DNA from: Methanomicrobia archaeon
GTDB taxonomy: Archaea; Halobacteriota; Syntropharchaeia; Alkanophagales; Methanospirareceae
Direction of reading: 5' to 3'
Assembly (NCBI GenBank): GCA_016930255.1
Contig: JAFGHB010000063.1
Location: 1-40,786, forward strand
Length of the DNA: 40,786 nt
A program made the position numbers and the translations under genes. Shown here piece by piece: positions 1 through 40,786 of the stretch (the stretch's first letter is position 1; the number at the start of each line of letters is the position of its first letter). Under the pieces are notes generated by a model. The model made no database searches. It saw nothing but the letters and a program-made list of their open reading frames with translations, and was not told the origin of the DNA.

Positions 1-248
1 GAATCCGAGACGAGTGCGGGTTTGGTCTCCACCATGTGCTCCTGGATGGTTGCACCACCCGGTAACGCGTGGTTCACCACTTCCATGTAGTTGTTTATGG
101 TATCGGGTGTGACTTCCTTACCCAATCTCGTCTCCAGAATCGCGTGCGCGTCATCCAATCCGAGCATGACGGTTCTTCTCATATCATCCCAGATCTGTTG
201 CATCGCAGCATTGTTCACCCAATCCTTTTTATACAGGCAGATATCCAT
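1..248 (-). pseudogene. mcrA: 5'-truncated methyl/alkyl-coenzyme M reductase subunit alpha (McrA-like), continues off left edge
   Basis: Reverse-strand translation gives an unmistakable McrA segment: [16 protein letters not shown], then [16 protein letters not shown], then a [12 protein letters not shown] block. From memory this matches residues of about 88-155 of the roughly 550-residue methanogen protein and includes the Gln (codon 42-44) equivalent to the axial F430 nickel ligand (Gln147). McrA forms the active site that makes or breaks the methyl/alkyl-S bond of coenzyme M. Homology stops near codon 246-222. The first 85 or so residues, including the conserved GQR/MPY stretch, are missing, and the frame upstream is a serine-rich shadow of the recombinase. 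An ATG exists at 248, so an N-truncated product is conceivable. The HALPGGATI wording is divergent from common McrA, so an alkyl-CoM reductase is possible. The rest of the gene lies outside the window, so its integrity is unknown. Confidence 0.85.
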
Positions 249-255
249 ATAGGTG

Positions 256-1623
256 ATGGAGAAGGTGACTGAGAAAGCGATTGACGTGGACTGGGTAGAA
301 GCGAAAGCAGAACTCGAAAGAGACGATGATGCCTTTAGCGACACCAAAGAGGTACGGGTAACCCTCGTCGGAAGAGGCAGGAAAATCAGGGAAAACCGCG
401 CACGACTGATAAAGTTATACTGCAATTGGAGAGCGCGAAGCCCTGGCGAACTGATAGAAGAAGCGAAACGAGTAGGCGTGAAGGATACAGAGCTGAAGCT
501 AAAAGAGTTTTATGACTGGCTCCGGACTGACTACCTAATACCCGAAAAAGGAGGGAAGAGAAAAGGGGAAAGGGGACTGGCACCACGATCAGCGGGACGG
601 ATCATTGAGGATATACGGGTATTTTACAAAGAGAACGAGATTTCCATTGGAAATTTGCACTTGCCAACACCACGAAAACTAAAAGAGAACTTCAGAAAGT
701 TCCTATCGGCACAGGATGTGAAGCGGATGATAGCGGTCTGTGAGCGGTTACGGGACAGAACGATCATCCTGTGCGCGTTCCAAGGCGGGCTGGGGATGAA
801 AGAACTTATCACGCTGAACTATGGTGATGTGGCTGAGGGTTTAGAAAAGGGTGAAGTTCCACTCACGCTCCATCTCATGCGAGAGAAAGAGGGGATAGAA
901 TATTATACCTTCTTAGGGGAAGACGCGATAGATTCATTAAGCTGTTATATCAAGTTGAGGAAAAAAGGGTCGCGATATCTGGATCCCGAAGACATAAAGA
1001 GAGATTCTCCCCTCTTCATATCAGAATCCAACCGCCGCAGGAAGGAGCGTGTGAGGGCGTATGAAAGTGGGATTAACAGAGCGATGCAGGCAGTAGCACT
1101 GAAGGCAGGGCTGATAAGCGAAGAAGAGAAAGGGCGAACAATAAACACTGCGGGAATACACGCCTTACGTGCCTCGTTCTCCACACTCCTTCGGGATCAA
1201 GGTGTTCCTCCGGATTACGTAGAAGAGATGCTGGGGCATAAGCTTCCGTATGATAGCGCGTACATGAGAGCAACGGTAAACCGGCTCAAAGAGGCGTATA
1301 TGAAGGCATATCCTGCATTGAGCATCAAACAGGTATTCGAGAAGCCCCCACAAAAAGAGGAGATAGATGAGCGAATCAAAGCGTATTTAGCACGAGTCGG
1401 CATAACGAATAATAATGGCAGGGTTTACAAATGCCCTTCTTGCAGTAGCAATCTCGATCAGAACTGGAATGTATGCCCTCACTGTGGATCGGATATCGGG
1501 GTTAAAAAATGCCCGAGCTGTAATTCCTCGATCGCGGCCTCGTGGAAATTCTGCCCTTATTGTAAACAAAATCTGAACAACCAGAAATATATCCATGACT
1601 GGATCCCTCGAGGGGATACGTGA
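256..1623 (+). CDS. Tyrosine recombinase/integrase with two C-terminal zinc ribbons
   Basis: Site-specific DNA recombinase of the phage-integrase family. The N-terminal 130 residues look like a SAM-like core-binding domain. The catalytic domain (about 150-350) shows HALRASF (H303, R306), MLGHK and a tyrosine in YDSAYMRA (Y333 or Y337 as nucleophile). The position that normally carries the first catalytic arginine (G-L-R-x-x-E-L) reads GGLGMKEL, so that Arg appears replaced by Gly181. Two CPxC...CPxC zinc ribbons lie at 394-411 and 420-437. A TAG lies immediately upstream at 250-252, so the frame opens with GTG 253 or ATG 256; I take ATG. Residue numbers count from the GTG. The start sits 7 bp from the truncated mcrA start, divergently oriented. 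Integration or rearrangement at mcrA is inferred. No att repeats were identified. Confidence 0.85.
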
Positions 1624-1665
1624 CTTAGATCCACAAACGCAATTGTGCCGGTAACATTTGCACAG

Positions 1666-1706
1666 TATTTAAATTAAATTTAGTAATAACTATGAAAAAA
1701 AGGTGA
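1666..1706 (+). promoter_or_regulatory. TATA box and ribosome-binding site for the wHTH-DUF2124 gene
   Basis: An AT-rich TATA element (tatttaaatt, 1666-1675) lies about 35-44 nt before the ATG at 1710. AAAGGTGA (1699-1706) just before the start is a good archaeal Shine-Dalgarno match. This suggests a promoter separate from the upstream recombinase. Confidence 0.55.
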
Positions 1707-1709
1707 AAA

Positions 1710-2648
1710 ATGAGCGAAGAGGCAATGCTGGAAGTGTTGGAAGCGCTATCGAAAATAGGGGGGCAATGGGAATTAGGAGAATCGGTGTGGCGTGTCTGGG
1801 GCTGGATACTGCTCCATTCCTGTCCCGTATCACAGAAGGAAATAGAGGAAGGCACGGGCTACAGCAGCGGATTGATCGCCATAAACGTGCAGAAATTGAA
1901 GATGGCGAATATGATTAATGAAACCTCTATGGGTGGAGATAAGCGTTATTTTGTTAATACCTCGTTAACTGACGCGTTTGGCACGTTTTCGAGGCGGTTT
2001 TTCGAGGATAACATAAAACCGGTGATTGCACTCCTCTCGGAAAACTTGGATAGGATAGAGAACGCAAAAGTGAAAAACACGTGCTGTGAACTCATAAACG
2101 AATATGAGAAATTAAATCCTATGGTTCTTGTCCTTTCCAGGCTAATCGAGGATATAAACACACGTGCGATAACCGGGGAGGAAATGAGAGAGAGAAACGG
2201 GATAGTGGATTTCACGGGAGCATTTAGAAACAGCATAGCAGACCTAAAGTATGGATCTAAAGTGGTGTTTACAGGTTCAGTAGCGGTATGCACACCTTTC
2301 ATCGAATTGCTCGCGTACACGGTAAGAGATCGTGGTTTTAAGATGGTATATGTGCCGAGAGCGGATGCGAATGAGGCAAGGAAGATAAAGGAGATAGAGC
2401 ACATAGGGTATAGCGTTATAGACGAAAAGGCGGATCCGAAAAAACCTGATGCCGTTGTCGTACTTGGTGGGCTGGCGATGCCTAAGTTTGGCTGTGAACC
2501 AGAGGATGTCACTCGTTTGATTGAAGAGCTATCTGGAGAGAAGAAACCGAAAGTTATCGGCGTGGGGTTCATGAACATCTTTGAGCGTACGGGCTGGGAT
2601 AAGAAGCTCAAATTCGATACGCTAATCGATGAGGCCGTTGTTAAATAG
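1710..2648 (+). CDS. Winged-helix regulator fused to a DUF2124 domain
   Basis: Residues of about 1-105 look like a MarR/GbsR-type winged helix (CPVSQKEIEEGTGYSSGLIA, then a recognition helix and a wing around GGDKRYFV). Residues of about 160-312 resemble DUF2124, a small alpha/beta protein largely restricted to methanogens and relatives, from the pattern VVFTGSVAVCTPFIELLAY, VVVLGGLAMP and GVGFMNIFERTGW. The middle is helical and may dimerise. The DUF2124 role is unknown; the fusion suggests a ligand- or redox-responsive DNA-binding protein, which is inference. It follows the recombinase after 86 nt with its own promoter and stands alone on this strand. The 221-residue reverse ORF inside it is a shadow. 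Family assignment of the C-terminus is from memory. Confidence 0.75.
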   Translation: MSEEAMLEVLEALSKIGGQWELGESVWRVWGWILLHSCPVSQKEIEEGTGYSSGLIAINVQKLKMANMINETSMGGDKRYFVNTSLTDAFGTFSRRFFEDNIKPVIALLSENLDRIENAKVKNTCCELINEYEKLNPMVLVLSRLIEDINTRAITGEEMRERNGIVDFTGAFRNSIADLKYGSKVVFTGSVAVCTPFIELLAYTVRDRGFKMVYVPRADANEARKIKEIEHIGYSVIDEKADPKKPDAVVVLGGLAMPKFGCEPEDVTRLIEELSGEKKPKVIGVGFMNIFERTGWDKKLKFDTLIDEAVVK

Positions 2649-2693
2649 CCCGTCCGTGTTCGGGATTGTGGCCTACCTACTCGAGTTCAAATT

Positions 2694-3278
2694 TTAAACT
2701 TTGTTTTGGATGGTGCGATACGTGTCTATTCGCTTTAAACTCCACTCGGCGTCGTCCATCTCGCCTTGCTCTTTCCAGTATTCATAGTTCTTTTGCCACG
2801 CGTCTGCGGGCACGTCATAATCCGAGATGTCTTCACCGGCGAGCGACATAACCTCCGCGGCATGTTCGTACGCGTCGGCGGCTCCGAAGAAGTTATCCTG
2901 CGCAAAGAAGAAATTACCAATGGTCTCGTAACGGTCCTTACAAGCCTCATAGTCCCCCGCCTTCTCATGCATCTGACATGCCATATTCATAAAGAACGCC
3001 CATAGTGAACGCTCCCCGAGCCGCTCAGCGAACGCGGATGAACGCTCAAAAAGCTCTGCTGCGTCCTTCCAGCGCTGGATCGTATCGCAAATCCGAGCGG
3101 CATTGAAATAGCCGTACATACACAAGAAGTAGCTGCCCTTACTCTCCTTTATCTCAGCATATCTTCTCCACAGTGCGATTGCACCCTCATAACTGCTCTT
3201 CTTCTCTTCTTCTCGCGCCTCACGCTCATAAGACCGTGCTGCCAAGTACGCATCCATCTCGTTTCCCTCCGCTTCCAT
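2694..3278 (-). CDS. Alpha-SNAP-like TPR-repeat protein
   Basis: 194 residues, almost all helical, made of tandem TPR-like hairpins with the usual Tyr/Ala/Gly spacing (AIALWRRYAEIKESKG, YGYFNAARIC, AAELFERSSAFAERLG, AADAYEHAAEVM). The repeat pattern resembles the soluble NSF attachment protein (SNAP) superfamily, which in archaea serves as an uncharacterised protein-protein scaffold. There is no signal peptide or membrane segment, so it is probably cytosolic. It lies downstream of the DUF373 gene on the same strand but 154 nt away, with its own TATA element, so it is likely transcribed separately. It is convergent with the wHTH-DUF2124 gene. The specific SNAP assignment is tentative; generic TPR is safer. 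Confidence 0.7.
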   Translation of the reverse strand: MEAEGNEMDAYLAARSYEREAREEEKKSSYEGAIALWRRYAEIKESKGSYFLCMYGYFNAARICDTIQRWKDAAELFERSSAFAERLGERSLWAFFMNMACQMHEKAGDYEACKDRYETIGNFFFAQDNFFGAADAYEHAAEVMSLAGEDISDYDVPADAWQKNYEYWKEQGEMDDAEWSLKRIDTYRTIQNKV

Positions 3279-3308
3279 CTTACATTCTGTAATAAATAAT
3301 GCCTGACG

Positions 3309-3322
3309 TAATATATATAAGT
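3309..3322 (-). promoter_or_regulatory. TATA box for the TPR gene
   Basis: On the reverse strand this reads cttatatatatta, centred about 38 nt upstream of the ATG at 3278. It is a canonical archaeal TATA element within an AT-rich spacer. Confidence 0.55.
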
Positions 3323-3432
3323 TTCTAATTTTAATAATACATACCTATCAAACATTTCGTAATATCGTGAACCGATCGCACACTGGGATAATCGGTGTGA
3401 ATTGATGGTCGTTCGGGCGTATGAATTACACG

Positions 3433-4563
3433 CTACTCGGTCTCTATTATCTTGTCATCGCCCTCATTTTCGTCTTTTATTGTCGTACCTTTCATATACA
3501 ACGAAATCTTCACGCCTATAAAGGATATAAAAACAGCGCCGAGGATGGAGGAGAAGAGCGTCAGGTACCCTATAGGAGAAATACCTTTGTATAACCAGAT
3601 GATGGCGTCGCTCCCGCCCCACAGAATCAGCCCCGAGGCAATTATAGAGAATAGAATGGCCCAGTGTCTCACTATTTTTTCGCCTTCTATCAGCATACTC
3701 ATCATCTTGCCAATGAGCGGCGCGAGTGCAGCTCCAACGTACCACCATATGCTGAACTTGATGAAGTACACGATACCCACTAAGATCTGTTCGTCTAGCT
3801 CGGGTTCCACCTCGGTATAGCCCATAATGCCTTGGAAGGTGCCTGCTAAGAAAAGCACAAGCGCAACGATGTACGTAATAAACGATATCTTACCACCGTA
3901 TAAGGACTGTTTCATGCTGTCAACGAGATTTATTATCAAGTTTTCACGCCCTAATCCTCTGAGCAGGATGTAAATTCCTACGACCCCTATGATAAGTCCC
4001 AGCGCTTTACCTGAGAGATTGAGCAGTAGCGAAACGGCTAACAGGAACATGATAAGACCTATTGGTGGCAAAAAGGTGTGCGAAAACTTTGGATCCTCTA
4101 ACAACCGCTTGAACACATAAAACGTGTTCTCCAAAGGTTCACTCTGCTTTACCACCACTCGCCGGACAGAGTCAATCCGCACGCGCGACTGGATAATGGG
4201 GATAATCCATTCGTCCTCTGCACCATCACTCACGAGAATCGCAGATTTAGCCTCGAATTTGGAGAGAACCTCATCAAGTCGTTGTCCTATTCTCCTATCA
4301 GACTCTACGCCAACAATCTTATCGCCTGCGATTAAGACGACTTCCACCTCTGCGTCTTCCTCGCTTGCGTTCAGTCGTTCATAAATTCGAACCGCTTCAA
4401 ATATCGCATTGATGTCCGACTCTTCGGAATCAGCGAGAGCCAACTTCGTTGCCGCGGATAAAAGCGCCTCTCTGCCTATAATGGGCGTCTCTAAACCTGC
4501 TTTCTCTCCGATGTCATTATCGCGGTCTACACAAATGATAAGTATCGTAGTTTTAGACCCCAC
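3433..4563 (-). CDS. DUF373 family archaeal membrane protein
   Basis: 376 residues. The N-terminal half (1-165) is a soluble alpha/beta domain beginning ILIICVDRDNDIGEKAG, the hallmark opening of DUF373, with LVSDGAEDE in the middle. The C-terminal half holds about five to six hydrophobic helices (around 170-190, 193-210, 230-250, 265-290, 305-325, 335-355), so the protein is an integral membrane protein with a cytosolic sensor-like domain. The family is widespread in Euryarchaeota and has no known function. Translation most likely starts at GTG 4563, preceded by a GGGGAGAAGA ribosome-binding sequence. It follows purF by 46 nt on the same strand, so co-transcription with purF and the deacetylase-like gene is plausible. 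Confidence 0.85.
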   Translation of the reverse strand: MGSKTTILIICVDRDNDIGEKAGLETPIIGREALLSAATKLALADSEESDINAIFEAVRIYERLNASEEDAEVEVVLIAGDKIVGVESDRRIGQRLDEVLSKFEAKSAILVSDGAEDEWIIPIIQSRVRIDSVRRVVVKQSEPLENTFYVFKRLLEDPKFSHTFLPPIGLIMFLLAVSLLLNLSGKALGLIIGVVGIYILLRGLGRENLIINLVDSMKQSLYGGKISFITYIVALVLFLAGTFQGIMGYTEVEPELDEQILVGIVYFIKFSIWWYVGAALAPLIGKMMSMLIEGEKIVRHWAILFSIIASGLILWGGSDAIIWLYKGISPIGYLTLFSSILGAVFISFIGVKISLYMKGTTIKDENEGDDKIIETE

Positions 4564-4609
4564 TCTTCTCCCCCTCTACTCTAGCATTATTCACTTATAG
4601 GGTATAAAG

Positions 4610-6142
4610 CTATCGCTCGAATTGCGTCAGTCTCAACTGTCGCGCTATGCACGTTTCACCCGGTATTTCCACGGGATACTTACCAGTGAGACAGCCGAGG
4701 CACAGATTGTTTGCGTCTATACCCACGGCATCCATCAATCCTTCCATGCTTACATACCGTACCGAATCGGCGTTTAAAAATGCCGCTATCTCATCGAGGC
4801 TCCTCTCCCAGGCTACTAAATCCTTCCGCGTCGGCGTGTCAATGCCAAGGTAGCACGGCGCTATTATGGGCGAGCTCCCGATTCGCAGATGTACTTCCGT
4901 TGCGCCTTTCTTCTTCAAATAGTCCACGATTCTCCTCGAGGTGGTCCCCCGGACGATGCTGTCATCCACCAGCACAACCCGCTTCCCCTCTACGTTCGCT
5001 CGCACGACGTTTAATTTCAGTCGCACGGCAAGATCACGAGACGTTTGTTCCGGCATGATAAACGTCCGGCCTACGTAGCGGTTCTTTATAAAACCCTCCA
5101 TATAATCGAGTCCTGAGCGTTTCGCGTAGCCGATAGCGTACGTTATGCCGGAATCCGGTACGGGTGATACAATGTCCGCGTCCACGCCGTGCTCCTCTGC
5201 TAGGCGCTCTCCTATCTTCAACCGCACGTTGTAGACCAATCGTCCGTCTAATACGGAATCCGGCCTCGCGAAATAGACATATTCAAAAACACAATGGGCG
5301 CTGGTAATCCCGCGGTATAACTGCTGAGAATCGAACGTAACAGCGTTTTTGGGCGTAGTTACACGACTCGGTAAGCCCTGCTGGGGGTTAATCATCAATA
5401 CTTCACCGGGTCGCACATCGCGTAGTAAAGTCCCGCCTAACGTATCAATCGCAGGACTTTCTGAGGCTATTATGTACCCGGAATTAGCTCCGCCATTTCC
5501 ATCTTTCAACTCGCCGAAGCACAGCGGTTTAATGCCCAACGGGTCCCTCACGGCTATCACCGTATTATTCATCAGAATAACCAACGAATAGGACCCTATC
5601 ACGCATTTCATCACTTCCTTGATTGCTTCTATTGGATTACGTCGCATCAATTCCTTCGCCAGGAGCTGTGCTATCACCTCCGTGTCGGTATCAGAATGAA
5701 ATATCCGACCCTCCTTCTCTAACGAGCGTCGTAACGCCTCCGCGTTGACCAGACTACCGTTCAGCGCTATAGCCATCTTTCCGTTCTTGTAATTGACGAG
5801 CAGAGGTTCGGTATTCTCGGCTTTTGACGCACCTACCGTGGAATACCGAACATGGCCGATGCCAATAGAGCCCTTCAGCGATTCTAATCGTTTTGGCGAG
5901 AACACTTCATAAACGTACCCCATAGCCTTTATCAGACTTATATCCTGCTCTGTTCTTGGTATATCGTTTTCTATCTCTGCGTTTGCACCGCTACTCACGC
6001 CTATACCTGCAGATTCCTGCCCCCGATGTTGCAACGCGTAGAGTGCATAATAGATGGGCAAGGCGACATCTCCGTTGGTTAGCGCGATACCCGCGATTCC
6101 GCATCCTTCCTTTTTGCTTACATCCACCTCATCATCCTTCAT
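4610..6142 (-). CDS. purF: Amidophosphoribosyltransferase
   Basis: Catalyses the first committed step of de novo purine synthesis: glutamine plus PRPP gives 5-phosphoribosylamine. The N-terminal Ntn glutaminase domain starts GCGIAGIAL, with Cys14 as the presumed nucleophile after removal of a 13-residue propeptide. The phosphoribosyltransferase domain carries the PRPP loop VVLVDDSIVRGTTSR (residues 389-403). Cysteines in SAHCVFEY, APCYLG and the CLGC pair near the C-terminus match the four ligands of the 4Fe-4S cluster in Bacillus-type enzymes, so this is probably an iron-sulfur form. Its length of 510 residues is typical. It lies 53 nt downstream of the deacetylase-like gene in the same direction. 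Confidence 0.97.
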   Translation of the reverse strand: MKDDEVDVSKKEGCGIAGIALTNGDVALPIYYALYALQHRGQESAGIGVSSGANAEIENDIPRTEQDISLIKAMGYVYEVFSPKRLESLKGSIGIGHVRYSTVGASKAENTEPLLVNYKNGKMAIALNGSLVNAEALRRSLEKEGRIFHSDTDTEVIAQLLAKELMRRNPIEAIKEVMKCVIGSYSLVILMNNTVIAVRDPLGIKPLCFGELKDGNGGANSGYIIASESPAIDTLGGTLLRDVRPGEVLMINPQQGLPSRVTTPKNAVTFDSQQLYRGITSAHCVFEYVYFARPDSVLDGRLVYNVRLKIGERLAEEHGVDADIVSPVPDSGITYAIGYAKRSGLDYMEGFIKNRYVGRTFIMPEQTSRDLAVRLKLNVVRANVEGKRVVLVDDSIVRGTTSRRIVDYLKKKGATEVHLRIGSSPIIAPCYLGIDTPTRKDLVAWERSLDEIAAFLNADSVRYVSMEGLMDAVGIDANNLCLGCLTGKYPVEIPGETCIARQLRLTQFER

Positions 6143-6195
6143 TTCTGAGACTCCTCCTTCACTCCTCCGCCGATTTACAATGGTCTAAATCCTCA

Positions 6196-7275
6196 TCATA
6201 AATTCCAATAAACCTTTTGGACTGTCTTAATCTCCGCTATCCGGGTCATCACCCGCTCATTCGGACCGATTATGCGGTTCCTCAAATCCCCATTATCGGC
6301 GATGAGCGAATTGAAAACAGCGAGAACGGATTCCGCGATCGCGTTCAGATCGTATCCTCCTTCTAATGTCATCACAATCCGTCCTTTACACAGCTCGTTC
6401 GCTATCGCCATTATCACGTCCGTAAACAATCCAAACCCCTGAGATGTCACGGCCATTGAGGCCAACGGGTCGGCAACATGCGCATCAAAACCCGATGATA
6501 CGAGCACAACTTCCGGTCGAAACTCTCGTGCTATCGGAACTAAAATGCTGGTGAATGCATATAGATAGCCTGCATCGTCCGTACCGATAGGCAGCGGGAC
6601 GTTAACGGTGAATCCCGTGCCGTCGCCTTTACCTACTTCATTTATCCAGCCGGTGCCGGGATAGTGCGGATATTGATGTATGGAGAAATACAAGACCGAA
6701 GGGTCCTCGAAGAACACTTCCTGCGTGCCATTGCCGTGGTGCACATCCCAGTCAGCAATCAAAATGCGTTTAGCCCCGTATTCCCGCTTTAATTGTTCAG
6801 CAGCAATCGCAACGTTGTTAAATATGCAGAAACCTCGGCCTCTAGTCGAGTTAGCATGATGCCCTGGTGGCCGAACCAGCGCGAATATACGCCGCAGCTC
6901 GTTCGATTCATCCATTACCTCGTCTACCGCTTTTATCAAGCCGCCCGCGGCAAGTAACGCTATATCGTACGTAGCACTGCACAAAGGCGTGTCGGGGTCG
7001 AGCATGCCACCGCCGCTTTTACAGAGCGCTTCTACTTTCTGCACATAAGCGGGCGTATGCACGTATTCTATTTGCTCGCGTGAGGCTCGCACGGGGTGTA
7101 TCCTTTCTATCTTCTTCGTTAGATTGCGCTCTTCCATACCGCGCATTATGCTTATCAGCCGTTCTGCGCTCTCAGGATGATACCCCGTATCGATGTGTGG
7201 TTCATACTCTCCGTGATACCCCGTGTCGTGTCGCAAATAATCCTCGTGATAGACAAATCCGGTGGCAGCGTTCAT
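6196..7275 (-). CDS. Histone deacetylase/AcuC/acetylpolyamine amidohydrolase family protein
   Basis: Zinc-dependent deacetylase-fold enzyme. Visible motifs are RPPGHHA (catalytic His pair), IFNNVAIAA, DWDVHHGNGT (Asp and His zinc ligands), SIHQYPHYPGTG, SSGFDAHVADPLA (third ligand Asp) and the terminal EGGYDL. 359 residues is normal for the class II/AcuC-like group. The substrate in archaea is not established; acetylated proteins (such as Alba or histones), acetylpolyamines or other amides are candidates. The ATG at 7275 is preceded on the reverse strand by a TATA-like caatttaact around 7292-7301. It is the first gene of a leftward run with purF and DUF373, and is divergent from the signal peptidase gene. 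Confidence 0.92.
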   Translation of the reverse strand: MNAATGFVYHEDYLRHDTGYHGEYEPHIDTGYHPESAERLISIMRGMEERNLTKKIERIHPVRASREQIEYVHTPAYVQKVEALCKSGGGMLDPDTPLCSATYDIALLAAGGLIKAVDEVMDESNELRRIFALVRPPGHHANSTRGRGFCIFNNVAIAAEQLKREYGAKRILIADWDVHHGNGTQEVFFEDPSVLYFSIHQYPHYPGTGWINEVGKGDGTGFTVNVPLPIGTDDAGYLYAFTSILVPIAREFRPEVVLVSSGFDAHVADPLASMAVTSQGFGLFTDVIMAIANELCKGRIVMTLEGGYDLNAIAESVLAVFNSLIADNGDLRNRIIGPNERVMTRIAEIKTVQKVYWNL

Positions 7276-7433
7276 CTTTCGTTTCGTACGTAGTTAAATT
7301 GAATTGTTAACGGAACCAAAGCGTAATAAACTTTTTGGAACGTTCTGGTTCAATGAGTTCGATTGAACGTCAGTCAGGTTCGAGAGTGGAAGCTGGAAGC
7401 GAGAGCTATTCTTATTTTATTACTGGGGTCTAC

Positions 7434-7988
7434 ATGATTATCACGACCGAGGAACCGGAAGTTGGGAGAAGGCAGATGAAGAAAGCATTGATCGAACTGG
7501 GGAAGAGCCTGGTGGAGGCGCTGGTAATCGTCGCTCTTATCGTTTCTATAGCATACGTAGCTACGGGCTCGTGGCATATAGGCTTTGCGGTCGAGTCAGG
7601 GAGCATGGAGCCGAATATGCAGGTGGGCGATCTGATCTTCGTGCAAGCACCGCACCGCACGACTATCACAACCTACGAGGAGGGGCAGCAGCTCGATTAT
7701 ACAACCTTCAACAATTATGGTAACGTGATTATATACCGCCCGAATGGGCTCTCGTCCGCAACGCCGATAATACACCGGGCGATGTATTGGGTGGAGCAAG
7801 GAGAAGCAATGCCTAATGGCAAGCCCGCACCGCACGCCGGCTACATAACGAAGGGCGATAACAATTCCGGCTATGACCAGCCAATGCTGGGCGTGGACCC
7901 GGTGAAGCCTGAATGGGTGGTTGCGGTAGCGAAAGCGCGAGTTCCGTACTTGGGCTATCCCTCGCTCATCTTGAAAAAAGGTTTTTAA
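7434..7988 (+). CDS. Signal peptidase I, archaeal/ER type (S26B)
   Basis: Membrane protease that removes N-terminal signal peptides from exported proteins. One transmembrane helix (SLVEALVIVALIVSIAYVATG) precedes the catalytic serine in ESGSMEPNMQVGDL. The second motif IHRAMYWV has His where bacterial enzymes use Lys, as expected for S26B, and the Asp box appears as YITKGDNNSGYD. The frame extends back to a TTG at 7335, but that adds a non-conserved serine-rich stretch. ATG 7434 or ATG 7476 (MKKALIEL) better match family lengths, and a TATA-like tract at 7411-7420 favours one of these. It is probably needed to process the many secreted proteins encoded at the right end. Confidence 0.9.
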   Translation: MIITTEEPEVGRRQMKKALIELGKSLVEALVIVALIVSIAYVATGSWHIGFAVESGSMEPNMQVGDLIFVQAPHRTTITTYEEGQQLDYTTFNNYGNVIIYRPNGLSSATPIIHRAMYWVEQGEAMPNGKPAPHAGYITKGDNNSGYDQPMLGVDPVKPEWVVAVAKARVPYLGYPSLILKKGF

Positions 7989-8018
7989 ACAGGAACTTAG
8001 ATGGAATAATAAGAAACC

Positions 8019-8540
8019 ATGAGTAGAAAGCCAGCTCGGATGTACACGAAAGTAACAGGACCTGCATATGTGCGACGGAAATATATGGGTGGAGTTCCGG
8101 GAAGCAAGATTACCATTTTCGACATGGGCAATTCCAGTGCGGAGTTTCCGGTCTCTCTCTCCTTAGTTGCAAAGGAGGCGTGTCAGGTACGGCACAATGC
8201 GCTGGAAGCCGCACGGATATTCGCGAATCGGTATCTGGTGAAGGGTGTGGGGCGAAAGAATTTTCAGTTGAAGATTCGGCTGTATCCGCACCACGTGCTG
8301 CGGGAGAACAAATTGGCGACCGGAGCAGGAGCAGATCGTGTATCGAGCGGCATGCGACATGCGTTTGGGCGAGCGGTCGGAACGGCAGCGAGGGTGAAGC
8401 GTGGGCAGAAGATGCTCACCGTCGCGGTCGAGGAGGACAATGTGGATCAGGCGAAGGAAGCTCTGAGACGGGCGAGCTATAAGCTGCCGACACCGTGTAG
8501 GATCGTTATTGATAGAGGCGAAGAGTTGGTGGCTGCCTAA
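8019..8540 (+). CDS. rpl10e: 50S ribosomal protein L10e (uL16 family)
   Basis: 173 residues, standard length for archaeal L10e. Recognisable landmarks are the opening [29 protein letters not shown], the [18 protein letters not shown] core and [20 protein letters not shown]. It binds 23S rRNA near the A and P sites of the large subunit. A tttttaaa TATA element at 7982-7989 overlaps the stop codon of the signal peptidase gene and lies about 33 nt before this ATG, so the ribosomal gene likely has its own promoter. Confidence 0.97.
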
Positions 8541-8658
8541 TTTGCGGCTTTTTATCAGATAAATTTTCTGAGGAAGGGAAATAACAGAAAGCTTATAACC
8601 CCGCGCGCGAATTTAGGGTTTAATTAAGTGGATTGGAATACTGACAGGGTGTTGAAAG

Positions 8659-9206
8659 ATGGAGCTTGAAAGAAAAGCATTCCCGAAATTGCTTGTTCGG
8701 ACAGTAGTAGTTATTACAACAATCTCAGAACAAGGGATCGCGAATGCAGCTCCTTTCAGTTTCAATTCGCCAATAAGCTTCGATCCGCCGCTATATGGCT
8801 TCTCGTGCAACCCCGCGCACGATACGTGGCGGAACATCCAGGCGAACGGCGAGTTCGTGGTGAACGTGGTGGGAAAAGACCTCGCGGGAATCTTGCATAT
8901 TCTTGAAACTGACTACCCGTACGAGGATAACGAGATAACACATGCGGGGTTAACAGAAGCACAAGCGAAGGTAGTAAAGCCGCCGAGGATAAAAGAAGCA
9001 CTCGCATGGATGGAGTGCACACTTGAAACTACCGTTGAATTGGGCGACCATATCTGGATAATGGGGGGCGTAGTGGCAGTGGCAGTGAAGGACGAATTCT
9101 GGAAGGAAGCAGGGCGGCTTGACGTGGAAAAAGCGAACTTATTATGTCATTTAACAGGAGAATCTTTTGTCGTGGATATGAAAGAGGCGAACTATAAGAG
9201 GGCGAA

Positions 9207-9210
<4 letters not shown>
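8659..9210 (+). CDS. Flavin reductase-like (flavoredoxin-type) FMN-binding protein
   Basis: 183 residues with the flavin-reductase split-barrel pattern: [20 protein letters not shown], the [13 protein letters not shown] strand, [17 protein letters not shown], and [13 protein letters not shown] in the C-terminal half. Members bind FMN and act as flavoredoxins or NAD(P)H:flavin reductases; the electron donor cannot be told from sequence. A promoter-like tttaattaa occurs about 35-45 nt upstream. The stop codon overlaps the argG start (ATGA), so the two are probably co-translated, although no metabolic link is obvious. Confidence 0.9.
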
Positions 9211-10373
<1,163 letters not shown>

Positions 10374-10410
10374 ACGTAACCGCGGATCGCAGCGGTATTG
10401 TTTTTGAGCT

Positions 10411-11730
10411 ATGAACGTAACGGTGCGAAGGTCAGGGATCGAAGGCGAAATAATCGCGCCACCCTCGAAGAGCTATACGCATAGAGCCATAACGATAGCC
10501 TCGCTGGCGAGGGAAAGTGAGATTTCCTATCCGCTTCTCTCAGGAGATACCGAAGCGACCATTAACGCAGCGAGATGCGTAGGCGCGACGGTAACGGTAG
10601 ATCGTGACGGATACGGGCCGAAAATAAAATTGGATGGTGTTGAAGGTAGTCCCGTCACACCCGAGGAGGTAATCAATGCTGAGAACTCAGGCACGACTTT
10701 ACGGTTCTTTACTGCCGTGTCCGCGCTATGCGAAGGTGAGACCGTGCTCACCGGCGATGCGTCATTGAGTAAGCGGCCGAATTTGCCGTTACTGAACGCC
10801 TTGAACGATCTCGGTGCAGAGGCACACTCTACAAAAGGAGACGGCACCGCGCCATTAGTCGTAAAAGGCCGATTAACCGGTGGAGAGACTGCGATAGACG
10901 CATCCATCAGTTCACAGTTCATTTCCGCACTGCTCATCGCCTGCCCGCTTGCACCGAAAGATTCTTATATTCAGGCGAACAATCTTAGCTCAGTACCTTA
11001 TATGAGAATGACAACCGAGGTCTTAGAGCAGGCAGGTGTTGGGGTTTCTTTTTCTACTTCGAGCGGTTCACAAGATTATTATTTCCACGTGGAAGGTGGG
11101 CGGAGTTATGATTTACGCAGGTTTACGGTGCCGGGCGATTTCTCGTCCGCCTCGTATCTCTTAGCCGCAGCTGCAATTACGGATTCAAAGCTGAAGGTAA
11201 GGAACCTGTTTCCCTCAGCGCAGGGCGATTCCCGGATCGTGGAGCTGTTAAAGGATATGGGTGCGATTATACGCTGGGACCGGGAGAGCGGGGTTGTGGA
11301 GGTAAACGGAGCTGAATCTACGGGTCTGAGTGGAATCACGGTAGATATGCGTGAGAATCCGGATTTAGTGCCGACAATCGCGGTTTTAGCTGCCGTTGCG
11401 AGTGGCACGACGGAGATAACCAGTGTTGCGCATCTCAGATATAAAGAGACCGATCGGTTGCGGTTCTTGGCAGAGGAGCTGCCGAAGCTGGGCGTGCGAG
11501 TAAAAGAGCGAGAGGACGGGTTGTTGATAGAAGGGCGGAAAGAGAAGGGCTTAACCGCGGGGGCGAAGGTCTATTCACACGATGATCACCGATTGGCGAT
11601 GTCGTTGTGTATCGCGGCGCTTGCAACCAGAGGTGAAACGGTCGTTGAGGGTACTGAGTGCGTTAATATCTCTTATCCTGGCTTCTTTAAGGTTATGCGT
11701 GATTTAGGAGCTGAGGTAACCCTTTCGTAG
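10411..11730 (+). CDS. aroA: 3-phosphoshikimate 1-carboxyvinyltransferase (EPSP synthase)
   Basis: Sixth step of the shikimate pathway: transfers enolpyruvyl from PEP to shikimate-3-phosphate. Clear motifs are PPSKSYTHRA, NAENSGTTLRF, SKRPNLPLLNAL, SSQFISALLIA, the catalytic Asp in MRENPDLVPTIAVLA, RYKETDRLRFLAEEL and HDDHRLAMSL. 439 residues is typical. A short imperfect hairpin (ACCGC...GCGGT) followed by T-rich sequence lies in the 37 nt between argG and this gene, so partial uncoupling of the two is possible. Confidence 0.97.
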   Translation: MNVTVRRSGIEGEIIAPPSKSYTHRAITIASLARESEISYPLLSGDTEATINAARCVGATVTVDRDGYGPKIKLDGVEGSPVTPEEVINAENSGTTLRFFTAVSALCEGETVLTGDASLSKRPNLPLLNALNDLGAEAHSTKGDGTAPLVVKGRLTGGETAIDASISSQFISALLIACPLAPKDSYIQANNLSSVPYMRMTTEVLEQAGVGVSFSTSSGSQDYYFHVEGGRSYDLRRFTVPGDFSSASYLLAAAAITDSKLKVRNLFPSAQGDSRIVELLKDMGAIIRWDRESGVVEVNGAESTGLSGITVDMRENPDLVPTIAVLAAVASGTTEITSVAHLRYKETDRLRFLAEELPKLGVRVKEREDGLLIEGRKEKGLTAGAKVYSHDDHRLAMSLCIAALATRGETVVEGTECVNISYPGFFKVMRDLGAEVTLS

Positions 11731-11759
11731 TGGGGGTATGAAGAACAAAAACCAAGAAA

Positions 11760-12980
11760 ATGACCGAAGATTTGAAGGATGAGATACGGGCTTTTAATGC
11801 GAAAGAAGTGCTCGTGGAGATGAAGGACATCTCAGGGTCGATGCTGGACCTCGCGTATTCCGCAGTTCTGTACAGCAGCCCGGAGATCGCGAACGAAGTG
11901 TTTAAATTGGAGCAGACGATGCATTCGCTCTTGTATAAATTGAGAATCGCGATCATGCTGGGGGCGCGGAACGTAGAGGATGCAATAGAATTCGCGGGGA
12001 TATTACAGATCGCCTCGGCGGCGGAGAAGATCTCGAATGCGGCTAGCGACATCGCAAAGATAGCCACCTCGGTCAATATCACCGACTATCTCGATCGTGA
12101 GGATTTCGAGGAAGCGATACTCAATGTAACGATTAAGCCCACGTCTGTCTTAAAGAATAAGTCGCTGAAGAGCTTGAAGCTCGAAACCGAGACAGGGATG
12201 CACGTATTAGCGATGAAAAGGGGCTCGAAGTGGATTTATTCGCCGGATAAAGAGGAGCAATTGCGGGAAAACGACCTAATCATCACTTCAGGCCCGACCG
12301 AGGGAATACCGGCGTTTTGTAAATTTGCAACGGGTAAGGAGTACAAAGGCTGGGAGAAGGAGGAGCGAGAAGAAGGGATAAAAGGGAAGAAACTCACCGA
12401 AGAAATCGCAGATCTCATTGCGGATATGAAGAATATGTCAGAGCTGATGGTGGGGCTCTCGTATTCCGCCGTAAGGTTTTACAGCAAAGAGATAGCGCAG
12501 GAAGTGCGAGACATGGAAGAGTCAATGGATCGGATGAAGGAAGAGCTGGAGATCTTAGTGATAGAGGCGGCGCGCGGGGTAACGAAACGGAGCAATTTCG
12601 CGGAGTTCCGGGGCTTATTGCATATCGCGTGGTCTTCGGAAATACTATCGGACGCAGCGTACGAGATCGCCGACGTGGTGTTGCGTGATCTCCCCTTGCA
12701 TCCGGTCTTTTCAGCCTCGATCGAAGAGTCCGACGAGATCATCCTGCGGATGGGAGTGAAGAACGAGGATATCTTTGACAAGACGCTCAAGGAGTTGAGA
12801 ATAGAGACGCGAACGGGGATGTTCATACTGGCAATTCGGCGAAAGGACGGCAAATGGGTGTATAACCCCGCGGGCAGTGCAGTGATACGAAATGGCGATC
12901 TGCTCATCATGCGGGGGCCACGCGAGGGCGAGACGAAGATGAGGGAAATTTGCGGTGAGGTTATCAGTACAGATCAGTAA
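11760..12980 (+). CDS. Tandem PhoU-TrkA_C domain protein (COG3273-like)
   Basis: 406 residues formed by an internal duplication. Each half has a helical PhoU-like domain (about 1-115 and 210-320) followed by a TrkA_C/RCK-C domain (about 120-185 and 325-400). The TrkA_C repeats align by eye as LKLETETGMHVLAMKRGSKW with LRIETRTGMFILAIRRKDGKW, each followed by W-x-Y-x-P and a GDL/NDLI...RGP/SGP turn. Such proteins are thought to be cytosolic gating or regulatory partners of cation transporters, possibly sensing nucleotides or ions. No transporter gene is adjacent here, so the partner must be encoded elsewhere. It starts 29 nt after aroA. Confidence 0.88.
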   Translation: MTEDLKDEIRAFNAKEVLVEMKDISGSMLDLAYSAVLYSSPEIANEVFKLEQTMHSLLYKLRIAIMLGARNVEDAIEFAGILQIASAAEKISNAASDIAKIATSVNITDYLDREDFEEAILNVTIKPTSVLKNKSLKSLKLETETGMHVLAMKRGSKWIYSPDKEEQLRENDLIITSGPTEGIPAFCKFATGKEYKGWEKEEREEGIKGKKLTEEIADLIADMKNMSELMVGLSYSAVRFYSKEIAQEVRDMEESMDRMKEELEILVIEAARGVTKRSNFAEFRGLLHIAWSSEILSDAAYEIADVVLRDLPLHPVFSASIEESDEIILRMGVKNEDIFDKTLKELRIETRTGMFILAIRRKDGKWVYNPAGSAVIRNGDLLIMRGPREGETKMREICGEVISTDQ

Positions 12981-12990
12981 TTATTTTAAT
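12981..12990 (+). promoter_or_regulatory. TATA box for tRNA-Trp
   Basis: The tract ttattttaat lies immediately after the stop of the PhoU-TrkA_C gene and about 38 nt upstream of the mature tRNA 5' end, a suitable distance for an archaeal tRNA promoter with a short leader. Confidence 0.5.
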
Positions 12991-13023
12991 ACCCAGTCTA
13001 ACATACAGTAGGATGTAAAAGAA

Positions 13024-13097
13024 GGGGTCGTGGCCTAGTCCGGAAGGGCAGCGGGCTCCAGACTCGCCGATCGTGCGTTCGAATCGCACCGACCCCA
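13024..13097 (+). tRNA. tRNA-Trp (CCA anticodon), intronless
   Basis: 74 nt folds as a complete cloverleaf. The acceptor GGGGTCG pairs with CGACCCC, and the discriminator is A. The anticodon stem GCGGG/CTCGC encloses loop C-U-CCA-G-A, and the T-arm is GTGCG-TTCGAAT-CGCAC. The CCA 3' tail is not encoded. Many archaeal tRNA-Trp genes carry an intron at 37/38, often with a C/D-box guide RNA; there is none here. A T6 run follows at once. Confidence 0.93.
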
Positions 13098-13100
13098 TCG

Positions 13101-13110
13101 GGTTTTTTAA
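13101..13110 (+). terminator. Oligo-T terminator of tRNA-Trp
   Basis: GGTTTTTTAA directly follows the tRNA. Archaeal RNA polymerase terminates efficiently at such T-runs. It fits the 13 nt between the tRNA and the end of the convergent moaB gene. Confidence 0.5.
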
Positions 13111-13650
13111 TTATTCCTTTACATGCTTCAGTATATGCGCGATCTCAGGCATGATTATCTCTTGGAGCGCTAATTGCACTGCTGCGGGCGAGCCGGGCAG
13201 GCAGAAGATCGCTTTTTGATCGATCACACCACCGATCGCACGGCTTAATACTGCTGCCGTGCCTATCTCATCATAACTCTTCAGCCTGAAGAGCTCGCCG
13301 AAGCCCGTTATCTCCTTCGTCAGCAGCTTCGAGACAACCTCTATGGTAACGTCGTGTGTCGTCAAGCCCGTGCCGCCGGACGTGATAATGAAATCAGCAC
13401 CAGTGCGCAAAGCGTTTACGATACCTTCGGCTATTTTGTCCTCCTCATCGGGCAGCACTTGATAGTATACCACCTCGTGCCCGTTTTCTCGCACGAGTTC
13501 CTGTGCGCTTTCGCCTGACAAATCGTCGATCTCTTCCTCTCCTCTTTCGCGCTTCCAGTATTTCGAGGTGCTGATCGTGAGTACTGCGCATTTGTAATGC
13601 TGCTTTACGCCATTCTTATGCTTTGCTGGCACGGTCATTTCTGTCTTCAT
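13111..13650 (-). CDS. moaB: Molybdenum cofactor biosynthesis protein B (MoaB/Mog family)
   Basis: 179 residues. The family core is clear: AVLTISTSKY near the N-terminus, DFIITSGGTGLTTHDVTIEV (molybdopterin-binding loop), RAIGGVIDQKAIFCLPGSPAAV and a C-terminal helix. MoaB/Mog proteins adenylylate molybdopterin before metal insertion by MoeA. In an anaerobic archaeon the product likely serves tungsten- or molybdenum-dependent enzymes such as formylmethanofuran dehydrogenase. moeA lies 0.9 kb away on the other strand with a stomatin gene between. A TATA-like ttattaatag sits upstream of the start near 13668-13677 on the reverse strand. Confidence 0.92.
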   Translation of the reverse strand: MKTEMTVPAKHKNGVKQHYKCAVLTISTSKYWKRERGEEEIDDLSGESAQELVRENGHEVVYYQVLPDEEDKIAEGIVNALRTGADFIITSGGTGLTTHDVTIEVVSKLLTKEITGFGELFRLKSYDEIGTAAVLSRAIGGVIDQKAIFCLPGSPAAVQLALQEIIMPEIAHILKHVKE

Positions 13651-13698
13651 AGTGTTACTGTACGGTGTAAACTATTAATAATGAAGGAATAGAATGGA

Positions 13699-13731
13699 GT
13701 TATATAGCATAGCATGGAAGTGGAGGAGGTG
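13699..13731 (+). promoter_or_regulatory. TATA box and Shine-Dalgarno for the stomatin-like gene
   Basis: gttatatagc (13699-13708) is a TATA element and GGAGGAGGTG (13722-13731) a strong ribosome-binding site about 12 nt before the ATG at 13744. Confidence 0.55.
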
Positions 13732-13743
13732 CTGAAATAAAAA

Positions 13744-14535
13744 ATGGCTTATGAATGGCTTATTGGAGTTTTATTTTTTGCAGTGCTCGTATTGGCATCG
13801 TCGGTAAAGGTAGTGAAGGAATATGAGCGGGGTGTAATCTTCAGGCTTGGACGTCTGGTCGGCGCGAGGGGGCCAGGGCTGTTCTTGATCATACCCGTAT
13901 TCGAGTCCATGGTGAAGATAGACTTGCGTGTATCTGTCTTTGATATACCCCCGCAAGAGGTCATAACCAAAGATAACGTCACTGCGAGAGTGAATGCTGT
14001 CGTTTATTACCGCGTGCTTGATCCCGAGAAGGCGGTAACTGAGGTAGAGCAATACCAGTATGCCACCTCGCAAATCGCTCTGACCACAATAAGGGGTGTG
14101 ATCGGTCAGGCGGAGCTGGACGAAATACTCTCCGAGCGAGACAAGATCAATAAACGATTGCAGGTCATAATAGACGAAGCAACAGACCCTTGGGGCATAA
14201 AGGTCTCTTCAGTGGAGATAAAGGACGTTGAACTGCCAAAAGAGATGCAGCGTGCAATGGCGGCACAGGCAGAAGCAGAGCGGAATAAAAGAGCACGAAT
14301 TATCTCCGCAGATGCCGAGTTCCAGGCGGCGAAGAAAGTTGCAGAAGCTGCGAGCGTCCTGCAAAAAGAAAAAGGCGGGATGTTCATTCGAACGCTCCAA
14401 ACGATAAAGGAGGCGACGGAGGAGAAGGCCACCACAGTTATCATTCCGTTCCCGATAGAGATGCTCGATGCGCTGGGATACCGCTCTGAGGCACGTTCCA
14501 AGGATAAAGAAGAGACCAAGGAGAGATCGGAATAA
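13744..14535 (+). CDS. Stomatin/slipin-like SPFH-domain membrane protein
   Basis: 263 residues. One N-terminal hydrophobic hairpin or helix (about 4-20) is followed by the SPFH domain starting at VVKEYERGVIFRLGRL, with the slipin signatures GPGLFLIIPVFE, PPQEVITKDNVTARVNAVVY and GQAELDEILSERDKINKRLQ. An Ala/Glu-rich coiled coil (about 175-225) and a charged tail end it. These proteins oligomerise on membranes and organise microdomains or regulate proteases. The usual partner NfeD is not next to it; instead it sits between two molybdenum-cofactor genes. Confidence 0.93.
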   Translation: MAYEWLIGVLFFAVLVLASSVKVVKEYERGVIFRLGRLVGARGPGLFLIIPVFESMVKIDLRVSVFDIPPQEVITKDNVTARVNAVVYYRVLDPEKAVTEVEQYQYATSQIALTTIRGVIGQAELDEILSERDKINKRLQVIIDEATDPWGIKVSSVEIKDVELPKEMQRAMAAQAEAERNKRARIISADAEFQAAKKVAEAASVLQKEKGGMFIRTLQTIKEATEEKATTVIIPFPIEMLDALGYRSEARSKDKEETKERSE

Positions 14536-14540
14536 GAGAC

Positions 14541-14557
14541 CGAAGCTTTTTTCTTCG
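14541..14557 (+). terminator. Small hairpin with T-run after the stomatin-like gene
   Basis: CGAAG...CTTCG (14541-14545 with 14553-14557) forms a 5-bp stem around a T6 loop, just past the stop at 14535. It is a weak candidate terminator; the T-run itself may be the signal. Confidence 0.3.
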
Positions 14558-14584
14558 ATCAACCTTTCTCTTTAAGCGAGTTTG

Positions 14585-15910
14585 ATGGGGGAGCAGTTCT
14601 TAGAGATAACCGAGAAGCGGGAAGTCGATGCGATAATCGCGCGCGTTGCCGCAGAAGTAGCAACGGCACGAGCAAAAGCAGACGCAGCGGTAGAAAAGGT
14701 GAACGTAGCCGAGGCGCTCGGTAGAGTTGCTGCTGTCGCTGTCTTCTCAGCGCTTGATGTTCCTCCGTTTGATCGGGCGATCATGGACGGCTACGCAGTT
14801 GTAGCTTCAGACACCTTCTATGCCGATGAGGATAATCCCGCTTCCTTGATTGTAAACGGGTTAATCTTTGCGGGCGAGTTACCAAAACAGTCCGTAGAGC
14901 CAGGCTATTGCAGTGGCATATCGACCGGAGCCCCGCTGCCCAAAGGCGCGAACGCTACGGTGAAAGTAGAGAACACCGCCGAGTATACCGAGGTTATAGA
15001 AGGCGAAGAGCGAACGAAGGTAAAGATTTACAAACCCGTCGCTCCAGGCGAGAATATCATGCGTGTTGGCTCTGATATAAAGCGAGGAGAGCAACTAATA
15101 CGGCGCGGCACGACGCTCACACCGCGTGATACCGGAGTCCTGGCTGCATGCGGGCTCAACGAAGTTATGGCCCGCAGAAAGCCGACGGTCGCGCTCACGT
15201 CCACGGGCAATGAGCTCACAGCACCTGGTGAAACGCTCGAACCCGCGAAGATCTATGACGTTAATGCCCAGACCCTCAGCGATTCGGTCCGTGAATGCGG
15301 TTGCACACCGTATTTCCTCGGCATAGTACGTGACGATATCGAGGAGATATCAGGAAAGCTAGGGGAGTCGTTGGAAAAGGGTGTTGACGTTATTATTGTC
15401 TCAGGAGGGACTTCCGCCGGCGTTGGTGACCTGTTGCCAAAGGTGGTAGAAGAGCGGGGCGAGATTCTCGTACACGGCGTTGACATCAAACCCGGAAAGC
15501 CCTTCATCTTCGGGACGATTCAAGGGAAGCCTTTCTTTGGCTTGCCCGGGAATCCGACATCTGCATTGATCACTTTCAATCTTTTCGTCGCGCCGCTGCT
15601 TCGCGTGCTATCAGGGCGTGCCCGGGACTATGAGGAAGCAAAGCGAAGAGCGGGAAAAGGAATAAAAGCAAAGGCTGCAATGCGGATCTTCTCCGATAAA
15701 GGCCGAAATGAATACGTGCTTGTCACTATCGGTCCGACGGAAAATGCGGAAGAAGCGGCATTCCTCGCTTATCCTATTCTCACCGGTTCGGGCGCGATTA
15801 CAACGCTGTCAAAAGCCGATGGCTACCTCTTCATGGCAAAGGGTAAGGAGATAATAGAAGAAGGGGAACCGGTGGAGGTTGCAGTGTTGACCGAACTACC
15901 ACGCAGCTAA
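14585..15910 (+). CDS. moeA: Molybdopterin molybdenumtransferase
   Basis: Inserts molybdate or tungstate into adenylylated molybdopterin. Family motifs seen in order are PPFDRAIMDGYAVVASDT, GISTGAPLPKGANATV, a V-x-P-G-E-N-I element, RRGTTLTPRDTGVLAACG, the catalytic-domain loop IIVSGGTSAGVGDLLPKVV and FGLPGNPTSALITF. The domain IV beta-barrel closes the protein. About 441 residues is full length. The frame can open at TTG 14582 but ATG 14585 is the natural start. The N-terminal leader (about 1-40) is a helical extension rich in Ala and Val. moaB lies nearby on the opposite strand. Confidence 0.95.
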   Translation: MGEQFLEITEKREVDAIIARVAAEVATARAKADAAVEKVNVAEALGRVAAVAVFSALDVPPFDRAIMDGYAVVASDTFYADEDNPASLIVNGLIFAGELPKQSVEPGYCSGISTGAPLPKGANATVKVENTAEYTEVIEGEERTKVKIYKPVAPGENIMRVGSDIKRGEQLIRRGTTLTPRDTGVLAACGLNEVMARRKPTVALTSTGNELTAPGETLEPAKIYDVNAQTLSDSVRECGCTPYFLGIVRDDIEEISGKLGESLEKGVDVIIVSGGTSAGVGDLLPKVVEERGEILVHGVDIKPGKPFIFGTIQGKPFFGLPGNPTSALITFNLFVAPLLRVLSGRARDYEEAKRRAGKGIKAKAAMRIFSDKGRNEYVLVTIGPTENAEEAAFLAYPILTGSGAITTLSKADGYLFMAKGKEIIEEGEPVEVAVLTELPRS

Positions 15911-15990
15911 GAAACCAACTGGAAGTTTACACCGGGTGTGTGCGCATGCAACTCGGCACTGCCACGGACTTCTCACGATCACGAACTACA

Positions 15991-16000
15991 TTTATATTTA
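15991..16000 (+). promoter_or_regulatory. TATA box for tRNA-Tyr and the downstream operon
   Basis: tttatattta is centred about 28 nt before the mature 5' end of tRNA-Tyr, the expected distance for archaeal initiation. As no other promoter-like tract precedes the M42 peptidase gene, this may also drive it. Confidence 0.6.
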
Positions 16001-16023
16001 ACCGCCATATATCTATCTAACAT

Positions 16024-16145
16024 CCCGCCTTAACTCAGACTGGAAGAGTGCGCGGCTGTAGTGTGGCGTTTTAGATCACCTCCCGAAGATCTTATTACCG
16101 CGCGCGGATACCGTGCTGTCCCCGGTTCAAATCCGGGAGGCGGGA
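16024..16145 (+). tRNA. tRNA-Tyr (GTA anticodon) with a 48-nt intron at 37/38
   Basis: The spliced 74-nt product is a full cloverleaf: acceptor CCCGCCT/AGGCGGG with discriminator A, D-stem ACTC/GAGT, anticodon stem CGCGG/CCGTG (one G-U), loop C-U-GUA-G-A and T-arm CCCGG-TTCAAAT-CCGGG. The intron (16062-16109) lies between G37 and A38. A bulge-helix-bulge can be drawn with CTGT pairing to GCGG through two G-U pairs, flanked by 3-nt bulges AGT and ATA, plus a distal AGATC/GATCT hairpin (16072-16076 with 16088-16092). This looks like a relaxed motif for the splicing endonuclease. No CCA tail is encoded. The M42 peptidase start codon is only 9 nt downstream. Confidence 0.92.
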
Positions 16146-16154
16146 TTTTTCAAA

Positions 16155-17201
16155 ATGTCTGAACTGAAAGAACTGCTGAAGAAACTGGCAGAGGCACATG
16201 GCCTTTCGGGCTACGAAGGCGAGATAAGGGCGATAATCGAGGCCGAGTTAGAAGAGTATGTGGACGAAATAACAATCGACCAGTTAGGGAATCTGATAGC
16301 CACGAAGCACGGTAAGAAACCATCTGTTATGGTTGCTGCGCACATCGATGAGATCGGACTTATGGTGAAGCATATAAATGATGAGGGGTTCATTACGTTC
16401 TCACCCATTGGCGGCTGGTTCGCCCAAACGCTGCTCAATCAGCGGGTGATTGTGCACGCGGAGGGCGGCGGTTTGTACGGCGTTATCGGCTCGAAGCCAC
16501 CGCATGTAATGAAGAAGGAGGAGCGCGAGAAGGTCATCAAAGTGGAAGACATGTTCATCGATGTGGGCGCTCGTAGCAGAGAAGAAGTGGAGCAGATGGG
16601 GATATCCATCGGCACGCCGGTTACTATCGACCGGCACTTTGTCAGTCTCGGAAATGATAGGGCTTCTTGCAAGGCACTTGACAACCGTGCAGGCGTTGCC
16701 GTGATGATAGAGGCATTGAAACGGACAAAAACCGAATTCGAGGTCTACGCAGTAGGAACAGTGCAGGAAGAGGTAGGGCTGAAAGGAGCGCGAACTACCG
16801 CGTATGCGCTCAGTCCTGACGTGGCACTTGCGACCGATGTTGACGTAGCCGGCGGGCATCCGGGAATGGAGAAGAAGGATGCACCGGTCGAAGTAGGCAA
16901 AGGCCCGGTAATTACCGTTTCCGACGCCTCCGGTCGTGGCATTATAACGCCCCTTTCGGTACTGACGTGGCTGAAAGAGACCGCAGCTCGTTGCGATATC
17001 GAATATCAGCTCAGCGTGGCGGATGGCGGCAATACCGACGCAAGCATAATACATCTCACGAAAAGCGGCATACCTACCGGCATCGTAAGCATCCCGACTC
17101 GGTATATCCACACGCCCGTAGAGTCGTTAAGCTTGCAAGACCTTGACAAATGCGCGGAACTCATTGCACGTGCGATCGAGTTGGTGGGCGAGTACTTCTA
17201 A
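16155..17201 (+). CDS. M42 family aminopeptidase (tetrahedral aminopeptidase/FrvX-like)
   Basis: Cobalt/zinc-dependent aminopeptidase of the self-compartmentalising TET type, expected to degrade peptides released by the proteasome. Metal-site motifs are visible in order: AAHIDEIGLMV (His ligand), CKALDNRAGVAV (bridging Asp), VQEEVGLKGA (general-base Glu and Glu ligand), ATDVDVAGGHPG (Asp ligand) and RYIHTPVESL (His ligand). From ATG 16155 it has 348 residues, the usual length. An in-frame GTG at 16113 lies inside tRNA-Tyr and is rejected as a start. There is no clear ribosome-binding site in the 9-nt gap, so translation may begin on a processed, nearly leaderless message. Confidence 0.95.
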   Translation: MSELKELLKKLAEAHGLSGYEGEIRAIIEAELEEYVDEITIDQLGNLIATKHGKKPSVMVAAHIDEIGLMVKHINDEGFITFSPIGGWFAQTLLNQRVIVHAEGGGLYGVIGSKPPHVMKKEEREKVIKVEDMFIDVGARSREEVEQMGISIGTPVTIDRHFVSLGNDRASCKALDNRAGVAVMIEALKRTKTEFEVYAVGTVQEEVGLKGARTTAYALSPDVALATDVDVAGGHPGMEKKDAPVEVGKGPVITVSDASGRGIITPLSVLTWLKETAARCDIEYQLSVADGGNTDASIIHLTKSGIPTGIVSIPTRYIHTPVESLSLQDLDKCAELIARAIELVGEYF

Positions 17202-17223
17202 CTAACTCTACTCTAACTAACGT

Positions 17224-17994
17224 ATGGCAACCGTAAACCTTGGCGGGATCGTCCCCTTCTCTACCATTGACTGGCGCGGAAAAGCCGCGATGGTGATATT
17301 TCTCAGTGGCTGCCCGCTCCGATGCATTTATTGCCAGAATTCTCAACTCCTGGGAGTGGCGAACTCGGTTGACGCGGAAGAGCTAGAAGCGGAGATAACC
17401 AAGAACAAAGATTTTATCGACGCGGTGGTGCTATCGGGCGGCGAACCGTTCATGCAACCACACGCAGTAGAGGCGATTGCGCGATTTGCCAAGAAGCACG
17501 CGCTGCTCGTTGCGGCGCAGACCTGCGGTTTTTATCCCCAGGCAGTCGAAGCTATGCTCAAGAGTAACCTCATCGATAAGATCTTCCTTGACATTAAGGC
17601 GCCACTGGCGGATGAGACGCTTTATGAAGAAATAGCAAGAGCGTCGGGGGTGGCAGAGCGGGTGGAAAGTACGCTTGAGGTTTGCATTCATTCGGCTATT
17701 GATCTCGAAATAGTAACAACGGTCTTCAAAAATTTCATTGGCTTGGAGGAAGTGAAACGGATCGCAATGGAGCTCGAAGAGGCGGGTGCCGCAAATTGCC
17801 CGTATGTCATACAACAGGGACGACCGGAACTCGTTCCAGAAGGAGTGATAAGAGAAGCTGACGCGTTCACAAACGATGAACTGAAAGAACTTGCTGCAGG
17901 TGCTTATCAAACCGGGCACCTGAAGGAAGTGAGAATTAGAACCAGAGCAGCTGGCGAGGAAGTGATTTATGGAGGGAATAAAGAAAGATGGTAA
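17224..17994 (+). CDS. Radical SAM activating protein (anaerobic ribonucleotide reductase activase, NrdG-like)
   Basis: 256 residues. The N-terminal SGCPLRCIYCQNSQ provides the CxxxCxxC ligands of the SAM-binding 4Fe-4S cluster, and VVLSGGEPFMQP is the GGE motif of the class. The opening IVPFSTIDWRGKAAMVIFL is characteristic of archaeal NrdG-type activases, which install a glycyl radical on class III ribonucleotide reductase. nrdD is not in the window, so another glycyl-radical partner cannot be excluded. It lies 22 nt after the M42 gene and overlaps the next gene by 7 nt, indicating a tight operon. Confidence 0.9.
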   Translation: MATVNLGGIVPFSTIDWRGKAAMVIFLSGCPLRCIYCQNSQLLGVANSVDAEELEAEITKNKDFIDAVVLSGGEPFMQPHAVEAIARFAKKHALLVAAQTCGFYPQAVEAMLKSNLIDKIFLDIKAPLADETLYEEIARASGVAERVESTLEVCIHSAIDLEIVTTVFKNFIGLEEVKRIAMELEEAGAANCPYVIQQGRPELVPEGVIREADAFTNDELKELAAGAYQTGHLKEVRIRTRAAGEEVIYGGNKERW

Positions 17995-18320
17995 GCGTTT
18001 TTCTTGATGCGATCCCGCCAAACGTGCTTGCTGCAAGAGCATTGTGTAAAGATAACGAGGAGAGCAATGCGACGTTCGTCTGCTTCGGTATGCTGATCCG
18101 GATACGGGGCGATGAGAGACTTGTGCTGAGGCGTGAAGTTATCGAAGAGGCGATTGGTCGGGGGCTGACGGAGAACGAATGGCAGAGTATTATGTGGCAT
18201 TACATCGGTGTTATCTCGAAAGCGGAAGAAACCGAGCTTGTATTCGAGGATTCCGAAGAATCAAGGGCGATGGACGCGTATTGGGATGAGCAGTTAGAAC
18301 GTCTAGAGGAGAAAACTTAA
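17988..18320 (+). CDS. Hypothetical protein in the NrdG-DUF22-UPF0200 operon
   Basis: 110 residues, not recognised. It has an acidic C-terminal third and no signal peptide or membrane helix. The N-terminal part has two cysteines (ALCKDNEE and FVCFGMLI) but no zinc-type spacing. Translational coupling to the radical SAM gene is clear from the 7-nt overlap, with ATG inside the last codons of its neighbour. The next gene starts 28 nt downstream. The codon pattern is like that of its neighbours, so it is a real gene. No function can be assigned. Confidence 0.75.
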   Translation: MVSVFLDAIPPNVLAARALCKDNEESNATFVCFGMLIRIRGDERLVLRREVIEEAIGRGLTENEWQSIMWHYIGVISKAEETELVFEDSEESRAMDAYWDEQLERLEEKT

Positions 18321-18348
18321 ATAAGTGTTTGTGGTATAATTCAAGAAC

Positions 18349-18795
18349 ATGGCAAGAATAGAACACGTTTACTGGAAGGACAAAATCGGCGGCGAAATAG
18401 AGCGGCAGGTGACAGAGGCTTTCAGCTACGGTTTCACTGTCGGCCCGCACGGCGAATGGGAGATGCTCATTGCAAAGGAAGACATAAAAGTGAAGAAGAA
18501 TGAACTCGTTACCATAAAGATAGAAGAAGTAGAGGTGCCCAGGAAGGCGATAGTCCTACCTTGCCCCATAATGCGACATGCCCTTGGTATAGTTGCTTCG
18601 ATCGCATTTGTGGGAGCGCCAATGAGTGTTGAGGAACGGAGGACTCTTAAAGAGGTTATTTTTCTCCCCGTAACTGATGGTAAGGTTGGAAAAGGCGAGT
18701 TACTCTGTGTTGTAAACGTCTTCTATGCCTCCATAGAGCGAAGGCTTGCGAGAGGTGCTGCGGAGAAGTGGCTGCGCGAGAGATACAGGTATTAG
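18349..18795 (+). CDS. DUF22 family archaeal protein
   Basis: 148 residues that resemble, from memory, the DUF22 family of Euryarchaeota: an N-terminal beta-rich part (WEMLIAKEDIKVKKNELVTI), then VLPCPIMRHALGIV, then FLPVTDGKVGKGELLCVVNVF. No catalytic residues are obvious and no function is known. It is probably cytosolic. Its 3' end overlaps the UPF0200 kinase gene by 28 nt, and that pairing suggests a shared pathway. The C-terminal RLARGAAEKWLRERYRY looks like an appended basic helix. Confidence 0.7.
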   Translation: MARIEHVYWKDKIGGEIERQVTEAFSYGFTVGPHGEWEMLIAKEDIKVKKNELVTIKIEEVEVPRKAIVLPCPIMRHALGIVASIAFVGAPMSVEERRTLKEVIFLPVTDGKVGKGELLCVVNVFYASIERRLARGAAEKWLRERYRY

Positions 18796-19349
18796 CATTT
18801 GTCGGCGCGCCCGCAGCGGGGAAGACTGTGGCTGCTTTAGTAGCAAAGGATATGGACCTCCCGATCATCACGATGGGAGACGTGATACGAGAAGAGCTAA
18901 AGAGGCAAGGTCTGCCGTTAAGTGACGATAATGCGGGCAGACTTGCAACTGAGCTGCGTGAGCGGGAAGGACTCGATGCAATCGCCAAGCGGTGCATCCC
19001 ACGTATAAGAGCCGTACTGGATAGAGTGGGGGGCGAAGCGAAAAAGACCGTTGTCGTAATCGATGGGATAAGAGGCACGGCAGAGGTAGAAAGCTTCAAG
19101 AAGGAGTTCGGCCCCGATTTCACGCTTGTCAGGATTGATACCCCGCTTATTCGGCGCTACGAACGGATAAAAGCACGTGGCCGGGCTGACGACGCGTTAA
19201 CACTCAAAGAATTCAAAGAGCGAGAGGAACGAGAGAAGGGGTGGGGAATGGGCGAAGCGATGGAAAAAGCAGATAAGGTGGTAAAGAACGAGGGCTCTTT
19301 GGGAACGTTTAAAGAAGAGATAAAGCGGATTTTAGATCCACAAGTTTGA
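18768..19349 (+). CDS. UPF0200 P-loop nucleotide kinase-like protein
   Basis: 193 residues with a Walker A loop FVGAPAAGKT and the UPF0200 signature sequence ITMGDVIREELKRQGLPLSD, followed by ATELREREGLDAIAKRCIP, VVVIDGIRGTAEVESFKKEF and the lid region RGRADDALTLKEFKEREERE. The fold is close to adenylate and dephospho-CoA kinases; the true substrate is unknown. GTG 18768 is the only reasonable start because no other start codon lies before the P-loop strand, which makes it overlap DUF22 by 28 nt. Confidence 0.88.
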   Translation: MAAREIQVLAFVGAPAAGKTVAALVAKDMDLPIITMGDVIREELKRQGLPLSDDNAGRLATELREREGLDAIAKRCIPRIRAVLDRVGGEAKKTVVVIDGIRGTAEVESFKKEFGPDFTLVRIDTPLIRRYERIKARGRADDALTLKEFKEREEREKGWGMGEAMEKADKVVKNEGSLGTFKEEIKRILDPQV

Positions 19350-19403
19350 CGGTGATTTCTGACGCACGCGATAGATATACAGCAGGCTACGTACTGTACT
19401 ACT

Positions 19404-19844
19404 TTATACTACTGCGCTTGCTGCTTTTGCGTGGTCTGTAGCACGCAACAGGTAACTTCTCTTCGCTCTGCTCCCTTTCCGCTCTAATGTGCCGTCAGAA
19501 TGCAGACTTGCCAGATAGGTGGAGATGGTGCTCAGTCGCACATTCTCATCGAATACCTCTTCGTATATTTTTCGTACCTGTGAAGATGTGAACCACCCCT
19601 GAGGTGCGCGTTCATCAAAGCGTAAAAATCCGACCAATCGCTCTTTTATGGTGAGATCGTCGCTTTCCAAATCGTAGGGATAATCGGTGGAGAGCGATAA
19701 ACGTTCGTTCACCAAGAAATTTTCGACCTCTTTTATCGCACGAGGGCCAAGTGCTTCGGCTACGGAGTAAGCTATTTTCTCCATTACGGTTATCTCTCGC
19801 CCCCCAATTGTTACTTCCACCCGCACCTTCACTTCTTCTTTCAC
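19404..19844 (-). CDS. Small winged-helix-like hypothetical protein
   Basis: 146 residues from the chosen start. The C-terminal part (about 80-135) reads as a winged helix: FTSSQVRKIYEEVFDENVRL, then STISTYLASLHSDGTLERKG with a basic wing RAKRSYLL. The N-terminal part is a short strand-rich segment plus helices (EKIAYSVAEALGPRAIKEVE). It could be a regulator or a DNA-binding adaptor; no family is recognised. The frame extends to ATG 19877, but a TATA box at 19888-19899 predicts transcription starting near 19867, and GGGGGAGAAGGC precedes GTG 19844, so I favour the GTG. It is convergent with UPF0200 and divergent from dnaJ. Confidence 0.65.
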   Translation of the reverse strand: MKEEVKVRVEVTIGGREITVMEKIAYSVAEALGPRAIKEVENFLVNERLSLSTDYPYDLESDDLTIKERLVGFLRFDERAPQGWFTSSQVRKIYEEVFDENVRLSTISTYLASLHSDGTLERKGSRAKRSYLLRATDHAKAASAVV

Positions 19845-19887
19845 GCCTTCTCCCCCTTCAGTGAATAAGTGAAACATTATTGGAGGT

Positions 19888-19899
19888 TATATATAAATA
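19888..19899 (-). promoter_or_regulatory. TATA box for the winged-helix-like gene
   Basis: Reads atttatatataa on the reverse strand, a strong TATA element. Its position, only about 16 nt from ATG 19877, is the main reason for preferring the downstream GTG as start. Confidence 0.55.
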
Positions 19900-20022
19900 C
19901 ATAGGGTGCTTGCGCATATTTCCAGTGGAGCGAACGAATTATTAAGTGAACCTTGGGCGGCGGTTAAAAACTTTATACCATACGATGATAGATAGAATTT
20001 AGATAGCGAGGCATAGCTGAAA

Positions 20023-21276
20023 TTGGCAGAGAAGCGAGATTACTACACTGTTTTAGGTGTGGAGAGAGAAGCATCGAAGGATGATATTAGGCGTGCGTAT
20101 CGGAGATTAGCGAAGAAGCATCATCCCGATTTGAATAAGGATAACCCAAAAGAGGCTGAGGAGAAGTTTAAAGAGCTTTCCGAGGCTTATGAAGTGCTAT
20201 CAGATCCGCAGAAGCGTGTAAATTACGATCGACTCGGACATGCGGGCGTTGATTTCGGCCCTGGCGGATTTACGTGGTCTAATTTCACGAGAAGCAGCGA
20301 CATAGAGGATATCTTTGGCGATCTGATCAGGGATCTGTTTGGCGGCAATTTCGGATTCGGTGGCAGTAGAGCTACGCGAGCCGGAGCGGGTTCTTCTCCA
20401 TTTGACGTCTTCTTTGGCGGCGGAGGCCGCGGCTATACACGCGCAGAAGAGCGTTATAAGCCAGAACGGGGGAGCGACATTCGATATGATCTTGGAATAG
20501 AGCTTGAGGAAGCAGCGAAAGGTTTGGAGAAGGAGATAAGCATCACGAAGAACGAGCGCTGCACCTCCTGTAGCGGTACGGGAGCGAGTTCAGGCGGATT
20601 GGAGACATGTACCGCGTGCGGCGGGTCCGGGCAGGTGCAAAGAGCGCAGAGACAAGGCTTCGCGCAGTTCATTTCCATCTCGGCCTGCCCGAGCTGTGAC
20701 GGTCGCGGTCAGGTGATAACGAAGCCGTGCGGGAATTGTAATGGCTCCGGTAAGGTTAGAGTAACGAAGCAAATCACGGTGAAGATCCCCTCGGGCGTGG
20801 ATACCGGGAGTCGATTGCGGGTGGCAGGAGAAGGCGGCGCAGGGGAACGAGGCGGCCCTCCGGGCGATTTGTATGTGATAATGCATGTACGAGAGCATGA
20901 CTTCTTCAAACGAGCGGGGGCGGATCTGTTCTGTGAAGTTCCGGTTCGCTTTGCTCAAGCGGCATTCGGCGATGAGATCGAGATAAGCACGATCGATGGC
21001 GACGGTGCGCGAATAAAAATCCCCGCGGGTACGCAATCAGGCACGAACTTCCGGCTGAAGAACAAGGGCATGCCTGATTTGAAGGGCTACGGCAGGGGGA
21101 ACCTTGTAGTGCGGGTGAAGGTGGTGACGCCGACGAAATTGAGCAAGAAGCAGAAAGAATTACTCTCCGAATTTGATAAAGAGGAAGAAGGACAGGGGCA
21201 CGAGCGAGAAGAAGGCGGCTGGAAGCAGAAGAAGAGTTTCTCGTGGTGGAGTAAAAGCAGAAGTAGAAGTGGCTGA
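20023..21276 (+). CDS. dnaJ: Chaperone protein DnaJ
   Basis: Co-chaperone that stimulates the DnaK ATPase and binds unfolded proteins. The J domain opens [20 protein letters not shown] and has the HPD tripeptide in [10 protein letters not shown] Gly/Phe-rich segment (about 75-150) follows. The zinc domain has all four CxxCxGxG repeats: [24 protein letters not shown] and CGNCNGSG. The C-terminal peptide-binding domains end in a charged tail. The only usable start is TTG 20023. dnaK and grpE are not adjacent, whereas archaea that acquired this system usually keep them together. aIF5B follows after 42 nt. Confidence 0.96.
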
Positions 21277-21318
21277 TTACTTGATAGCTAGGATGAAAGA
21301 AGGGGGCGAGCGAAAGAC

Positions 21319-23097
21319 ATGGGCGAGAAGCGCGACATCAGGACTCCGATACTCTCTGTGGTGGGGCACATAGATCATGGTAAGACCACGTTGCTCGATT
21401 CACTGCGGGGCACGACGGTGGCGGAGAAGGAAGCAGGTCGCGTTACACAGCACATCGGCGCCACTGAAATCCCGATTACCACGATAAAGCAAATTTGCGA
21501 GCCGCTGAAGCGCGATTGGACGGACATAGACATTCCAGGGTTGCTTATTATTGACACCCCGGGACATCATGCCTTTGCGTCTTTGCGGAAACGCGGCAGT
21601 GCGTTAGCGGACGTTGCGGTCATCGTGGTTGACGTGATGGAGGGCTTTCAGCCGCAGACGTACGAATCTTTGAGCGTGTTACGGTTATTAAAAACGCCGT
21701 TTGTCGTCGTATTGAACAAGATCGATCGTATAAAAGGGTGGCACTCGAAGAAGAAGCCATTCCTTATTAATTATACTGAACAGCCGGAATACGCGCAGAA
21801 GGAGGTAGATACGCGGCTATACAGCGTCGTGGGCGATCTTTACGATAAAGGCTTCTCGGCGGATCGGTACGACCGGATAAAGGACTTTTCGAAGAACGTG
21901 GCGATCGTACCGGTGAGTGCGAAGACCGGCGAGGGCATTGCGGATTTGCTGCTCGTGCTGATCGGGCTATCGCAGCGGTACTTCGAGCGAACCTTACAGC
22001 TGCATTTGGAGGAAGCGGGCGTTGGCACGATCTTGGAGAAGAAGGAGGAGAAAGGGCTTGGGACCACGATAGACGCGATCTTATACGATGGTAAGCTCAA
22101 CGTGGGCGATACGATTGTCGTGGGAAGCACCGAGGAGGAACCGATCGTAACGAAGGTGAAGGCGTTGCTCAAGCCACGGGCGTTGCAGGAGATACGTGTG
22201 GAGCAGCGATTCGAGCGTGTGAAAACGGTGAATGCCGCGGTCGGTCTGAAAATAGTGGCGCCAAATCTGGAATCAGCGCTGCCCGGGTCGCAGGTGCGTG
22301 TCGTGAAGGAGGAAGCGGCGCTCGAACGCGTAATGGGCGAAGTGAAGAGCGATATCGAAGCGCTCAAAATGGAAACCGTCCCCGAGGGGATCATTATAAG
22401 AGCAGATACCATGGGCTCGCTCGAGGCGCTTGCCCAGGAGCTCAGGGAGCAGGGTATCGAGGAGATCAAACGCGCAGACATCGGGAACATATCCAAACGG
22501 GACGTGATGGAAGCTACTACGGTTACAGATCGTTATTTACGGGTTATCTTCGGGTTTAACGTTGGCTTTCTTCCTGATGCGAGAGAAGCGGCGGAAGAAG
22601 CAGAGCTTCCGGTGTTTACGAGTGACGTCATTTATCGGTTGATCGAGGATTACGGAGACTGGGTGAAGACCGAGAAGGAGCGAGAGAAGAAAGAGCTTCT
22701 GGAACGGGTGAGTACGCCCGCGAAGATCAAGATACTGCCCGGATGCTTGTTCAGACTGAGCAAGCCGGCGATTGTTGGTGTGGAGGTGCTGGCTGGAAAG
22801 ATAAGGACGGGTGTGGAGTTGATCAAACCGGACGGGTCGAATGTCGGCCCGATCAACGAGATACAGGATAAAGGCGAGAATATATCGCGTGCAGAGCAGG
22901 GCATGCAGGTGGCAATCGCGCTACGGAAACCGACGGTCGGGCGGCACATCAACGAGAACGACGTGTTGTACACGAATCTTAACGAAGCTGAGGTAACCGA
23001 ACTGAAGAAGCACGGTGGGGTACTCTCGCCAGAGGAAGAGGAAGTGCTGGAGGAATTGTTGGAGATTAAACGGAAAAGGCCGTTCAGGGAGGAGTGA
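21319..23097 (+). CDS. infB: Translation initiation factor aIF5B (IF2 homologue)
   Basis: GTPase that promotes subunit joining and Met-tRNAi placement. 592 residues is typical for the archaeal protein, which lacks the long bacterial N-terminal extension. GTPase motifs are VVGHIDHGKTTLLD (G1), IDTPGHHAFASLRKRG (G3), VLNKIDRI (G4) and PVSAKTGEG (G5). Domains II-IV follow, with PEGIIIRADTMGSLEAL in domain III. In many archaea infB lies beside rps6e, as here, with one small ORF between them. Confidence 0.97.
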   Translation: MGEKRDIRTPILSVVGHIDHGKTTLLDSLRGTTVAEKEAGRVTQHIGATEIPITTIKQICEPLKRDWTDIDIPGLLIIDTPGHHAFASLRKRGSALADVAVIVVDVMEGFQPQTYESLSVLRLLKTPFVVVLNKIDRIKGWHSKKKPFLINYTEQPEYAQKEVDTRLYSVVGDLYDKGFSADRYDRIKDFSKNVAIVPVSAKTGEGIADLLLVLIGLSQRYFERTLQLHLEEAGVGTILEKKEEKGLGTTIDAILYDGKLNVGDTIVVGSTEEEPIVTKVKALLKPRALQEIRVEQRFERVKTVNAAVGLKIVAPNLESALPGSQVRVVKEEAALERVMGEVKSDIEALKMETVPEGIIIRADTMGSLEALAQELREQGIEEIKRADIGNISKRDVMEATTVTDRYLRVIFGFNVGFLPDAREAAEEAELPVFTSDVIYRLIEDYGDWVKTEKEREKKELLERVSTPAKIKILPGCLFRLSKPAIVGVEVLAGKIRTGVELIKPDGSNVGPINEIQDKGENISRAEQGMQVAIALRKPTVGRHINENDVLYTNLNEAEVTELKKHGGVLSPEEEEVLEELLEIKRKRPFREE

Positions 23098-23200
23098 AGC
23101 CATAATTCTATAGCTGCGCTAGGGGCTTATCTTAAGGAACGCGCTGTCTTGTGATCTTGATTTGCGAGAAAATCTACAGAGGAAGATGAAAATTAGCAAG

Positions 23201-23240
23201 AATTTAAATAGATAAACGCTTTCATTTCCTATGAGGTGAT
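23201..23240 (+). promoter_or_regulatory. TATA box and Shine-Dalgarno for the 43-residue ORF
   Basis: aatttaaata (23201-23210) is a TATA element and GAGGTGAT (23233-23240) a strong ribosome-binding site ending 4 nt before the ATG at 23245. Together they support expression of the small ORF. Confidence 0.6.
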
Positions 23241-23244
23241 ATCA

Positions 23245-23376
23245 ATGCCATCAAAAATAGAAGCGATTGTGACAATAATTTCCACTATAGCTTTCCTAAT
23301 AATTTTTCTCTGGCTTATTTACGGTGGTGGTACTGAAACTGTCTACAGGGTGCTCAATTTGCCTGAGTTGCCATAG
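23245..23376 (+). CDS. 43-residue single-span membrane peptide
   Basis: The ORF reads MPSKIEAIVTIISTIAF, a continuous hydrophobic helix to LWLIY, then GGGTETVYRVLNLPELP and TAG. One transmembrane helix covers residues of about 7-26, with a polar 17-residue tail. It has its own TATA element and an excellent GAGGTGA ribosome-binding site, stronger than many long genes here, so I regard it as real. No family is recognised. It stands between aIF5B and S6e with about 150 nt of non-coding DNA on each side. It could be a small subunit or regulator of a membrane complex; nothing in the sequence points to which. Confidence 0.6.
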   Translation: MPSKIEAIVTIISTIAFLIIFLWLIYGGGTETVYRVLNLPELP

Positions 23377-23483
23377 AAAAATCTGCATGCGAAGTTAGTG
23401 TTGACATAATCAGGTCCCTGTAAGTGTCGGACGACGAAAAAATATAAAGAGCACGAACGAAGAGATTTATTAGAAGCAGGTGT

Positions 23484-23528
23484 AAATTTATAAGCTAAGC
23501 TAAGATAAGAAAGGAGCAGAGAAGGGGG
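23484..23528 (+). promoter_or_regulatory. Promoter and ribosome-binding region of rps6e
   Basis: aaatttataag (23484-23494) is a TATA element. AAGGAGCAGAGAAGGGGG (23511-23528) holds purine-rich Shine-Dalgarno options upstream of the ATG at 23541. Leader length is about 20-30 nt. Confidence 0.5.
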
Positions 23529-23540
23529 CACAAGACCAAA

Positions 23541-23933
23541 ATGCAGATTGTGATAAGCGATTCAAAAACAGGTAAAGCGTACAAAGTAGAAGGTAAGGAT
23601 GCAGAAGCGAATGCGCTCTTCATCGGGAAACGGATCGGCGAGGTGGTGGATGCGGACATTCTTGGTCTGGGCGGCTATGCACTCGAGATAACAGGTGGCT
23701 CGGACAAGCAGGGCATGCCGATGCGTAAAGACGTTGCGGGTCCGGTGCGGAAGCGGATTTTAATCACTGATCCTCCCGGTTACCAGCCGAAAGAGCAGGG
23801 TAAACGGCGCCGCAAATCCGTGCGGGGTAATGAAATCTCCACTGAGATCTCGCAGATTAACCTAATCGTCAAGGATTACGGCAAGAAATCGCTTGCGGAG
23901 CTTCTGGCGAAGGCAGCAGCGGAAGAGGCGTGA
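23541..23933 (+). CDS. rps6e: 30S ribosomal protein S6e
   Basis: 130 residues, standard for archaeal S6e. Conserved features are the opening VISDSKTGKAYKVE, LIGKRIGEVVDADILGLGGY-like core (here FIGKRIGEVVDADILGL), EITGGSDKQGMPMRKDV and RKRILITDPPGY, with a basic GKRRRKSVRGNEIS stretch. It binds 16S rRNA in the small-subunit body. It has its own promoter and is convergent with the secreted Big_1 gene. Confidence 0.96.
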   Translation: MQIVISDSKTGKAYKVEGKDAEANALFIGKRIGEVVDADILGLGGYALEITGGSDKQGMPMRKDVAGPVRKRILITDPPGYQPKEQGKRRRKSVRGNEISTEISQINLIVKDYGKKSLAELLAKAAAEEA

Positions 23934-23999
23934 TCTTTCATTTTACTGCTCTCTTCTGAGTTTTGCCATGCATGTCGGGTTGAAAACCTTGCTATTACG

Positions 24000-25148
24000 C
24001 TACAATATCAATTTTATGGCAGGAATCCAATCATGGTAAACGCGTCCATTCACGTCCGTGAATGTGGTGCAGGTGATTTCCCCTCCCGATAAACTCAACT
24101 TTTTAAGATGGAGGGCTTGTCGTGGGTACGAGCCCGTTTTTAGCGTGTAGTTGTACCTCACGTAAGCTTGTAACGTGATGGGAGCGCTAAACGAGAGATT
24201 GTGCCAGTCATTATCGTAACCAGTCCAGGTGGCTTCTGTGAGCAGCGTTCCGTTCGGATAATAGAAAGCAACGTGCTCCGTATGGCCACCGGTGCCCTCA
24301 CAGTAATACGTATAGAGCGTTTGCACCGTTAGCGGGTGATAAGGCATAATCGTACCGTTGTAGGTGCCTGCTATGCTCGGGTACGTTCCCACACCGGTGT
24401 CAAAGGTCGTCGCGGTGAAGCGTACGGTTGTTTTATTGATTAAAAGACCGATATCTTCGCTCGGGGTCACTTCCGCTGTGATGGTCGCCACACCGGGCTT
24501 CTTTCCTGCAGTTAACGTTGCCGTTGCCGTCCCGTTTTCAATCATGGCTGAAGGTGTTATCTCGCCTAAATCCGTGCTGAAATCCACAATTGGCCACATC
24601 CATATCCAATACTCTCCATCCCATACCGTTGCGTTAATGAACGAAGTCGAGACGCCATCTGCAGGGATCGCAGGAGGGTTTGCTGTGAGGTAAAGGGTAG
24701 GATTCGTCTCGTTTGGTGGTTCCGGTGGTTTCGGTATTTCGAGGTTAACGACGGTGGTTGTATTGGTGAGGAGTCCTATAGTGGGCATGTCAACGACAGC
24801 CGTAACGGTCGCCAGACCCGGTTCATATCCCGCGGTTAGTATCGCCGTTGCAGTCCCGTTCTCAATCGGTGCCGATGCCGTTATGTTTCCGCGATCGGTA
24901 CTGAAATTGACCAGTGGTCCGGACTGAATCCAACCTTCACCATCCCATACCGTTGCGGTGATCGTCGCTTGATCAACTCCGCCTACTCGGATCTCAGGCG
25001 GATCTGCGGTAAGGTAAAGCGCAGGCTGACCCGGCGTGGGTGAAAAGGATTGAGAGCCAAAGATCGAACTCGTCAGTAAGGCCGAAATTGCGAATAGTCC
25101 CATTATAGCTGCTTGCCATTTCACCTTTTGCGCCATCTTTTCTGCCAT
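24000..25148 (-). CDS. Secreted protein with two Big_1-like Ig domains and a C-terminal domain of unknown function
   Basis: 382 residues. The N-terminus has a basic start and a hydrophobic signal segment (about 11-28, ending near SSIFGSQS). Two invasin/Big_1-like Ig repeats follow (about 42-130 and 150-240), each reading LYLTA(D/N)PP...ATVWDGE...FSTD.G.IT.SA.IENGTATA.LTAG....G.AT(V/I)TA. The last 140 residues form a different module with GTYPSIAGTYNGTI, CEGTGGHTEH, DWHNLSF, TGSYPRQ and EITCTTFTD...DWIPAIKL. From memory, similar modules occur in secreted proteins of Methanomicrobia-related archaea, without a known function. There is no C-terminal membrane anchor, so it may be released or held non-covalently. 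N-glycosylation sequons are frequent. Confidence 0.85.
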   Translation of the reverse strand: MAEKMAQKVKWQAAIMGLFAISALLTSSIFGSQSFSPTPGQPALYLTADPPEIRVGGVDQATITATVWDGEGWIQSGPLVNFSTDRGNITASAPIENGTATAILTAGYEPGLATVTAVVDMPTIGLLTNTTTVVNLEIPKPPEPPNETNPTLYLTANPPAIPADGVSTSFINATVWDGEYWIWMWPIVDFSTDLGEITPSAMIENGTATATLTAGKKPGVATITAEVTPSEDIGLLINKTTVRFTATTFDTGVGTYPSIAGTYNGTIMPYHPLTVQTLYTYYCEGTGGHTEHVAFYYPNGTLLTEATWTGYDNDWHNLSFSAPITLQAYVRYNYTLKTGSYPRQALHLKKLSLSGGEITCTTFTDVNGRVYHDWIPAIKLIL

Positions 25149-25328
25149 CCCTTACATATCACGAAGATCTACCGTTTACACTATCATTGTAGGTACTTAG
25201 TCATTTAACTAGTGTATGGCTTTTACGAGGGCAATGCGAAGAGAACTTGCTGAGCCATCCAAATAGAACCTCGATTACACAGGTGATGCGGGCTGGATGG
25301 ATTCACGTATCTCCGACTATGTGCCCTC

Positions 25329-26597
25329 TCACTTATACTGCAACAATATCTCTTCCGCAGCTTTTTTCACCGCAGTCCGGTATTTTTCAGACGTATAAAC
25401 CCCGATTTTATACTTCCGCTCGAATTCACGACTGAGCATGGCAACGAGCGATGAGACCTCCCGTAAGCTCTTAAATTCGTTCCCGATAACGACCTTCGCC
25501 GCACCTTCTTCTAACTCCTCGCCTTTTGGCTTCTGATAGTCCAGCAAGACATATTTTTTATCAACGCCCGCACGCGTGCTTATCTCATCCACGACTTCTT
25601 GCAGCCGTCGTGCGTCACGTAATTCCTCCGCAACGTTACCCTCCAGCTCGCTTACGTTGGTATACACAGCCCGTTTGAACAACCGCCGCTCGTTCAGCCG
25701 TGTTATCATCTCGTTTGGATAGCCTCCGGCATTCCTGAGCGCGATATTTATCTCGGAATCGTCCATACTCCTTAATGCGGCTGCATAGGCCTTCGGTTCA
25801 GATACAGCCCCGGATTCAGATCGAGATTCGATGAACGCGTCAAGCGCGTTCAAAAGCATCAATTGCGCTATCCGACCGGTATGATGATTATAAACGGTCG
25901 GATGCATCAGGAATCGAGAGAAGAGCAGATATTCTGCCGGGAGAATCCCCTTCTCTGTCAAAACGAGCTCATCGTTGAAGAAGCCAAGCCCCTGAATGAG
26001 CCGTATATTGTCAACGACGCCGTAAGCCACGCCAGTATAATACGAATCTCTGACCAGATAATCCATCTTGTCCACGTCGATTTCGCCGTTTAATATCCGA
26101 AAAAGATCCCGCTTTCGCGTGCCCTCGTTTTTTTCGCCTTTTATGTAACTCAGTATCTTCCGCATGTCCAGGTGATGTTCTTCTACAACCTCTGTAACGG
26201 TCGGTGCCGTGGTTTCGGTATCTTTTTTCCGCTCTCCCGCAGGTGCAAAGAGCACGGATTCGAGATCTTCATGGCCTTTTCCCGTCAGCCGCTTTATCAG
26301 TGGCTCGGTCACGTGCGAATACGGGCCGTGGCCAACGTCATGGATCAAAGCCGCGACGAGAAGCTCCTGCTCCTCCTCTTTCGCTACTTCGAGCCGGTTC
26401 AGCAAGACGTTCATCAGGTGGTACGTGCCGAGCGAATGCTCGAACCGCGTATGGTTTGCGCCCGGATAGACCAGATAGGAGAAGCCGAGCTGTCTGATTC
26501 GCCGCAACCGCTGCATCTCCACGGTATCTATGATCGCGCTGGCAAGTTCGTCCAGTTCTATATATCCATGCAGCGGGTCTCGTATTACGTTCGGCAT
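25329..26597 (-). CDS. HD-superfamily phosphohydrolase (dGTPase/SAMHD1-like)
   Basis: About 422 residues from ATG 26597. The N-terminal signature RDPLHGYIELDELASAIIDT and MQRLRRIRQLG is typical of COG1078 phosphohydrolases. The metal site is HTRFEHSLGTYHL plus the HD pair in ALIHDVGHGPYSH, and a later Asp in GEIDVDKMDYLVRDS. These enzymes hydrolyse dNTPs or related phosphate esters. The frame runs back to TTG 26633 but that extension is not conserved. It lies 59 nt downstream of thiDN on the same strand; the secreted Big_1 gene follows after 180 nt. Confidence 0.92.
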   Translation of the reverse strand: MPNVIRDPLHGYIELDELASAIIDTVEMQRLRRIRQLGFSYLVYPGANHTRFEHSLGTYHLMNVLLNRLEVAKEEEQELLVAALIHDVGHGPYSHVTEPLIKRLTGKGHEDLESVLFAPAGERKKDTETTAPTVTEVVEEHHLDMRKILSYIKGEKNEGTRKRDLFRILNGEIDVDKMDYLVRDSYYTGVAYGVVDNIRLIQGLGFFNDELVLTEKGILPAEYLLFSRFLMHPTVYNHHTGRIAQLMLLNALDAFIESRSESGAVSEPKAYAAALRSMDDSEINIALRNAGGYPNEMITRLNERRLFKRAVYTNVSELEGNVAEELRDARRLQEVVDEISTRAGVDKKYVLLDYQKPKGEELEEGAAKVVIGNEFKSLREVSSLVAMLSREFERKYKIGVYTSEKYRTAVKKAAEEILLQYK

Positions 26598-26656
26598 CAG
26601 CCTTTCTGATTTTATAAAAGAACGTTTTGTCAAGTTAAGTTAAGGGAAAAAGTTTG

Positions 26657-28000
26657 TCACTCTAATGTCTCTATGATTCTCGTCACTTTTTCCGCGACTT
26701 CCATTGCCGTATTCCCAAAGATTCGCACCATTGGCTCCTTTCCTACCGCACCGAGGTCGAAGATCACCTCAGGGACGAATTCACAACTCGCTTCTCGCAC
26801 GCCCCAGTCCATGGTCTTCACATCGGTTGGTTCTTTAGCGCGGTTAAAGGAAGTGACGCGCATGCCCAGCGTCTTGCAAGCCTCAACAATCTCCGGCGAG
26901 TATTTCACGTTCATTGCGCTTCGTTGCGCTTCATCCAGGGCCATCATCGCCAGTATCAGCCGTGCAACGTGATCACTCACGCCGAATTCCACGCAGCCTG
27001 CGGTTACCCCCTCTTTCATACGCACGATCCGGCCGTCCACGGCTGCAACGTCCTGCTTGCTCGCTGCGGTTTCAATGGCCATACCGACGTTCGTGCCGAC
27101 CTCAGGAATAACGGATTCAAAGCCTTCGATCGCTTTCAGCGTTCTGACCGCTTGCTTGACGTTTTCCAGAGTCCAGTATCTATCAGCGTCTTTACGCACT
27201 CGCTGCACCTGGTTTACGGCGATCATCGTGGATACCGTTTCGCCACCGACGATGGCATCGTAGACAAAGCCTTTTGCCGATGCTGCCGCCTTCTGTAGCG
27301 GGTTGCCCTTCGCCAGTTCGGCAGCCAGCGCGGCGGAATAGGAGCAGCCGCCACCGTGTATTATTCGATCCGTCTTTACGACCGGCGAGCTTATCTCGGT
27401 GAACTCGCCATCGTAAAGCACATCCGTTGCTCGTCCCGCGGCTAATTCCTCTTCGAGATGCCCTCCTTTTATTATGACGGCCCATGCACCCATGCCATGC
27501 ATTTTCAGGGCTGCTTCTTTTGCATCGTCCTTTGTTCCGATCTCCATCCCGGAGATAACGCGTGCTTCCGGCACGTTCGGCGTTATCACCGTGCAGAGCG
27601 GTAAAAGCTGCGTGATGAGTGCATTCAAAGCGGAGTTTTCGATTAACGCGGCGCCGCCAGAGCCCGCTTTCATTACGGGGTCTAAGACAAACGGTATTGT
27701 GTAGCGTTTGAGCGCCTTCGCCACCAGTTCGATTATTTCCGCGGAATACAGCATGCCGGTTTTTGCATAGTCCGCGTTAAGGCCTGCATCATCCATAATA
27801 GCGGCGATCTGTGCCTCCACGATTTCTCCGAGTACTTCATGCACCTCGTGCACGCCGGACGAGTTCTGAGCGGTGATGGCGGTGAGAACCGACGCGCTAT
27901 AAACACCCAGCGCGGCAAATGTCTTTATATCCGCCTGTATCCCCGCGCCACCGCTGCTATCCGAGCCCGCGATGGTCATTAACCTCCGTGCTTTCCGCAT
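26657..28000 (-). CDS. thiDN: Bifunctional hydroxymethylpyrimidine (phosphate) kinase/thiamine-phosphate synthase (ThiD-ThiN)
   Basis: Residues of about 1-255 form ThiD (ribokinase fold): [44 protein letters not shown] and the anion hole [16 protein letters not shown]. ThiD phosphorylates HMP and HMP-P. Residues of about 265-447 are ThiN, the archaeal thiamine-phosphate synthase ([56 protein letters not shown]). The fusion is common in archaea. The frame opens at GTG 28009, but GGAGGGG lies at better spacing for ATG 28000. It is between the THUMP gene and the HD gene on the same strand. Confidence 0.95.
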
Positions 28001-28073
28001 CGTGCTCACTACCCCTCCTACTAAAAAGAAAGGAATAGCTGCAAATAACTCTATAATTATATAGATGTGCCTC

Positions 28074-28607
28074 TCACCGTACTTTGATCACGCTGTACTT
28101 CTCCAGCATCTCGCGCGTGATAAAGCCAATCCCGCATCTATTACCCAAAATCGCTATGACGATCAGCTTATCCGGCTTCTTTACGTTCACTTTCGGCTTC
28201 CTGCCGTAAACCTTCTCTATCAGATCGAAGAAATAGCCGCTTACTTCGCGCTCCACCTTCTGGCTGGTGACGCCCCCTTTCAACCCTCTGTGCTCAATAC
28301 GGAATCCAAACGTCTCACCGGGCTCGACCTCATCGAGATATTCCTTGACGCGCTGCTTCAGTTTATCTATTACGCTCTCCGGGGACACCACAAACGCATC
28401 ATCGATGGGGATCACCCGCTTTACGTACGGGTACTTCTTACGCTCAGCATCCTCTAAGAACTCCACGATATCTTCCACGTCTCCAATTACGGCATCGCGA
28501 AATCCCGAACGTTCAAACTTGCCGTCCTCTTCTAACGACTCTAATAGGTCCTGCTCCTTATCTCCGTCCCCTATTACAACGACGTTCCAATCCTCCACCA
28601 TGATCAT
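28074..28607 (-). CDS. THUMP-domain protein (TAN1-like tRNA-modification adaptor)
   Basis: 177 residues. The N-terminal part is an alpha/beta NFLD-like segment (DWNVVVIGDGDKEQDLLESL), followed by a linker rich in acidic residues. The C-terminal 90 residues read as a THUMP RNA-binding domain (TFGFRIEHRGLKGGVTSQKV, VNVKKPDKLIVIAILGNRCG). Archaeal stand-alone THUMP proteins resemble yeast Tan1, the adaptor for ac4C12 formation in tRNA. The acetyltransferase or other catalytic partner is not in the window. It is divergent from the glycosyltransferase gene and upstream of thiDN. Confidence 0.85.
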   Translation of the reverse strand: MIMVEDWNVVVIGDGDKEQDLLESLEEDGKFERSGFRDAVIGDVEDIVEFLEDAERKKYPYVKRVIPIDDAFVVSPESVIDKLKQRVKEYLDEVEPGETFGFRIEHRGLKGGVTSQKVEREVSGYFFDLIEKVYGRKPKVNVKKPDKLIVIAILGNRCGIGFITREMLEKYSVIKVR

Positions 28608-28647
28608 CGCTCTATCTTTTACGTCCGGGCAAAATAAAACTTACCGC

Positions 28648-28658
28648 TTTTTTAATAT
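28648..28658 (+). promoter_or_regulatory. TATA box for the GT2-ArsA operon
   Basis: The tract ttttttaatat is centred about 48 nt upstream of the ATG at 28701. It is the only TATA-like element in the divergent spacer on this strand. Confidence 0.4.
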
Positions 28659-28700
28659 CCGTAACCGATCCTTTTACGTAACGTACAAAAGTGAATTGCC

Positions 28701-29447
28701 ATGCAAGAAGCGGGGGAAGAAAAAAAAGAACTCTCCGTTGTGCTTCCGGCGCATAACGAAGCGAGCAAGTTAGAAGCTGCAGTACGACAGACAAAGCAAG
28801 CGTTAGCGGCAATCACCGCTGCGTACGAGATACTCATTGCAGAAGACGGCAGCACCGACGGCACGGCGGACCTAGCAAGCCGGATAGCAGCCGAAGACTC
28901 GTCCGTCAGGCACATTCACAGCGACGAACGATTGGGTAGAGGCAAAGCGCTGAATCGCGCGTTTAAAAGCGCTCACGGCGATATATTAATGTACATGGAC
29001 GTTGACCTCTCCACCGATCTGTCGTACGTAAAACCGCTGATAAACGCGATACGAGCGGAGCGGTACGATTTCGCAATCGGTTCACGGCTGATGAAAGAGA
29101 GCGATGTGAAACGCTCATTTAAGCGAAGTATAATGAGTAAAGCCTTTAATTTCCTTGTTCGCGTGATTTTACGGTCAACGCTCCGGGACCATCAATGCGG
29201 GTTCAAGTCCTTCCGCAAAGAGGCCTTGATGCAGATCCTGGACGAAATAGAGGATGAGCACTGGTTCTGGGATACCGAGCTGCTCGTCCGGGCCCAGAGA
29301 AGCGGGTACAGAGTAAAGGAACTACCGGTGATATGGACGGATAAGGGCGCTGCAGGTACCAAAGTGAACGCATTCAATGACAGCACGTCCATGTTCTCTA
29401 AAATTATAAAGTTGCACTTTCATCTGAGAGTGAGAAGTGGAAAATGA
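28701..29447 (+). CDS. Family 2 glycosyltransferase (dolichyl-phosphate glucose/mannose synthase-like)
   Basis: 248 residues with the GT2 GT-A fold: LSVVLPAHNEASKLEAAVRQ, EILIAEDGSTDGTADLA, GRGKALNRAFKSAHGDILMY and the metal-binding DVDLSTDLSYV. The acceptor-side motif RDHQCGFKSFRKEAL and FWDTELLVRAQRSGYRVKEL are typical of the DPG/DPM synthase subgroup, which charges dolichyl phosphate on the cytoplasmic face. No C-terminal membrane helices are present. A role in N-glycosylation of the sequon-rich surface proteins at the right end is possible but not shown. Its stop overlaps the ArsA ATPase start (ATGA). Confidence 0.92.
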   Translation: MQEAGEEKKELSVVLPAHNEASKLEAAVRQTKQALAAITAAYEILIAEDGSTDGTADLASRIAAEDSSVRHIHSDERLGRGKALNRAFKSAHGDILMYMDVDLSTDLSYVKPLINAIRAERYDFAIGSRLMKESDVKRSFKRSIMSKAFNFLVRVILRSTLRDHQCGFKSFRKEALMQILDEIEDEHWFWDTELLVRAQRSGYRVKELPVIWTDKGAAGTKVNAFNDSTSMFSKIIKLHFHLRVRSGK

Positions 29448-30646
29448 GAGTTATCTTTTATACTGGTAAAGGCGGTGCAGGGAAATCTGTTATCTCTAGT
29501 GCTACAGCTTTGAAACTAGCCGAGAGGGGCTACAAAACTCTGGTTATCTCTTCCGATCCGGCGCATACGCTCTCGGATGCGCTTGAGACTGAGGTGCATC
29601 ACCGACCGACGGCAATCGTGGACAAACTCTGGGCAGTTCAAATAGACCCTATACGGGAGGCGCGCGAGTCCTACGGCGTGATACAGGAATACGTCGTTAA
29701 TCTCTTCAAGTCGCGAGGGGTTGATGAAGTGCTCGCATACGAAATCGCCGCATTGCCGAACATGACCGAGTTCGTATCGCTGTTAAAGCTGGTGGAGTAC
29801 GTGGAATCGAACAGCTACGATGTCATTGTGCTTGACACCGTGCCATCAGGGGACGCGCTTAAGAACATTTACCTGCCGACAATCCTTGGATCCACCGCAT
29901 CGAAAGTCATCAAATTGGTAGCCCCGCTTGCTAATATCGCGAAAATAGCAGAGCCCATTGTGGGGATACCCACACCGGGCAAAGAGGTCATAAAACAGGA
30001 CATTAAGCTCCTTGAACTGCTCAGCAAGCTTAAAACGATCATAGCGGATCGAAAAGTCACCAGTTTACGGCTGATTGCGAATCCCGAGGCATTCAGTATA
30101 CAGAACTTAAAAAGAACCTACCTCCTTGCCAATCTCTACAATATCAACGTTGATCTTGCTGTAATGAACAAGATAATCCCGGAAGACGTGAGTGATGCGT
30201 ATTTTAAGGAGTGGAAAGCGGCGCAAGAGAACTATCTGGCAGAATCAGAAACAGCCTTTCATCCCCTGCCCCTGAAGAAGCTCAGGCTCTTTCAATCAGA
30301 GGTTAAGGGTTTGAAACTGCTTGCCGAGGTTGGCGAGGAATTGTTCAACGGAGAAGATCCGGCCCAGATCTACTACGAGGGTAAGGCGATTAAGGTGGAG
30401 GAGATAGAGGGAGGTTTAGAAGTAATCGTTCCATTACCTACTGTAGGTAAATACAAGGAGGTGTGTGAGGTTGAACGGATGGGTGAAGATCTTTCGGTTG
30501 TGATATCGACCGATATCGGGGAGGCGCGAAACTTCATCCCACTCCCCGCGATTGCACACTTGATGAAGCTCGATAAGGCAAAACTTTTAAATGCGGAGTT
30601 GCATATATACTTTACTGATGAACGATGGAAGAAGGAAAGGAAATGA
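29444..30646 (+). CDS. ArsA/Get3-family ATPase
   Basis: 400 residues. The deviant Walker A is VIFYTGKGGAGKSVISSATA (residues 3-22), with the second signature lysine in GKGG, then VISSDPAHTLSDAL (switch I region) and VIVLDTVPSGDALK (switch II). A C-terminal extension of about 80 residues (VEEIEGGLEVIVPLPTV onward) resembles the small beta domain found in some archaeal and actinobacterial ArsA-like proteins. Get3 homologues chaperone tail-anchored membrane proteins, whereas ArsA drives arsenite efflux. No arsB or arsR lies nearby, so the chaperone-type role is the more likely. It overlaps both flanking genes through ATGA junctions. Confidence 0.92.
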   Translation: MRVIFYTGKGGAGKSVISSATALKLAERGYKTLVISSDPAHTLSDALETEVHHRPTAIVDKLWAVQIDPIREARESYGVIQEYVVNLFKSRGVDEVLAYEIAALPNMTEFVSLLKLVEYVESNSYDVIVLDTVPSGDALKNIYLPTILGSTASKVIKLVAPLANIAKIAEPIVGIPTPGKEVIKQDIKLLELLSKLKTIIADRKVTSLRLIANPEAFSIQNLKRTYLLANLYNINVDLAVMNKIIPEDVSDAYFKEWKAAQENYLAESETAFHPLPLKKLRLFQSEVKGLKLLAEVGEELFNGEDPAQIYYEGKAIKVEEIEGGLEVIVPLPTVGKYKEVCEVERMGEDLSVVISTDIGEARNFIPLPAIAHLMKLDKAKLLNAELHIYFTDERWKKERK

Positions 30647-30924
30647 GTAGGGAGGAAGAGGATTTAGTAAAGGCGATCAAGGTCCTTGCGGGAACGGCGG
30701 CGGTACCCTTGAAGGTTGCTGCGGATATTACCAGCGACATCGCGAAATCTCTTGAGGATTATGTACCGAAACCATCAGAGTTCGCTTCTCGTCTTATTGA
30801 CCTGCGGATAAGCGCACTGCAAACAATAACGAATGTCATAGAGAAGGAAATATCCTTGTTGGAGACTTACAAGAAGGATCTCGAAGCGGAAGAGGAGAAG
30901 AAAGAGAAGGTCAAGGTGGAGTAG
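30643..30924 (+). CDS. Small helical protein coupled to the ArsA-like ATPase
   Basis: 93 residues from ATG 30643, whose TGA overlap with the ATPase gene and upstream GAAGGAAAGGA ribosome-binding site favour it over ATG 30625. Sequence: an amphipathic helix (EEEDLVKAIKVLAGTAAVPL), a short linker with DYVPKPSEF, and a long helix RLIDLRISALQTITNVIEKE running into a lysine/glutamate tail. There is no membrane span and no recognised domain. The layout is reminiscent of a coiled-coil subunit. Strict coupling suggests it works with the ATPase, which is inference. Confidence 0.75.
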   Translation: MSREEEDLVKAIKVLAGTAAVPLKVAADITSDIAKSLEDYVPKPSEFASRLIDLRISALQTITNVIEKEISLLETYKKDLEAEEEKKEKVKVE

Positions 30925-30977
30925 GTTCAGACGGGTGGTTCAAACCCGGACCAGCTTGTATTCCAGCATAGCGCCAC

Positions 30978-31964
30978 TCAGCCCGCCCGATGCGAATTCC
31001 GCCTCTGTACAGTGTGGATCCCAACGATCAGCGGATACGCGCCGTATTCCAGCCCACGCACACCGTAATCGGAATGCGTAAGGCCGATGGCGAGGTACGT
31101 TTCGTTCTTCCGCAGGTAGCGGAGCATTCGCCAGCCGTACGTCCACCGATGCTCCTCCTTCAGGGCGTTCCAGGCGTGGTAAAAGGCGTTGCAGCGGCAC
31201 GACCAGTGCCGGTACAGCCGGCCCGAAGCGTCTTTGAAGTTGAACCGAAGGTAATGCTCATAGCTCTTCGCGCCCTTCTTCGCGCGCACCTTCTCCTCAT
31301 ACACCTGTGTTATGCGCGGTTTTATCAAGCCCAGACTCCTGCCACGTTTAAACACGTCGTCCACGGAAGGATCAACATGCCGATCCAAAAAAGCTTGCTT
31401 TTCCGCTTCGTTCAGCTCTTTCTCCACACCAGTACCGTAAACGAAGAAACGGTCTTCTTTACGCGGCCGCCTGCCCCGCCACGCATCGAGGTAAACCGAG
31501 GAGACACAGAGATTCTTGAACAGCGGCGTGCCCCCTGTATCCATTTCGCGTTCATAAACGCCCTGAGGCCGTATCCAGTCGCCGGTATCGGCGGCGATGC
31601 CCGCGATGCAAACCTGCCCCTGTTCCGGTCTCGCAACCGCGAGTACGGTGAGTTTCGTGGCAGTTGCATGCCGCAGCGGCACGATAGCTGCGTCGGTTTT
31701 TGTGATACGCGCATACCGTCCGGCATGTACTCGCTTCTCGCCGCCCGCTTGCGGTCCGGAGACGGAAGCGTTCTTTATACACAGCCCATCGCCTGCGTTT
31801 ATCTCGCCGCGTATAACAAGCTCTGCTTTGTCGTCCCAGAGGGATACGCGCGTGTAATCGAATTCATCCGCGATGATGAGGTCAACGATTCGTTGAGTGA
31901 TACTTCCGTCCGTTAGTTCCCGGACGGGCAGAATCCGGAGCACTTGCCCGGTCACAATCGTCAT
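30978..31964 (-). CDS. OB-fold protein with a C-terminal dual-OB-like domain
   Basis: 328 residues. The N-terminus (about 1-100) reads as an RPA-type nucleic-acid-binding OB fold: VTGQVLRILPVRELTDGS, a strand pair, FDYTRVSLWDDKAELV and GDGLCIKNASVSG. The rest (about 105-320) begins KLTVLAVARPEQGQVCIAGI with DTGDWIRPQG, a pattern I associate with the dual OB-containing (DuOB) domain proposed for nucleic-acid sensing in prokaryotic conflict systems. The final part has WSCRCNAFYHAWNA and a histidine- and tyrosine-rich end. The function is unknown; binding of DNA or RNA is likely. It is convergent with the ArsA operon and divergent from the S-layer gene. A 308-residue ORF on the other strand is a shadow. 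Confidence 0.7.
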   Translation of the reverse strand: MTIVTGQVLRILPVRELTDGSITQRIVDLIIADEFDYTRVSLWDDKAELVIRGEINAGDGLCIKNASVSGPQAGGEKRVHAGRYARITKTDAAIVPLRHATATKLTVLAVARPEQGQVCIAGIAADTGDWIRPQGVYEREMDTGGTPLFKNLCVSSVYLDAWRGRRPRKEDRFFVYGTGVEKELNEAEKQAFLDRHVDPSVDDVFKRGRSLGLIKPRITQVYEEKVRAKKGAKSYEHYLRFNFKDASGRLYRHWSCRCNAFYHAWNALKEEHRWTYGWRMLRYLRKNETYLAIGLTHSDYGVRGLEYGAYPLIVGIHTVQRRNSHRAG

Positions 31965-32083
31965 TGCTTCAATTTAGCAATTCTTCCCCTGCAGATAAAT
32001 CTTTCAGGAGGATAACTAATCACTCGGGAGGAATCCACCGGGCACGCGCTTTGCCGTGCTGATACAATGGATGAATAAACCGC

Positions 32084-32251
32084 AAGCTTTATAAAGGAGC
32101 AAAGAGAAAAGATGTTCACTCTCTCTATCGCCAGAAAGGAGAAGAGGCGAGGGGGGAGATGTAACGGTAGTATAAAAGGAAGGGGTGAAAAGGCGGAAGC
32201 TTTATATATCCCTCTTGCAATCAAAGCATTTAGGAGGTGAAAAGAAAAAAA
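32084..32251 (+). promoter_or_regulatory. Promoter and leader region of the S-layer-like gene
   Basis: Three TATA-like elements occur in 130 nt: aagctttataaa (32084-32095), gtataaaagg (32171-32180) and aagctttatatat (32198-32210). The last is placed to start transcription near 32235, just at the strong Shine-Dalgarno TAGGAGGTGA (32231-32240) before ATG 32252. The first and third share AAGCTTTATA, which suggests a duplicated promoter. Multiple promoters are usual for abundant envelope proteins. Confidence 0.6.
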
Positions 32252-35200
32252 ATGAATATCAAGAAGAATATAATAGGACTAACACTAGCGTTTATAATGG
32301 TTGCATCGATTTTTACCGTTTTACCAGTGGCAGCAGATGGCCCGACACCACCGAGCGGTGCGGACAATCCACTCATTCCAGTCGAAGATCCCTATTACGT
32401 CTCGTCACTGCGTGTCTACGGTGAATGTGACGAGGGCTACATGGGGATGGACTATGATGAGAAGGGACAGTTCGCCTATGTTAACATGACGGATCCGTTT
32501 GATCCGACGGTTCTCTACAAGGATTCGATTACCTTCGATCCCGCACTGATCATCGAGGCGGATTATGATATGATGTCCGCGGATAGTCACAATGTCTTCG
32601 AGAAGGCATTCTTGCGACTCTGGTACGAGCCAGAGCACCAGTATACCAAGCCAGCGTACATCCATCCAACGATCGAGGTCGAGACCACCTACATGCTGGT
32701 CGATGCGTCGGGGACGAGCGATAATGAACCCTGGCCTGGGTCCGCAAATACGACCTATTTCGTATTCCCCATCGTCGAGCTGCCACTTGGTCAGACTGGA
32801 CTCGGTGATGTTGAGAATAATGTAACAGGAGACCGCGCGAATATGGTGGATCTTGTGCTCGTCGAGGGCACTACCGCGCCGAACGGAACCACACCACAGG
32901 GCAAGATCGCGATAGAGAAGGGCTATACGTTAGAGGCTGGCGATACTATCCAGTTCCTCGATCACAAGTTGCGACTCGACTATGTCGTGGAGCGTGACGG
33001 CGTAAAGTTCGCGAAGGTAACGATGTGGTATGCAGGGAACATGGCCGACGATACGAGGGTTCGCCTCTTGTTAGGCGAGTACGACGATGGATCTCCGGAC
33101 GCACCGAGGGATAATACCTACTTCAAGCGGCACAACGAACGATACAGCACGCCATCTCACACGTACCCGGCTTTCAGAACTTGGTACGCGCGATTTGATG
33201 CCCCAGTGGGAGACACTGGCGCGGAGATCTACGTAGGTATGGAGCTTGCAGCAAATGACACGTTCTACGTGAACGGCGTCAGGTACGATGTGCCAGCAGT
33301 AGGAGTCGTCGATACAAACGGTGACGACGTGGCAGACAAGTACAAGTATATCACCCTGAGGACGCCATTACCCAAGGCGGAAGATGGCGAGCAGGTCCCG
33401 GATGACGGTAAAGCGTCATCACAGTGGCTTGACACCATCAGGGTAACCGAGCAGATTCCGCTGCTCCCACCGTTCAATGTGGAGCATCGAATCGTGGAGG
33501 ACATCAACTACTATGGTACCGAATCACCTGCCGACCGAACGCTCGATGTACCGGCACTGGCATTCTGTTATGTCGAAGAGGACATCGATGAGCGATACTC
33601 GACCGATCTGCTCGAGGTTCTGAACGAGGTCAATCGCTATAACCAATCGCTACCACCTTTCGAGAACTGGACAAAGGAGGACATTCAAACGAGGCCTGAC
33701 CAGTATACCGCGTTTGCACTCCCGTGGAACGGGACTACACCATCGCCGGATCCCGGCGAGCCGTGGTACTACCTGCTCACTACCTCGTTCTACGCACCGA
33801 ATTCGATCAACCTCTCGACTCTGTCATCACCGGGCGGTATCCCGCGCGCAGCGTTCGTGCACGACGCACGGCCTGGTTACGAGCAGGACATCTACGTGAA
33901 CTTCCCGGGTGCGGGCATTGATGGGAACCTGTCGGTCCGTGTTTACGGTGAGGATGACATAGGGCCGTATCCAGAATACGCCGCATTAGGTGGAGGGCTC
34001 TTCCATTACGAGGACTACACACAGCCATTCGATCCAGCAGCGATACGGAAAGATTCGATCACGTTCAATCCAGCGATCCTGCAGTGGAATGCCGCCAACT
34101 ATCCAATGTCGGCGGACTCGGAGAATATCGACCTGAAGAAGTACCTGCGGATCTGGTACGAGCCAGAGCACAACTACAGCAAGCCGAATCCCGATTATCC
34201 AGACACTTACTACACGTATCCGACGATCGAGGTAGAGACGACGTACTTGCTCATCGATCGGCAGGATAAGTTGCCGATCACCGGTTCGGGCAATACGACG
34301 TTCTTCGCATTCCCGATCGTTGCCGATCCCGATACAGAGCAGCCAGGGCTCGATCTCTTCGAGAACCCAAATATGGGTGAGCAGGCTACCAGGGAGAACG
34401 TGGTGACCTTGCAGTACGTCTATGGTACGGTTGACCCGTACTGGAAGACGGTCTACGATAACGCGACGATCCGTATCCAGAAGACCTACACGTTGAATCT
34501 CGACGATAGGGTGGACTTTATGGATATCGGGCTGCAATTGGAAGACCTCGGGATGACCGGCGCATCAGTGCGTCTATTTGCACTCAGAAATAACAACGAC
34601 GGCGCTCATTTCGGACAAAATGCAGGTCAATCGTTACCCTACTACGAGCGGCGATACGTCGATTCGGAGAGTTTGGATGACTTTGCGGATGTGCGCTATC
34701 CGGACCGCACGTGGTACGCGGTGGTAGAGGACAGGGATCCATCGGAGACTAACAAGAGCTGGGCAACGATTACCGTGGGTAAGGAGCTCAGAGCGGGTGA
34801 CGTGTTCTACGTCGACGGTGTCCGGTACGACATCGTGGCGATCGAGGTCGTCGACACGGACGGTGACGGCGTTGCGGACGAATTCAAGTACATCACCTTG
34901 AAGACGCCCTTGCCGAAGTGTGTCGAGGAGCTGGAACTACAGTACGATCCGTTCCCAGAGCTACCGGATGACGGCATCATCAGCTCGACGTGGATCGTCT
35001 GTGTGCCGCCAGAAGAGCCCATACCCTTGAACCCACCGTTCAACATGGAGCATCAGATCGTGGATGACATCGACGTGCCGCTGTGGGAGCCGACGGCTCA
35101 CATAGCTGAGTGGCCAATCGGGAACCCGGCGGGTGTCTATGGCTCCACATACTTCCCGTGGGGCGAGCGCTACGTGACGATGCAGCATCCTGAGGAGGAC

Positions 35201-36418
35201 ATCTACTGTGGCCTGTATAACGGCTCTACATGGGTATCCTACTTCGTTGCGGTGCAGGTGAACACCAACCCGGCGGATCCGAACGATCAGGGCTGGATCG
35301 CTTATGACGTCAAGGAACGGATCATTCCGGAGTTCTACGCTCCGTTAGAGGTGATCTGGGTTGACGAGACGTATGAGCCGCGATACACGACGAACCTGTG
35401 GGAGATACTCAACGAGACAATCACCGGTGATGAACCACCACTCGAGGACTGGTTCAGGTTTGACATCTACACGAGGCCGGACCAGTATACCGAGTTCGTG
35501 CTGCCTCCCGATAAGGAGCGCTGGAACTTCACGAGCAATCGCTGGAGGACACGCTTGCACAACGACTATCTCATAACCACCTCGTTCTTAGCGCCGAATG
35601 CAGAGGGAACGCTCTATGATCTTGCATACAACGAATCCAGGAGAGCTGCATTCGTCTTCGATGCGATCGAGACGAGCGGCATCTACGTCAACGAGCTTAC
35701 GGACACCGGCTTGCCATGGCCAGGGAACAACACGCCGAACGTGATGGTCATACTCGACAATACAAGTGTGGAAGGCTGCATGGAGGTGACGCTAACAACG
35801 GATGGAACGACCCACGATGCGTGGCCGCTGCTCTTCTGGGTAGACTGGGATGATGGCACCGTCTCTGAGGAGCAACTGGTCCAGAACGGTCAGTTCGCAA
35901 CCTTTGTGAAGTCGTACACCGAAGCAGGAACGTACAACATCAAGGTCTACGCAAAGGACATCTACGACAAGATCGGCGTGAACGATACCGAGAGTATCAC
36001 GGTCACCAGCGACTGTTTCGTCCTGACCTTCTATCCGGGCTGGAACGCGTTCTCTGTACCACTTACCGGTGAGCCAGTTAGTACGGTAGCCTCGGAATCC
36101 TGGGTCTCTGCTGGTCAGGTCTGGCAGTACGACTGGGACTCTGAATGGTCAGTAGTAGTTGCGGGTGATTTCGATCCCGACAGAGGCTACTTCGTCTACA
36201 AGACCACACCGGGTACGGCGACGGTCGTCGTCAGTGGTACCAAGGCGGAATTCAATGAGGCTGCAGCAATCTTCCAGGCAGGAGAGTGGAACCTGCGTGG
36301 TGCGGGCTGGACAGCGGATACTGAGGCCTACTGGCTGTACTACTTCTTCCCGTCAACGCAGACCTACGGACCAACGCACAACGTCGGACGCGGTAAGGGC
36401 TACTTCACCAAGTTCTAA
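32252..36418 (+). CDS. Large S-layer-like surface protein: two long tandem repeats, a PKD-like domain and a C-terminal module
   Basis: 1388 residues from ATG 32252 (the frame also opens at GTG 32237, inside the ribosome-binding leader). Signal peptide: NIKKNIIGLTLAFIMVASIF up to VAADG. Two homologous regions follow, roughly 500 and 590 residues. Matching blocks include KDSITFDPAL/KDSITFNPAI, LRLWYEPEHQY/LRIWYEPEHNY, PTIEVETTYMLVD/PTIEVETTYLLID, DTFYVNGVRYDVPAV/DVFYVDGVRYDIVAI, KYITLRTPLPK/KYITLKTPLPK and TRPDQYTAF/TRPDQYTEF. A PKD-like domain (ending near VNDTESITVT) and a terminal GWNAFSVPL module, which includes RGYFVYKTTPGT, end the protein. Many N-x-S/T sequons and acidic residues fit a glycosylated S-layer subunit. 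There is no C-terminal transmembrane anchor. S-layer identity is inferred from architecture, size and promoter strength. Confidence 0.8.
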   Translation: MNIKKNIIGLTLAFIMVASIFTVLPVAADGPTPPSGADNPLIPVEDPYYVSSLRVYGECDEGYMGMDYDEKGQFAYVNMTDPFDPTVLYKDSITFDPALIIEADYDMMSADSHNVFEKAFLRLWYEPEHQYTKPAYIHPTIEVETTYMLVDASGTSDNEPWPGSANTTYFVFPIVELPLGQTGLGDVENNVTGDRANMVDLVLVEGTTAPNGTTPQGKIAIEKGYTLEAGDTIQFLDHKLRLDYVVERDGVKFAKVTMWYAGNMADDTRVRLLLGEYDDGSPDAPRDNTYFKRHNERYSTPSHTYPAFRTWYARFDAPVGDTGAEIYVGMELAANDTFYVNGVRYDVPAVGVVDTNGDDVADKYKYITLRTPLPKAEDGEQVPDDGKASSQWLDTIRVTEQIPLLPPFNVEHRIVEDINYYGTESPADRTLDVPALAFCYVEEDIDERYSTDLLEVLNEVNRYNQSLPPFENWTKEDIQTRPDQYTAFALPWNGTTPSPDPGEPWYYLLTTSFYAPNSINLSTLSSPGGIPRAAFVHDARPGYEQDIYVNFPGAGIDGNLSVRVYGEDDIGPYPEYAALGGGLFHYEDYTQPFDPAAIRKDSITFNPAILQWNAANYPMSADSENIDLKKYLRIWYEPEHNYSKPNPDYPDTYYTYPTIEVETTYLLIDRQDKLPITGSGNTTFFAFPIVADPDTEQPGLDLFENPNMGEQATRENVVTLQYVYGTVDPYWKTVYDNATIRIQKTYTLNLDDRVDFMDIGLQLEDLGMTGASVRLFALRNNNDGAHFGQNAGQSLPYYERRYVDSESLDDFADVRYPDRTWYAVVEDRDPSETNKSWATITVGKELRAGDVFYVDGVRYDIVAIEVVDTDGDGVADEFKYITLKTPLPKCVEELELQYDPFPELPDDGIISSTWIVCVPPEEPIPLNPPFNMEHQIVDDIDVPLWEPTAHIAEWPIGNPAGVYGSTYFPWGERYVTMQHPEEDIYCGLYNGSTWVSYFVAVQVNTNPADPNDQGWIAYDVKERIIPEFYAPLEVIWVDETYEPRYTTNLWEILNETITGDEPPLEDWFRFDIYTRPDQYTEFVLPPDKERWNFTSNRWRTRLHNDYLITTSFLAPNAEGTLYDLAYNESRRAAFVFDAIETSGIYVNELTDTGLPWPGNNTPNVMVILDNTSVEGCMEVTLTTDGTTHDAWPLLFWVDWDDGTVSEEQLVQNGQFATFVKSYTEAGTYNIKVYAKDIYDKIGVNDTESITVTSDCFVLTFYPGWNAFSVPLTGEPVSTVASESWVSAGQVWQYDWDSEWSVVVAGDFDPDRGYFVYKTTPGTATVVVSGTKAEFNEAAAIFQAGEWNLRGAGWTADTEAYWLYYFFPSTQTYGPTHNVGRGKGYFTKF
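32402..35700 (+). repeat. Internal tandem duplication within the S-layer-like gene
   Basis: Repeat A spans about 32402-33900 and repeat B about 33922-35700. Both start with a (S)LRVYGE/SVRVYGE element and end with a (D/G)IYVN element. Repeat B carries an additional insert of about 90 residues (WGERYVTMQHPEEDIYCGLY region, 35161-35335). Divergence at protein level is substantial, so the duplication is old. Confidence 0.8.
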
Positions 36419-36462
36419 CGACACGAAACAAAACCAAACTTACAAGATAGAAGAGAAGAGAA

Positions 36463-36500
36463 GAAAGTGGGATATTTTTTATTCCCACTTTCGTTTTTTA
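36463..36500 (+). terminator. Stem-loop terminator after the S-layer-like gene
   Basis: A perfect 10-bp inverted repeat GAAAGTGGGA (36463-36472) and TCCCACTTTC (36483-36492) encloses an AT loop and is followed by G then T6. This is an unusually clean intrinsic-style terminator for this window, 45 nt after the stop of what is probably a highly transcribed gene. Confidence 0.7.
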
Positions 36501-36730
36501 TTTTCCACACGTATTTTCTTTTTTTGGTGCTTACTTACCACCAGTACAGACATTATGCAGTAACTCGGGATCTTTCTCTCGCCCGTGGGGTTACGATTGG
36601 TGTAACAACAATCCACGTACTCCTTGCGGCAGGCAATATCTCCTTTTCAACTACCAATTACGTAGCGTAGCATCTTGGGACGACGATTACCACTTCGCTC
36701 GTGATAAACCAAAGTGATTCGTAGCTATCC
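36501..36730. other. Non-coding spacer between the S-layer terminator and the next promoter
   Basis: The gap between genes (36419-36805) contains the terminator at its start and a promoter at its end. In between I see no convincing ORF: the 67-residue frame at 36467 reads through the terminator stem and lacks a ribosome-binding site. No repeat or RNA fold was recognised here. Confidence 0.5.
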
Positions 36731-36805
36731 CTATATTTTAAATACTTGGAGCATGAAAGGAAGGTGTAAAGGAGGATCAAAGAGCTAGGGGGTGAAGATA
36801 AAAAA
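36731..36805 (+). promoter_or_regulatory. Promoter and leader of the Big_1/PGF-CTERM gene
   Basis: ctatattttaaata (36731-36744) is a TATA element. Transcription would begin near 36768. TAGGGGGTGAAGATAAAAAA lies directly before ATG 36806 and resembles the leaders of the S-layer-like and PKD genes. Confidence 0.6.
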
Positions 36806-37537
36806 ATGAGAAGAAGGAGTTTGGGATTAGAGTTTGTGATTACGCTGGTTCTATTCGCGTCACTGCTGGTTGTGCCGGCACTGTGTGCTACTCTCCCTCC
36901 ACTGCCAGAGACAATGCCGCCATCCGTATTCCTCACGGCAGATCCGACGTCAATTACGGCCGACGGGAGTTCAACAGCGACGATTACCGCAACGGTGTGG
37001 GAAGGAGAGGATTGGATATCCTATGGAGTCACCGTTGAGTTCAGCACCGATCTTGGCGAGATTACCGGGTCGGTACCCCTCAATGATACTGCAGCAACAG
37101 CAACGCTAACCGCAGGAACAACCGCAGGTACAGCGACTATCTCGGCGGAAGTGAGTTTGTACGGCGACATTTTAACCAATACAACCACCGTCACCTTTAC
37201 GTCCCCCGGAGACGGGGGCAACGGCGGTAACGGCGGAGGTGGTGGCGGAGGCGGTGGAGGTACGACGACCACCCCGACACCAACCGCAACGACATCGCCG
37301 GGTGTAACGCCAACGCCAACCACAACGTCAACGGAAACACCGGGTCCAACGGCAGGAGCAACCACTGCACCGACGGGAACACCAGGCGCAACGCCAGCAC
37401 CAACTACAACTGCACCTACAGCAGCAACACCGGCTCCGGCGACACCAACGCCTGAAGAGCCCGGTTTTGGAGCAGTATTCGCCATTGCAGGCTTGTTAGC
37501 AGTTGCCTATCTGCTGCTGTGGAGAAGGCCCGAGTAA
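36806..37537 (+). CDS. Surface protein with one Big_1-like domain, Thr/Pro stalk and PGF-CTERM tail
   Basis: 243 residues. Signal peptide LEFVITLVLFASLLVVPALC, then one Big_1/invasin-like Ig domain (about 38-132), with FLTADPTSITADGSSTATIT and FSTDLGEITGSV closely resembling the repeats of the protein at 24000-25148. A glycine run (about 134-151) leads to a 60-residue Thr/Pro/Ala stalk, likely O-glycosylated. The C-terminus is a tripartite sorting signal: PGF motif (codons 37460-37468), hydrophobic helix AVFAIAGLLAVAYLLL and basic end WRRPE. Proteins with PGF-CTERM are cleaved and lipid-anchored by archaeosortases. An archaeosortase-like gene lies 178 nt downstream. It may be a cell-surface adhesin or S-layer accessory protein. 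Confidence 0.9.
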   Translation: MRRRSLGLEFVITLVLFASLLVVPALCATLPPLPETMPPSVFLTADPTSITADGSSTATITATVWEGEDWISYGVTVEFSTDLGEITGSVPLNDTAATATLTAGTTAGTATISAEVSLYGDILTNTTTVTFTSPGDGGNGGNGGGGGGGGGGTTTTPTPTATTSPGVTPTPTTTSTETPGPTAGATTAPTGTPGATPAPTTTAPTAATPAPATPTPEEPGFGAVFAIAGLLAVAYLLLWRRPE

Positions 37538-37548
37538 CCACTCACCAC

Positions 37549-37570
37549 TTTTTTATTTTTTATTTTTTCA
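37549..37570 (+). terminator. T-rich terminator after the PGF-CTERM gene
   Basis: Three successive T6 runs separated by single A residues follow 12 nt after the stop codon. Poly-T tracts of this kind are the standard archaeal termination signal. Confidence 0.55.
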
Positions 37571-37715
37571 CTCATTCCACGGTGAGCGGGCTCGGGCAAA
37601 CGGTAATTTCGCGGAGACTGGTTCAGTGCGCTCATTTTGCATTTTTAATTTATTATTCATTAGATCTTACGATAGATACTCTAATGAAATGTGAACGGTC
37701 CGTATAATCCAGACT

Positions 37716-38351
37716 ATGAGTAAACAGAAGAAAGGGAAGGGCCAGAGGAGCAAAGAGAGGAGCAAAGCAGGCACAGGTAAGAAGCTTGAGCAAGGAGAGA
37801 AGGGGCATACCATTACCTTTTCGGTTAAAAAGGATCTCGTAAATCCCATATTGGAACGGGTGCGAGAGAACAGAGAGACGCTGCAGTACGTAGCGCTCTT
37901 CCTCTCCTTTTGTATCGCGTTTTATCTTTTTTATTACTTTCTCGCGATTCGCAGTTCAACGGCACTAGCGCATTTGAATGAGATCACCGCGAGTATTTTG
38001 GGTACACTCTTCGCGGTAGGAGGTGCGCATGTGGTAGTCGACGGAGCGGTGGTAACGATCAACGGGTTCTCACTGGAGATAATAGACGAATGCACGGCTG
38101 TTTTTTCCTCGATTGTCTATTCCGCATGCATCCTGGCATATCCGACCACGTTAAAGAATAAAGGGCTGGGCGTCGCCTTTGGTGTGCCTCTTCTCTATGC
38201 GATCAATATGGTTCGTCTTCTTGTCATCACCCTCGTTGGCCTCTCCGCACCGCATCTCTTCGAGTTTGTGCACGTCTATCTCTGGCAGGCTTCGTTCATC
38301 ATCTTTGTGGTGGTAATCTTTTTACTCTGGCTCAAGCTGATTGTGAAGTGA
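37716..38351 (+). CDS. Exosortase/archaeosortase family protein, XrtH-like
   Basis: Membrane transpeptidase that processes C-terminal sorting signals. 211 residues: a lysine-rich cytosolic N-terminus (1-50) and about five hydrophobic helices. The catalytic triad can be placed: Cys in IIDECTAVFSSIVYSA, Arg in YAINMVRLLVIT and His in FEFVHVYLWQASFI. The LAYPTT after the Cys helix and the general spacing resemble exosortase H more than the larger ArtA. A TATA-like tttttaattt lies at 37642-37651. The likely substrate next door ends in a PGF-CTERM tail, which is normally an ArtA signal. The next gene is the usual partner of XrtH-type enzymes, 54 nt downstream. Confidence 0.9.
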   Translation: MSKQKKGKGQRSKERSKAGTGKKLEQGEKGHTITFSVKKDLVNPILERVRENRETLQYVALFLSFCIAFYLFYYFLAIRSSTALAHLNEITASILGTLFAVGGAHVVVDGAVVTINGFSLEIIDECTAVFSSIVYSACILAYPTTLKNKGLGVAFGVPLLYAINMVRLLVITLVGLSAPHLFEFVHVYLWQASFIIFVVVIFLLWLKLIVK

Positions 38352-38405
38352 AATAAGGTACATCTCCAAAGCACGCATAACGTGTGAATCCGTATCGTCC
38401 CGAAA

Positions 38406-38999
38406 ATGACCCGAAAAGCGAACAAAAAGCGGAAAGCGAAGGCGAAGAAGAAGTTGGAAGGCGCTGAGGGAGTAAAAGAAAAAGAAGAAGAAAAAGAAGA
38501 CAAGCCGCTCCTTTTTGGCTTAACTGACCGGCAGATGGTGCTCTTTTTGCTGGGCTTTATGCTGGTTTCCGCGGTCTTGTTAGGCGTGTGGTACTCTATC
38601 GGCGAGTTTTACCAGGCTGCGGTCTTCTTCGTCGCCCGGCATATTCTGCTGCTCATGGGCTATCCCGCTGCTCAGATCTCCGCGATGGATTTCTCGGGTG
38701 CATACCTCGTGAATTTCAATTTGGTGCCGTTACTCGCCTTAGCGATCGCAACGCCGAAGTTGGCAATGCGGCGGCGATTGGAGATGCTCGCGATTGGCAT
38801 ACCGATTCTGTTCCTTCTGCACGTGCTCGATATCGTTGCGCATCTTCCCTATTTCATTGAGCTCCACTATATGCACCGTCTGGGGTTTGCGACACTGGTG
38901 GTCGATTCACTGGGGGTTATTGGCCTCGCCGTGGTCTTTGGTATCTGGTTCGTGATCTGCTATCAGGAGTTTTTTAGAGGCGAGCAGGCCTTACGCTAA
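38406..38999 (+). CDS. Archaeosortase/exosortase-H-associated membrane protein
   Basis: 197 residues. A lysine/glutamate-rich N-terminal 40 residues lies before four hydrophobic helices (about 45-68, 72-92, 128-147 and 165-187). The central segment AYLVNFNLVPLLALAIATPK and the following RRRLEMLAIGIPILFLLHVL resemble, from memory, the membrane protein encoded next to exosortase H in bacteria. Its role is unknown; it may help present the sorting signal or hold the enzyme in the membrane. Both proteins of the pair carry similarly charged N-termini that might interact. It lies 54 nt after the archaeosortase gene, presumably in one transcript. Confidence 0.75.
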   Translation: MTRKANKKRKAKAKKKLEGAEGVKEKEEEKEDKPLLFGLTDRQMVLFLLGFMLVSAVLLGVWYSIGEFYQAAVFFVARHILLLMGYPAAQISAMDFSGAYLVNFNLVPLLALAIATPKLAMRRRLEMLAIGIPILFLLHVLDIVAHLPYFIELHYMHRLGFATLVVDSLGVIGLAVVFGIWFVICYQEFFRGEQALR

Positions 39000-39130
39000 G
39001 CGGTTGGTTGAATGCTCTGCTTCACAACTCGTCTCATTCCAGGCAGGCACTCAGCGTCCTCATAATGTCGCGTGCTGATCGCTAAGCGCGCAAGGCGGAA
39101 GCGTTGTAGAAAGTGAAAAGAATCGAAACC

Positions 39131-39276
39131 TTTAAATACCTATATAAACTGCATATTAGGAAAGGGGAGAAGGAAAAAGTATCAGCTGGCCAGCGATAGA
39201 AGTAAAGTTGACGCTTATGTTTCATATTCCCCTTTTTGTACGTACTATAAAAAATAGGAGGTGAAAAGAAAAAAAG
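39131..39276 (+). promoter_or_regulatory. Promoter and long leader of the PKD surface protein
   Basis: tttaaatacc (39131-39140) is a TATA element, giving a leader of about 110 nt. It contains a perfect 10-bp palindrome GCTGGCCAGC (39185-39194) and ends in TAGGAGGTGAAAAGAAAAAA (39255-39274), nearly identical to the S-layer leader. A second TATA-like tract (actataaaaa, 39244-39253) is too close to the ATG at 39277 for a leadered transcript. Confidence 0.5.
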
Positions 39277-40786
39277 ATGAACAATACATTTAGAAGAGAC
39301 TTTACAAGCGAGACTAAAAGGAGGATTGATAAGAATAAAAAAGCGTTAGGAATAGTTTTAGCGGCGATTTTGCTGACGATGGCATTCGTGGCGATGGCAC
39401 CTGCGGTGGCGGCACAACCGATAATAGTCGATGGTAACAACAGTGATTGGGAGGGATTAGCGGGAGTACAGTGCGTTTCTGATGGCTTTGGGGATATTTA
39501 TATTGTTAACAAGACGCCATTTGTCAACGGCTATGACATTCTTGAGTTCTGTATGTTCTACGACGTAGCAAATGATACCATTTACTTCAAATTCGATGTA
39601 GCCGGAGTTCCTGGTGATACCGATGGAGATGGAGACCCCAACGATACGTCGGATCCAGACAACATAACCGATAGCTTTGAGGTAGGCCCGAATGATGCCT
39701 ACAAAGCATTGATAGATCTGGATGCTGACCCATCTGTAGACTTCCGATTATCATATCGCAACAATACGGTATTTATGAAAGTGGGGTTTTCCGATGATAC
39801 TATAGTCCCTGGAACTACAGCAGGATCGATAGGCCCACCCTATTCAAATGACACCATAGTGGAGATGAGCTATTATCCACTGCATAATTTGACGGGCTTC
39901 GGGGAGTGCAATGATTTCGAGATAAGAGGCTGGGCCGGAAGTCAGGAAGAGGGGCTCGGTGAAGATGATACGAGTGACCTCTTATTGAACGAAGTGCCAG
40001 AACCCATAATAATAACAGAGAATGTCTGTTTCTGCAATAATGTCACCTTTAACGGGTCAGCTTCGTATGACCCTGATGGGACCATAACGAATTGGACGTG
40101 GGACTTTGGTGATGGCTACTTCGACTACGGACCGATCGTCGAGCACCATTATGACGAACCGGGAGAGTATGCGGTCACGTTGAGTGTGACAGACGATTTT
40201 AACGCCGTATGCTCGAATACGACGACCAACGTAACGGTTTGGGAGAACCCGATAGCGAACTTCACGGCACCACCGGTCTGTAACGGGACGACCACACAGT
40301 TTACCGATACGTCAACAAACGGAAGTGGTAACATAACCAACTGGACATGGAACTTTGGAGATAACACGTCGCTAAATTACACACAGCATCCGGCGCACAC
40401 GTATGCTGCGGCTGGAAATTATACTGTGACGCTTAATATTACAGATGAGAATAACTGTACGAATACCACGAGCAAGAATGTAACGGTGTGGGAGAACCCA
40501 GAAGCGAACTTCACGTTTGTTAACACCTGCTTCTGCACGAACGTGACCTTTACTGACACATCAGTGGAGGGAGATGCGAATATAGCGGTGCGGAGTTGGC
40601 AATTTGGCGACGGTAACGTGAGCACGGCTACGAATCCGACGTGGCACTATGCGGCACCCGGGAAGTATGAGGTGAACCTGACGGTAACTGACGAGCACGG
40701 CTGCAACGACACGATAAGCAAGTGGGTGCAGGTGTACGCGAACCCGGAGGCGAACTTCTCGTTCAATAACACGTGCTTCTGCACGA
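39277..40786 (+). CDS. Secreted multi-PKD-domain surface protein (partial, runs off right edge)
   Basis: An open frame of 503 codons without a stop. A basic stretch is followed by a signal helix LGIVLAAILLTMAFVAMAPA and a likely cleavage at VAA-QP. Residues of about 48-235 form a sugar-binding or DOMON/CBM9-like region starting IIVDGNNSDWEGLAG, with an acidic Asp-rich turn DTDGDGDPNDTSDPDN that could bind calcium. At least three PKD repeats follow (WTWDFGDG, WTWNFGDN, WQFGDGN), each ending in an LNVTVTD-type strand. A cysteine signature (VCFCNNVTF, TCFCTNVTF, TCFCT) opens most repeats. N-glycosylation sequons are dense. It is a probable cell-surface or extracellular matrix component; the C-terminal anchor is beyond the window. 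Confidence 0.88.
   Translation, partial: MNNTFRRDFTSETKRRIDKNKKALGIVLAAILLTMAFVAMAPAVAAQPIIVDGNNSDWEGLAGVQCVSDGFGDIYIVNKTPFVNGYDILEFCMFYDVANDTIYFKFDVAGVPGDTDGDGDPNDTSDPDNITDSFEVGPNDAYKALIDLDADPSVDFRLSYRNNTVFMKVGFSDDTIVPGTTAGSIGPPYSNDTIVEMSYYPLHNLTGFGECNDFEIRGWAGSQEEGLGEDDTSDLLLNEVPEPIIITENVCFCNNVTFNGSASYDPDGTITNWTWDFGDGYFDYGPIVEHHYDEPGEYAVTLSVTDDFNAVCSNTTTNVTVWENPIANFTAPPVCNGTTTQFTDTSTNGSGNITNWTWNFGDNTSLNYTQHPAHTYAAAGNYTVTLNITDENNCTNTTSKNVTVWENPEANFTFVNTCFCTNVTFTDTSVEGDANIAVRSWQFGDGNVSTATNPTWHYAAPGKYEVNLTVTDEHGCNDTISKWVQVYANPEANFSFNNTCFCT

Follow-up and report, generated by a model that had tools for sequence, protein, structure and literature searches.

How a large secreted protein can stay at the cell surface when it carries no anchor of its own, and whether such a protein forms an S-layer, are the questions raised by a gene, here termed slp, in a 40,786-nucleotide stretch of DNA (the window) from a methane-oxidising ANME-1 (Methanophagales) archaeon. 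An earlier note, made from the letters alone, had proposed an S-layer subunit of two giant repeats, with the protein encoded next door as a candidate tether. All features described below lie on the forward strand.

A duplicated protein without a membrane anchor

The slp gene occupies positions 32252–36418. The ATG at 32252 is a better start than the GTG at 32237, because inspection of the upstream region (32201–32251) reveals a Shine-Dalgarno sequence (GGAGGTGA, 32233–32240) and a TATA-like box (TTTATATAT, 32201–32209), whereas the GTG lies inside the Shine-Dalgarno sequence and was rejected. The product is 1388 amino acids long (1393 in GTG numbering, used here for repeat residues), acidic (pI 4.2) and contains 21 N-glycosylation sequons. 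It begins with a signal peptide (MNIKKNIIGLTLAFIMVASIFTVLPVAA, 32252–32335), the sole stretch with the hydropathy of a membrane helix; the same scan finds no other hydrophobic stretch, and so no C-terminal membrane helix.

Repeat 1 (residues 57–555, 499 aa; 32405–33901) matches the family profile from end to end (1–526 of 526), and is followed by repeat 2 (residues 566–1152, 587 aa; 33932–35692). Their local alignment scores 738 (230 of 477 positions, or 48%, are identical), whereas the best of 50 shuffles reached 70; in the family alignment identity is 45%. The repeats go unmatched in Pfam and NCBIfam, and the earlier description of two units of about 500 and 590 residues, belonging to no familiar domain, holds in both respects. 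All complete homologues contain two repeats, an Archaeoglobaceae and an ANME-2 contig being the sole exceptions, and several ANME-1 relatives have a vWA domain inserted within repeat 1.

The core of repeat 2 (repeat residues ~40–330) yields a high-confidence AlphaFold model that is closest to DUF1608. The Methanosarcina DUF1608 S-layer domain (3u2g) is the top PDB match in two repeat 2 models (E = 2.7e-4 and 3.9e-4), and 3u2h ranks second in the better one (E = 2.2e-3); the Foldseek superposition is poor (TM-scores 0.11–0.24, rmsd 20 Å). Sequence homology to DUF1608 was considered and rejected: when repeat profiles of 14 and 32 rows were compared with 20 DUF1608 domains in hhalign, nothing significant emerged, and the fold search alone points there. 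PF07752 is matched by hmmscan neither in slp nor elsewhere in the host genome, and slp has no convincing match among the sequences of solved structures in the PDB. As judged from the models, the repeats are probably either remote kin of the DUF1608 S-layer tile or analogous to it. This weak resemblance, with no link in sequence, would go beyond the mere fact of duplication that had been granted to the Methanosarcina protein before.

The repeats are followed by a weak PKD-like linker domain (35726–36004; PKD_4 E = 0.042, under the cut-off) and by a C-terminal GWN module (36005–36415) delimited by iterated profile search. The module, already singled out as an anchorless "GWNAFSVP" end, is real and has homologues, namely the C-terminus of adaptor proteins encoded beside slp in Methanolobus, Syntropharchaeia, GoM-Arc1 and Archaeoglobaceae. 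Each of the 20 matches of the search belongs to slp or to its immediate 3' neighbour. The module is thus exchanged between the two, being present on either slp or the adaptor, and this fusion pattern implies that both proteins act together.

Downstream genes and the candidate tether

The gene after slp (36806–37537) encodes the candidate tether, which is composed of an Invasin_D3 Ig-like domain (7.8e-14), a Thr/Pro stalk and a PGF-CTERM signal (3.1e-9). An equivalent Ig-stalk-PGF-CTERM protein follows slp in other ANME-1 loci. In 25 of 29 archaeal loci (L155 included; several are from the same genus and hence not independent) the first or second gene downstream of slp encodes a protein with a signal peptide and a C-terminal anchor, against 14 of 145 genes in the background. 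The slp homologues inspected for a membrane anchor show none. An anchored or wall-binding protein follows slp almost everywhere, also beyond ANME-1, and gene order therefore strongly favours the PGF-CTERM neighbour as the tether, as the earlier note had suggested.

Co-transcription was discarded as proof of tethering. The two genes are 387 bp apart, with a hairpin and T-rich tract (36463–36492), a probable transcription terminator, in between, and because of this arrangement they need not be co-transcribed. RNAfold gives −18.4 kcal/mol for the hairpin region (36453–36505), which is absent from the output of a sigma-70-style consensus scanner, a tool ill-suited to archaea.

Most archaea outside ANME-1 display a different order, in which a dockerin-like slp end is succeeded by a cohesin-GWN adaptor and then by an anchored protein. 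Cohesin is matched in the adaptors at 8.5e-22, 4e-39, 5.6e-46, 9.5e-32 and 1.9e-13, and dockerin in slp relatives at 1.4e-10 and 1.1e-6, more weakly in Methanolobus (0.017); the pair of dockerin-bearing slp and cohesin-bearing neighbour is found in G388 and L185 and, in weaker form, in Methanolobus and Methanoperedens. In the window, hmmscan detects neither domain in slp or its neighbour. The neighbours in Chloroflexota combine cohesin with LysM (1.7e-12 and 8.8e-52), and slp itself there carries cohesin, without dockerin. The idea that all loci use a cohesin-dockerin tether is consequently discarded for ANME-1, and in Chloroflexota such a tether is doubtful.

These arrangements suggest how the protein may be held. 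After export via its signal peptide, slp would be retained at the cell by the protein encoded next door, not by itself, and its repeats would build the array. In the ANME-1 host of the window, the GWN module (or the linker) may have as its partner the Ig domain of the neighbour, whose Thr/Pro stalk would be lipid-anchored by means of PGF-CTERM. In most other archaea the dockerin-like end would engage the cohesin-GWN adaptor, and this in turn the C-terminally anchored protein, while in Anaerolineae the cohesin-LysM protein could substitute for the anchor by binding peptidoglycan.

Next comes an archaeosortase B/XrtH-like transpeptidase (37716–38351; TIGR04144 8.5e-33, under the curated cut-off; TIGR04177 1.2e-24) that keeps the Cys, Arg and His residues. 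A strong homologue exists in 14 of the 15 ANME-1 genomes with slp and in 3 of the 36 without it; slp is co-inherited with an archaeosortase in this group. A paralogue whose sequence lacks the catalytic residues follows (38406–38999), and in several Methanolobus its homologue is the gene immediately 5' of slp. The last gene (39277–40785), truncated by the contig end, encodes a secreted protein with PKD repeats, identified by domain match, and has a homologue near slp in G004.

Occurrence of the family and role of the proposed coat

A profile search with the repeat, the check proposed at the outset, uncovered a previously unrecognised family in archaea and Anaerolineae, and an alignment-based scan of genome contigs gave 48 loci; the contig scan with the single slp sequence as query found no homologues. 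By profile, slp is present in 15 of 51 ANME-1 genomes and absent from 36 assemblies, one of them 98% complete and of the same genus as the host. In several assemblies slp sits at contig edges, which tempers this patchiness. The other archaeal carriers of the repeat are Syntropharchaeia, GoM-Arc1, Methanolobus, Methanoperedens and one Archaeoglobaceae genome, and among Anaerolineae-class genomes 24 of 249 carry it. The host, like most carriers, has a single copy. Three apparent cases of wider spread, L149 (labelled Diapherotrites), L155 (WOR-3) and L165 (CSSED10-310), were set aside, as identity and neighbours suggest that they are misbinned archaeal contigs. A viral origin was dismissed (no BFVD fold match below 0.001, no viral contigs), and a plasmid search for the family found none.

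The reading preferred here, which we hold with about even confidence, is that slp serves as the exported structural subunit of an S-layer-type coat, which would have several components and be held non-covalently by the neighbour of slp. Such a coat would probably complement the main S-layer or be an alternative to it, and not be the sole one.

A tethered adhesin or scaffold that forms no lattice and serves partner-cell contact or the display of other proteins appears unlikely. The vWA insertions, the cohesin and dockerin modules and the scattered occurrence among Anaerolineae and among archaea that live syntrophically or in consortia would suit it, but two long repeats so strictly conserved, with a modelled fold like that of DUF1608, fit a tile better than a string of binding domains, and most genomes have only one copy.

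Less probable still is the view of slp as the main building block of this archaeon's S-layer, held by the PGF-CTERM neighbour. Duplication, the missing anchor and the neighbouring tether stand from the original proposal, and size, acidity, sequons, single genome copy and the modelled fold match to DUF1608 agree with it; moreover, published surveys did not recognise any S-layer domain in ANME-1 (PMC5244752, PMC9012536). However, another gene of the host genome (G000:C14) codes for a full-length homologue of the MEMAR-type S-layer glycoprotein (E = 9.7e-43) that has a PGF-CTERM of its own, and relatives of this homologue (~740–830 aa) occur in many ANME-1 genomes, whether slp is present or not. 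Codon use, a weak expression proxy with a reference of three genes, places slp in the 90th percentile of 299 ORFs and the MEMAR-type gene in the 16th, a slight hint of higher expression of slp. The absence of slp from 36 of 51 assemblies and the coexistence of canonical DUF1608 S-layer proteins with slp in Methanolobus and GoM-Arc1 further weaken the claim to the principal role.

That slp is a component of the ANME-1 sheath is hardly credible: sheaths are likewise patchy, in about 40% of the order (PMC11576556), but known sheath proteins are amyloid-like and often multi-copy whereas slp is long and single-copy, no sheath structure is among the 50 fold matches listed, and the literature surveyed does not describe a sheath for the relatives in Methanolobus and Anaerolineae.

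The preferred coat reading can be extended, tentatively, to a single family of S-layer-type tiles across Archaea and Chloroflexota, in which the tile is always anchorless and the tether is swapped according to envelope type. If true, it would constitute a modular kit, with a lipid-anchored Ig stalk in ANME-1, a membrane anchor reached through a cohesin-dockerin adaptor in other Halobacteriota and, in Anaerolineae, a cohesin-LysM protein that binds peptidoglycan, and some archaeal cohesin-dockerin pairs would acquire a concrete hypothetical role in holding a surface layer. For ANME-1, where envelope construction bears on the exit of electrons, the duplicated-repeat protein and the MEMAR-type glycoprotein provide two testable envelope candidates in one genome. 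Since the family occurs in cultivated Methanolobus, slp function can be probed outside uncultured consortia. The family is also present in Anaerolineae, alongside a peptidoglycan-binding partner, so that one can check whether Archaea and Bacteria have exchanged surface-coat genes.

Comparison with known systems

With MA0829 of Methanosarcina (DUF1608, PF07752; 3u2g/3u2h) slp shares a tandem-duplicated, all-beta unit according to the models, but its repeat is twice as long, without detectable homology, and there is no C-terminal membrane helix. The MEMAR_RS02690/Methanospirillum Mhun_2263-type proteins (NF041431) are also secreted archaeal surface proteins, and PGF-CTERM recurs in the slp tether; by contrast, they have Ig-like domains and carry their own anchor (PMC11641113), whereas slp has neither an anchor nor a match to NF041431. 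The cohesin adaptors of slp relatives adjoin a dockerin-ended protein, as in archaeal non-cellulosomal cohesin-dockerin pairs, but here they form a fixed surface gene set, and the ANME-1 members examined, including that of the window, bear a GWN or Ig/EF-hand-like end. Sulfolobales SlaA/SlaB differ in their anchors, which in slp loci are PGF-CTERM, a C-terminal helix or LysM, frequently combined with a cohesin adaptor, and slp has no convincing sequence match to any PDB chain; yet the division of labour between an outer protein without an anchor and a separate membrane-anchored partner (PMC12175726) is the arrangement that those 25 of 29 slp loci fit.

The duplicated-repeat protein and its family

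The slp gene (32252-36418, + strand) starts at the ATG at 32252, 11 bases downstream of GGAGGTGA. Behind its signal peptide the protein carries two repeats and then a weak PKD-like region, and it closes with a GWN module at the C-terminus (36005-36415). The repeats (499 and 587 residues by repeat profile) are 48% identical and align with a score of 738, where shuffled sequences reach at most 70; this confirms the giant duplication described in the earlier note. Pfam and NCBIfam scans gave no model covering them, which supports the earlier view of the domain as an unrecognised one. A hydropathy scan revealed no hydrophobic segment other than the signal peptide; the protein lacks a membrane anchor and ends in the GWN module, as proposed. 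Its pI is 4.2 and it contains 21 sequons.

Repeat profile searches found homologues in 15 of 51 ANME-1 genomes, covering 7 of 14 genera, and in 29 of 393 genomes phylum-wide. The carriers outside ANME-1 are two Syntropharchaeia genomes, Methanolobus (Methanosarcinaceae), GoM-Arc1 (G388, LR991653.1) and genome G188, presumably Archaeoglobus sulfaticallidus. In a named collection, slp also occurs in Methanoperedens, on an ANME-2 contig, in Thermoplasmata MAGs and at a dozen Chloroflexota loci. A sample of 249 genomes from the class to which one Chloroflexota genome belongs includes 24 with slp, mostly as a single copy. The gene lies at a contig edge in several genomes, and absence counts are affected by MAG gaps. 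Copies typical of ANME-1 or Methanolobus also occur on L149 (labelled Diapherotrites), L155 (WOR-3) and L165 (CSSED10-310), which are probably misbinned contigs.

Every complete protein contains two repeats, except those of G188 and the ANME-2 contig. Identity between repeats 1 and 2 is 85-87% in GoM-Arc1, G040 (Syntropharchaeia) and G022 (ANME-1) and 36-59% in other ANME-1 proteins, implying that duplication or homogenisation occurred more than once. The G022 protein (locus L036, G022:C132) shares about 60% identity with the G040 repeats, against only ~29% with other ANME-1. Because it clusters with G040 and G188, apart from other ANME-1, its sequence suggests acquisition by horizontal transfer or replacement. 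In several ANME-1 relatives a vWA domain is inserted into repeat 1 (L032 and L034, checked in Pfam; L101, L103 and L105, from length), and in ANME-1 relatives a vWA protein whose C-terminus is of the VPxxxP type adjoins the archaeosortase.

Anchored neighbours and the GWN module

A C-terminal membrane helix is missing from all slp homologues examined. In ANME-1, the gene after slp (36806-37537, + strand, in the window) encodes an Ig-like (Invasin_D3) domain, a Thr/Pro stalk and PGF-CTERM. In genomes G017 and G015 an Ig-GWN protein is placed between the two, and the protein after the second slp copy of G025 ends in a VPALSP-type C-terminal helix. In Methanolobus, Methanoperedens, GoM-Arc1 and Syntropharchaeia, slp is followed by a cohesin-GWN adaptor and then by an anchored protein; slp itself has a C-terminal dockerin-like module there, with significant matches in two cases and weak ones in Methanolobus and Methanoperedens. 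Two Chloroflexota neighbours that were checked have one cohesin plus three LysM domains; their C-terminal motif is also visible after slp in five more loci.

By automated scoring, 25 of 29 archaeal slp loci have a protein with signal peptide and C-terminal helix within the two genes downstream of slp, versus 14 of 145 other genes of the same loci; many of the loci are close relatives and so do not count as independent events. The exceptions are L162, which stops at the contig end, the frameshifted L038, L180, whose obvious PGF-CTERM-like tail went unflagged, and L166. This enrichment favours the PGF-CTERM neighbour as candidate tether, the role suggested for it earlier. In L038 (G015:C2), from a long-read-like assembly, several frameshifts break the slp and tether genes, probably through sequencing error rather than decay. 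A secreted protein at 24000-25148 (- strand) has two Invasin_D3 domains akin to the Ig domain of the candidate tether; it lacks PGF-CTERM and ends in a DUF4082-like domain.

Among the genes of slp loci, an iterated profile matched the GWN module only at ANME-1 slp C-termini, in the Ig-GWN neighbour and, elsewhere, in the adaptor after slp. The matches being confined to slp or its neighbour, one module is located on slp in ANME-1 and on the adjacent protein in other archaea. At the sequence level, this swap is the classical pattern of proteins acting together.

Archaeosortase and host genome

The window contains genes for an archaeosortase B/XrtH-like enzyme and for a paralogue (38406-38999, + strand) that, by sequence comparison, lacks the catalytic Cys, Arg and His; these are retained in 14 of 14 enzyme sequences versus 0 of 12 paralogue sequences. 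A strong archaeosortase homologue is present in 14 of 15 slp-positive versus 3 of 36 slp-negative ANME-1 genomes (Fisher p = 7e-9, kinship ignored). In several Methanolobus the gene immediately before slp is a homologue of the dead paralogue. The paralogue is usually paired with the active enzyme, and in some other ANME-1 is fused to it (L127, L135, L136 and L137; 325-394 aa).

The window is contig C63 of assembly G000 (2.23 Mb, 87 contigs). Most genomes of its family have one divergent MCR alpha copy each, several sister families have 2 to 5 per genome, and methanogen-type copies occur elsewhere in the phylum; judged by these copies, this is the pattern of ANME-1 within Syntropharchaeia. MCR alpha (mcrA) was not found in G000 (a 95% complete ANME-1 assembly), nor in G001 and G004, two genomes of its genus, probably owing to assembly gaps.

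The S-layer question

ANME-1 have been said to be without an S-layer (Timmers 2017, PMC5244752), and its presence was called unresolved by Chadwick 2022 (PMC9012536), who also discussed ANME dockerin/cohesin proteins without known function. Medvedeva 2024 (PMC11576556) describes ANME-1 sheath proteins as patchy and includes a figure showing where S-layers are present; some ANME-1 S-layer candidate may already be named there.

The proposal that slp is the S-layer subunit stands only in part. G000 encodes a MEMAR-type S-layer homologue (772 aa, PT stalk, PGF-CTERM; G000:C14:11375-13693, equal to L146:5376-7694), and a second one of 769 aa lies on contig C40. Many ANME-1 genomes, both slp-positive and slp-negative, have proteins of this kind, against papers reporting no S-layer domain there. 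These NF041431 matches extend the family, at low similarity, beyond the range in the Methanospirillum S-layer paper, which found no orthologues beyond Methanomicrobiales-type genera (PMC11641113). Moreover, slp is absent from a 98%-complete member of the window's own genus, and canonical DUF1608 proteins exist beside it in Methanolobus and GoM-Arc1 genomes. These points count against slp as the S-layer subunit.

In favour of the S-layer reading are codon usage and fold. Among 299 ORFs slp ranks at the 90th percentile of codon usage and the MEMAR-type gene at the 16th, a weak proxy based on three reference genes. Repeat 2 was modelled twice with AlphaFold (mean pLDDT 58 and 69.5, the core of the second near 90); the top PDB match of each model is DUF1608 from the Methanosarcina S-layer protein, and in the better one both DUF1608 entries take ranks 1 and 2. 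The TM-scores, however, are 0.11-0.24, and sequence profile comparison gives no link between the repeats and DUF1608. Most likely, slp is the building block of a tethered layer, either an additional or an alternative one, with an adhesin that forms no lattice as a serious rival reading.
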